Shown: positions 1 to 38,161 of the stretch, piece after piece
Numbering within the stretch: the stretch's first letter is position 1
Layout: the number at the start of each line of letters is the position of its first letter
IMG/VR virus record: IMGVR_UViG_3300020055_000058
Coordinates: 1 to 38,161 of that record
Origin: a virus
Reading direction: 5' to 3' (one strand)
DNA length: 38,161 nt
Notes under the pieces: generated by a model
What the model saw: the letters and a program-made list of their open reading frames with translations, nothing else
The model's database searches: none
What the model was told of the DNA's origin: nothing
Translations under genes and position numbers: made by a program

Positions 1-126
1 AGCGTATCGGTAGTCTGTTTCAATGTTGTCTGTTCTATCAGGCAACTTCTTAACAACTTCAGCTGTTTGAGTTTTAATTTCTGATTCGATATCCAAGATA
101 TCGTTTAATTTTTCGTCTGTGTTCAT
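1..126 (-). CDS. gp16: Small terminase subunit gp16, 5' part only (cut by window edge)
   Basis: An ATG at 126 opens a minus-strand frame that stays open to the window edge, giving 42 residues. It begins MNTDEKLNDILDIESEIKT and later has a D-I-E-T-D-Y-x-Y stretch. Small terminases of marine T4-like phages start in a similar way (an acidic D-I-x-P/S-E segment followed by a D-Y-x-Y motif). The protein would help the large terminase gp17 start headful DNA packaging. It lies 14 bases after the gp15 stop codon, matching the usual order gp13-gp14-gp15-gp16. The identification rests on position and a short N-terminus, so a longer sequence would be needed to settle it. Confidence 0.72.
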   Translation of the reverse strand, partial: MNTDEKLNDILDIESEIKTQTAEVVKKLPDRTDNIETDYRYA

Positions 127-140
127 ACTATATTTGACTA

Positions 141-1187
141 TTATGTAGAGTCTGTTGTAACTGTATCGGCATAATCGATGTTTGTACCATCGTCATAGAA
201 CGTTACAGTTTCAGCAACTACAAAGGTGTCACCTGGTTCTACAGAACCTACAAACATAATAGTTTTAGGTTCATCTAAAGTTATTGCAGCTGATAAAACT
301 ATTGATAATCTATCTTCTGCAATACTACTAATCGTTGGATTAGGTGTGTTACCTGTATAAAAAACTTCGTCTTCTACATTTATCTTACTATTTATTGCAG
401 TATCAAAAGTCACTGTTGTAGAATTAGATACGACATTTGCAACAGCTGAAAATGCAGGTTCATAGTGTTTGACTTCTTTAACTAGACCAGAACTATTGAT
501 TTGAGATGTTGTAAACTGTCCAGATCCGTCTGATATAAAGTCTCTTTCGATAACATTAGTAATGATATCACCTGTGTAAACTGGTCCAAAGAAGTATAAC
601 TTCATTGTAAACCCTAATGTATATTCTATAACTCTTCTACTTTCAAAGTCTGCCTCGTAATCGTCTGTCATAGACACACTGTTTAAAACAATAGGCACGT
701 CTCTGACCTCAGACATATCATCTATCATCTTCATTGTTACTGTATATTCAGGTTGAAAATATGGTAATATTTGTTCTACAATCTGCAATGCATCGTTTTG
801 ATTTTTAGCTAGTACTGATAACTCAAACTCTATATCATATGGTGCTGGTGAATACTGAAATTTTCTATCGGTGTTGTTTGTCTCTATTGTTGCTTTCTTT
901 GTTCTTATTAACTTGTTCTGTTGTCTATTTGCATCGTAGTTAAATGCTGAAATTTGGAATGCCATTCTTGGCAAACTAATAGCACTTCTATTGTTATCTG
1001 TTAGATCAGGCTCTTCTGCTAGTCTGTTTATAAATTTTTGAGCAGGACCATATGAGATTGGCACTAATGTTCGAGATAGTACTGTACCATCTGATTTTGT
1101 TTTTTTGATATAGATATTATTGAACAAGGTACCAAATATTGATACCGATCTCTTAATAGTTTCGTTATAAAAATAAGTACCGAACAT
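141..1187 (-). CDS. gp15: Tail sheath stabiliser / tail completion protein gp15
   Basis: The product has 348 residues and begins MFGTYFYNETIKRSVSIFG, closely matching the gp15 start in T4 (M-F-G-x-F-Y-N-E). In T4, gp15 forms a ring on top of the tail tube and sheath and joins the finished tail to the neck. Residues 1-215 resemble the family core, including the F-x-I-S-A-F-N-Y-D segment and the later L-G-F-T-M-K-L-Y-F-F-G-P motif. The remaining ~130 residues look like a beta-rich extension, since T4 gp15 has 272 residues. Its ATG overlaps the last base of the gp14 stop, so translation is probably coupled. Confidence 0.9.
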   Translation of the reverse strand: MFGTYFYNETIKRSVSIFGTLFNNIYIKKTKSDGTVLSRTLVPISYGPAQKFINRLAEEPDLTDNNRSAISLPRMAFQISAFNYDANRQQNKLIRTKKATIETNNTDRKFQYSPAPYDIEFELSVLAKNQNDALQIVEQILPYFQPEYTVTMKMIDDMSEVRDVPIVLNSVSMTDDYEADFESRRVIEYTLGFTMKLYFFGPVYTGDIITNVIERDFISDGSGQFTTSQINSSGLVKEVKHYEPAFSAVANVVSNSTTVTFDTAINSKINVEDEVFYTGNTPNPTISSIAEDRLSIVLSAAITLDEPKTIMFVGSVEPGDTFVVAETVTFYDDGTNIDYADTVTTDST

Positions 1188-2041
1188 TATGGTTCACCAA
1201 ATGGATTAGTTTCACTGAAGTCTAAGTATGAAGACTCAGCATCTTCAAATTCTTTATTGTCTGCCTGAGGATCGTTAGACATAGTCATAACGTCATCAAC
1301 CGATGAGACTGTAAATGAGGCTGATGAAACAGCACCTAGTAATACATCACCAGTCTCTAGTGTTGTTGTATTATCTTTAAGTCTGAGTAATCTTGTATCT
1401 GCTCTCCATAGAACAACTTCACCCACAACTGTACCATTTAGTGTGACATCTTCATTGACTGCAAACGTTCCTGTACCACCAGCATCCATTGTTAGATCAA
1501 TGCTGTATGCTTGTTCGTCTTCTATCTGATCTATGCCTGAGATATCTGTATCAAAATCTTCACCACTATATTCAAACAATTCACATCTAAGTTTAAATAC
1601 AAATAGTTTACCAACTTGATAGAAAGGGTCTTCGTGTTCTACAAATTTGATTTCAAACATTGAACCTGATAAAGGAAAATATATCAGATCGCCTTCGTTA
1701 GGTCTTAGTGATGTTGCAAGGTTTGTATCTAAAGAAATGAATCTTTCCCATGACCTCAGAGAAATGACAAAGGTCGCTTGATCTCTAACTTGAATACCAA
1801 ACTTAGACATGAGATCGCCTTCGCCTTCAAAACCATCAGTGTTTTCGATATACATCTCAACACTGTATGCATCACCAAAAGTGGACTGAACATCTTCATT
1901 AAAGATTGTGTCTTCTTCTACAATTTCTCTTGGTAAATAAAATGTTTCATGACCATACATACGTAGAGCTTCGACAACGATATCTTCATAAAGATGTTGC
2001 TCAGTGTTAACTGCATGATTAAAAAACACATTTGTTGGCAT
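1187..2041 (-). CDS. gp14: Neck protein gp14
   Basis: The product has 284 residues, beginning MPTNVFFNHAVNTEQHLYED, with the family segment E-A-L-x-M-Y-G-H-E-T-F-Y-L-P-R-E near residues 26-40 and a later R-P-x-E-G-D-L-I-Y-F-P motif. In T4, gp14 sits with gp13 in the neck connecting the packaged head to the tail. The C-terminal third is low-complexity, beta-rich and acidic, ending E-T-N-P-F-G-E-P, which is also common in marine homologues. The start lies 3 bases past the gp13 stop codon. The gene is part of a tight gp13-gp14-gp15 unit. Confidence 0.9.
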   Translation of the reverse strand: MPTNVFFNHAVNTEQHLYEDIVVEALRMYGHETFYLPREIVEEDTIFNEDVQSTFGDAYSVEMYIENTDGFEGEGDLMSKFGIQVRDQATFVISLRSWERFISLDTNLATSLRPNEGDLIYFPLSGSMFEIKFVEHEDPFYQVGKLFVFKLRCELFEYSGEDFDTDISGIDQIEDEQAYSIDLTMDAGGTGTFAVNEDVTLNGTVVGEVVLWRADTRLLRLKDNTTTLETGDVLLGAVSSASFTVSSVDDVMTMSNDPQADNKEFEDAESSYLDFSETNPFGEP

Positions 2042-2043
2042 AA

Positions 2044-2859
2044 TTAACCTATCATATCAAGTACTGGCATTTCGTGGTTCAGTCTTGATTCTTCTTCTAA
2101 TCTTCGAATTTCTTCCTGTGCTTCTGATTTCATTTGAGAAGCATCTAATTGTACACCACCTGGCAATGCAATACCTGTAAACTTGGATAAATTTTCACCC
2201 CATTGATACTTGACTAATGCTGTGGCATATTTCTTTAACCACATATCATCGTATACATCTGTAAATGTAGTTGGGTCTAACTTTCTATAACACTCAATGA
2301 TAATGTATTCATTGGCGCTAATACTATCGACATCCATATCTAGGTACAATCTGTTCATATGTTGATTGTATCTAATTGGTTGTCTGCCAACTAACACTCT
2401 ATCTAACAACTGAATGTGTTGTTGTACTTGTGTGTAGTATAAGATATTTGTTGAAGTTAAATCCCAAAGATCATTCAATCTTAATTGATATCTAAGATCA
2501 AACATATTGAGGTTGTTTTTGTCGTGGAATGGAAAGATGTTCATTACTGCTGTAACAAACTCAGGCAATACGATATAGTTTTGTTGAAGTTCAAATGCTT
2601 CATCATCGTATGCATGTGTACCAGCTGCACTCTCAGTTAAAGACTCATTCGTCTTCATAGTAGTTTTTTTGGCACTGGTTATCTTGTGCTTTAGATACAC
2701 CTTCATCGAGCCATCGTAATGGTACTGATAAAAGTACTGTAGCGCTTCGTCTACTCTATCATCTAATTGATCTTCATCAACGTTGATTTCAAGAACAGGC
2801 GCACCAAGTTTTCTTTTGATGTATTCTTTTAATTCGTCTTTGGTTGTTGGTTTTGCCAT
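2044..2859 (-). CDS. gp13: Neck protein gp13
   Basis: The product has 271 residues, beginning MAKPTTKDELKEYIKRKLG, followed by the E-I-N-V-D-E-D-Q-L-D-D-R-V-D-E-A-L segment typical of T4-like gp13. Later come the R-P-I-R-Y-N-Q-H-M-N-R-L-Y-L-D-M-D segment and a W-L-K-K-Y-A-T-A-L-V-K-Y-Q-W-G motif. It is a head-to-tail connector protein that works with gp14. The ATG at 2859 has a Shine-Dalgarno AGGA about 8 bases upstream, and a late promoter box CATAAATA lies about 25 bases upstream. This is therefore a likely start of a late transcript covering gp13-gp16. Confidence 0.93.
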   Translation of the reverse strand: MAKPTTKDELKEYIKRKLGAPVLEINVDEDQLDDRVDEALQYFYQYHYDGSMKVYLKHKITSAKKTTMKTNESLTESAAGTHAYDDEAFELQQNYIVLPEFVTAVMNIFPFHDKNNLNMFDLRYQLRLNDLWDLTSTNILYYTQVQQHIQLLDRVLVGRQPIRYNQHMNRLYLDMDVDSISANEYIIIECYRKLDPTTFTDVYDDMWLKKYATALVKYQWGENLSKFTGIALPGGVQLDASQMKSEAQEEIRRLEEESRLNHEMPVLDMIG

Positions 2860-2884
2860 AAGTAGTATTCCTGTCTGCTACTAC

Positions 2885-2892
2885 TATTTATG
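2885..2892 (-). promoter_or_regulatory. T4-type late promoter before gp13
   Basis: On the minus strand the box reads CATAAATA followed by GTAGTAG. It matches the T4 late promoter element TATAAATA except for the first base. Transcription would start near 2879, giving a leader of about 20 bases that contains the AGGA ribosome binding site of gp13. It lies in the short gap between gp13 and the upstream gene. Confidence 0.6.
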
Positions 2893-2898
2893 CAAATT

Positions 2899-3159
2899 CT
2901 AATCTTGGAAATATGTTTTAGTTTGGAGTCTATCAAGTTTTTCGTCAATTCTCTCCATAGTTTCGATGATACGACCTAAATCTTTGTCTAGTTCAGTTCT
3001 GGTGACATATTCTTTTGCTACTTCTTCACGTGTCTTATTGATTAAAATATCTAATCTTTTTTGTTCGGACAATATGTTACGTACTAGCAAACCTATCGGT
3101 GCTAATATAAACGTAAGAAGTACATTCCATATGATGTGAGCGTCTATAACTATTTCCAT
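2899..3159 (-). CDS. Small membrane protein with coiled coil, function unknown
   Basis: The product has 86 residues. Residues 9-27 (I-I-W-N-V-L-L-T-F-I-L-A-P-I-G-L-L-V-R) form one predicted membrane segment. The rest is charged and heptad-like (T-R-E-E-V, then L-x-x-x-I-x-x-x-x-x-x-I-x-x-K-L-D-R-L), suggesting a cytoplasmic coiled coil. Small proteins of this layout occur near the neck genes of marine T4-like phages and superficially resemble XhlA-type proteins. A role in lysis or membrane docking is possible but not shown. A perfect late promoter box ends only 6 bases before the ATG and no Shine-Dalgarno is visible. Confidence 0.75.
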   Translation of the reverse strand: MEIVIDAHIIWNVLLTFILAPIGLLVRNILSEQKRLDILINKTREEVAKEYVTRTELDKDLGRIIETMERIDEKLDRLQTKTYFQD

Positions 3160-3165
3160 ATAATC

Positions 3166-3173
3166 TATTTATA
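3166..3173 (-). promoter_or_regulatory. T4-type late promoter, immediately upstream of ATG 3159
   Basis: The minus strand reads TATAAATA, a perfect T4 late promoter box, overlapping the stop codon of the oxygenase gene at 3169. Only 6 bases (GATTAT) separate it from the ATG at 3159. With T4 spacing, transcription would begin at or one base before the start codon, giving a leaderless message. Confidence 0.65.
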
Positions 3174-3864
3174 GGATCAAGTTGCCGCTTTCGTCTATAT
3201 CATACTCAAAATTTGAATCATTCCAACCAATTCGTGAATTTTTATCATCCATGCAATTGACATCTAAATTAAAAGATATACTGTATCGATCTTTGTTTGT
3301 TAGATTGGGTTCGACCATATGCATTAACCCACTAGGAAAAATGTATAAGTGACCTGTCTTAGGTTGTATCTGATAAGATTCAATCATTCTATTGTTGCCA
3401 GGAAATGCTCCTGCAACTTTATGATTTGTATCTATGAAAGTTAAATCGCCTTCGTCACCATCAGCATGTATATAAAATACACCTGAATAGAAACAACCAT
3501 TGTGTAAGTGAGGTCTGTTCCATGCACCATTGTCATTAATGTTAGCCCATGAGTTATGCATATCAACACGGTGTGCATCTTTGTTTAATCCCATGAAAGG
3601 TAATAACTCGTCTCTGACTAAACGTTTAATTGATCTTATACATTTAATAAAAGTTGGATGTTGATCGCAACCATCATTTGATTGCCAACCTGTATATGCA
3701 TTTGATATCTTTCGACCAACAGGATCTTTCTTTCGCATACCATCAATCTCTCTTTTTAAGAGATCAAAGTATTCTGCATTCATCAATGTAGGTTCTTTAT
3801 CTGCATCTTTGCCTAAAAAATCTCTATGAAAAACAAATGCAGGAAATAATAATTTTACACTCAT
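3169..3864 (-). CDS. 2OG-Fe(II) oxygenase-like protein (2OG-FeII_Oxy_5 type)
   Basis: The product has 231 residues. The W-x-N motif near 106-108 and N-R-P-H-L-H-N-G at 116-123, followed by Y-S-G-V-F-Y-I, match the iron-binding strand of the PF13759-type 2-oxoglutarate/Fe(II) oxygenases. His182 in G-L-M-H-M-V-E-P-N would be the distal iron ligand, and Arg193 in R-Y-S-I-S-F-N the 2-oxoglutarate contact. Such enzymes hydroxylate protein, lipid or nucleic acid substrates; the substrate here is unknown. The start codon overlaps the upstream stop by 4 bases (ATGA), with a GAGGT ribosome site, so expression should be coupled to the DUF6065-like gene. It is the second oxygenase of this cassette. Confidence 0.8.
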   Translation of the reverse strand: MSVKLLFPAFVFHRDFLGKDADKEPTLMNAEYFDLLKREIDGMRKKDPVGRKISNAYTGWQSNDGCDQHPTFIKCIRSIKRLVRDELLPFMGLNKDAHRVDMHNSWANINDNGAWNRPHLHNGCFYSGVFYIHADGDEGDLTFIDTNHKVAGAFPGNNRMIESYQIQPKTGHLYIFPSGLMHMVEPNLTNKDRYSISFNLDVNCMDDKNSRIGWNDSNFEYDIDESGNLIL

Positions 3865-4709
3865 TCTTCTACCTCATTATGAAAAGGACATTCAGGTGGT
3901 GGTTCATCTTCTTTGAAGTATTTACCTTTTTCTTGCCAATAACCTTCGTTTCTATATGGCCCAAGTTTAGTTCCCCTTAGTCTTGATTCATCGGAGTATT
4001 CTCTTCTACCTTGTTCATCCATAGACATCATTTCTGCATGTGAAGTTACTGAACTTCTGTTGTCCTGAAATTCTCTAGGACTACGTAATGTATACGTAGA
4101 ATTCCATTCTTCTCTTTTAAAAGGAATAACCTGACACAATGGTGTGCCTTTTTTTATAGTAAATGAATGATTAACTCTAGGATAAAAAATTATTTGTGAA
4201 TTATCTTGGCTCACATTGAACTTATCTGTATCGATAATTCCTTGCCATGTAGCAAAGTATCTATTTTGAAATAAGAAAGGGTCTAAGTAAAGACATGAAT
4301 AACCCTCTGGTGTTATAATGTTCCATGGGTTTCTCATTTTAAATGCATCTTTGACAGGACCATCATCGCCAAAATAATCGAAAGCATTTTCAAATTGTTC
4401 TTTGGGGTGTGTAGGTGAAGCGTAATGTTCTCCTGAAGGATCGAAAGTTCTAACGTCTGTTGTACTTACACCGTCTTTTGCATTGTTACCTACGATAACT
4501 TCCATGTCTCTGTTTGCAAGTAGGTACCAACCACTCTTTAACCAATCATCCATAGCAGGACATGCTCTGATAGTTTGAGTATTAACACCACGTACTACTG
4601 CATTTACTTTAATTCTTTTCCACCAATCTGGATGCCATTTCTTTGCAAGAACTGGTTTAAAGTCTCTGAGAGTCTTCTCGTTATATGTAATAAAGTCTAT
4701 CGTTGGCAT
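3861..4709 (-). CDS. DUF6065-like protein, function unknown
   Basis: The product has 282 residues. It carries a R-A-C-P-A-M-D-D-W-L-K-S-G-W segment near residues 48-61, an S-Q-I-I-F-Y-P-R-V-N-H-S-F-T-I-K-K-G-T segment, and P-L-C-Q-V-I-P-F-K-R-E. This layout fits the DUF6065 proteins of marine phages and bacteria from memory; no biochemical role is established. The C-terminus is charged and ends C-P-F-H-N-E-V-E-E. The gene overlaps its upstream oxygenase neighbour by 29 bases and its downstream oxygenase neighbour by 4 bases. Being wedged between two oxygenase genes suggests a shared pathway, possibly as a substrate-binding or cupin-like partner, but that is inference. Confidence 0.7.
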   Translation of the reverse strand: MPTIDFITYNEKTLRDFKPVLAKKWHPDWWKRIKVNAVVRGVNTQTIRACPAMDDWLKSGWYLLANRDMEVIVGNNAKDGVSTTDVRTFDPSGEHYASPTHPKEQFENAFDYFGDDGPVKDAFKMRNPWNIITPEGYSCLYLDPFLFQNRYFATWQGIIDTDKFNVSQDNSQIIFYPRVNHSFTIKKGTPLCQVIPFKREEWNSTYTLRSPREFQDNRSSVTSHAEMMSMDEQGRREYSDESRLRGTKLGPYRNEGYWQEKGKYFKEDEPPPECPFHNEVEE

Positions 4710-5418
4710 TATAAAACTCTTCGCTAACTCCTATCTCTACTTCATCGCCTCTTAAAACAATTGATCTTCTATCCATGTATCTAGCAGTTTCATTTGGTGC
4801 ATCTGCACCGTGTGGTATTCTGCCGTCAAACATTACTAATCTATTTGGTACAAACTCCACTTCAGCGATTTGGTGGTTTTTAATATGTTCGTTTCTACCT
4901 TCTAAACCCTGTTGAGGTTCATCATATAATCTTAATGTGCCACCCCATTCGGGATTCCAATATGTATTGTAATAGTATAAGAAAGATAAATTCCATGAAT
5001 CATTAGTATCACAATCTGCATGAGTTGTTCCATGACAACCCATTGTCTGTGAGTTTAAACCCATGTACTGAAATCTTTTCCATTTGAAACCGAAATCTGT
5101 ACATATTCTTCTATTTAGATAGTGAGCAGGATAAGAATCTTTCTTATCAATATCTCCTTCAACATTGTGAAATCCGAAATCTTTATTGTCCCGATCAGCC
5201 TTGAAGAAACTTGCACCCCAAAAACTATGGTGAGGTAATCCTGTTGGGCTTTCGCTACCCACTTGATTTGTTTTAGACCAAATATTACTGCTTGTAAATC
5301 TTTGATTAATCCAATGCCATATAGAAGTCTCTAAGTAATTATCAATTATGTAGACTTTATCTAAAGGTAATGATTGAATATGAAAAGGAGAATCAACCTT
5401 TTCTACAAGCAGGCTCAT
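4681..5418 (-). CDS. 2OG-Fe(II) oxygenase, prolyl-4-hydroxylase-like
   Basis: The product has 245 residues. The H-x-D iron-binding pair is His133/Asp135 (G-T-T-H-A-D), followed by W-N-L-S-F-L-Y-Y-Y and E-W-G-G-T-L-R-L-Y. The distal histidine is His203 in D-G-R-I-P-H-G, with Arg217/Arg218 as 2-oxoglutarate contacts (D-R-R-S-I-V-L-R). This order and spacing match the P4H-like 2OG-Fe(II) dioxygenases, which insert a hydroxyl group using O2 and 2-oxoglutarate. The N-terminal ~50 residues (Y-I-I-D-N-Y-L) are the usual lead-in. It overlaps the DUF6065-like gene by 29 bases. The proline-rich fibre proteins encoded just upstream are plausible substrates, but nothing in this sequence proves it. Confidence 0.85.
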   Translation of the reverse strand: MSLLVEKVDSPFHIQSLPLDKVYIIDNYLETSIWHWINQRFTSSNIWSKTNQVGSESPTGLPHHSFWGASFFKADRDNKDFGFHNVEGDIDKKDSYPAHYLNRRICTDFGFKWKRFQYMGLNSQTMGCHGTTHADCDTNDSWNLSFLYYYNTYWNPEWGGTLRLYDEPQQGLEGRNEHIKNHQIAEVEFVPNRLVMFDGRIPHGADAPNETARYMDRRSIVLRGDEVEIGVSEEFYNANDRLYYI

Positions 5419-5419
5419 T

Positions 5420-5971
5420 TTATGCTATTAATGACTTTTGAGGTGATGGAAAATTATTTGAATAATACTCAAAGTCTTGTAGTGTGTCTTCTCTTGTTTC
5501 GCCTATTTCATTACATACATTAACGTATACATTCCATATAACGTCTGAATATTCCATAACTCTTCTTGCATCTGATCTTAAAGGGTGATTTGAGCCCTCT
5601 CTTCCTGCTATAGTTACTTCTAGTAAATCACGGAAACCATATGCTTGTACTTGATCATCGATATAGTTTTGAGCCATATCAGATAGTTTGTTTGCATACT
5701 GATTGTTTAATGAAACACCAGCAGGTGGTTCAGACTGATTGATATATTCTTCGATAGCATCTATTTCATCTGAGTTTAGATTTATTTTGACCTGATCGTT
5801 AAAACATTTATCTTCTTCCCATTTCTCAATTTTAACTTCGATGTCATCGTACACCAATACATCATATTCAAAACCAAGATTTGGTCTATCTGTGTTTTCG
5901 AAAGAGTATTCTAATCCATTTGGTTTTCTAATGATTAGATTACTGTTTTCATCATAAATTAACATATTCAT
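5420..5971 (-). CDS. Hypothetical protein, possible tail-fibre assembly factor
   Basis: I place the start at the ATG at 5971 (183 residues, beginning MNMLIYDENSNLII), because a GAGG ribosome site lies 5 bases upstream. An in-frame GTG at 5989 would add six residues but sits inside a promoter-like sequence. The N-terminal half is a beta-rich acidic domain. The C-terminal half (Y-G-F-R-D-L-L-E-V-T-I-A-G-R-E-G, then L-R-S-D-A-R-R-V, then V-I-W-N-V-Y-V) resembles the helical C-terminal part of phage tail-fibre assembly proteins (DUF4376-like). The match is weak. Position beside fibre genes supports a chaperone role. Confidence 0.6.
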   Translation of the reverse strand: MNMLIYDENSNLIIRKPNGLEYSFENTDRPNLGFEYDVLVYDDIEVKIEKWEEDKCFNDQVKINLNSDEIDAIEEYINQSEPPAGVSLNNQYANKLSDMAQNYIDDQVQAYGFRDLLEVTIAGREGSNHPLRSDARRVMEYSDVIWNVYVNVCNEIGETREDTLQDFEYYSNNFPSPQKSLIA

Positions 5972-5980
5972 AATTACCTC

Positions 5981-6009
5981 ATTATACACTTGTGTGTGTT
6001 AAATTTCAA
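5981..6009 (-). promoter_or_regulatory. Possible sigma70-type promoter before the oxygenase cassette
   Basis: On the minus strand TTGAAA (6009-6004) is followed after exactly 17 bases by TATAAT (5986-5981), preceded by TG. This is nearly the bacterial housekeeping consensus. Transcription would start near 5974, only about 3 bases before the ATG at 5971, so the message would lack the GAGG site. It could feed the downstream oxygenase genes with host RNA polymerase. In AT-rich DNA such matches can arise by chance. Confidence 0.4.
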
Positions 6010-7610
6010 GAGACTTTATTCGCTCTCGCATACGCTCTTTCATATACGTCTAACATATTTATATCACTGGTATCCATGTCTTTTATCCATGGGCCACCAC
6101 GTGTCCAGTGAATTGCTAAAGCATGTGGTTTGTCTAAATGTGTTTCATATCCTTCAGTTATAATATGTCTAGGTGGTATTCTACTGATCTTGTCTGTCCA
6201 TTCAAATTGATGTAAATACTTTCCTGACTCTGTATTCACTACTTCTGGTGTTAACTTCTTACAGTCTTCGTGTGCATTATTGAATACCATAAGACTAGAC
6301 CACAATTTCTTAGGATAAGAAACATTCTTTTCGCCATCAAATTTAGTATCACTATGATTTTCGAAATCGTATTGTACACAAGCAATAGCATCTTTTGGGT
6401 CTAAGAAATAGAATAGTGGTAGTATAGACTTACTAAACAATATGTCATCATCTAAGAAGATACTGAAACCTTCATAATTTTCTAGGTAAGGTATTAAGAA
6501 TCTACTATATGTAAACTCTGTTGATTGATTAGCATACTCTCTAGTGTATTCAGGTATCTTTGATACATCTAGTATCTTAATATTAGGTTGCCAGTCTTTT
6601 ATAAATTCATACATGTCACCTTTACCAAAACCATATTCAATTCCTTTTTGAAGCAACTTAACATTTGTTTCAGCAAGATCACCATGACGACTATCGTAAC
6701 CCACATAGATTGATATAGGTTTGCCTTTTGCCATTTTCATAATGTTTTTATTGAAGTCTGTAACTGTACTTCTAAAACCGATATCAGCAAAAGCACTATG
6801 CATTTCTATAAAACCCTCTGTATATGTAAATGAAAGATGTGTTGGTTTATCTTTCTTTTCAACAAAGGCTTTCCATAATTCAATTACTTGTTCAGCTGAT
6901 AGAACTTCTGAATCAAATAAATCAAACTTATCCCATACAAACATTTCCATATCTGGATCATCTATCATTTCAAATACTGCTGATCTTACAGAACCTGGAT
7001 GTATTCTAAGAGTGTATCGTTCTTCTTCTGAAGAAGGTTTGTTCACTACACCTTGGATTGGATTCCAAAGGCCTTCATGTTTGATACTATCAATTAACCA
7101 GTGTGCTTTAGCACTGTGATAATAAGTTGAATTATTGATTTCTAATTGTCTTTCAGTTGGGCCTTCTGCACCAAAAACATATTTTGTATAGTCTGTTATC
7201 TTTTGATATTCATCATTTCGGTTTTTGAAATCAAAGCCAGAATGACCAGGTATTGGTGTTTCAGGTTTTTCAGTATAACCGTACTGCAAATAATATTGAT
7301 AGACATATGCTTGATGTTGTAATTGATTAAACGGTTGTAATTTTGTTGTATCAGAATAATCGTATAATCTTTCGTCTATCAATTTAGAAGCTTCTTTCCA
7401 TTTAACATGCTTTAGTTTTGGTAATTTATTCTTCATCAACCAATCTAAAGACTTATATGCTTCAGTTTCCTTGTAGTCTTTGGATAGTTCGATACTACCA
7501 ATATGACAATGATCCATGAAAATGACTTCATCGCCACTATCTGGCCCAAATGGTGATCTTCTATTTTGAAATGCTTCTTGTACGGCTTCTAAGGTTTCTA
7601 ATTTTCTCAT
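6006..7610 (-). CDS. Glycosyltransferase (GT-A fold, GT8-like) with ParB-like N-terminal segment
   Basis: The product has 534 residues. From residue ~299 it looks like a GT-A nucleotide-sugar transferase: S-I-Y-V-G-Y-D-S-R at 300-308, F-T-Y-S-R-F-L-I-P near 367-375, the metal-binding F-L-D-D-D-I-L-F at 385-392, S-S-L-M-V-F-N-N near 439, and I-H-W-T-R-G-G-P-W at 500-508. The first ~290 residues are different. Around 172-212 they contain I-D-S-I-K-H-E-G-L-W-N-P-I and L-R-I-H-P-G-S-V-R-S-A-V, which resembles the G-x-x-R signature of ParB/sulfiredoxin-like domains. The likely role is transfer of a sugar to a virion or host-surface molecule. It directly follows the repeat-fibre genes. Confidence 0.8.
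   Translation of the reverse strand: MRKLETLEAVQEAFQNRRSPFGPDSGDEVIFMDHCHIGSIELSKDYKETEAYKSLDWLMKNKLPKLKHVKWKEASKLIDERLYDYSDTTKLQPFNQLQHQAYVYQYYLQYGYTEKPETPIPGHSGFDFKNRNDEYQKITDYTKYVFGAEGPTERQLEINNSTYYHSAKAHWLIDSIKHEGLWNPIQGVVNKPSSEEERYTLRIHPGSVRSAVFEMIDDPDMEMFVWDKFDLFDSEVLSAEQVIELWKAFVEKKDKPTHLSFTYTEGFIEMHSAFADIGFRSTVTDFNKNIMKMAKGKPISIYVGYDSRHGDLAETNVKLLQKGIEYGFGKGDMYEFIKDWQPNIKILDVSKIPEYTREYANQSTEFTYSRFLIPYLENYEGFSIFLDDDILFSKSILPLFYFLDPKDAIACVQYDFENHSDTKFDGEKNVSYPKKLWSSLMVFNNAHEDCKKLTPEVVNTESGKYLHQFEWTDKISRIPPRHIITEGYETHLDKPHALAIHWTRGGPWIKDMDTSDINMLDVYERAYARANKVS
6056..6063 (-). promoter_or_regulatory. T4-type late promoter inside the 3' end of the glycosyltransferase gene
   Basis: The minus strand reads a perfect TATAAATA. 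The expected start near 6050 would give a leader of about 80 bases before the ATG at 5971, including its GAGG site. It could drive the 5971-3169 cassette late in infection. Confidence 0.45.
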
Positions 7611-7616
7611 AATATA

Positions 7617-7641
7617 AAATATAGTTTATTTAACTATATTT
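7617..7641. other. Perfect AT-only inverted repeat between repeat protein and glycosyltransferase genes
   Basis: Ten bases (AAATATAGTT) are repeated in inverted form after a 5-base loop. The element covers the end of the 7640-8770 gene and stops 7 bases before the glycosyltransferase ATG. As RNA it would fold just ahead of that start codon, where no Shine-Dalgarno is visible. It also overlaps the late promoter box at 7637-7644. A role as a weak terminator, translational hairpin or binding site is possible but unproven. Confidence 0.5.
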
Positions 7642-7644
7642 ATG
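7637..7644 (-). promoter_or_regulatory. T4-type late promoter before the glycosyltransferase gene
   Basis: The minus strand reads CATAAATA followed by TAG, overlapping the stop codon of the upstream repeat protein. The predicted start near 7631 gives a leader of about 20 bases before the ATG at 7610. Confidence 0.5.
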
Positions 7645-8770
7645 ACGTAATTGGAGATGCTGGCCACTGTTGTGACAATACACCGTCCCAACGATTCACT
7701 GGTGTTCTACCTTGTGTAGCGTAAGTACTTGGTGATCTATGTTGATAGGTAAACGGAGTTCTACCTTGTCTAGAATATGTACTTGGTGATCTATGTTGAT
7801 AGGTAAACGGAGTTTGACCTTGTCTTGCATATGTCACAGGTTGCCTATGTTGATATGTACTTGGCGATTGTGTTATTCTAGGATCTCTGTAAGTACTTGG
7901 TGATCTGTGTTGATATGTGCTAGGTACACGATATGCTCTAGGATCTCTGTAAGTACTTGGTGATCTATGGTTATACGTGCTAGGTACTCTATAACTTCTT
8001 GGATCACGATATGTAGATGGTGATCTGTGTTGATATGTGCTAGGTACACGATATGATCTTGGGTCTTGATATGTAGACGGCGATCTATGTTGATATGTGC
8101 TAGGTACACGATATGATCTAGGATCACGGTATGTAAATGGCGATCTATGGTTATATGTAAACGGTGACCTATGTTGATACGTAAACGGTGATCTATGTTG
8201 ATAAGTCGAAGGTTGTCTAGCGCCTCTAATATTAGGTTCTTGTGCTGATACAGGGTGTCTGTAACCTGCTGGTTGTTGTGCTGATCTAATATTAGGTTCT
8301 TGTGCTGATACAGGGTGTCTATAACCTGCTGGTTGTCTAGCATTACCAATTACTGGTTGTTGTGCTGATACAGGTGCTCTATATGCTGCTGGTTGTCTAG
8401 CATTTCTAATATTAGGTTCTTGTGCTGATCTGATATTAGGTTCTTGACCGCTTCTAATATTAGGTTCTTGTGCTGATCTAATATTAGGTTGTTGACCATT
8501 CGCAATATAAGGCGACTGGAAAGTAAACGGTTGCCTTGCGTTATTAGGTTGTTGAGCATTTGCAATATAAGGCGACTGGAAAGTAAACGGTTGCCTTGCG
8601 TTATTAGGTTGTCTAGCATTTGCAATATAAGGTGACTGATATGTAAATGGATTCTGGAATGTAAATGGATTCTGGAATGTAAATGGATTCTGGAAAGTAA
8701 AAGGTGTCTGCACAGGAACAGAAGCCTGTGTAATACCTTGAGCATTTGCTGGATAAAAACCTGTTGCCAT
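7640..8770 (-). CDS. Pro/Tyr/Arg-rich repeat protein, probable fibre or adhesin
   Basis: The product has 376 residues, nearly all short repeats of 6, 8, 10 or 12 residues: four copies of Q-N-P-F-T-F/Y near the start, then S-P-Y-I-A-N, A-Q-E-P-N-I-R-S, Q-P-A-G-Y-R-H-P-V-S, and many R-S-P-S-T-Y-Q-H and D-P-R-S-Y-R-V units. I see no lysine or cysteine, one leucine, and methionine only at the start. Only the last ~20 residues (R-W-D-G-V-L-S-Q-Q-W) are non-repetitive. The protein should be strongly basic and extended. It begins MATG like the Hint-bearing gene 11 bases upstream, and both use the same repeat vocabulary, so they are probably paralogues. No known domain is recognised. A virion fibre or surface-adhesion role is inferred from its place among fibre genes. 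Confidence 0.8.
   Translation of the reverse strand: MATGFYPANAQGITQASVPVQTPFTFQNPFTFQNPFTFQNPFTYQSPYIANARQPNNARQPFTFQSPYIANAQQPNNARQPFTFQSPYIANGQQPNIRSAQEPNIRSGQEPNIRSAQEPNIRNARQPAAYRAPVSAQQPVIGNARQPAGYRHPVSAQEPNIRSAQQPAGYRHPVSAQEPNIRGARQPSTYQHRSPFTYQHRSPFTYNHRSPFTYRDPRSYRVPSTYQHRSPSTYQDPRSYRVPSTYQHRSPSTYRDPRSYRVPSTYNHRSPSTYRDPRAYRVPSTYQHRSPSTYRDPRITQSPSTYQHRQPVTYARQGQTPFTYQHRSPSTYSRQGRTPFTYQHRSPSTYATQGRTPVNRWDGVLSQQWPASPITS
8225..8344 (-). repeat. Two tandem 60-base repeats in the 7640-8770 gene
   Basis: Positions 8225-8284 and 8285-8344 are nearly identical, with only a few differing bases. Each encodes a 20-residue unit containing E-P-N-I-R-S and A-G-Y-R-H-P-V-S. The near identity points to recent duplication. 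A second pair of 60-base repeats lies at about 8521-8640, and an 18-base unit encoding Q-N-P-F-T-F repeats about four times at about 8641-8700. Confidence 0.8.
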
Positions 8771-8781
8771 TTTACTTTAGA

Positions 8782-10557
8782 TTACTTAGGTGATGGTTTA
8801 AAGAAGAAGAAGTTGTGAGCTAATACACCATTTGCAAAGAAATTGTGATTGTCGCCAACGTTCTTCAAGTTATACACCTGTTGTGAATCTTTCTCCTCTA
8901 TTTTAATTATTTCTAGTCCTATTTCTGTACCTAGTACAGCATCTGTCATGGTCATCAAATGATCACCGACTGCGATTTCTGAATTTACAAATTCATCTCC
9001 ACCTTCTTCTTTGTGGAATTCTTTAAATTTCTCTAAGTTGATAACACCCCATTCACCATTCATTGTTCTAAATGGATGTTCTGAAGTTGTTTCAAGTATT
9101 CTACCGTCTGATAAATGTATCTCATGTATTGATACTTCTCTTGGTTGCATCAACTCTTCGACTACACCGATCTCTAATTTATTTGTCTCTTCGTTCCAAG
9201 TCATTACGTCTTGACCAACTTCTACTGTTTCAATTGGTACATGACTGCCATCGCCCAACCATATCATTGTGCCGGCAACAAAACATCCTTTGCCACCTCC
9301 AGGAATGTTACCAGGTATTGGACCAAACGGTTGATAGAAGTACACTGCTGGGAAGATAAATGGATATCTTGCTGTTTGTTGTGTAGTACTTGGTTGCCTT
9401 GCGTTATTTGGTTGCCTTGCGTTGTTTGGTTGCCTTGCGTTATTAGGTTGTCTAGCAGCAACTGGTTGTCTTGCCTGATACGTAAACGGCGCACGGAATG
9501 TAAATGGAGTCCTTGCGTTATTAGGTTGTCTTGCCTGATACGTAAACGGCGCACGGAATGTAAATGGAGTCCTTGCGTTATTAGGTTGTCTTGCCTGATA
9601 CGTAAACGGCGATCTATGGTTATACGTAAACGGTGATCTGTGGTTATATGTAAACGGTGATCTGTGGTTATACGTATACGGTGATCTATGTTGATACGTA
9701 AATGGCACCCTATATGATCTTGGATCACGGTATGTAAATGGTGATCTGTACGCATACGTAAACGGTATCTGATATGATCTTGGATCACGGTATGTAAATG
9801 GTGATCTATGTTGATACGTAAATGGCACCCTATATGATCTTGGGTCTCTATATGTAAATGGTGACCTATGTTGATACGTAAACGGTGTTTGTGCGTTTCT
9901 AATATTTGGTTCTTGTGCAGACCTAATATTTGGTTCTTGACCGCTTCTAATATTAGGCTCTTGAGCAGCAACTGGATGTTGATAAGATGCTGGTGTTTGT
10001 CTATTTCTTATAAACGGAGTCTGAGCACTTACAGGGTGATTATACCCAGCTGGTGTTTGTGCGTTTCTGATAAACGGATTCTGTGCATTAACAGGATGTT
10101 GATAAGAAGCAGGTTGTTGTGCGTTTCTGATAAACGGATTCTGTGCATTTACTGGATGTCTATAGAATGCTGGTGTTTGTCTATTTCTTATAAACGGATT
10201 CTGTGCATTAACAGGATGTCTATATGATACAGAGTTTTGTGCATTCGCAATATAAGGCGATTGAGCATTCGCAATATAAGGATACGGCTGTTGTGCATCT
10301 CTTATAAATGGATTCTGTCTATTAGCAATATAAGGATACGGCTGTTGTGCATCTCTTATAAATGGATTCTGTCTATTAGCAATATAAGGATATGGCTGTT
10401 GTGTAGGTTGTTGACCTGATGCGTTATTCCACCCACTAGGAGTTTTAATGTAAATTTGATCTACATCTTTCCAAGTGTTTGAAGCAGTTTTAACCCATGC
10501 ACCTTGGGTTGAATTCCAACCTGAGGGGGTTTTTACTTTCTGTGAGCCTGTCGCCAT
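8782..10557 (-). CDS. Repeat fibre protein with C-terminal Hint (intein-like) domain
   Basis: The product has 591 residues in three parts. Residues 1-50 hold two K-T-P-S-G-W-N motifs and I-Y-I-K, a small beta module seen in marine phage structural proteins. Residues ~51-400 are an array of Pro-rich units such as Q-Q-P-Y-P-Y-I-A-N, R-Q-N-P-F-I-R-D, R-S-P-F-T-Y-R-D and R-Q-P-N-N-A; most combine into 20-residue blocks, and the array has no Lys, Cys or Leu. After a Gly-rich linker (P-G-G-G-K-G), residues 425-582 form a Hint domain ending H-N, followed by nine residues, FFFFKPSPK. The Hint domain predicts self-cleavage or transfer of the fibre's thioester. A late promoter (10581-10588) and an AGGA site precede the ATG, so it starts its own transcript. 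Confidence 0.88.
   Translation of the reverse strand: MATGSQKVKTPSGWNSTQGAWVKTASNTWKDVDQIYIKTPSGWNNASGQQPTQQPYPYIANRQNPFIRDAQQPYPYIANRQNPFIRDAQQPYPYIANAQSPYIANAQNSVSYRHPVNAQNPFIRNRQTPAFYRHPVNAQNPFIRNAQQPASYQHPVNAQNPFIRNAQTPAGYNHPVSAQTPFIRNRQTPASYQHPVAAQEPNIRSGQEPNIRSAQEPNIRNAQTPFTYQHRSPFTYRDPRSYRVPFTYQHRSPFTYRDPRSYQIPFTYAYRSPFTYRDPRSYRVPFTYQHRSPYTYNHRSPFTYNHRSPFTYNHRSPFTYQARQPNNARTPFTFRAPFTYQARQPNNARTPFTFRAPFTYQARQPVAARQPNNARQPNNARQPNNARQPSTTQQTARYPFIFPAVYFYQPFGPIPGNIPGGGKGCFVAGTMIWLGDGSHVPIETVEVGQDVMTWNEETNKLEIGVVEELMQPREVSIHEIHLSDGRILETTSEHPFRTMNGEWGVINLEKFKEFHKEEGGDEFVNSEIAVGDHLMTMTDAVLGTEIGLEIIKIEEKDSQQVYNLKNVGDNHNFFANGVLAHNFFFFKPSPK
8812..9285 (-). other. Hint domain, bacterial-intein-like type
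   Basis: Block A is C-F-V-A-G-T-M-I-W-L-G-D-G, with Cys425 as the first residue. Block B is E-T-T-S-E-H-P-F-R-T, supplying the T-x-x-H activating histidine. Blocks F and G are V-Y-N-L-K-N-V-G and N-H-N-F-F-A-N-G-V-L-A-H-N, ending at His581-Asn582. All residues needed for N-S acyl shift and Asn cyclisation are present. The residue after Asn582 is Phe, not Cys, Ser or Thr, so standard protein splicing is not expected. That combination is typical of bacterial intein-like (BIL) domains, which cleave or pass the N-terminal part to another nucleophile. At 158 residues there is no room for a homing endonuclease. Confidence 0.9.
9481..9611 (-). repeat. Exact tandem 60-base repeat in the Hint-fibre gene
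   Basis: Positions 9481-9540 and 9541-9600 are identical base for base, and the first ~11 bases recur at 9601. Each copy encodes a 20-residue block containing R-Q-P-N-N-A, R-T-P-F-T-F-R-A and P-F-T-Y-Q-A. Identity at synonymous sites indicates very recent duplication, unlike most of the array, where the same peptides use different codons. Confidence 0.9.
10271..10390 (-). repeat. Tandem 54-base repeat in the Hint-fibre gene
   Basis: A 54-base unit starting at 10271 recurs at 10325 and partly from 10379. It encodes the 18-residue block A-Q-Q-P-Y-P-Y-I-A-N + R-Q-N-P-F-I-R-D. The copies are almost identical. Confidence 0.8.
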
Positions 10558-10580
10558 TTAATCCTTTCTCGCTTTTTATC

Positions 10581-10588
10581 TATTTATC
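10581..10588 (-). promoter_or_regulatory. T4-type late promoter before the Hint-fibre gene
   Basis: The minus strand reads GATAAATA, one base off the T4 late box, in the gap between the 10591-12888 gene and this one. The expected start gives a leader of about 18 bases that contains the AAGGA ribosome site of the ATG at 10557. Confidence 0.5.
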
Positions 10589-10590
10589 AA

Positions 10591-12888
10591 TTATGAATAA
10601 AGAATCCATAGATCACCAACTGCTCCGTCACCTGAAGTAGGTGCAGAAGTTGATTGATATATGTTTCTCGCAACACCACCACTATTTGAAGCGTATGATG
10701 TTGAAATTTGTGATGCTCTAAAGTTTGCGTCTGTTAATGTTAACGAACCTGTAGAAGCACCAGTTGCAGTTGTTGTAGCAACTACAAACTCATCAGCACT
10801 TTCGTCCCAACCCATAAATGCGTTGTCGCCAGTTGAACCTCTTTCTAACACAAGACCAAGGTCATTTGAGTTAGCACCTGTGTTACCAGACCCTAATTCA
10901 ATCAATGCATCACTGATTGTTGTATTTGTAGAATCTACAGTTGATGTAGTACCATTAACTGTTAGGTTACCAGATAATGTTAAGTTACCAAATTGTACGT
11001 TACTTGTTGTAGCAACTGCCTGACCAATACTTATTTCACCTGAACTAATTGAGACACCAGTTCCTGCACTAATATGACTTCTAACTTCTGAAGCGCTTGG
11101 GCCAGTATATGTGATTACACCAGTAGATGAATTATATGCAAGTGAACCATCTCCACCTGAATCTGTTACTGAGATAGCACTTCTAGCATCTGAATCAGCA
11201 TATTGTGTAATTGTTGTTGCAAGTGTTAAGGTACCATTTACATCATCGTATGTTGATGTGATGCCTGTACCTGCTGTTACTAAAGCATTTACTCTGTCAT
11301 CAACTCTTTCGTCTGTGAAGTATAAGTTTGATGAACCTTCTGTTAACGAATCTGTATCTGGTAATAATGCATTAACTCTAGCATCTGCTCTAGCGTTTGT
11401 AAAGTAAAGGTTTGAACCTTCTGAAATATGAGCAGTTGTTGAAGGTATTGTAATAGCACCTGTACTTGAATCATATGCACCTGCACCAGAGTTTGTACTT
11501 AGAGATGCTCTTGCTCTAGCATCTGTATAGAATAAGTTTGTTGAACCTTCTGTAATGTCATCTGAATCACCACTTAGTTCACTTAATGCATCTGCTGTAT
11601 CTACTTGTGCATCAACATAAGTTTTGACTGCTAACTGAGAAGGTACTAAAGTATCTGAAGCACTACCAAAATTAACATCTGTATCGATTGCATTTTGAAC
11701 TCTAGCGTCTGCTCTTGCATTTGTAAAGTATAAGTTTGTAGAGCCTTCTGTTATTTCATCTGTATTGTCTTTACTTGCGACTTGTGAATCTACATATGCT
11801 TTAACTGATTGTTGAGAAGGTATTCTTGTTTCACTATTAGACACCATATTATCTTCATCGATAAGAGCTGCTGTGATTCTAGCATCTGCTCTAGCGTCAG
11901 TGAAATATAAGTTTGAACCTTCTGCTAAATCACCAGTGTCATGGTTAGCAATACTAGTAACTGTACCAGTTACGTTACCAGTTAAGTTTCCTTCGAATGT
12001 TCCTGCAACAAAAGTTTCTGAACCGACTGTCCATTTATCGTTGGTCTCATCCCATAAGAATGTTTTTGCAGTTGAACTACCTCTAGTTACACTCAAACCA
12101 GCATCTTCTGTTGGTGAACCTGAAGTAAAGTTACTGTTTAATGCGATTGTGTTGTCTGCAAGGTTAATTGTCTCTGAGTTTACAGTTGTTGTTGTACCTG
12201 AAACTGTTAGTGAACCTGAGATTGTAACATCATCGTTAAGTGAAATAACACCATTTCCGTTACCACTCAATACTAAGTTAGTATCAGCTGATCTGGACAC
12301 GATTTGATCAACTGCAATATTGTTACTAAATGTGATGTTGTTTCCTGCACTGTTGGTAATATTGTTACCGTCTTCGATTTGAACTGGACCTTTAAGTGCA
12401 ATAACACCTGATCCTGTTGCATCTAACTCTAAATCACCAGAACCACTTGTCTGTATAGACATGTTTTGGTTAGAGTCAGCACTAAAGACGATTGTACCTG
12501 AGTCATCTGAAATAACCTGTTGTCCGTTAACATATAAAGAACCAGGTCCAACGTATACGTCTTTCCATGTTCTACTTGATGAACCTAAGTCGTATGTGTT
12601 ATCTGCGCTTGGTATGATGTTACCTGCAAATGTACCACCACCTAAGTATGATAATACATCTGAGTCGCCGTATTGGGCTGCACCAGCGATTGTTAGTGTG
12701 TTAGCAGAATCATCGTATGTTAATGTGATGCCTGTACCTGCTGTTAAAAGTTGAGCGACTCTATCGTCTACTGACTCATCTAATGCTGATGCTGAAATTG
12801 AACCAACGTATGATCCAGAAGAGCTAATAACCTCTGTTCCACCGATTGACAGGCCGTTTTTAATATTAAAATTCTTTTCCCCTGCCAT
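10591..12888 (-). CDS. Long tail-fibre-type protein with T-E-G-S-N-L-Y-F-T repeats
   Basis: The product has 765 residues. The N-terminus (F-N-I-K-N-G-L-S-I-G-G-T-E-V-I) is an attachment-type module shared with the gene directly upstream. The body has five copies of a motif like I-T-E-G-S-T-N-L-Y-F-T-N-A-R-A-D-A-R-V, the [15 protein letters not shown] helix found in many trimeric phage fibres, and two N-L/S-T-V-x-G-T-T-x-T-V-x-S modules. It ends with Y-Q-S-T-S-A-P-T-S-G-D-G and G-D-L-W-I-L-Y-S, a common fibre terminus. Its role would be a host-contact or collar/whisker-type fibre. Its ATG overlaps the upstream stop (TAATG) and follows a GGAGG site. Confidence 0.85.
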   Translation of the reverse strand: MAGEKNFNIKNGLSIGGTEVISSSGSYVGSISASALDESVDDRVAQLLTAGTGITLTYDDSANTLTIAGAAQYGDSDVLSYLGGGTFAGNIIPSADNTYDLGSSSRTWKDVYVGPGSLYVNGQQVISDDSGTIVFSADSNQNMSIQTSGSGDLELDATGSGVIALKGPVQIEDGNNITNSAGNNITFSNNIAVDQIVSRSADTNLVLSGNGNGVISLNDDVTISGSLTVSGTTTTVNSETINLADNTIALNSNFTSGSPTEDAGLSVTRGSSTAKTFLWDETNDKWTVGSETFVAGTFEGNLTGNVTGTVTSIANHDTGDLAEGSNLYFTDARADARITAALIDEDNMVSNSETRIPSQQSVKAYVDSQVASKDNTDEITEGSTNLYFTNARADARVQNAIDTDVNFGSASDTLVPSQLAVKTYVDAQVDTADALSELSGDSDDITEGSTNLFYTDARARASLSTNSGAGAYDSSTGAITIPSTTAHISEGSNLYFTNARADARVNALLPDTDSLTEGSSNLYFTDERVDDRVNALVTAGTGITSTYDDVNGTLTLATTITQYADSDARSAISVTDSGGDGSLAYNSSTGVITYTGPSASEVRSHISAGTGVSISSGEISIGQAVATTSNVQFGNLTLSGNLTVNGTTSTVDSTNTTISDALIELGSGNTGANSNDLGLVLERGSTGDNAFMGWDESADEFVVATTTATGASTGSLTLTDANFRASQISTSYASNSGGVARNIYQSTSAPTSGDGAVGDLWILYS

Positions 12889-13148
12889 TAGATAGTACCT
12901 CCGTCAACTTGCGGTAATGAAAACTCACCCGTTGATGAGTTATAAGATAAATTCGTTTCTCCAGATGCTAATGAAATAGCACCTCTTGCTTTTGCGTTAG
13001 TAAAATATTGATTCGTTGCACCTTCTGTGATGTCATCTGAGTCTAGTGCGGATACTGATCCAGCGGTAATTTTACCAGCACTAGTTATGACCTCTGTAGA
13101 ACCGATGTTTAATCCGTATTCTATAACAAAATTATTTTGTGTTGCCAT
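12888..13148 (-). CDS. Short fibre-like protein, paralogous to the start of the downstream fibre
   Basis: The product has 86 residues. Its beginning (F-V-I-E-Y-G-L-N-I-G-S-T-E-V-I-T-S-A-G) parallels the N-terminus of the 765-residue fibre encoded next. One D-D-I-T-E-G-A-T-N-Q-Y-F-T-N-A-K-A-R repeat follows, then a C-terminus Q-V-D-G-G-T-I. It thus looks like a fibre reduced to its attachment module, one repeat and the D-G-G-T cap also found in the 17070-17312 and 15351-16919 products. An AGGA site precedes the ATG. It may be an intact mini-fibre or the remnant of a recombination event. Confidence 0.75.
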   Translation of the reverse strand: MATQNNFVIEYGLNIGSTEVITSAGKITAGSVSALDSDDITEGATNQYFTNAKARGAISLASGETNLSYNSSTGEFSLPQVDGGTI

Positions 13149-13236
13149 GGTTAGTGTGTCCTAATTGAGTGTATACAGTATTATTTAGTAGAGATTACTC
13201 TTCAAAAAGGTGGTTTAAACAAAATTTAAACAAAAA

Positions 13237-13977
13237 TCATACTTTAATTAATTGACGTGACCATTTGAATACAGTCGAGTTTGCAGAAGCAGGTGTAATC
13301 TTTAAAACTACATTACCACTTTCAACTGCAACTGATACTGAATACAACGAACTATTTGTAACTATCTCAGCGTATTGTGTAAAGTAAGCAGTTGAACCGT
13401 CATGAATTACAACAACTTCAGATGTGTGATAGTTTGTACCCTCTGTTGCTTGTAAAATATACTTAGCACTTCGATAATTTGATAAAGAAAACGAATCTAA
13501 GTCTGTTTCCGATGTTGTAGTGGTTGTTGTACCTGTATTACTATCAACAACCAAACTATCGATTGTTAATGTGTCTGAAGCAGTGATAGTAGTGCATGTT
13601 AAATCACCAACTTCTAAAGCTGCTTTAGCGTAACCTGTGCCTGAAGTGTTAACTGTTGTAGTAGGTTCTACTTCTAAACCGTCAAATAATTTCCATGTAG
13701 AATCACTAGCATCTCTAAAAAGACCTGTGAACTCATTGCCGCTGTCTGATAAACCATCATCGTAGTTACCATATAACCCTATGTCAACTGTATCTGAACT
13801 CGTGTTTGAGTTCGCAAGTTCGATCATTGAGTCTATAACAGACGTGGTTGTACTGTTAACGGTAGTTTGTGTACCATTAACTGTTAAATTGCCTGTGATT
13901 GTCGCATCGCCATCGACCAACAGGTCTTGACCTGTTTCTAGTCCTATGTCTGCATAAAATTTTGATTTTGTTGCCAT
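13237..13977 (-). CDS. Fibre protein with shared C-terminal domain
   Basis: The product has 246 residues. The N-terminus F-Y-A-D-I-G-L-E-T-G-Q-D-L-L-V is followed by [17 protein letters not shown], a module repeated in several fibres of this window. The last ~75 residues (A-K-Y-I-L-Q-A-T-E-G-T-N-Y-H, then V-V-V-I-H-D-G-S-T-A-Y-F-T-Q-Y, then I-T-P-A-S-A-N-S-T) match the C-terminal domains of the two genes upstream. The gene has its own late promoter (14006-14013) just past a terminator, so it begins a separate transcript. The probable role is a minor fibre with a shared tip; the ligand is unknown. Confidence 0.8.
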   Translation of the reverse strand: MATKSKFYADIGLETGQDLLVDGDATITGNLTVNGTQTTVNSTTTSVIDSMIELANSNTSSDTVDIGLYGNYDDGLSDSGNEFTGLFRDASDSTWKLFDGLEVEPTTTVNTSGTGYAKAALEVGDLTCTTITASDTLTIDSLVVDSNTGTTTTTTSETDLDSFSLSNYRSAKYILQATEGTNYHTSEVVVIHDGSTAYFTQYAEIVTNSSLYSVSVAVESGNVVLKITPASANSTVFKWSRQLIKV

Positions 13978-14005
13978 AATAATCTCAAAAATATATTCTC
14001 AGTAC

Positions 14006-14013
14006 TATTTATG
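14006..14013 (-). promoter_or_regulatory. T4-type late promoter after the terminator
   Basis: The minus strand reads CATAAATA followed by GTAC. It lies 13 bases past the T-tract of the terminator at 14026-14053 and about 28 bases before the ATG at 13977. It would restart transcription of the lower fibre genes. Confidence 0.6.
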
Positions 14014-14025
14014 ACTTTTTGGAAG

Positions 14026-14053
14026 TAAAAGAAAGGGGATCATGTGATCCCCT
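14026..14053 (-). terminator. Intrinsic (Rho-independent) terminator in the fibre region
   Basis: On the minus strand AGGGGATCA and its perfect complement TGATCCCCT form a 9-base stem around two bases (in practice about 8 pairs with a tetraloop). TTTCTTTT follows directly. The stem is GC-rich in an AT-rich region. It comes about 20 bases after the stop codon of the 14074-14484 gene. On the plus strand no T-tract follows, so it should act on minus-strand transcripts only. Confidence 0.88.
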
Positions 14054-14073
14054 CTCAAGAAAGTTGCTTAGTT

Positions 14074-14484
14074 CTAAGCGCCTACTAAAGTCCTGTGGAA
14101 TTTAATAGTTGTACTGTTTGCTGAGGCAGGTGTAATTCTGAGTCTCAAGTCGGAACCATTAATGTCAGCATCGAATGATGCAACACTAGTGTTTTTCAAT
14201 GTACCGTATTGAGTCATGGTTACTGCGCTTCCGTCATGTACTAATACTATCTCAGTTGAATGATAGTTAGAACCTTCTGACATTGCAATAACATATCTAG
14301 CAGCTCTAAAGTCAGCATGGGCAAAAGTGTCCAAGTCGACTTGAGATGTAGATGTTGTTGTTAATGCTGTAGACGTTCTATGTTTAGTATCCAACTCTTT
14401 AGAAGTAGTGATGACATCATTAGATGAATCGTAAGACAATACTCTAATTAACTCAGCGACTTTAAATGCATTTGTTTTAGCCAT
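14074..14484 (-). CDS. Small fibre protein consisting mainly of the shared C-terminal domain
   Basis: The product has 136 residues. After a short N-terminus (N-A-F-K-V-A-E-L-I-R-V-L-S-Y-D-S-S) comes the same ~75-residue domain as in its two neighbours: A-R-Y-V-I-A-M-S-E-G-S-N-Y-H, V-L-V-H-D-G-S-A-V-T-M-T-Q-Y, I-T-P-A-S-A-N-S-T. It is close to the minimal form of that module. A strong AAGGAGT site precedes the ATG. A small hairpin (GCTTAG/CTAAGC) covers the stop codon, and the intrinsic terminator follows. The function is unknown; a capsid/tail decoration or receptor-tip role is plausible. Confidence 0.8.
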   Translation of the reverse strand: MAKTNAFKVAELIRVLSYDSSNDVITTSKELDTKHRTSTALTTTSTSQVDLDTFAHADFRAARYVIAMSEGSNYHSTEIVLVHDGSAVTMTQYGTLKNTSVASFDADINGSDLRLRITPASANSTTIKFHRTLVGA

Positions 14485-14494
14485 TGTCTACTCC

Positions 14495-15322
14495 TTATGA
14501 TAACCTAATTTGGAAGGTTTTGAATGTTGTATTAGTATTTGCAGGAGTCACAAGCAATCTCATGTTTCCTGAATTTACATCTGAACTTAACGTGAATAAT
14601 GAAGACGCTGAATATACATCGCCATATTGAACGAAGTAAGAATTCGAGCCATCATTAATCAATAATACTTCTGCTGAATGTGTGCCAGCTGATGCATGTG
14701 ATGCCATGATCACATACTTAACTGCCTTGTTGGCAATTGCGTTTGCTGATAACACCTGATCTGCTGTAGTAGCAGTAGCTGATAATGTAGTGAAGTAACC
14801 TTGAACAAGGTTAGCTGCACTAGTAATAGCGACTACTTCAACAACATCACCATTTAAAGCATTTTCCGTTAATGTGATAGTTGATGAGCTGGTAGCAGTA
14901 TAGTCTGCACCACCACCTACTAACTTAACACCGTTAATGTACACTTGTTCATAACCTGAGGTATATGAAAGTGAATTACCATTATCATCGTTACCTGTAA
15001 TTGAAGTACCAGTTGATGATATAGTGTAAGTGAATGTTTGTACACCCGAAGATGGTTGGTCTGACCAACTCAAAGTTCCTGAACCATCAGTTTTTAAAAT
15101 CTGATTTGAGGAACCATCACTTGTAGGAAAAGAGAAAGCATCATTAACAGTTAAAGAAGCTGGATTCGATCCAACTTCTACAACAGCAGCTGAGCCGTCA
15201 TTCTTCTCGGTATAAAATCTACCATGATAAGTATTGACAGCTAATTCACCTAGTGATAGATCACCTATACCAGGCAAAGCGCTTTGTGTAGAACTCCTTT
15301 TAAATTGTATTAATGTTGCCAT
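14495..15322 (-). CDS. Fibre protein with IQFKRS-type N-terminus and shared C-terminal domain
   Basis: The product has 275 residues. The N-terminal L-I-Q-F-K-R-S and L-S-L-G-E-L-A-V-N-T motifs form an attachment module common in marine phage fibres and shared with the next gene upstream. The middle has F-S-F-P-T-S-D-G-S-S-N-Q-I-L and V-Y-I-N-G-V-K-L-V-G-G-G-A-D-Y. The last ~75 residues (V-K-Y-V-I-M-A-S-H-A-S, I-N-D-G-S-N-S-Y-F-V-Q-Y, V-T-P-A-N-T-N-T-T) are a diverged copy of the domain in the two downstream genes. AGGAGA precedes the ATG. Ten bases separate it from the downstream gene, so the two are co-transcribed up to the terminator. Confidence 0.82.
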   Translation of the reverse strand: MATLIQFKRSSTQSALPGIGDLSLGELAVNTYHGRFYTEKNDGSAAVVEVGSNPASLTVNDAFSFPTSDGSSNQILKTDGSGTLSWSDQPSSGVQTFTYTISSTGTSITGNDDNGNSLSYTSGYEQVYINGVKLVGGGADYTATSSSTITLTENALNGDVVEVVAITSAANLVQGYFTTLSATATTADQVLSANAIANKAVKYVIMASHASAGTHSAEVLLINDGSNSYFVQYGDVYSASSLFTLSSDVNSGNMRLLVTPANTNTTFKTFQIRLS

Positions 15323-15350
15323 TGTTCTCTCCTATAGATTAGATGTTAAA

Positions 15351-16919
15351 TTAGAATGTACCACCGTCTATAGCAGTAACAGATACAGCACCTGAAGAGA
15401 CTGTAAAGTTACTTGAGTCGAATGAAGCAATACCTTTAGCAGATGTTGTAGCATCATCGATTGCAACATCACCAGATGTTACAGTAAAGTATGAAGCTGA
15501 GAAAGATGCGATACCTTTATTAGCGTCTGTTGCATCTTCACCTGCTATTGTTATACTACCGTCAGCGTTTGTTACATCGATACCTTCGCCAGCTGAAAGA
15601 GCAGCAAGTTCCATATCTCCGTTAGAACCATTACCAATTAGTAATTGTCCTGCTGTAGGAGCTGCACCGTCTATAGAAGTAATTGAACCTGAAAGTGCAA
15701 GTCCTGAAACTTCTAAGTTACCGAATACTGCGTTACCTACTGAACCAGAGAATACTGAAGATGTGTCTGTAGCGTCTTGGATAAATTTAAATTTACCGTC
15801 AGAATCATCCATACCAAAGAAACCAATTTTAGCAGTAGAACCATTGTGCCACTTAAATTTGATACCTCTGTCTAGGTTGTCATCTGAAGCGTCATCACCG
15901 ATTTCAAACACTGGATCTGCAACTGAAGTAGTTGTAGAGTTTACAGTAGTTGTAGTACCGTTAACAGTCAAGTTACCTGAAACTGTTAAGTTACCTGAAG
16001 CGGCAATATTTGTTGATGTAATGTCATCTGAAGTTAGTGTACCATCTACTTGTACGTTGTTAAACTGTACGTTTGATGATGTGCCAACATCCTGACCGAT
16101 TGCTAATGTTACGCCGTTGCCTGAAGCAGTTGATGAAACACCAGTACCACCTAAAACAGAAAGTACTTCTGAGTCAAGGTCGATAGCAATAGATGTAGTA
16201 CCATCTGAGATGTCTAAATCTTGTGCTGTTACTTGTGAATCAACATATGCTTTAACAGATTGCTGTGTAGGAACTTTAACGTCTGAATCAGAAGCCATGT
16301 TGTCTTCGTCAACTAAGAAGTCAATGTTTCCTACTTGAACTGCGTTAGCTTGAATTGCAGTAACACCTGAAGCGTTAACTGTTATGTCACCTGAAAGTGA
16401 AACGTTATCAAATGAATCTGTACCATCATAGATCAAAATTTGACCTGATGAAGGAGCAGAAATATCTGAGTCTGATGCACCAGCAAGTGTTGAAGTTGTA
16501 GATACGAAAGAAAGGTTTCCTGAAGCATCTGTTGCAAGAACCTGGTTAGCAGAACCATCAGCTGATGGTAATGTAAAGGTTACTGAACTTGCAACTGAAT
16601 CAGGAGCTTTCAGACCAACGAAGTTTGAACCGTTGTCTGAATCTTCTCTAAGTTGTAATGAAGCACCAGAAGTTGCACCGTTACCAACAATAAAGTTTGA
16701 AGGCGTTGGAGCATCACCGTCTACGATATCGGTATAATATTTACCGCCGATTTCGTGAATAACAGCTGATGAGCCTGAGTCTACTGACTCGATATACAAT
16801 TTAGCAGAAGCACCGTCATTCGATCTATCCTGTACATACGCTAATTCGCCTTCGCTCAAGTCTGAGACTGTTGGCGCACTCGCTCCTGTACTTCTTTTAA
16901 TTTGAATAACTGTTGCCAT
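15351..16919 (-). CDS. Tail-fibre-type structural protein
   Basis: The product has 522 residues. It begins V-I-Q-I-K-R-S-T and [10 protein letters not shown], the same attachment module as the downstream gene. Next come [15 protein letters not shown], the [15 protein letters not shown] helix, and the [13 protein letters not shown] module. Near the end the [11 protein letters not shown] repeats appear, as in many phage fibres. The C-terminus is A-I-D-G-G-T-F, a cap shared with two smaller proteins here. The gene has an AGGAG site and an unusually long (~134-base) leader behind a late promoter at 17059-17066. The likely product is a trimeric fibre. Confidence 0.85.
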
Positions 16920-17058
16920 TTTTTTCTCCTAAAAAATGAATTGGGTTTAATATAAAATTTGCAAATTTCTAGTTCACATATCCCTAGAAGATCATTATCT
17001 ATCTCGTCCTCTCACAATGAGGGTCGTGTCTCACTGAATGACACCTTGATTGTAATAG
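16920..17058 (-). promoter_or_regulatory. Structured 5' leader of the 15351-16919 fibre gene
   Basis: This is the longest gap in the window. Read on the minus strand after the late promoter, it holds three possible hairpins. The first is GTGTC/GACAC with a 9-base loop (17044-17026). The second is CTCA/TGAG with a 3-base loop (17021-17011). The third is TTCTAG/CTAGAA with an 11-base loop (16989-16967). The AGGAG ribosome site follows. No T-tract follows any stem, so termination is unlikely. The leader may control stability or translation of the fibre mRNA. Confidence 0.45.
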
Positions 17059-17066
17059 TATTTATA
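17059..17066 (-). promoter_or_regulatory. T4-type late promoter for the 15351-16919 fibre gene
   Basis: The minus strand reads a perfect TATAAATA followed by CTATTAC, very like textbook T4 late promoters. It begins just after the stop codon of the 17070-17312 gene. The predicted start near 17053 gives a leader of about 134 bases. Confidence 0.65.
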
Positions 17067-17069
17067 AGA

Positions 17070-17312
17070 CTAAAATGTTCCGCCGTCTATAACAGTGGTA
17101 GTAACCCACTTATCAGACGATGCGTTATATGCCAATAGGCCGTTATCTGTTTCACTAGCATCTACATCTGATAGTTCTTGTATAGATTTAGCTGATAGAT
17201 TGACATTAGTAGATGAGTTACCAATTGCAACTTGTTTTACTCTAAAGTTACCTTGACCTTGCACCTTTCCTGAGATGCCTGCTACTCTTCCTACTACACC
17301 TTTAATTGCCAT
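17070..17312 (-). CDS. Small structural protein with DGGTF C-terminus
   Basis: The product has 80 residues. After V-G-R-V-A-G-I-S-G-K-V it contains I-Q-E-L-S-D-V-D-A-S and G-L-L-A-Y-N-A-S-S-D-K-W-V. That is the L-S-D-V plus Y-N-x-S-x-x-x-W/F pattern seen twice in the 20265-22172 fibre. It ends V-I-D-G-G-T-F, the cap shared with the 522-residue fibre and, as D-G-G-T-I, with the 86-residue protein at 12888. It has an AGGAG site and starts 3 bases before the end of the BppU-like gene's stop region. It is probably a small fibre or attachment protein; no enzyme motif is visible. Confidence 0.75.
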   Translation of the reverse strand: MAIKGVVGRVAGISGKVQGQGNFRVKQVAIGNSSTNVNLSAKSIQELSDVDASETDNGLLAYNASSDKWVTTTVIDGGTF

Positions 17313-17314
17313 AC

Positions 17315-17650
17315 TTAACTCCTAGTTACACCTGGCGTTATAATAGCTTGTCCTTCGACAACTCTACTAGTTTGACCACCAGAACTTGTTATGTTTAAGT
17401 CATACAGATATCTGCCTGGATTTAGAGCAGTTGTTTGTGTATCTGTTAAAGACAAAGTGACCTGACCTGAAGCCTCTGAAATAGATGTAGAAAATGTTGC
17501 ACTTACTGAAGAAGACGTATATGTTTTTCTCATTTGTGCAGCTGCTGAATAACCTGATAGGTCTAAAACTGAACCATCAGAGTTTGTTACATCTACTGTA
17601 ATGCTGAAGTCTGAACCTTGATCTATGTAAAGATTTGCTATAATTGCCAT
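17315..17650 (-). CDS. BppU-like baseplate/fibre protein
   Basis: The product has 111 residues. The pattern I-D-Q-G-S-D-F, then L-D-L-S-G-Y-S-A-A-A-Q-M-R-K, then G-Q-V-T-L-S-L-T-D-T-Q-T, then N-P-G-R-Y-L-Y-D-L-N-I, then E-G-Q-A-I-I-T-P-G-V-T matches the beta-sandwich fold of BppU N-terminal-type phage proteins, which link receptor-binding proteins to the baseplate. Related short proteins occur in marine T4-like phages. A perfect late promoter box ends 5 bases before the ATG and no Shine-Dalgarno is visible. It shares the transcript with the downstream 80-residue protein. Confidence 0.75.
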   Translation of the reverse strand: MAIIANLYIDQGSDFSITVDVTNSDGSVLDLSGYSAAAQMRKTYTSSSVSATFSTSISEASGQVTLSLTDTQTTALNPGRYLYDLNITSSGGQTSRVVEGQAIITPGVTRS

Positions 17651-17655
17651 ATTAC

Positions 17656-17663
17656 TATTTATA
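17656..17663 (-). promoter_or_regulatory. T4-type late promoter, 5 bases from ATG 17650
   Basis: The minus strand reads a perfect TATAAATA then GTAAT then ATG. With T4 spacing the first transcribed base would be the A of the start codon, so the message would be leaderless. Confidence 0.65.
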
Positions 17664-17667
17664 CGGA

Positions 17668-18597
17668 CTAATTATTTAATTGGGAATATGGGACTTTTGT
17701 ATGTATTTTTTCTACTGTAGTTGGATCAGTTTTTACGTATGCTTCTTCTAATTGTTTTACAGTACCGTCTGCATCTTTAACATAAACTTGTTTAACTTCT
17801 GCTACAGGACCTATAGGTCTTCTGCTAGAATATGTTATCTGATATGTAAATGGTGATCTATGTTGATATGTAGTTTGTACAACAATGTTACCACTTCTTG
17901 TATTCTGAGCATTTGCAATATATGGTGAAGGTTGAGAAGCAGAAACCCTATATGTATCTGGCGATCTATGTTGATACGTAAATGGTATTCTATGTTGATA
18001 GAACGATGGTGATCTATGTTGATACGTAAATGGTGTTCTACCTGTTGTAGGATATGTTATAGGTTGCCTATGTTGATATGTTGTTGGTGTTCGCCCTGTT
18101 GCCTGATATGTTGAAGGCTGTCTTGCATCTCTAATAAATGGATTCTGTCTATCAACAGGATGTCTGTAAGTTGTAGGTGAAGGTTTATTTCTTATAAACG
18201 GATTCTGTTTATTTACAGGATGTCTGTAATTAGCTGATATACGATAGCTACCAATTATCGGATTCTGTCTGTTAACAGGATGTTGATAAGCTGCTGGTTG
18301 ACGTTGATTTGCAACATAAGGTGATGGTCTATTTCTAATAAACGGATTCTGTTGTTGTGCAATGTATGGTGATTGAAATGGACTTCTTGCGATAGCAGCT
18401 GTCTGTGCGTTTGCTATGTAAGGAATAGGCACTCTAGTATTAGCAACTGTCTGAGCGTTTGCTGATGCACGGGCATTAGCAATGTACGGCACAGGCGTAG
18501 TACCGTTAGTAGAATTTTGTCTATTAGCAATATAAGGATACGGCTGTTGTCCTGGCGTTGCGTTTGAATTGCTATATGTTACTTGTACGGTTGGCAT
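17668..18597 (-). CDS. Pro/Tyr/Arg-rich repeat protein with YVK-type C-terminal module
   Basis: The product has 309 residues. Residues ~15-255 are the same kind of array as in the two repeat genes at 7640-10557: Q-Q-P-Y-P-Y-I-A-N, R-Q-N-P-F-I-R, Y-R-H-P-V-N/D, R-S-P-F-T-Y-Q, T-G-R-T-P-F-T-Y. The last ~50 residues are different (V-K-Q-V-Y-V-K-D-A-D-G-T, E-A-Y-V-K-T-D) and resemble the small W/Y-V-K beta module at the N-terminus of the Hint-fibre protein. Lysine is nearly confined to that end, apart from two residues in the array. The start lies 2 bases before the stop codon of the next repeat gene, so the two are a co-transcribed pair. A fibre/adhesin role is inferred. Confidence 0.78.
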   Translation of the reverse strand: MPTVQVTYSNSNATPGQQPYPYIANRQNSTNGTTPVPYIANARASANAQTVANTRVPIPYIANAQTAAIARSPFQSPYIAQQQNPFIRNRPSPYVANQRQPAAYQHPVNRQNPIIGSYRISANYRHPVNKQNPFIRNKPSPTTYRHPVDRQNPFIRDARQPSTYQATGRTPTTYQHRQPITYPTTGRTPFTYQHRSPSFYQHRIPFTYQHRSPDTYRVSASQPSPYIANAQNTRSGNIVVQTTYQHRSPFTYQITYSSRRPIGPVAEVKQVYVKDADGTVKQLEEAYVKTDPTTVEKIHTKVPYSQLNN

Positions 18598-18598
18598 T

Positions 18599-20263
18599 TT
18601 ATACTATTATTGGCCCCCCACTACCTGCATTATATGCTGCTCTTAAACTTATGGGGCTTGATGACCAAGAACCGTTGAAGTATGAAGCTATATGAAAATA
18701 TGTATAATAAGTGTCTGTGCCTTTTGTTGCTTTTATTCCAAAATAAACATCATTTGATGTTAATTGTACTGGATTACCTGTGCTGTCGTATACACCCCAC
18801 TTAAAAAATCTAGCAGTGCGAGTACCATTAAATCCACCCCTTGAAGTTGAACCAGACCAGAAATTATAATATTGGCCTCTGGTTTTTCCACAAACATGTG
18901 GATAAAATCCATAACTGTTTCCACCTCCTCCGTAACAATTTGTTTGAGCTTGAGTACCTGATACCGATTCACCACTTGCATAATATGCTACATCAAAATT
19001 CCAAGTATCGTCAATTATACCATTAGCATTCAAATCGGTAATAGGCATATAAAATCTATAATAAAAACTCCAACCACTATTACTAAAAGAGTTATAATGA
19101 CCATACGATATTCTAAAAGCCCCTAAAGGATTTGTCTGAACAGTATTATTGTTAGCTGCAAAATCAAATTGCATATAACAACCACATTCGGTATGATTAA
19201 AACCAGGATTACCAGTTGCTAATTGAAGAGTATTCCAACTTGGTACACTAAACATAGAAGCAGTTCCTGAAGGTGGGTCAGAATTTATATAATTCGTACT
19301 ACCACCAAAAGGATATACATCCCAAACAGGATTACTTATACCTGAGCCCCAAGGTTGAGGGTTCGGTTGATTAGCTAAAGTTGCACTTGTTGCTGTTGAA
19401 CTTCCAGACAGTGCTGATTCGCCTACAATACCTTCATATGATGTTGGTACCTGAGCAGTCGATGGTGACTGATATATGTAAGGCGTTTGGCCTTGTGCTG
19501 AATAAGTCGAAGGCGATTGATAAATGTAAGGCGATGGTCTTTGCGCCTGATACGTAAACGGATTTTGATAAATCGATGGCACCCTATATGTTTGAGGACT
19601 TCTTTGTTGTGCTTGATAAGTTGAAGGCACTCTATAAGGTACAGGTTGTTGATTTGACTCCTGTGCGTTTATATTTGCTGGTGACTGGTGTTGATACGTA
19701 GTAGGTTGTTGTGCCTGATATGTTACAGGATTTCTGTAACTTCTTGGGTCACGATATGTACTAGGTGATCTATAAGCATAACTTACAGGATTTCTGTAAC
19801 TTCTTGGGTCACGATATGTACTAGGTGATTGATGTTGATACGCAACTATAACCTGTGCATTTCTTGGGTCTCTATAAGTTGAAGGACTTTGATGTTGATA
19901 CGTAAACGGTGTTTGTGCGTTTGCAGGATACGGATACGGATTCTGTCTATTAGCAATATAAGGTGATTGTGCATCGGCCTGATAAGTATACGTTTGTTGT
20001 GCGTTTCTTATAAAAGGATTTTGTCTCGATCTTATGTTAGGTTGCTGTGCGTTTCTTATAAAAGGATTTTGCCTATTAACAGGATTTCGATAAATTATTG
20101 GTTGTTGATTCTGATAAGTCGAAGGAGACTGAAACGTATAAGGAACAATCGATGGTTGTTGTCTTATATTTGGTTCTTGAATGTTAGCAGGTTGCCTTGC
20201 TATGTAAGGTTGCTGAAAACTACCGCCATTTAAATTGTGTTTAATGTAAATTTTATCTGCCAT
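18599..20263 (-). CDS. Repeat fibre protein with C-terminal globular (putative adhesin) domain
   Basis: The product has 554 residues. It begins D-K-I-Y-I-K-H-N-L-N-G-G, then an array to about residue 270 with units such as R-Q-N-P-F-I-R-N, Q-S-P-S-T-Y-R-D, P-R-S-Y-R-N-P-V and A-Q-S-P-Y-I-A-N. Residues ~275-554 form a non-repetitive, aromatic- and glycine-rich domain with four cysteines (E-C-G-C, N-C-Y, H-V-C-G). At ~409-418 it has D-L-N-A-N-G-I-I-D-D, which fits an EF-hand/dockerin-like calcium loop. A shaft plus globular tip suggests a receptor-binding protein. Of the four repeat proteins it is the only one with a large globular tip. The ligand is unknown and I recognise no enzyme motif. Confidence 0.8.
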   Translation of the reverse strand: MADKIYIKHNLNGGSFQQPYIARQPANIQEPNIRQQPSIVPYTFQSPSTYQNQQPIIYRNPVNRQNPFIRNAQQPNIRSRQNPFIRNAQQTYTYQADAQSPYIANRQNPYPYPANAQTPFTYQHQSPSTYRDPRNAQVIVAYQHQSPSTYRDPRSYRNPVSYAYRSPSTYRDPRSYRNPVTYQAQQPTTYQHQSPANINAQESNQQPVPYRVPSTYQAQQRSPQTYRVPSIYQNPFTYQAQRPSPYIYQSPSTYSAQGQTPYIYQSPSTAQVPTSYEGIVGESALSGSSTATSATLANQPNPQPWGSGISNPVWDVYPFGGSTNYINSDPPSGTASMFSVPSWNTLQLATGNPGFNHTECGCYMQFDFAANNNTVQTNPLGAFRISYGHYNSFSNSGWSFYYRFYMPITDLNANGIIDDTWNFDVAYYASGESVSGTQAQTNCYGGGGNSYGFYPHVCGKTRGQYYNFWSGSTSRGGFNGTRTARFFKWGVYDSTGNPVQLTSNDVYFGIKATKGTDTYYTYFHIASYFNGSWSSSPISLRAAYNAGSGGPIIV

Positions 20264-20264
20264 A

Positions 20265-22172
20265 TCATATCACAAACCATAAATGTCCAACTTCTTTACC
20301 TGTACCACTTGGTGTACCAGATAGTGAAGAAGCACTAACAACTTCATAATCTAACTCAACATCATCGCCGTCTAATTTAACACCGTTTGATGTGTTCACT
20401 GATAAAGTAGCAACACCATCTAATGAATCACCTGAAGAACCTGCGTTATAAGATTTCGCAAGACCTGAACCAGCAGATATGACACTATTTACTCTATCAT
20501 CTGTAAAGTATTTATTAGTTTGTTCTGATATAGAATCGGTACCTGTTGAGTTATCTGCAACTTGTAAATCACCATTAGAATCAAATACTAGTATTTGACC
20601 AGCAGATGCACTAGATGTACTACCTACATCTGTTAAATCAGATATAGCAGAGTTCATTGTTGTGTTTATTGATACATTGCCTTTAGCAGTCTGTGTGACT
20701 GAACCTGTAACTGCACCAGTCAATGAAAAGTCTGAATTATCTAAAACTAAATCTAAAGTATTATCTGAGTCATCATAGGTAACTGAAAGACCTGATTCAG
20801 TGTTTGAACTAATCATTGTACCGACTGTGTCAGCAATTCTTTCTACAATGTCATCAACTACAAAACTAGAACCGTTGTACTTAAGAACACTATTAGTATT
20901 TGCGCCACTTGTATTTACATCTGAAAGATCATCGATACTAGCAGCTGCGATTCTAGCGTCTGCTCTACCGTCTGTATAATAAAGATTAGAACTTCCTTCT
21001 GTTAAATCATCAGTGTCGTGGTTTGATAAACTTGAAACTGTACCTGTAAGATGTCCTGTTGATACATTTAAAACTGTTGTTGAACCGTCTGCTGTAATTG
21101 TAGATAATCTTGCAGTAGCATCGGTACCATTTGTACCGTTATCGATGATTGTTTGACCACCACTTGATAGAACATCACCTTTTAGATTACCATTAAAAGT
21201 AGTTGCAGTCATGTCTGTTGCATGAATGTTCTGCCATTTTAGTATACTACTTCCAAGTTCGTGTGTGTTGTTAGCACTTGGTAAAACATCTGAGTCTATT
21301 GAACCTGTGAATGATATTGTATCACTAGATGCGTTACCTAAATCGATGTTACCATTCAGTGATGATAATCCATTAACTGTTAAAGCGCCAGTAGTTGTAA
21401 CTGTTGAGGCATTTAAATCACCGCCTGTAAGTGTTGCAGTTCCATCACTCAATGTACCCACGTTGACTGTTGCGCTAAAGTTTGCATTTACACCACCAGT
21501 AATACTACCTGAGTTGATACTCATGGTGCTATCAGTAATTGTAGGCGCAGTCATTACACCGCCTGTTGTGATTGTTATATCATCTTCTGCAAATGTTTTA
21601 CCTGCAAGTTGAATGTTGAAACCAGTCTCTAATTCTGTTGTGTTATTTGTGTTTGAAGCATTAAGAATAACACCATTTGAGTTGTTGTTAAAGATTGAGT
21701 TTGTATCTGATAACTGCCAGTATGAAGCACCTGTACTTGCTAATGCAGTACCTAAGTATGAACCTGTGTAAGAATATAGAACGAATCTATCGCCATTTGA
21801 TAAACCAGAACCGTATGTAGCACCTTGTAAGTTAATTCTTCCATAACTACCATCTGAATTTTGGCTAGTGATCTGATAGTCTATACCTTCTATTAAGTGA
21901 GAACCGTTGACAAAGACCTGAATTCGGTCTTGTACAAATTTCATCACATTGTTAAACTGATCAGCGCCTTCGAAATGCGTTTCACCACCAGTTGCAATAT
22001 ACACATACTCTTGGAAGTAAAATGCTTTATCTTCTACACTATTAACAGCGTCAACTAAAGTTGCTTGAGCAGTAGTTCTAAGACCACTAATATCACCCAC
22101 GTCATTAGCCAACACATTATATTGTTGTCTAAAATTTTCTATAGTACTGAAACTGTCTACTGTTTTAGCCAT
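20265..22172 (-). CDS. Large tail-fibre-type protein
   Basis: The product has 635 residues. The N-terminal ~160 residues (S-T-I-E-N-F-R-Q-Q-Y-N, V-E-D-K-A-F-Y-F-Q-E-Y-V-Y, I-Q-V-F-V-N-G-S-H-L) form an attachment module found in marine T4-like phages. The body has I-D-S-D-V-L-P-S-A-N-N-T-H-E-L-G-S, N-H-D-T-D-D-L-T-E-G-S-S-N-L-Y-Y-T-D-G-R-A-D, two L-S/T-D-V modules and a Y-F-T-D-D-R-V-N-S-V repeat. It ends P-S-G-T-G-K-E-V-G-H-L-W-F-V-I, a fibre terminus like that of the 765-residue fibre. Its ATG lies inside the end of the small coiled-coil gene (8-base overlap). It probably attaches to the baseplate. Confidence 0.85.
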   Translation of the reverse strand: MAKTVDSFSTIENFRQQYNVLANDVGDISGLRTTAQATLVDAVNSVEDKAFYFQEYVYIATGGETHFEGADQFNNVMKFVQDRIQVFVNGSHLIEGIDYQITSQNSDGSYGRINLQGATYGSGLSNGDRFVLYSYTGSYLGTALASTGASYWQLSDTNSIFNNNSNGVILNASNTNNTTELETGFNIQLAGKTFAEDDITITTGGVMTAPTITDSTMSINSGSITGGVNANFSATVNVGTLSDGTATLTGGDLNASTVTTTGALTVNGLSSLNGNIDLGNASSDTISFTGSIDSDVLPSANNTHELGSSILKWQNIHATDMTATTFNGNLKGDVLSSGGQTIIDNGTNGTDATARLSTITADGSTTVLNVSTGHLTGTVSSLSNHDTDDLTEGSSNLYYTDGRADARIAAASIDDLSDVNTSGANTNSVLKYNGSSFVVDDIVERIADTVGTMISSNTESGLSVTYDDSDNTLDLVLDNSDFSLTGAVTGSVTQTAKGNVSINTTMNSAISDLTDVGSTSSASAGQILVFDSNGDLQVADNSTGTDSISEQTNKYFTDDRVNSVISAGSGLAKSYNAGSSGDSLDGVATLSVNTSNGVKLDGDDVELDYEVVSASSLSGTPSGTGKEVGHLWFVI

Positions 22173-22368
22173 TTATTTTCTCTTCTATCTTTCTAAGAAG
22201 TTCCTTAACTTCGGTTACTTCTTGTCTTAAACTATTTATTTCCTTTTTCTGAGAAGCAATGATTTGTCTTCTTCTCATTACCAATTTAAACTGTTCAACA
22301 TCTGTATTGATAATTGCTTGTGAACTTTCTTCTCTAATTAGATTTGAATGTCCTTCAACCTTTATCAT
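22165..22368 (-). CDS. Small coiled-coil protein, function unknown
   Basis: I choose the ATG at 22368 (67 residues, [20 protein letters not shown]) because it overlaps the stop of the 2255-residue gene as ATGA, the usual coupling signal, and because small marine phage proteins commonly start [11 protein letters not shown] longer frame from 22383 would add five residues. The second half ([20 protein letters not shown]) is a clear heptad coiled coil. It is encoded between the large DUF4815-like protein and a fibre. A linker or assembly helper for these is plausible, not shown. Confidence 0.8.
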
Positions 22369-25300
22369 GCTAATGCTATACATCTAAGACCAGAAATTAT
22401 TGGTACTTGAGATGTGTTTGTAGCCTGTCCTACAATCTTAATTACAAAACCTGTAAATTCAGGTAAGTTGTCTGCTGTGTATTCGTATTCTTTAAAGTTT
22501 CTAGCGTCTTGATCAATAGCTGTGTCAGGACCACCAGTTGAGTTAAAGAATTCAAATCCTAAATCATCTACTGGTGTATCTTCATCGTTTTTGATGAGTT
22601 TGTATAAAACTTTAATGTCTGAGTTAGGTGGTCTAAAGTTATCTGATAAAACTTTCAATGATGTAGCAGGATTCTTTAAACTTACCAATCTTGTTGTGTA
22701 TACCATTGCGTTGTTATCGCCATCTGGTTCTGTTGATGGTACGTAAACTTCACCATCTGATAGATCGGCAGCAGAATCAATATCATTAATTCTGTTCATA
22801 ATACCTAGACAACCAATTGTACCTGTATCAATGTAAGGTGATACGTTTGGATTTGATGATCTCATTTGTAGTAATAATCTAAATGATCTCTGGTTACCCA
22901 TTCTCTCTAATTCGTTGAGGGGTGATGCAACAACACTTGGTCTACTGAAGTAAACGTTATCGTTTAATTTAATAAAGTCATTTGCAGTTCTTCTTACATA
23001 TTCAGTATCTAAGTTTGAATCTTCTGGTGAACCCATACCTGTTCTATTAATACTTGAGAATATTTGAGTATTATTAAATGTTATAGAAGGTATCATTGTA
23101 TGAATTGCATCATAATAGATGTTTCTTGTACTTCTAACTTGACTACCACCGCCATCTACACTTTGAGTTGCAACAAAACTTGTGCCGCCTTCTAAGTCAT
23201 AAGATGACATTACAGATGTTCTAGGTAGAACATTAAATGAGTCTATACTATAATCTTGTAGACTCTCGTGTGTACCGTTAATAGCTGCAACTGGAATACC
23301 ACCCAATGTGTTTTCAACATTGGTGACACTTACTGTAAATGTTTGACTGTCGATTGTGACTGTAATAGTGTCGTTCACTGCGTAGTCACTACCTGGATCA
23401 GTAATCTTAATTGAGTTTACTGCATCTAAATCTCCAGCGTCTACAACTACTTTGACTTTAAGACCTGTACCTGTACCACCTGTTACAACAGCATCATTAC
23501 TTCCACCAGTCTCGTATGTCTGTGCTGTTACGGCAGCACTAATAGCACTTGGTGTGCCAATCTCTACTACGCCATCTTCTTTATCGCCTTTCACGCCTGC
23601 TATTGTTACGTGTGAAGTTGTTTCGTACATACCGTGTGAGTAGTTTAATATCTTAACATAACTTTGACCAGCAAATGTTTGAACTGGATTCTCTTGTAGT
23701 TTTACATCTCCGATAAAATCGTTTTCAAACACAACTTCTGCAACTTTTGAGGTATCGAATTGTGCAATCTTAAGATTGAACTTGAGATCGTCTGTTTGTT
23801 CTGCTGTCCATGTTGATGCGTTTTGTGATAAGAACAATGAACCAGCATATGGTTGTCCTGAAATTGTTTCACCAGTAATTAAATCGTTTTCACCCATTCT
23901 GGATATGAAACATTCGTATTCGTTTGAGTTTGATAAAACTACGAAACAGTATTCTTTACCTTTCTCTAGGTATACAGGCGAATCAAATGTAAATGTTGTA
24001 GCACTTGAACCGTCTTCTGAAATATTAACTTCGTTTGGATTCTTAGATACTGTTGAGAATGGTAATACTAACTGACCTGGATAACCATTCACCATGTTTC
24101 TAACTTGTACTGACACTGGTAATGCATCGTCTTTAGTTCTAAAGAATAGATCAACTGAAGACAACATCATGCCACCATCCATATCTACTAAGAATGATTC
24201 TGCTAATGGATCGACCCACTCTGTCTCACGCAATTCTCTCTCATCGAATATTCTAGGAATTCTAGGATCAACGTCCCAAAAATCTCTAGGGTCATCAATA
24301 GGCGGTGGTGACGGTATCGGCGTACTTGTTGGTGTCGGCGTTGGTGTCGGTGTCGGTGTAGGCGACGGTGTAGGCGCAGGAGTTGTTGTCGGCGCTGGCG
24401 TCGGCGTAGGTGTCGGTGTAGGACTTGGTGTAGGCTCTGGAGTCGGTGTTGGACTCGGTATAGGTGCCTCAGTAGGTTCTGGTGTAGGTGTAGGTGCTGG
24501 AGTTGCAGGTGGTTCTGGACTTGGCTCAGGTGGTGTACCTGTACCAGGTGTTACGTTTAATAACTCACCTCTTCTTACTATTTGTCTCTCAGCAGATAGC
24601 CTTTCAATAACTACTCTACCATTCCTTGTTGATACAATTTCAGTTTGTGAAGCTTGTAATAAACCTTGTGCTTGATAGATTGCATTACCTCGTGATGCTG
24701 GGTTAGAAAGGTTATTTGAACTTGATGTAATAACCATTTCTCTAGCACCAGTTGGGAATCTCTGGAATCTATCGTTAGGTAAACTGAATGTTGCTCTTAA
24801 TCTACCGTTACCATCTGTTTTTACTATTTGATCGTATGATGTACCACCATCTTTACTGTACAGTGTACTGAATGGTTTTACATATGAGTTTACATCGATA
24901 CCATCAAAGAATACGTAATGGTTTGTGTTTGGTTTTAAGTTAACTGCATCTATTTCAATGTCTCTTGGTCTACAGAATGGTACAATTGTGACACTAACAA
25001 TTCTATCGTTACGTGTTTCAACTAACTCTTCTACAACCGATGTTCTAACACCTGTTCTGATCTGAGACTCAGGTGTTTCTGTTACATTTCTTGTAACAGT
25101 AGTATTAGGTGTATATTCACCACCTTGTGAAGGATCACCGTTCCAAGCTGCTGGAACACTTGATAATGTCTCTGTCTCTACAACTGTAGGTTCACCTACC
25201 CATGTAGTCTGCCATGCGTTCCAAACAGTGCCTAATGCGTTTTCGTTCTCTGCTAATATTGCATCGAAGTTGCCTTCTCTGTTAACTCTTACTTCTGGTA

Positions 25301-28300
25301 ATTGTTCTGTGTCTTGCCAGATGTCTGTCTCTGGACTTAGTTTAACGTGACCAATAAATGCAAACACAGCGTATGGGTTAACATTTAATGACCTAGATGC
25401 CTTATTTTGATTAACAAATGATCTTTCTGTATATGGTAATGTGATAATATCACCAGACTTCTTATAGTTACGTGACAATGCTGAGTTAGCAATGATATCA
25501 AAGAACTGAGTATGGTGTTTAGGTCTTAATTGACCTAGTTTTGTATCGATAGCACATTCATAGTCTGGATGTGAAACATCACCAATCTTATGACCTCTAA
25601 AGTTATCTACTAAGAAGCCTGATTTATATCTGTCAAATCCGTCTGCATCTAAAATTTGTTTTGATTGTGTATCTTTTTCTAATAAAGATAGTGCTGTAAT
25701 TCTTTCAATGTTTGTAAGTCTTTGGTTTATTCTACCAATATCTTTCATCGTATATCTACGATGATCAAATTGTTTTAAATTGATTTCTTTTAAGTTTGAT
25801 GTGTAAGCAGGTATGAACAATTCGAACATTTCAATTGCATCATCTAACTGATTTGGTTTTTGAGGACTAATATCAGGATAACCAATAGAAACTTCAAACT
25901 TACCATTTCTAGTTAAGAATACTTTATCAATTCTAGGTACATAGAAATCTATATCTGCTGTCACTGAAGATGTAGGCATTGGACATGAAATTGTTCCATT
26001 GTCGACATCGTTAAACACCCTTGATGTGTATACAAATGGTGCAGCTGTTACTTTTGTATTATCTGATAAGTTTAATGGATCGTTCTGATCATAAGCATTT
26101 GTATCATCATCTTGGAAATTAGTGCCAGGTAAAAAGTCTGTTGATGGTCTAAAGTCTACTGCATCTGATAATTCGAACTTACCGTCTGGTTCAAAACCAC
26201 CTAAGTCTACTTTATTTGGTGAGTAATTTGGTATATCTTTGTACTCAACATCAGCACTGTTATAAGAATTTACTGAGTAGTAATCTCCTGTACCACCTCT
26301 ACTAAACATGTCAAAGATAACAGTCACAGGATTGTTAGGTGCTGATCTACCTTGTTTTAAAACTAGTTTTGAGAAGTCATAATAACCATCTCTTTGGCCA
26401 TTGTCTAAGAAATAGTTGTTCTTAATGTTTGGTGAACCTGCACTTAAGTTTGATAGTACAGCGATACCTGAACTTGTTTGGCCAACAATTGTCTCACCGT
26501 CAATGAAAGGTATATCATTTAAGTATACAAAGTATGATGTGTTTGTATCACCACCCCAATTGATCAATAATGCTCTTGCTGTTGATGATTGACCTACAAT
26601 CTCTTCTTTTAATGCAAAAGAACCTGAACTTATTGTTACAGTTGCGTTTGGTGGTGTTGCCTGACTATTTGAACCTGAAGTTGTGCCTGGAACTGCCTCT
26701 AAAACTGCATGTATTTTATAGACATCTGGTACACATAGATTCAATTCTTTGTGATCGTATGCAAGACCATAGAAAGGTTTATCACTATTAGATGATCTAA
26801 ATGAAACTGATCTGAATTTTTCTAAAGCTTTTGACTTTACAGCAGGTGCTGTTCTCTTAACAGTATAAGTTGCTAATATTTGAGCACCTGATCCTGAATC
26901 ACTGAATGTAACATCTAATGAAGTACCTGGTGTACCAAAAGTTACATCGTCTGCGACTAACACGTCACCTAATGCTACGACATCACCAGTTCCGTTTAGT
27001 GATAATTTAGTAAATTGATATTTGTCATCACCAAAGTCTGAGAATGTTTCGTCTGACTCTTTTGTCAAAGTGATTGTACCATTTGACATTGAGAACAGTC
27101 CTTGTTTTCTGACTTCTACTGTTCCTGTTGGTGTTACATCTGAAACGTAATCTCTAGGCCATGCAAATATATTTGATGTCTGATCTTGGTCTGCAAGTTT
27201 TGCTCTTTTTCTGATAACTGCTACTTGTGTTGCCGCTGAAGGTGTCACTGCACCACCAGCTGTTGTAACTACATTTAACGATGTATCGTTAGTAACAACT
27301 GAAACTCTATGTTCTGTACCATTAACAACGATATGATCACCAACTTTTACTTCTTTAGTAAACTGTGAACCAACACCTTGTAATTCATTTGTTGAGCCAT
27401 TAAATGTACCTAAACCAGATATTACTGATATATCATCTAATACTACATCGGCACTAAAGTCTAGTCCTACGCTAGCAGGTGAAACTTGACCGACTGAGTG
27501 AGATTGACTTACATTAAAGACCTGAACACTAGTTGATGCTACTGCTGATGCAGTTCCCTTACCTCTAACTGATACATTATTACCTGATACAAATTGTCCT
27601 ACTACATCATGTAGATAAATGTTATTACTATCGACATATGCAACAATACCTGTTGCGCCTGTAATATCGTCTGTTAGTTTATCACCGTTAGCATATAATG
27701 TTGAGGTTGCTGTTGTAACTCCAACTTTAGTAAACATTTTAATATCAAATAGATATAATTGATATTCATCTGTAGATGACTCATCAAAATGTCTAACTCT
27801 TGCAAAACCAATATTCTCTGCACTACCACTTAATGCTGATGCAGAAGATTTAGGTAGACTGTAAAGTTTGATTGGTTCGAAAGCATTTGTTGAAGCTGAA
27901 TCACCAATTTCTGGCATTCCATAAATGTTGTTGATTTTTAATTTATTACCTATTCTAACTGGTGTTGATGCGTTAGATAGTTCTGCTGTTGTTCTTGCTT
28001 TATTAATTGTTAGGTTTGATGTACCTGCTTTTTCAATTTCGTATCCTCTAACATAAGCTTTACCAGCAGATATCTGCATGATAAACTTCTCTTCTTGTCC
28101 GCCTTCTGCTATTGGATAAAACCCTTTGTTATCTGAAGTTTTTAAATGTTCTCTGAAATTACTAGTAAATGGTCTTACAACAAAATCGCCATTGGCATCA
28201 AAGGTTCTTCGTGCCATAGTATTTTCTATTTCAGAATAGATTGGTCTATTGATTGATAGTTCAATGATACCATTGTTAACTCTTGCTAATTCAATGAAGT

Positions 28301-29132
28301 TAACACTTGTAGTATCTGTTAGTGCTACTTTAGATAATGTAAGATCAAATTTTAATCTATCGGCACCAGGCGCATTATCGTTTGATGAGCCTTGTGCATT
28401 GTCTAAGAGACTATTATCTTCTGTTGATGATATGATAGTTTCATTGATAGAAAGACCAACTCTATATGAAGGATTACCTGCATATTTTTCTAATACGATA
28501 AGTTGTTTGTCTACCTTTACAAAGAAACCTCTTGTAAAAACTACACCTTCTGAAATTTCTGCAATTGAAGCACGACCAGTTGGTGTTGATGATTGTGATA
28601 ATGTTTTAAAGTAGTTGTTGTTTGTTGCTACAGCAGAAGTTGATCCAAAACCGTCAGCTGAGAATTCTACTTCTCTTATTTCTTCTGAACCTTTGAATAT
28701 AAAAGAACCATCGCTGTCTGTACCTTGTGATAATGCTTTTACAAATAGTGTTATAGAATCATCTTCAGTTTCAGCAGTTGATGAAATAACTTTTGCTACT
28801 ACACCTGTTGTTAAACCTTGAATGAGTTTGCCGTGAAAACTAGTTCTATAAGATTCTACGTTTAGATCGCCGTTTGCATTTGGATTTGAATTTTGTACTT
28901 TGACAAAATAGATGTCCATGTCAATGTTTGACTGAGCACCTGAAACAATAGAACCTTCTTTAAAGAAATGATCACCAAATTTCTCTACCTGATCTTGTAG
29001 AATAGATTGAGTTTGAGTTAACTCTCTCGCTTGAATTGGTCGACCAGCACGATACAGAACTTTATGAAATTTCTTGTCTGCATCGTAATCATCGTAATAT
29101 GGTGTAATATTTAGATCCGTTTTCTCTGACAT
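22365..29132 (-). CDS. Giant DUF4815-like virion protein with Pro/Thr linker
   Basis: The product has 2255 residues. The N-terminus ([29 protein letters not shown]) fits the DUF4815 domain of marine T4-like phage structural proteins. Many beta-rich V-G-D-x-I/V and V-G-Q-T/S-S-S modules follow. Residues ~1530-1610 are an almost pure Pro/Thr/Ser/Ala/Glu linker. The next part ([38 protein letters not shown]) is the conserved C-terminal region. It follows gp8, where T4 has gp9-gp12, and could replace those peripheral baseplate/fibre-socket parts. Its stop overlaps the next start (ATGA). Confidence 0.88.
24301..24540 (-). repeat. Pro/Thr-rich low-complexity linker within the 2255-residue protein
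   Basis: About 80 codons encode alternating P-T, P-S, P-A and P-E dipeptides. At DNA level the plus strand is a run of imperfect GGTGTC-like hexamers, with a G content far above its surroundings. Such tracts slip during replication, so length is probably variable. It separates two folded halves of the protein and may be a flexible hinge or a site for O-linked modification. Confidence 0.85.
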
Positions 29133-29170
29133 AGTTTTAAATTTTATTTAATGTTGTTTAAAACAACTAA

Positions 29171-30694
29171 TTACATTTCAATGATCAGTTTGATATCTTC
29201 AATCTGATCGGCTGCCCTTGACACAGGACCTCTATTCTCAACATAGAGAATATCACCAGTAAATCTTCTCATCTCTGGATGATCTGCATCTACACCAGCG
29301 GCATTCACTGAAGTTACAATTGAACCAGAAGCATTGATGTAAATATCATCATTGTTTTGGAACAATATAAACTCACCACCGCCATTTGCTATCGGTTGAT
29401 AACTTATAATATTACCTGACTTAGATACAACTCTACCAACTGCTGTTGATGCGTTGTTTGTTGTACTATCTGTTATAATATCATCTACTGATATACCTGA
29501 AGCACTACCAACTGTAATTCTATTTGTTACAGTCATTGTTGATAGTGTTGAAATAGCACCGTCTGAGTCTTGTAAAGGATTTTTAATTAGACCAATTTGT
29601 CTAAAATCGTTGTCTGTTGGGAAATCACCTGAGCCTTCGCCAAACTCTAATCTTGAGTTTACTACTACGAAGTTACCGCCTAGTTCGTCAACTGGATTTG
29701 CACCATGACCACCAATTGGTGACATTACAACGTGAACTTCTGCACCTGAACCTGATGCTATAGGTGTAGCAGCTGAGTCATCTACGATGTTTGCATCGAT
29801 AGTATCTAATGATGCACGTCTGTAACCTGAACCGTATGATGATGAATCTTTAAAATATGCATCTACTAATTCACCTGAGTCAAATGATAATGTTACAACA
29901 GCACCTGAACCGTCACCTTGGACTGGAATGTCACATGTGAATGTACTTGAACCTCCACTTGTCGCAGTATAACCTGAACCAGCAGATTTAACAATATATC
30001 TAAACACTGCACCGTCAACCGCATCGTTTTCTACATCCCATTGAGCAGAACCGTCATCGGTTGCTGATGAACCGAATCCACCGTTTGTACCGATACCAGC
30101 AATTCCTGATTTAGCACCGAGAGTCTTTACAGGAATAAAATCGTTAGTTACAAATTTAATAACATCTGAGGCAGTAATTTGATACATAAATTTCCACATA
30201 TATCCGTCTGAGGTAGTTTCAGGATCAGTGGTACTAACTGAAGTTGGTTGGTCTGTTGAATTAACGGGATTTACACCGCTATAAGGTGTTTTTAAACACT
30301 TATAGACTTTATATTCGTCTGTAATTATATAACCCTTACCATCAAACCAGTTCACTATTGAACCGTCTGAACTTGAAGGTACTGCTGTACCTACACCGTA
30401 ATCGTCTCTATACTCGTCATATACTGTACCTGATGTCCAGTCATATCTTACAAGTCCGTGTGATACATCACCTGAAGAAACTTGTTTAAGAGCAATCATA
30501 TTTGATTGTGCTCCTAATATTTCCTCTACTGAATTGTTTGGACTTGGTGGGTTATTATCGTCAATTGATGAATCATCAGCATCTACCCATGCGTGTGATC
30601 TACCAATGAATATGTAATTTTTAGAATCGCTGAAATCTGCAACAAATTCTTTTGCATTGTGCGTTCTAAAATTCTCTAAAATTATTGCTGCCAT
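29171..30694 (-). CDS. gp8: Baseplate wedge protein gp8
   Basis: The product has 507 residues. The start (A-F-V-A-D-F-type segment, Y-I-F-I-G-R-S-H-A-W) matches gp8, as do Y-K-V-Y-K-C-L-K-T-P-Y-S-G-V and D-G-Y-M-W-K-F-M-Y-Q-I near residues 133-172. In T4, gp8 is a dimeric wedge component binding gp7, gp10 and gp53. T4 gp8 has 334 residues, so ~170 extra residues, mostly beta-rich (G-S-G-Y-T-A-T-S-G-G type), are inserted or appended here. A GAGGAGT ribosome site and two tandem late promoter boxes precede the ATG. Its stop is 39 bases before the giant gene. Confidence 0.92.
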   Translation of the reverse strand: MAAIILENFRTHNAKEFVADFSDSKNYIFIGRSHAWVDADDSSIDDNNPPSPNNSVEEILGAQSNMIALKQVSSGDVSHGLVRYDWTSGTVYDEYRDDYGVGTAVPSSSDGSIVNWFDGKGYIITDEYKVYKCLKTPYSGVNPVNSTDQPTSVSTTDPETTSDGYMWKFMYQITASDVIKFVTNDFIPVKTLGAKSGIAGIGTNGGFGSSATDDGSAQWDVENDAVDGAVFRYIVKSAGSGYTATSGGSSTFTCDIPVQGDGSGAVVTLSFDSGELVDAYFKDSSSYGSGYRRASLDTIDANIVDDSAATPIASGSGAEVHVVMSPIGGHGANPVDELGGNFVVVNSRLEFGEGSGDFPTDNDFRQIGLIKNPLQDSDGAISTLSTMTVTNRITVGSASGISVDDIITDSTTNNASTAVGRVVSKSGNIISYQPIANGGGEFILFQNNDDIYINASGSIVTSVNAAGVDADHPEMRRFTGDILYVENRGPVSRAADQIEDIKLIIEM

Positions 30695-30713
30695 TTTTTT
30701 GTAACTCCTCGGT

Positions 30714-30732
30714 TATTTATAAACTATTTATA
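30714..30732 (-). promoter_or_regulatory. Two tandem T4-type late promoters before gp8
   Basis: On the minus strand, perfect TATAAATA boxes occupy 30732-30725 and 30721-30714, separated by three bases. The first overlaps the stop codon of gp7. Predicted starts are near 30719 and 30708, the latter leaving a ~14-base leader carrying the GGAG site of gp8. Doubling may raise expression of gp8 and the giant gene. Confidence 0.65.
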
Positions 30733-33700
30733 ATGCTGCTAGGGTTGAATTGGTAACTTTTGATGAAGAAACATAGGTAGAATGAGCTATATTAGTTCGT
30801 CTGTTCGCATATAGAGGTAATTCTGCTATATACATTAACCCTAATAGGTTATCTAACTGACTAATTCTTAGTCCTTCACTCTCGCTAGTTTCATCCAACA
30901 TGAAACCTCCGCCACTTTCTAAAAGTATTCTATCACCAAAGTCTGGTTCTGTATTGATATTGTTTACAATATTTGATGCGTTGCCAGATTCTTGGTGGAT
31001 ATGATATGCTATCTTATAAGTTTGTTGATACGCAATCTTATTTAGTGATCTAAATGTAGACCCTATAGGAGCAAAACTATGTAAGTTACTACCTGAACCT
31101 AATCTTTCGTCTGTTATTGGATTGCCATCTTCAAAAATCATTCTATCACCATTTTCCATATAGAAGTATGGTTCGTACATTTCTGCCGATCTTTCAGTTA
31201 CGAAATACTCTGGCATTTCTGGTACAGTTTCATCTTCTAATTCAACTACTAAACCACTTATGTCTTCATAACCACTTGTTGCTGGGTTGTATGAATCAGG
31301 ATCATTAGGGTCACTTAATTCGTAAATCTTTGCATGATCTTCAAATACGATTCTTGGACCAACCTCATCTCTGTTTTGTGGTTCATGGTTTAGATAGTTT
31401 CTTGGTTCTTCACTTCTAAAGAGATTGCCGTCTTCTAATGCTATTCTTTCATCTAAGAACTCTGCAAATTGGAACACTGTACCTTGATCTGAAGGTCTAG
31501 CACCAATTGGTGACACCGCATCTTCTTTAGTCATAATCAGATAGTCTCTATCAGTGTTGTATAAGTTCAATACTGATACTACGCCATCTAATCTTGGTGA
31601 TCTTTGATTTGATATTGTTATTTCTTCTGCAACTGGATCATGTGATATATTTTGATATTGTTTCTGTGATACAGGATCAATTGCTGAAATACCACTGTAC
31701 CTCGATCTAAGTTTAGACTTAAGTACAGCACTAATTAATGTTCTTACTGAGTTTATATTTAAATGTCTGTTTCTATGTGACGAATCTCCATACTCAGTTA
31801 ATGGTTCTGTGATTGCGCCGTCTGTTCTTGGGTCTGTACCTGTTGTAGGTATGCCTGCTTCATCTAAGTTGATTTGCATTGCTAAATCTTCTAACTCAGA
31901 TGCTGTAGTATGGAATAATACTAATGTTTCTTTCTTAGTAGATGCTTTAGCCTCGAATGCCTGTTCATTTTCAATATAGTAACCATCTTCTGTTAATATT
32001 TTGAACTTTCTTTGTTTTACATTGATAAGATTAGGGTCTTGACCTGTATCTAAGTAACCTAGTGTTGCATCATCTGGATCTGCATCTTCTAATAATAAAT
32101 GTTCTGAAGCATAAGTTGTAAGTAGTATAGTTGGTACGAATGTTGTATTCTGAATACCAAGTGTGTTTTTAGGATCGACTGTAAATCTTCCGTCTCTATC
32201 GTCTTGTACGATGTATCTATCAAGTGCAACTTCACCAAAGAAAATGTGACCAGATGGATGGACTAAATCTTTAACTGCCGATCTATACGCATTGATTGAT
32301 TCACCAACTTTAATCACATATGAATGTGATTGATAGAATAGACCATCGTGTATGTTAGTTGTATCGCTAGATACATAACCTTTATTGCCGAAGAAGTTAT
32401 CGTTTATTACACCTTCACCAGCATATTCACCTCTTGCTTCGTATGGGTCATATCTCAATACTTCAAAGTATTGTCCGTTTGCATAATCAATAAATTCGTT
32501 TTCAGCAAATGTACCACTTACATTTGTAAACTTAAGTAAATTTCTTTGTTCATCAAATGATATTACCTCACCTGTTGCACCAGATTTTCTGCCAGTAAAC
32601 GTTACACCTTTTGTTAAATCAGCTACAGCAGTTGGATTACCAATCAACATATTGTAATATGAATCACCGCCTAAAACTGCATGTTCATCAAAGTTATAAC
32701 CTTGTGATGTGATTCTGATCTTGCCAACACCACCGACCTTAGATGACCAAGCAAATAGACTTGCACCTTCACCTGCTGTGACTGTTGATTGTTTAATTGT
32801 GCCTTCTGTACCAGAAGAAGAACCTGTTATGATATCTGAAGTTACAAAGTGACCTATATTAGATTCAGTCTTTTTAATTACAAGTCTTTTGTTCTTTGAA
32901 TCAATACGTGATATAACACCGTTTGCAGTAGCAGCCTGATTGGTTACAGTTTCACCAACTGTAAAACTATCGTAGTTATCTACATAAATGTAACCACCTG
33001 GAAATACTCTAGGTAGTGTTTGATATCCTGTACCACCTGAAGTAATTGCTATTCTTCTAATTCTCTGATCATTATCTGGATTATTACCATCTTCGATCAT
33101 GACAACTGAACCATTGACGCCAGTTGTTGTTTGTTCTAAAGTAACTCTAGTAAACTCTGATATTAATTCAACTCTTTCACCACCAGCAGGTGTTGGTGAT
33201 GTGTCAAATACCACTCTATCTAAAAAAATTGTATAGTTTTGTCTGCTCTGTTCTATACCATCTACAAACACTTTAACTTGTAGACCATTCAGTGCGATAG
33301 GTTTATTATTTAAATCTCTTGCACCTAAACCACCAAATGTAGTTTGACCAGCAGTTGCAGTAAATTCGTACTGATCAAATGCTGTAGCGTTTTCTAAAAT
33401 AAGTTCGTCACCAGTAGCAGCTATTATCGCTTCTGCACCAGCACCCTCTGTACCTGCTTCTTCAAATACAATAATATCGTTTGCTGAATAACCTGTACCT
33501 GCATTTTCAATGTATATGTGTTCTATTGGACCTCTAGTCAATTCTGATACAGTTGCTACTGCATCTATTTCACTAGCATCTACTTTTGAACCTGTGAATC
33601 TAATTTGATCGTTTAGATCATACATTGATCCAACTCTTGCACGTTCAAATAATAACCCACCGCCCATCTCTGATTCGGTATTTGGGTTACTTTCTGTATA

Positions 33701-34813
33701 ACCAGAAGAGGCATTTCCTGATTCGTATCTTAAACTACCTGAATTGTCTTCTAATTGAAAATAAGTGCCTGAGTCATCTTTTTTGACTTGAGATATGATA
33801 CCTGTTAAAGTACCTGTATAAATTGTGACACCATCTCTATCTACAAGTTTAACTTGTTTGTTTGGTTGAAATGTGCCTCTGTGTGTTCTGGAAATTGTAA
33901 GTTGATACTGTCTGTCTATTTCAGATATAATACCAACCTTTTCAACGATTGCTTCAGCAACTACTAAAGTTGCATCATCATCGCTGTATTGTAATATTTT
34001 GTCAGTCTCTTTTGGCACTTGGCCAACTGACATGATGACATTACATTGTCTTTCTTCTTCGTACTCTGACTCTGAAGCAAAGAATGTTTCTTCTATAGGA
34101 TATCTAACAGAAGAAGATTCACCATATAGAATTCTCATTAAGAATTGTATGGACTTTTCAGTACCTTTCTCTTTGTATAAAGTACCTATGTTCTTTAATG
34201 TAAGTCTAGGATTTTGTGTGTCTCTCAGATTAAGAGACGGTATAAAATCTTTTTGAAAGTATTTTAAAAATGTTTCTAATGTTCTATCAATATCAGAATA
34301 GTCTAGTAATCTATTTGATGCGACAATACTATTTTCTTTGTATGTTTTAACAACACCTGTTTGATTGCCTGATCTACCAACAATAGTTTCACCTACTGTG
34401 AAACCATTTCCTGATATTGTATCAACTAAAAATGTTTTATCATTTATAACTCTAATCTTAGCGATTGAACCACTAGATTGACCATAAATGTATTCATCTT
34501 TAGTAAAAGGGTCTGATTGAATATCAGACAATGATGAGGCGTTGAGAAGTATCTTTGATGAGTCTGCTTCTGGATTGCCTGCAAAAGTATTCTTTTCAAA
34601 AAGGATGGCACCCCTTTCTTTCTGAGTGCCGTCCTCTAATCGAATGCCGTCTAGTGCTTGAATACTATCAAGCACTAGAATTTCGGACTCTAAGTACTCA
34701 AAATACGCCTCTAAAAAACTTTCAAATACAGGTGCATCTTCTCTTAAATGATCTGGTAAGAGAGATGGTAACCTCGTTGATAGTCTGTCATAGACGTGAT
34801 TTTGATGAGACAT
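30728..34813 (-). CDS. gp7: Baseplate wedge initiator gp7 homologue, rearranged
   Basis: The product has 1361 residues. Residues ~18-45 (L-P-D-H-L-R-E, P-V-F-E-S-F-L-E-A-Y-F-E-Y-L-E) and 216-232 (K-G-T-E-K-S-I-Q-F-L-M-R-I-L-Y-G-E) match the C-terminal third of T4 gp7 (F-E-A-F-C-E-A-Y-I-Q-Y-L and K-G-I-E-A-S-Y-K-F-L-F-K-V-L-Y). Near residue 850, V-K-D-L-V-H-P-S-G-H-I-F-F-G-E corresponds to the V-H-P-V-G-F-G-F segment of T4. So the T4 N-terminal two thirds are missing, several hundred residues of G-E-T-V/I-x-G-type beta modules are inserted, and ~500 residues are added at the end. gp7 holds each wedge together. Position between gp6 and gp8 agrees. Confidence 0.82.
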   Translation of the reverse strand: MSHQNHVYDRLSTRLPSLLPDHLREDAPVFESFLEAYFEYLESEILVLDSIQALDGIRLEDGTQKERGAILFEKNTFAGNPEADSSKILLNASSLSDIQSDPFTKDEYIYGQSSGSIAKIRVINDKTFLVDTISGNGFTVGETIVGRSGNQTGVVKTYKENSIVASNRLLDYSDIDRTLETFLKYFQKDFIPSLNLRDTQNPRLTLKNIGTLYKEKGTEKSIQFLMRILYGESSSVRYPIEETFFASESEYEEERQCNVIMSVGQVPKETDKILQYSDDDATLVVAEAIVEKVGIISEIDRQYQLTISRTHRGTFQPNKQVKLVDRDGVTIYTGTLTGIISQVKKDDSGTYFQLEDNSGSLRYESGNASSGYTESNPNTESEMGGGLLFERARVGSMYDLNDQIRFTGSKVDASEIDAVATVSELTRGPIEHIYIENAGTGYSANDIIVFEEAGTEGAGAEAIIAATGDELILENATAFDQYEFTATAGQTTFGGLGARDLNNKPIALNGLQVKVFVDGIEQSRQNYTIFLDRVVFDTSPTPAGGERVELISEFTRVTLEQTTTGVNGSVVMIEDGNNPDNDQRIRRIAITSGGTGYQTLPRVFPGGYIYVDNYDSFTVGETVTNQAATANGVISRIDSKNKRLVIKKTESNIGHFVTSDIITGSSSGTEGTIKQSTVTAGEGASLFAWSSKVGGVGKIRITSQGYNFDEHAVLGGDSYYNMLIGNPTAVADLTKGVTFTGRKSGATGEVISFDEQRNLLKFTNVSGTFAENEFIDYANGQYFEVLRYDPYEARGEYAGEGVINDNFFGNKGYVSSDTTNIHDGLFYQSHSYVIKVGESINAYRSAVKDLVHPSGHIFFGEVALDRYIVQDDRDGRFTVDPKNTLGIQNTTFVPTILLTTYASEHLLLEDADPDDATLGYLDTGQDPNLINVKQRKFKILTEDGYYIENEQAFEAKASTKKETLVLFHTTASELEDLAMQINLDEAGIPTTGTDPRTDGAITEPLTEYGDSSHRNRHLNINSVRTLISAVLKSKLRSRYSGISAIDPVSQKQYQNISHDPVAEEITISNQRSPRLDGVVSVLNLYNTDRDYLIMTKEDAVSPIGARPSDQGTVFQFAEFLDERIALEDGNLFRSEEPRNYLNHEPQNRDEVGPRIVFEDHAKIYELSDPNDPDSYNPATSGYEDISGLVVELEDETVPEMPEYFVTERSAEMYEPYFYMENGDRMIFEDGNPITDERLGSGSNLHSFAPIGSTFRSLNKIAYQQTYKIAYHIHQESGNASNIVNNINTEPDFGDRILLESGGGFMLDETSESEGLRISQLDNLLGLMYIAELPLYANRRTNIAHSTYVSSSKVTNSTLAAL

Positions 34814-34815
34814 AA

Positions 34816-35298
34816 TTAGCTAACTGTTACTGTGCCTCTACCGCCAGATGCTAGATGGTACCATAACGAACCAATACCAATTAAAACAACTGAAGTATCA
34901 GATTCTAATGAAACTGAATCAGTAGTTGTACCAGTATTCCAACCTGTTGCGTTAACGTTTAAGTCTTGAGCAACGTTGTCATCTTTTCTGACAATAATTT
35001 TAAGTTGACCTTCATGTGAAGGAGCATCTAAAGTCATAGAAACTGCTGTACCACCACCGTAACCAGTGAAGTCAACAATTGATACTGCTTCTGATGCTTC
35101 AATCTCTGTTGAAGATTCATCCAATGTTTCAACATCGTTAAATGCTAAAAATGATGGAACATTATTGAATAACCTTTTTAAGGTCATGTTCTTGTTTATA
35201 GGTGTTCCTGAAGGATCGTCAACGATGTGAAGTAAATCACCTTCGTTAATTTGTGCTTCACCTATTAAACTAAGCGCTGTTATTTTTTTATCTGCCAT
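34816..35298 (-). CDS. Virion-type structural protein between gp6 and gp7
   Basis: The product has 160 residues. It begins A-D-K-K-I-T-A-L-S-L-I-G, a pattern (K-I-T-x-L) shared by many marine phage structural proteins, with D-L-L-H-I-V-D-D-P-S-G-T-P-x-N-K in the first 35 residues. The second half is beta-rich and ends W-Y-H-L-A-S-G-G-R-G-T-V-T-V-S. It has a consensus AGGAGG ribosome site, one of the strongest here, so it may be made in high amounts. It ends 2 bases before the gp7 start. No named T4 counterpart is recognised; a baseplate-associated or decoration protein is likely. Confidence 0.8.
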   Translation of the reverse strand: MADKKITALSLIGEAQINEGDLLHIVDDPSGTPINKNMTLKRLFNNVPSFLAFNDVETLDESSTEIEASEAVSIVDFTGYGGGTAVSMTLDAPSHEGQLKIIVRKDDNVAQDLNVNATGWNTGTTTDSVSLESDTSVVLIGIGSLWYHLASGGRGTVTVS

Positions 35299-35337
35299 TC
35301 TCTTTTCCTCCTATAATCCAATTGAATGGGAAACTAC

Positions 35338-35355
35338 TCACGGTAAATTCCGTGA
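35338..35355. other. Perfect hairpin between gp6 and the 160-residue protein
   Basis: TCACGG and CCGTGA form a 6-pair stem with a 6-base loop in the 71-base gap. No T-tract follows on either strand, so it is not a typical terminator. It could be an RNA processing or stability element ahead of a strongly translated gene. Confidence 0.5.
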
Positions 35356-35369
35356 CCACTTTATGCATA

Positions 35370-37241
35370 TTAATAATTTGTGTTGGATGTAGAAGTGTAT
35401 CCTACACCAGCACTACTCTCACCACTTGCGATGGTGTCTACTTCGCCGTCTACGTTTATATCATCGACACTGATATCAATTAGAGAACCTCTAACTGCAA
35501 CAACATCGTTGCTAGAAGGTAGAACTGTGAAGTCGATTGAGGTATCACTATTGGTTGTACCAGTGATAGTGATGGCATCAATCGTAATCTTTCCTGTACC
35601 ATAATCTATGGTACCTGCCTCGTAATCTTTTATAGTTCTAACACCAGAAGCTAAAACATATCTTCTGATCTTACCTGATCCGTCATCATCAAAGAAATGA
35701 TCGTTGACTGAATCGCCTTGTACTTTGAAACCAGATGATACTAAAATACCACCACCTGCTTTATTGTGTCCGTCATGAGGATGGTAGAAACCATTTCCAA
35801 ATTTGATTTCTAATCCTTTTTGTTTGTTTAATTCTACCTTTTGAGATTTTCTCAATCTAATGTTTGTTGAGTTAGATAGAATCGATCCCTCTGATTCATC
35901 AATTGCTTTGACTAATTTTGAATGTCTAAAGATTGAATCAAAGTTACTTAAATTTGTATTGTCGAAATTTACGATAGCAGCTCTAACTACTGATTTCATT
36001 TCTCCAATTGAGAGTTGAGTAGCACGTGAATCGTATTTAAATACAGTTGTTACCAGAATCTTAACAATGTCTGCATCAACAATTACTGGTTTAACTGTAA
36101 CCATGTTTAATGCATTTAGTTTTTTGATAACATCTGCTTTTTCAAACTCAGACAAATAATCTGAGTTTTGTGGTTTAAGTGACAAGAAGACTTTACCATA
36201 ATCAGGTGGATCGTTATCTTCACCACCCCAAACTGCAACTGCATCGGCGTTTGGATAGTATTCACTTACTTTTGCTTTATAGTCGTTCAATGTGACCAAT
36301 CTGTTTTGTGATGTGTAGAATTTTGTTGCTTTAAATTTAATAGAATCTATTGATTCTTTTTCAGCACCACCTGTTGCTTCAGTTACAGTTGTAACAGTAG
36401 CACTTATAAAACCATTGATTGGTTGTGTAAGTGTAAATCTTTTGGCACCCTCAGCATGTTCTAAATCAACTACTACATAAACTGCATTGATGATATCACC
36501 ATCTAATAGTTGATTACCAAGAACACCATCACCAAAATAAAACTCTACAAATCCTTCTTCGTTTTCTTGTGTATAAAAAACTTTAGATGATGAAGATATC
36601 GTAGAAATACTTTTAGCATCTACATACGTTTCTTCAACACCGTTTGAAATAACAGTGACTACTAATTTACTTTTATCAACTCTTTCATTTGATAAAACAA
36701 ACTTTGAGTTTTTAATTTGTGAATCAAAAACAAATTGATCTGTTACGTATTGACCTTGAACAAGTTCTATATTATTCCAATTGAAACTTTTATTTGATCT
36801 TGTAGGAGTGATTGATGATGTGCAAACAAAATTGTATGCTACATTGTCATAGATAGTTGTGAATTGTTGACCTCTTGATAATGTCATATCGCTTGGTGTA
36901 GGGATTGTACCATCTGCGTTAACAACATTATCCATTTGCATATTGACATAAGCAGCTGATGCCTTCTCAGATGCAGGTACAAAACCTAAATCTTTAGCAC
37001 GTGATACAACGTTCTTTCTCAGTTGTGCTGAATCTAAGAACATTTCTGAAGCTGCTATGTTTGTATTGATTGCACCGATGTGAGATGCATATGCTAACAT
37101 GTCAATAAGAACTGACATGGTCGAACCTTCGAAGTTATAGTCTTTGAATAACTCTTGTCCTTTTAAATATGATTTAATATTACTTACGATATCATCAAAA
37201 TCTTGATCTGTTGTATTAATTTGTGAACTCTTTACTGCCAT
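35370..37241 (-). CDS. gp6: Baseplate wedge protein gp6
   Basis: The product has 623 residues, close to T4 gp6 (660). It starts V-K-S-S-Q-I-N-T-T-D-Q-D-F-D-D-I and has F-E-G-S-T-M-S-V-L-I-D-M-L-A-Y, N-T-N-I-A-A-S-E-M-F-L-D-S-A-Q-L-R-K, and V-S-R-A-K-D-L-G-F-V-P, all typical of gp6 and the wider J-like baseplate fold. Further on come F-Y-F-G-D-G-V-L-G and V-T-L-N-D-Y-K-A-K-V. gp6 forms the ring that joins neighbouring wedges and triggers contraction. The start overlaps the gp25 stop by one base (TAATG), so it is coupled to gp25. The C-terminal ~120 residues are a beta-rich addition. Confidence 0.93.
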   Translation of the reverse strand: MAVKSSQINTTDQDFDDIVSNIKSYLKGQELFKDYNFEGSTMSVLIDMLAYASHIGAINTNIAASEMFLDSAQLRKNVVSRAKDLGFVPASEKASAAYVNMQMDNVVNADGTIPTPSDMTLSRGQQFTTIYDNVAYNFVCTSSITPTRSNKSFNWNNIELVQGQYVTDQFVFDSQIKNSKFVLSNERVDKSKLVVTVISNGVEETYVDAKSISTISSSSKVFYTQENEEGFVEFYFGDGVLGNQLLDGDIINAVYVVVDLEHAEGAKRFTLTQPINGFISATVTTVTEATGGAEKESIDSIKFKATKFYTSQNRLVTLNDYKAKVSEYYPNADAVAVWGGEDNDPPDYGKVFLSLKPQNSDYLSEFEKADVIKKLNALNMVTVKPVIVDADIVKILVTTVFKYDSRATQLSIGEMKSVVRAAIVNFDNTNLSNFDSIFRHSKLVKAIDESEGSILSNSTNIRLRKSQKVELNKQKGLEIKFGNGFYHPHDGHNKAGGGILVSSGFKVQGDSVNDHFFDDDGSGKIRRYVLASGVRTIKDYEAGTIDYGTGKITIDAITITGTTNSDTSIDFTVLPSSNDVVAVRGSLIDISVDDINVDGEVDTIASGESSAGVGYTSTSNTNY

Positions 37242-37660
37242 TACCTTACCCTACTTACGGTTAATTCTATGTTTTGTGCTCTTGATGCATTTCTGATTGT
37301 ATAAAAAATTCTAACATTCATCTCATTAGTATCTTCATCATTCAATCCAATTTTAACGTTGTAGACTCTTGGTTCGTACAACTCAATCATTTCTGCTAAT
37401 CTTTTAGCAAATTTTTCTTTTGATCTCTCAGTACGCAACTCAAATAGTTGATCTCTAAGAGAGGCACCAAAGTTTGGTTTAAAAGGTCTTTCAAATTTAT
37501 TTGTTAAGACTATGTTACGGACCGATCTTTTAATTGCATCTGTATCTTTTTTAGTCATTATATCACCAGTAATTGGGTGAGCAACAAAAAGAGCATCAAG
37601 ATCAGAATATGATTCTTTTACTGCATTAACTTTGGCATTTGGTTTTAGATACTCGGTCAT
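37241..37660 (-). CDS. gp25: Baseplate wedge protein gp25
   Basis: The product has 139 residues (T4 gp25: 132). The family marks are P-F-K-P-N-F-G-A-S-L-R-D-Q-L-F-E near residues 59-74 and Y-E-P-R-V near 94-98, the E-P-R motif of the GPW/gp25 family. gp25 joins gp6 and gp53 and helps start sheath polymerisation. A perfect late promoter box ends 5 bases before the ATG, with no room for a Shine-Dalgarno in the message if T4 spacing applies. It begins the tightly coupled gp25-gp6 unit. Confidence 0.94.
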   Translation of the reverse strand: MTEYLKPNAKVNAVKESYSDLDALFVAHPITGDIMTKKDTDAIKRSVRNIVLTNKFERPFKPNFGASLRDQLFELRTERSKEKFAKRLAEMIELYEPRVYNVKIGLNDEDTNEMNVRIFYTIRNASRAQNIELTVSRVR

Positions 37661-37665
37661 CTAAC

Positions 37666-37673
37666 TATTTATA
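37666..37673 (-). promoter_or_regulatory. T4-type late promoter, 5 bases from the gp25 ATG
   Basis: The minus strand reads a perfect TATAAATA then GTTAG then ATG. Transcription should begin on or next to the start codon, giving a leaderless gp25-gp6 message. Confidence 0.68.
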
Positions 37674-37688
37674 CATTTCCTTTAGTGA

Positions 37689-38161
37689 TTATGTTGATAC
37701 GATTGAAATTAATCCTCTATTTGGTGCTGTGTCGAAAATCACCAGTCTCAAAAGTGCATTTATTGAGTAATCTTCTGGTTCAACTATCTTGCCACTCACA
37801 TATACTGAGAGATCGTTTACACTTACATCACTAGGTATACTAAATTCTGTTTGTCCTGAAGATGCAAATTCCTTATTAGTTGCTACTGCGTATACAGTCT
37901 TGCCTTCTCCAGCAGGACTATCAAGTGTGATAGATCCATCTTCATTTTCAGTAAAGTTTGATGTTCTCTGACCATCAACTAAAACGTATTTGTTTCCACC
38001 TGTGCCTTCTGGTGTAAACGTAGTCTGCGACCCATTTGATTTTAACAATCCACCAGTCAATGCTAAAAGACTAGCATCTTTGATTGTTTCTGGATGAATA
38101 GGTTTTGGTAAAGTCGCATTACTTATGTTAATTGCAAAAGGGAATCCTATTAGATTGAGTA
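37689..38161 (-). CDS. Unidentified structural protein, 3' part only (cut by window edge)
   Basis: The frame is open without a stop from the window edge to the TAA at 37689, so the TTG at 38060 is not a convincing start and the gene begins outside the window. At least 156 residues are visible. They include G-F-P-F-A-I-N-I-S-N-A-T, P-I-H-P-E-T-I-K-D-A-S, then a beta-rich C-terminal region (Y-V-L-V-D-G-Q-R-T, V-S-V-N-D-L-S-V-Y-V-S-G-K-I, L-R-L-V-I-F-D-T-A-P). It precedes gp25, where marine T4-like phages keep baseplate hub or spike genes. That suggests a baseplate role, but I do not recognise the family. Confidence 0.7.
   Translation of the reverse strand, partial: LNLIGFPFAINISNATLPKPIHPETIKDASLLALTGGLLKSNGSQTTFTPEGTGGNKYVLVDGQRTSNFTENEDGSITLDSPAGEGKTVYAVATNKEFASSGQTEFSIPSDVSVNDLSVYVSGKIVEPEDYSINALLRLVIFDTAPNRGLISIVST

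What the first reader, a model, noticed from the sequence alone, without database searches (positions are those of the whole stretch)
8782..10557. Fibre-like repeat protein ending in a Hint domain that should cleave or transfer rather than splice
The sequence shows a Pro-rich array joined by a Gly-rich linker to a full-length Hint domain (Cys425, T-S-E-H, terminal H-N at 581-582). The next residue is Phe, so the Cys/Ser/Thr needed for splicing is absent. Bacterial intein-like domains of this type are known to cleave or pass their N-terminal partner to another nucleophile. In a virion this could release the fibre, attach it covalently to another protein or to the host surface, or cap it. The array itself has no lysine, so it cannot be its own acceptor except near its N-terminus. 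The nine-residue tail FFFFKPSPK is very hydrophobic and could act as an anchor lost on cleavage.
Basis: partly seen in the sequence, partly recalled or inferred. Interest (0 to 1): 0.82.

Follow-up and report, generated by a model that had tools for sequence, protein, structure and literature searches.

The report
Self-excising Hint domain in phage fibre
A repeat-rich tail-fibre-like protein of a marine T4-like phage carries near its end a 158-residue self-cutting domain of the intein family; related phages have the same protein without it, ending in the same kind of short tail, so the domain looks like an insert that removes itself (probably by an unusual form of splicing) rather than an essential attachment device.

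Summary
The model (pLDDT 89.5) is closest to bacterial-intein-like (BIL) domains.

Related marine contigs gave 30 distinct array+Hint proteins. Cys1 and His-Asn are invariant, +1 is never C/S/T, dN/dS is 0.05-0.38. So it is very probably an active A-type BIL. The FFFF tail is not conserved: no anchor.

What changes the interpretation: 41 distinct relatives at the same locus lack Hint, and most end in a Gly-run plus a short tail, as the Hint forms would after excision. Hint was gained or lost at least five times on the phage tree. An unrelated siphophage tail protein shows a DNA-level empty site: same Gly-run, same ...RAVLRR end, with or without 154 residues of Hint.

Best reading: an intein-like insert with genuine exteins on both sides, removed autocatalytically. 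Published A-type BILs lacking a +1 nucleophile splice inefficiently and mostly cleave, so "rather than splice" is not justified. Ligation versus double cleavage is unresolved. The tail always carries a near-terminal Lys (30/30), leaving a BIL2-like isopeptide mechanism open but unproven.

The parts
8782..10557 (-). array-A gene, 591 aa precursor (N-extein 1-424, Hint 425-582, C-extein 583-591)
10411..10557 (-). N-terminal domain (residues 1-49), MATGSQKVKTPSGWNSTQGAWVKT..., family signature
   Evidence: 27 of about 50 columns invariant in 13 relatives; small sheet at pLDDT about 70-78
9370..10410 (-). Pro-rich array of about 6-8-residue units (residues about 50-396)
   Evidence: tandem repeats; no confident fold
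9286..9369 (-). aromatic then Gly-rich linker, residues 397-424 (...YPFIFPAVYFYQPFGPIPGNIPGGGKG)
   Evidence: resembles the C-terminus of Hint-less L095/L365 ...YPFLYQAPYPFYQPFGGGGG
8812..9285 (-). Hint domain, 158 aa, no homing-endonuclease domain
9283..9285 (-). Cys425, nucleophile for the N-S acyl shift
   Evidence: invariant, preceded by invariant Gly
9076..9087 (-). block B T-S-E-H (491-494)
   Evidence: [T/S]xxHP in 25/25
8812..8817 (-). block G His581-Asn582
   Evidence: HN in 30/30 distinct array Hints
8785..8811 (-). C-extein FFFFKPSPK, then stop
   Evidence: length 4-29 aa and sequence variable, Lys within the last 3 residues in 30/30 relatives
7640..8770 (-). array-B, Hint-less array protein directly downstream in transcription order
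   Evidence: array gene directly follows array-A in most loci with or without Hint
17668..18597 (-). paralogous array protein without Hint
   Evidence: 51% identity over the array
18599..20263 (-). paralogous array protein with a C-terminal non-repeat region, no Hint here
   Evidence: 54% over the array; a relative of it in L099 carries its own C-terminal Hint ending HNK

Best explanation
The Hint domain is an intein-like insert of the A-type BIL kind, sitting between the Gly-rich linker and the short native C-terminus of a phage fibre-like array protein. After translation Cys425 takes over the Gly424 acyl group as a thioester, and Asn582 cyclises to cut off the tail. Because +1 is Phe, the classic branched intermediate cannot form. 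As in characterised A-type BILs, the freed amine of the tail (the alpha-amine of Phe583, or possibly a tail Lys) most likely attacks the thioester, joining array and tail, with a substantial share of unligated cleavage products. The mature protein then resembles the orthologues that never had the insert (array + Gly-run + short tail). Shown here: domain identity, fold, invariant catalytic residues, purifying selection, Hint-plus and Hint-less alleles at one locus, repeated gain or loss, and a DNA-level empty site in a second phage gene family. Inferred: that the chemistry takes place, and that ligation rather than double cleavage is the useful outcome.
For: Fold and profile match to BIL2 (6tmm/6y75), DnaB intein and C. 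thermocellum BIL 2lwy. Cys1, [T/S]xxH, HN and -1 Gly invariant in 25/25 full-length copies; HN 30/30; dN/dS 0.05-0.38. 41 distinct Hint-less array-A proteins at the same locus, most ending Gly-run plus short tail; pairs such as L184 ...RTPVFIPGGGGG|Hint|GEKK and L125 ...RTPYQLPGGGSPGHQQK. Hint label needs 6 changes, 5 forced, on the gp13+gp14 tree of 52 genomes. Second family: siphophage tail protein ...GYGYGGGGGG|Hint|KRDNGRDNRAVLRR against Hint-less ...GYGYGGGGG...RRAVLRR with matching DNA flanks. The Asn and penultimate His stay invariant although the tail can be only 4 residues, which suggests that the C-terminal step matters. A-type BILs splice without a +1 nucleophile (PMC4031507; reference to a BIL trans-splicing structure in PMC7664689).
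Against: No biochemistry. Reviews say cleavage dominates in A-type BILs, and one of them (PMC7765530) says they cannot ligate. Hint-less tails in several clades end in EP rather than Lys, so Hint-plus and Hint-less tails are not strictly alike. The array-family empty site is less clean at DNA level than the siphophage one. Some Hint-less orthologues carry a globular C-terminal domain instead, so Hint could be one of several exchangeable tips.
Confidence: 0.58

Rival explanations
1. Cleavage only: the thioester is hydrolysed, the array ends at Gly424, and Hint plus tail are discarded.
For: Cleavage dominates in characterised BILs without a +1 nucleophile. Hint-less relatives end near the Gly-run, so a Gly-ended array should be functional.
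Against: Does not explain why Asn and penultimate His are invariant when the tail is 4-13 residues, why a tail with near-terminal Lys is always kept (30/30 against 25% Lys/Arg in control ORFs), or why the C-extein of the siphophage protein matches its Hint-less relative.
Confidence: 0.22
2. Acyl transfer: the Gly424 thioester is attacked by a Lys epsilon-amine (of the tail, of another fibre subunit or of a host-surface protein), giving an isopeptide-linked fibre, as BIL2 does in Tetrahymena.
For: The closest solved fold is BIL2, which makes a Lys-isopeptide bond (PMC8616854). All 30 Hint tails have Lys in the last three residues; 22/22 Hint genomes against 7/30 Hint-less have Lys in the last five (Fisher 8e-9). 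Other phage C-terminal Hints have +1 = Lys in 21/22.
Against: The Lys keeps its distance from the C-terminus but not from the active site (+3 to +27). With phylogeny there are only 5 independent contrasts (about 2.3 agree, 0 disagree, not significant). A basic C-terminus is also common in Hint-less relatives. No acceptor was identified.
Confidence: 0.12
3. The Hint domain is an exchangeable C-terminal tip kept as a folded, unprocessed module (receptor binding or capping).
For: The C-terminus of array-A is modular: Gly-tail, globular domain or Hint in different phages.
Against: All catalytic residues are invariant over divergence down to 34% identity, which a pure binding module would not need.
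Confidence: 0.06

Closest known systems
A-type bacterial intein-like (BIL) domains (Amitai 2003; Dassa 2004; C. thermocellum BIL, PDB 2lwy)
   Same: Hint fold, Cys1, block-B His, C-terminal His-Asn, no Cys/Ser/Thr at +1, no homing endonuclease, found in hypervariable non-housekeeping proteins
   Different: Here in phage tail or fibre-like proteins, inserted in Gly-runs next to a very short C-extein, with Hint-less alleles at the same locus
BIL2 of the Tetrahymena BUBL1 polyubiquitin locus (6tmm, 6y75)
   Same: Closest solved fold (Foldseek 3e-11), Lys in the C-extein, processing domain inside a repeat-containing precursor
   Different: Exteins are not ubiquitin-like; about 24% identity; no isopeptide shown here
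Canonical mini-inteins (Ssp DnaB, gp41-1)
   Same: Fold, blocks A/B/F/G, insertion between two exteins
   Different: No +1 nucleophile; host is not a replication or packaging enzyme; sits 4-29 residues from the C-terminus
PT-HINT of polymorphic toxins and FhaB/CdiA-type proteins
   Same: Hint near the C-terminus of a long repeat protein
   Different: No toxin follows; only a 4-29-residue tail
Hedgehog (Hog) Hint
   Same: Gly-Cys-Phe junction (from general knowledge of Hedgehog) and thioester step
   Different: Hedgehog uses only the first step; no sterol-recognition region here and HN is retained

Membership tests
A-type BIL | Hint fold with N-terminal Cys and block-B T/SxxH | tested here: met
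A-type BIL | C-terminal His-Asn | tested here: met
   30/30
A-type BIL | no conserved Cys/Ser/Thr at +1 | tested here: met
   F13 G8 M5 Y2 L1 A1
A-type BIL | non-housekeeping, variable host protein and no endonuclease | tested here: met
   158-aa Hint; variable array protein with Hint-less alleles
A-type BIL | autocatalytic cleavage or splicing | not testable with these tools
   needs expression
Canonical (class 1) intein | Cys/Ser/Thr at +1 | tested here: not met
   Phe583; none in 30 relatives, whereas 13 of 26 phage Hints with long C-exteins have Cys
Canonical (class 1) intein | Intein-less alleles with both exteins | tested here: met
   array loci and cleanly in the siphophage tail protein
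BUBL-type isopeptide-forming BIL | Lys nucleophile in the C-extein | tested here: inconclusive
   Lys present 30/30; phylogenetic contrast underpowered
BUBL-type isopeptide-forming BIL | ubiquitin-like exteins | tested here: not met
   Pro-rich array; Pfam gives only Hint families and a weak repeat match, Cementoin, below its cut-off
PT-HINT toxin release system | toxin domain after Hint | tested here: not met
   9-residue tail

The most novel reading that the evidence does not exclude
A splicing element without a +1 nucleophile that uses the obligatory near-terminal lysine of its C-extein (or a neighbouring fibre subunit) to resolve the Gly-thioester, so that the phage builds isopeptide-closed or cross-linked fibres without ATP, as Tetrahymena BIL2 does for ubiquitin-like domains.
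Probability: 0.1. Interest if true: 0.85.

Novelty: new variant of a known kind. Interest (0 to 1): 0.56.

Why it matters
It gives a natural experiment: the same virion-type gene with and without a BIL, repeatedly switched within one marine phage lineage, plus an unrelated siphophage tail gene with a clean empty site. BIL function has long been unclear (cleavage, variability or splicing). Here the orthologue without the insert shows what the finished protein should look like, so splicing versus cleavage becomes directly testable, and nucleophile-free ligation at a Gly-Gly-Gly junction would interest protein engineers.

Tried and rejected
(1) FFFF tail as membrane anchor: not conserved. (2) Lys-free array excluding self-acceptance: 10/25 Hint arrays have Lys, and the tail always has. 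(3) Cementoin/transglutaminase-substrate match (Pfam 2.7e-5, below cut-off): treated as a composition match of the repeats. (4) Tail Lys as proven nucleophile: overall association strong, but only 5 independent contrasts, so not claimed. (5) Cultured relatives: no Hint in the tail regions of Melnitz and HTVC008M; Hint matches in phage records are weak and mostly in enzyme genes; array matches are two weak ones. (6) Hint-less homologues of L203, a phage protein with internal Hint, +1 Lys and a 370-aa C-extein, would have tested ligation directly: only itself was found. (7) AF2 of the array: no confident structure. (8) Oxygenase/glycosyltransferase link to the Pro arrays: synteny is universal here, but the genomes are closely related and HTVC008M has oxygenases without arrays, so only noted. 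(9) Literature searches found no paper on BIL domains in phage fibres; the library lacks most subscription papers.

Full report
OBSERVATION. The gene lies on the minus strand (8782-10557). The 591-aa product has an N-terminal domain (1-49), a Pro-rich array (about 50-396), an aromatic then Gly-rich linker (397-424), a complete Hint domain (425-582: Cys425, T491-S-E-H494, H581-N582) and a nine-residue tail with Phe at +1. Pfam Intein_splicing matches at 5e-8, slightly under its curated cut-off; TIGR intein N- and C-terminal models match weakly. An AF2 model of Hint from 15 relatives has pLDDT 89.5. Foldseek puts BIL2 of the Tetrahymena BUBL1 locus first (3e-11), then DnaB inteins and the C. thermocellum BIL, in agreement with the profile search. 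The array has no confident predicted structure; only residues about 7-45 form a small sheet.

CONTEXT. The window is a fragment of a T4-like phage: gp6-, gp8-, gp15-type and neck proteins, with baseplate relatives in Melnitz, Mosig and HTVC008M at about 39-41% identity (Melnitz and HTVC008M are recorded as Kyanoviridae). Three array paralogues without Hint lie nearby. A near-identical 105-kb contig holds just this one Hint.

THE FAMILY. A scan with an array paralogue brought 76 loci; about 30 carry an array protein ending in Hint. With further scans there are 30 distinct array+Hint sequences, and 25 distinct ones with a recognised N-terminus in the later, larger set. In those 25, Cys1, [T/S]xxHP, HN and the Gly before Cys1 are invariant, while Hint identity to the window copy falls to 34%. 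The +1 residue in the 30 is F13, G8, M5, Y2, L1, A1, never C/S/T; one very divergent later copy, L342, has Lys. Hint dN/dS between close pairs is 0.05-0.38. By contrast, phage Hints with long C-exteins have +1 Cys in 13 of 26, and other phage proteins with a short tail have +1 Lys in 21 of 22. Tails in the 30 are 4-29 residues, variable, and always have Lys in the last three positions, against 25% with Lys or Arg among 470 control ORFs.

HINT-LESS ALLELES. 41 distinct array-A proteins lack Hint. Most end in a Gly-run plus short tail (L104 ...FFQPFGGGGGSPNMNLK; L125 ...LPGGGSPGHQQK; L095 ...YPFLYQAPYPFYQPFGGGGGGGGGFNSYMPHFDMR, whose pre-Gly stretch resembles the window's YPFIFPAVYFYQPFG); some carry a globular domain instead. 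Removing Hint from the Hint forms on paper gives proteins of the same architecture; at DNA level the flanks of L184/L388 and L143/L159 align, but with gaps. On a gp13+gp14 tree of 52 distinct genomes Hint needs 6 changes, at least 5 forced by well-supported branches. The Hint tree follows the phage tree (rho 0.79, Mantel 0/500) with local swaps such as L137 against L141. 31 of 32 array Hints group together, so one main acquisition followed by loss and exchange is likely.

A CLEAN EMPTY SITE ELSEWHERE. A siphophage tail protein (PHROG 2048) has Hint in L404-L406 and lacks it in relatives 89% identical over the N-terminal part. L404 reads ...GYGYGGGGGGGGGG|154-aa Hint|KRDNGRDNRAVLRR; L407 reads ...GYGYGGGGGGGGGGGGGDRGGGGGRRAVLRR, with near-identical DNA up to the Gly-run and from GCAGTATTGAGAAGATAA onward. 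Here the C-terminal tail is plainly a host-protein extein. Lambda gpI-like tail assembly proteins also end in Gly-run + Hint + short tail (L197, L214).

MECHANISM. Reviews state that A-type BILs have His-Asn ends, form the N-terminal thioester, cut by Asn cyclisation and can then join the pieces because the freed amine attacks the thioester, although cleavage products dominate (PMC4031507); another review reports cleavage without ligation (PMC7765530). BIL2 makes a Lys isopeptide (PMC8616854). From this I take autocatalytic excision as likely (about 0.85). I prefer ligation to pure cleavage because the C-terminal machinery and a short tail are kept so strictly, and because the Hint-less proteins show the expected end product. 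This is inference. The tail Lys keeps position relative to the C-terminus, not to the active site, and with phylogeny taken into account the Lys-Hint association rests on five contrasts, so the isopeptide version stays a minority view.

VERDICT. Observation confirmed, strand corrected. Interpretation partly supported: active Hint yes; 'rather than splice', 'anchor' and 'Lys-free' no. It is a new variant of a known kind: A-type BIL inserts in Gly-runs of phage tail and fibre-like proteins with natural empty alleles.

Noticed in passing
window 3169-7610 (minus): Directly after the array genes come a GT8-like glycosyltransferase, a protein without Pfam match, a 2OG-Fe(II) oxygenase with an intact HAD...H...R pattern, another unknown and a second 2OG-Fe(II) oxygenase. 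This order recurs in essentially every array locus long enough to show it, with or without Hint: possible hydroxylation and glycosylation of the Pro-rich arrays, untested; the genomes are related, so synteny alone is weak.
   Followed up: partly
L404-L407: DNA-level empty and occupied site of a Hint insert in a siphophage tail protein.
   Followed up: yes
L012-L018, L193, L201, L213: A phage protein that by eye resembles ATP-grasp enzymes, carrying one to three Hint-like segments and ending HNK or HNKK; in L012-L018 an upstream degenerate Hint-like segment precedes the intact one.
   Followed up: no
L197, L214: Lambda gpI-like tail assembly proteins with C-terminal Gly-run + Hint + short tail.
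   Followed up: partly
L099:981-2750 (also L207): The other array paralogue (relative of window 18599-20263) has its own, unrelated Hint at its C-terminus, ending HNK.
   Followed up: partly
Genome-contig loci L246-L303: Many long Bacteroidota and CPR/DPANN proteins contain a Hint with +1 Lys, often with a tail of one to a few residues: a widespread C-terminal BIL class whose one-residue C-extein is unexplained.
   Followed up: no
L342:9239-11497: A very divergent Hint in an array-A protein, branch length 1.2-2.7, +1 = Lys: probably a separate acquisition.
   Followed up: no
L148:8496-10608: Array-A gene split by a frameshift within the array in one contig; near-identical contigs are intact.
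   Followed up: no
window 24308-24446 within the 22365-29132 gene: A 2255-aa baseplate or fibre protein contains a Pro-Thr-rich linker ([13 protein letters not shown]...) in mid-sequence.
   Followed up: no
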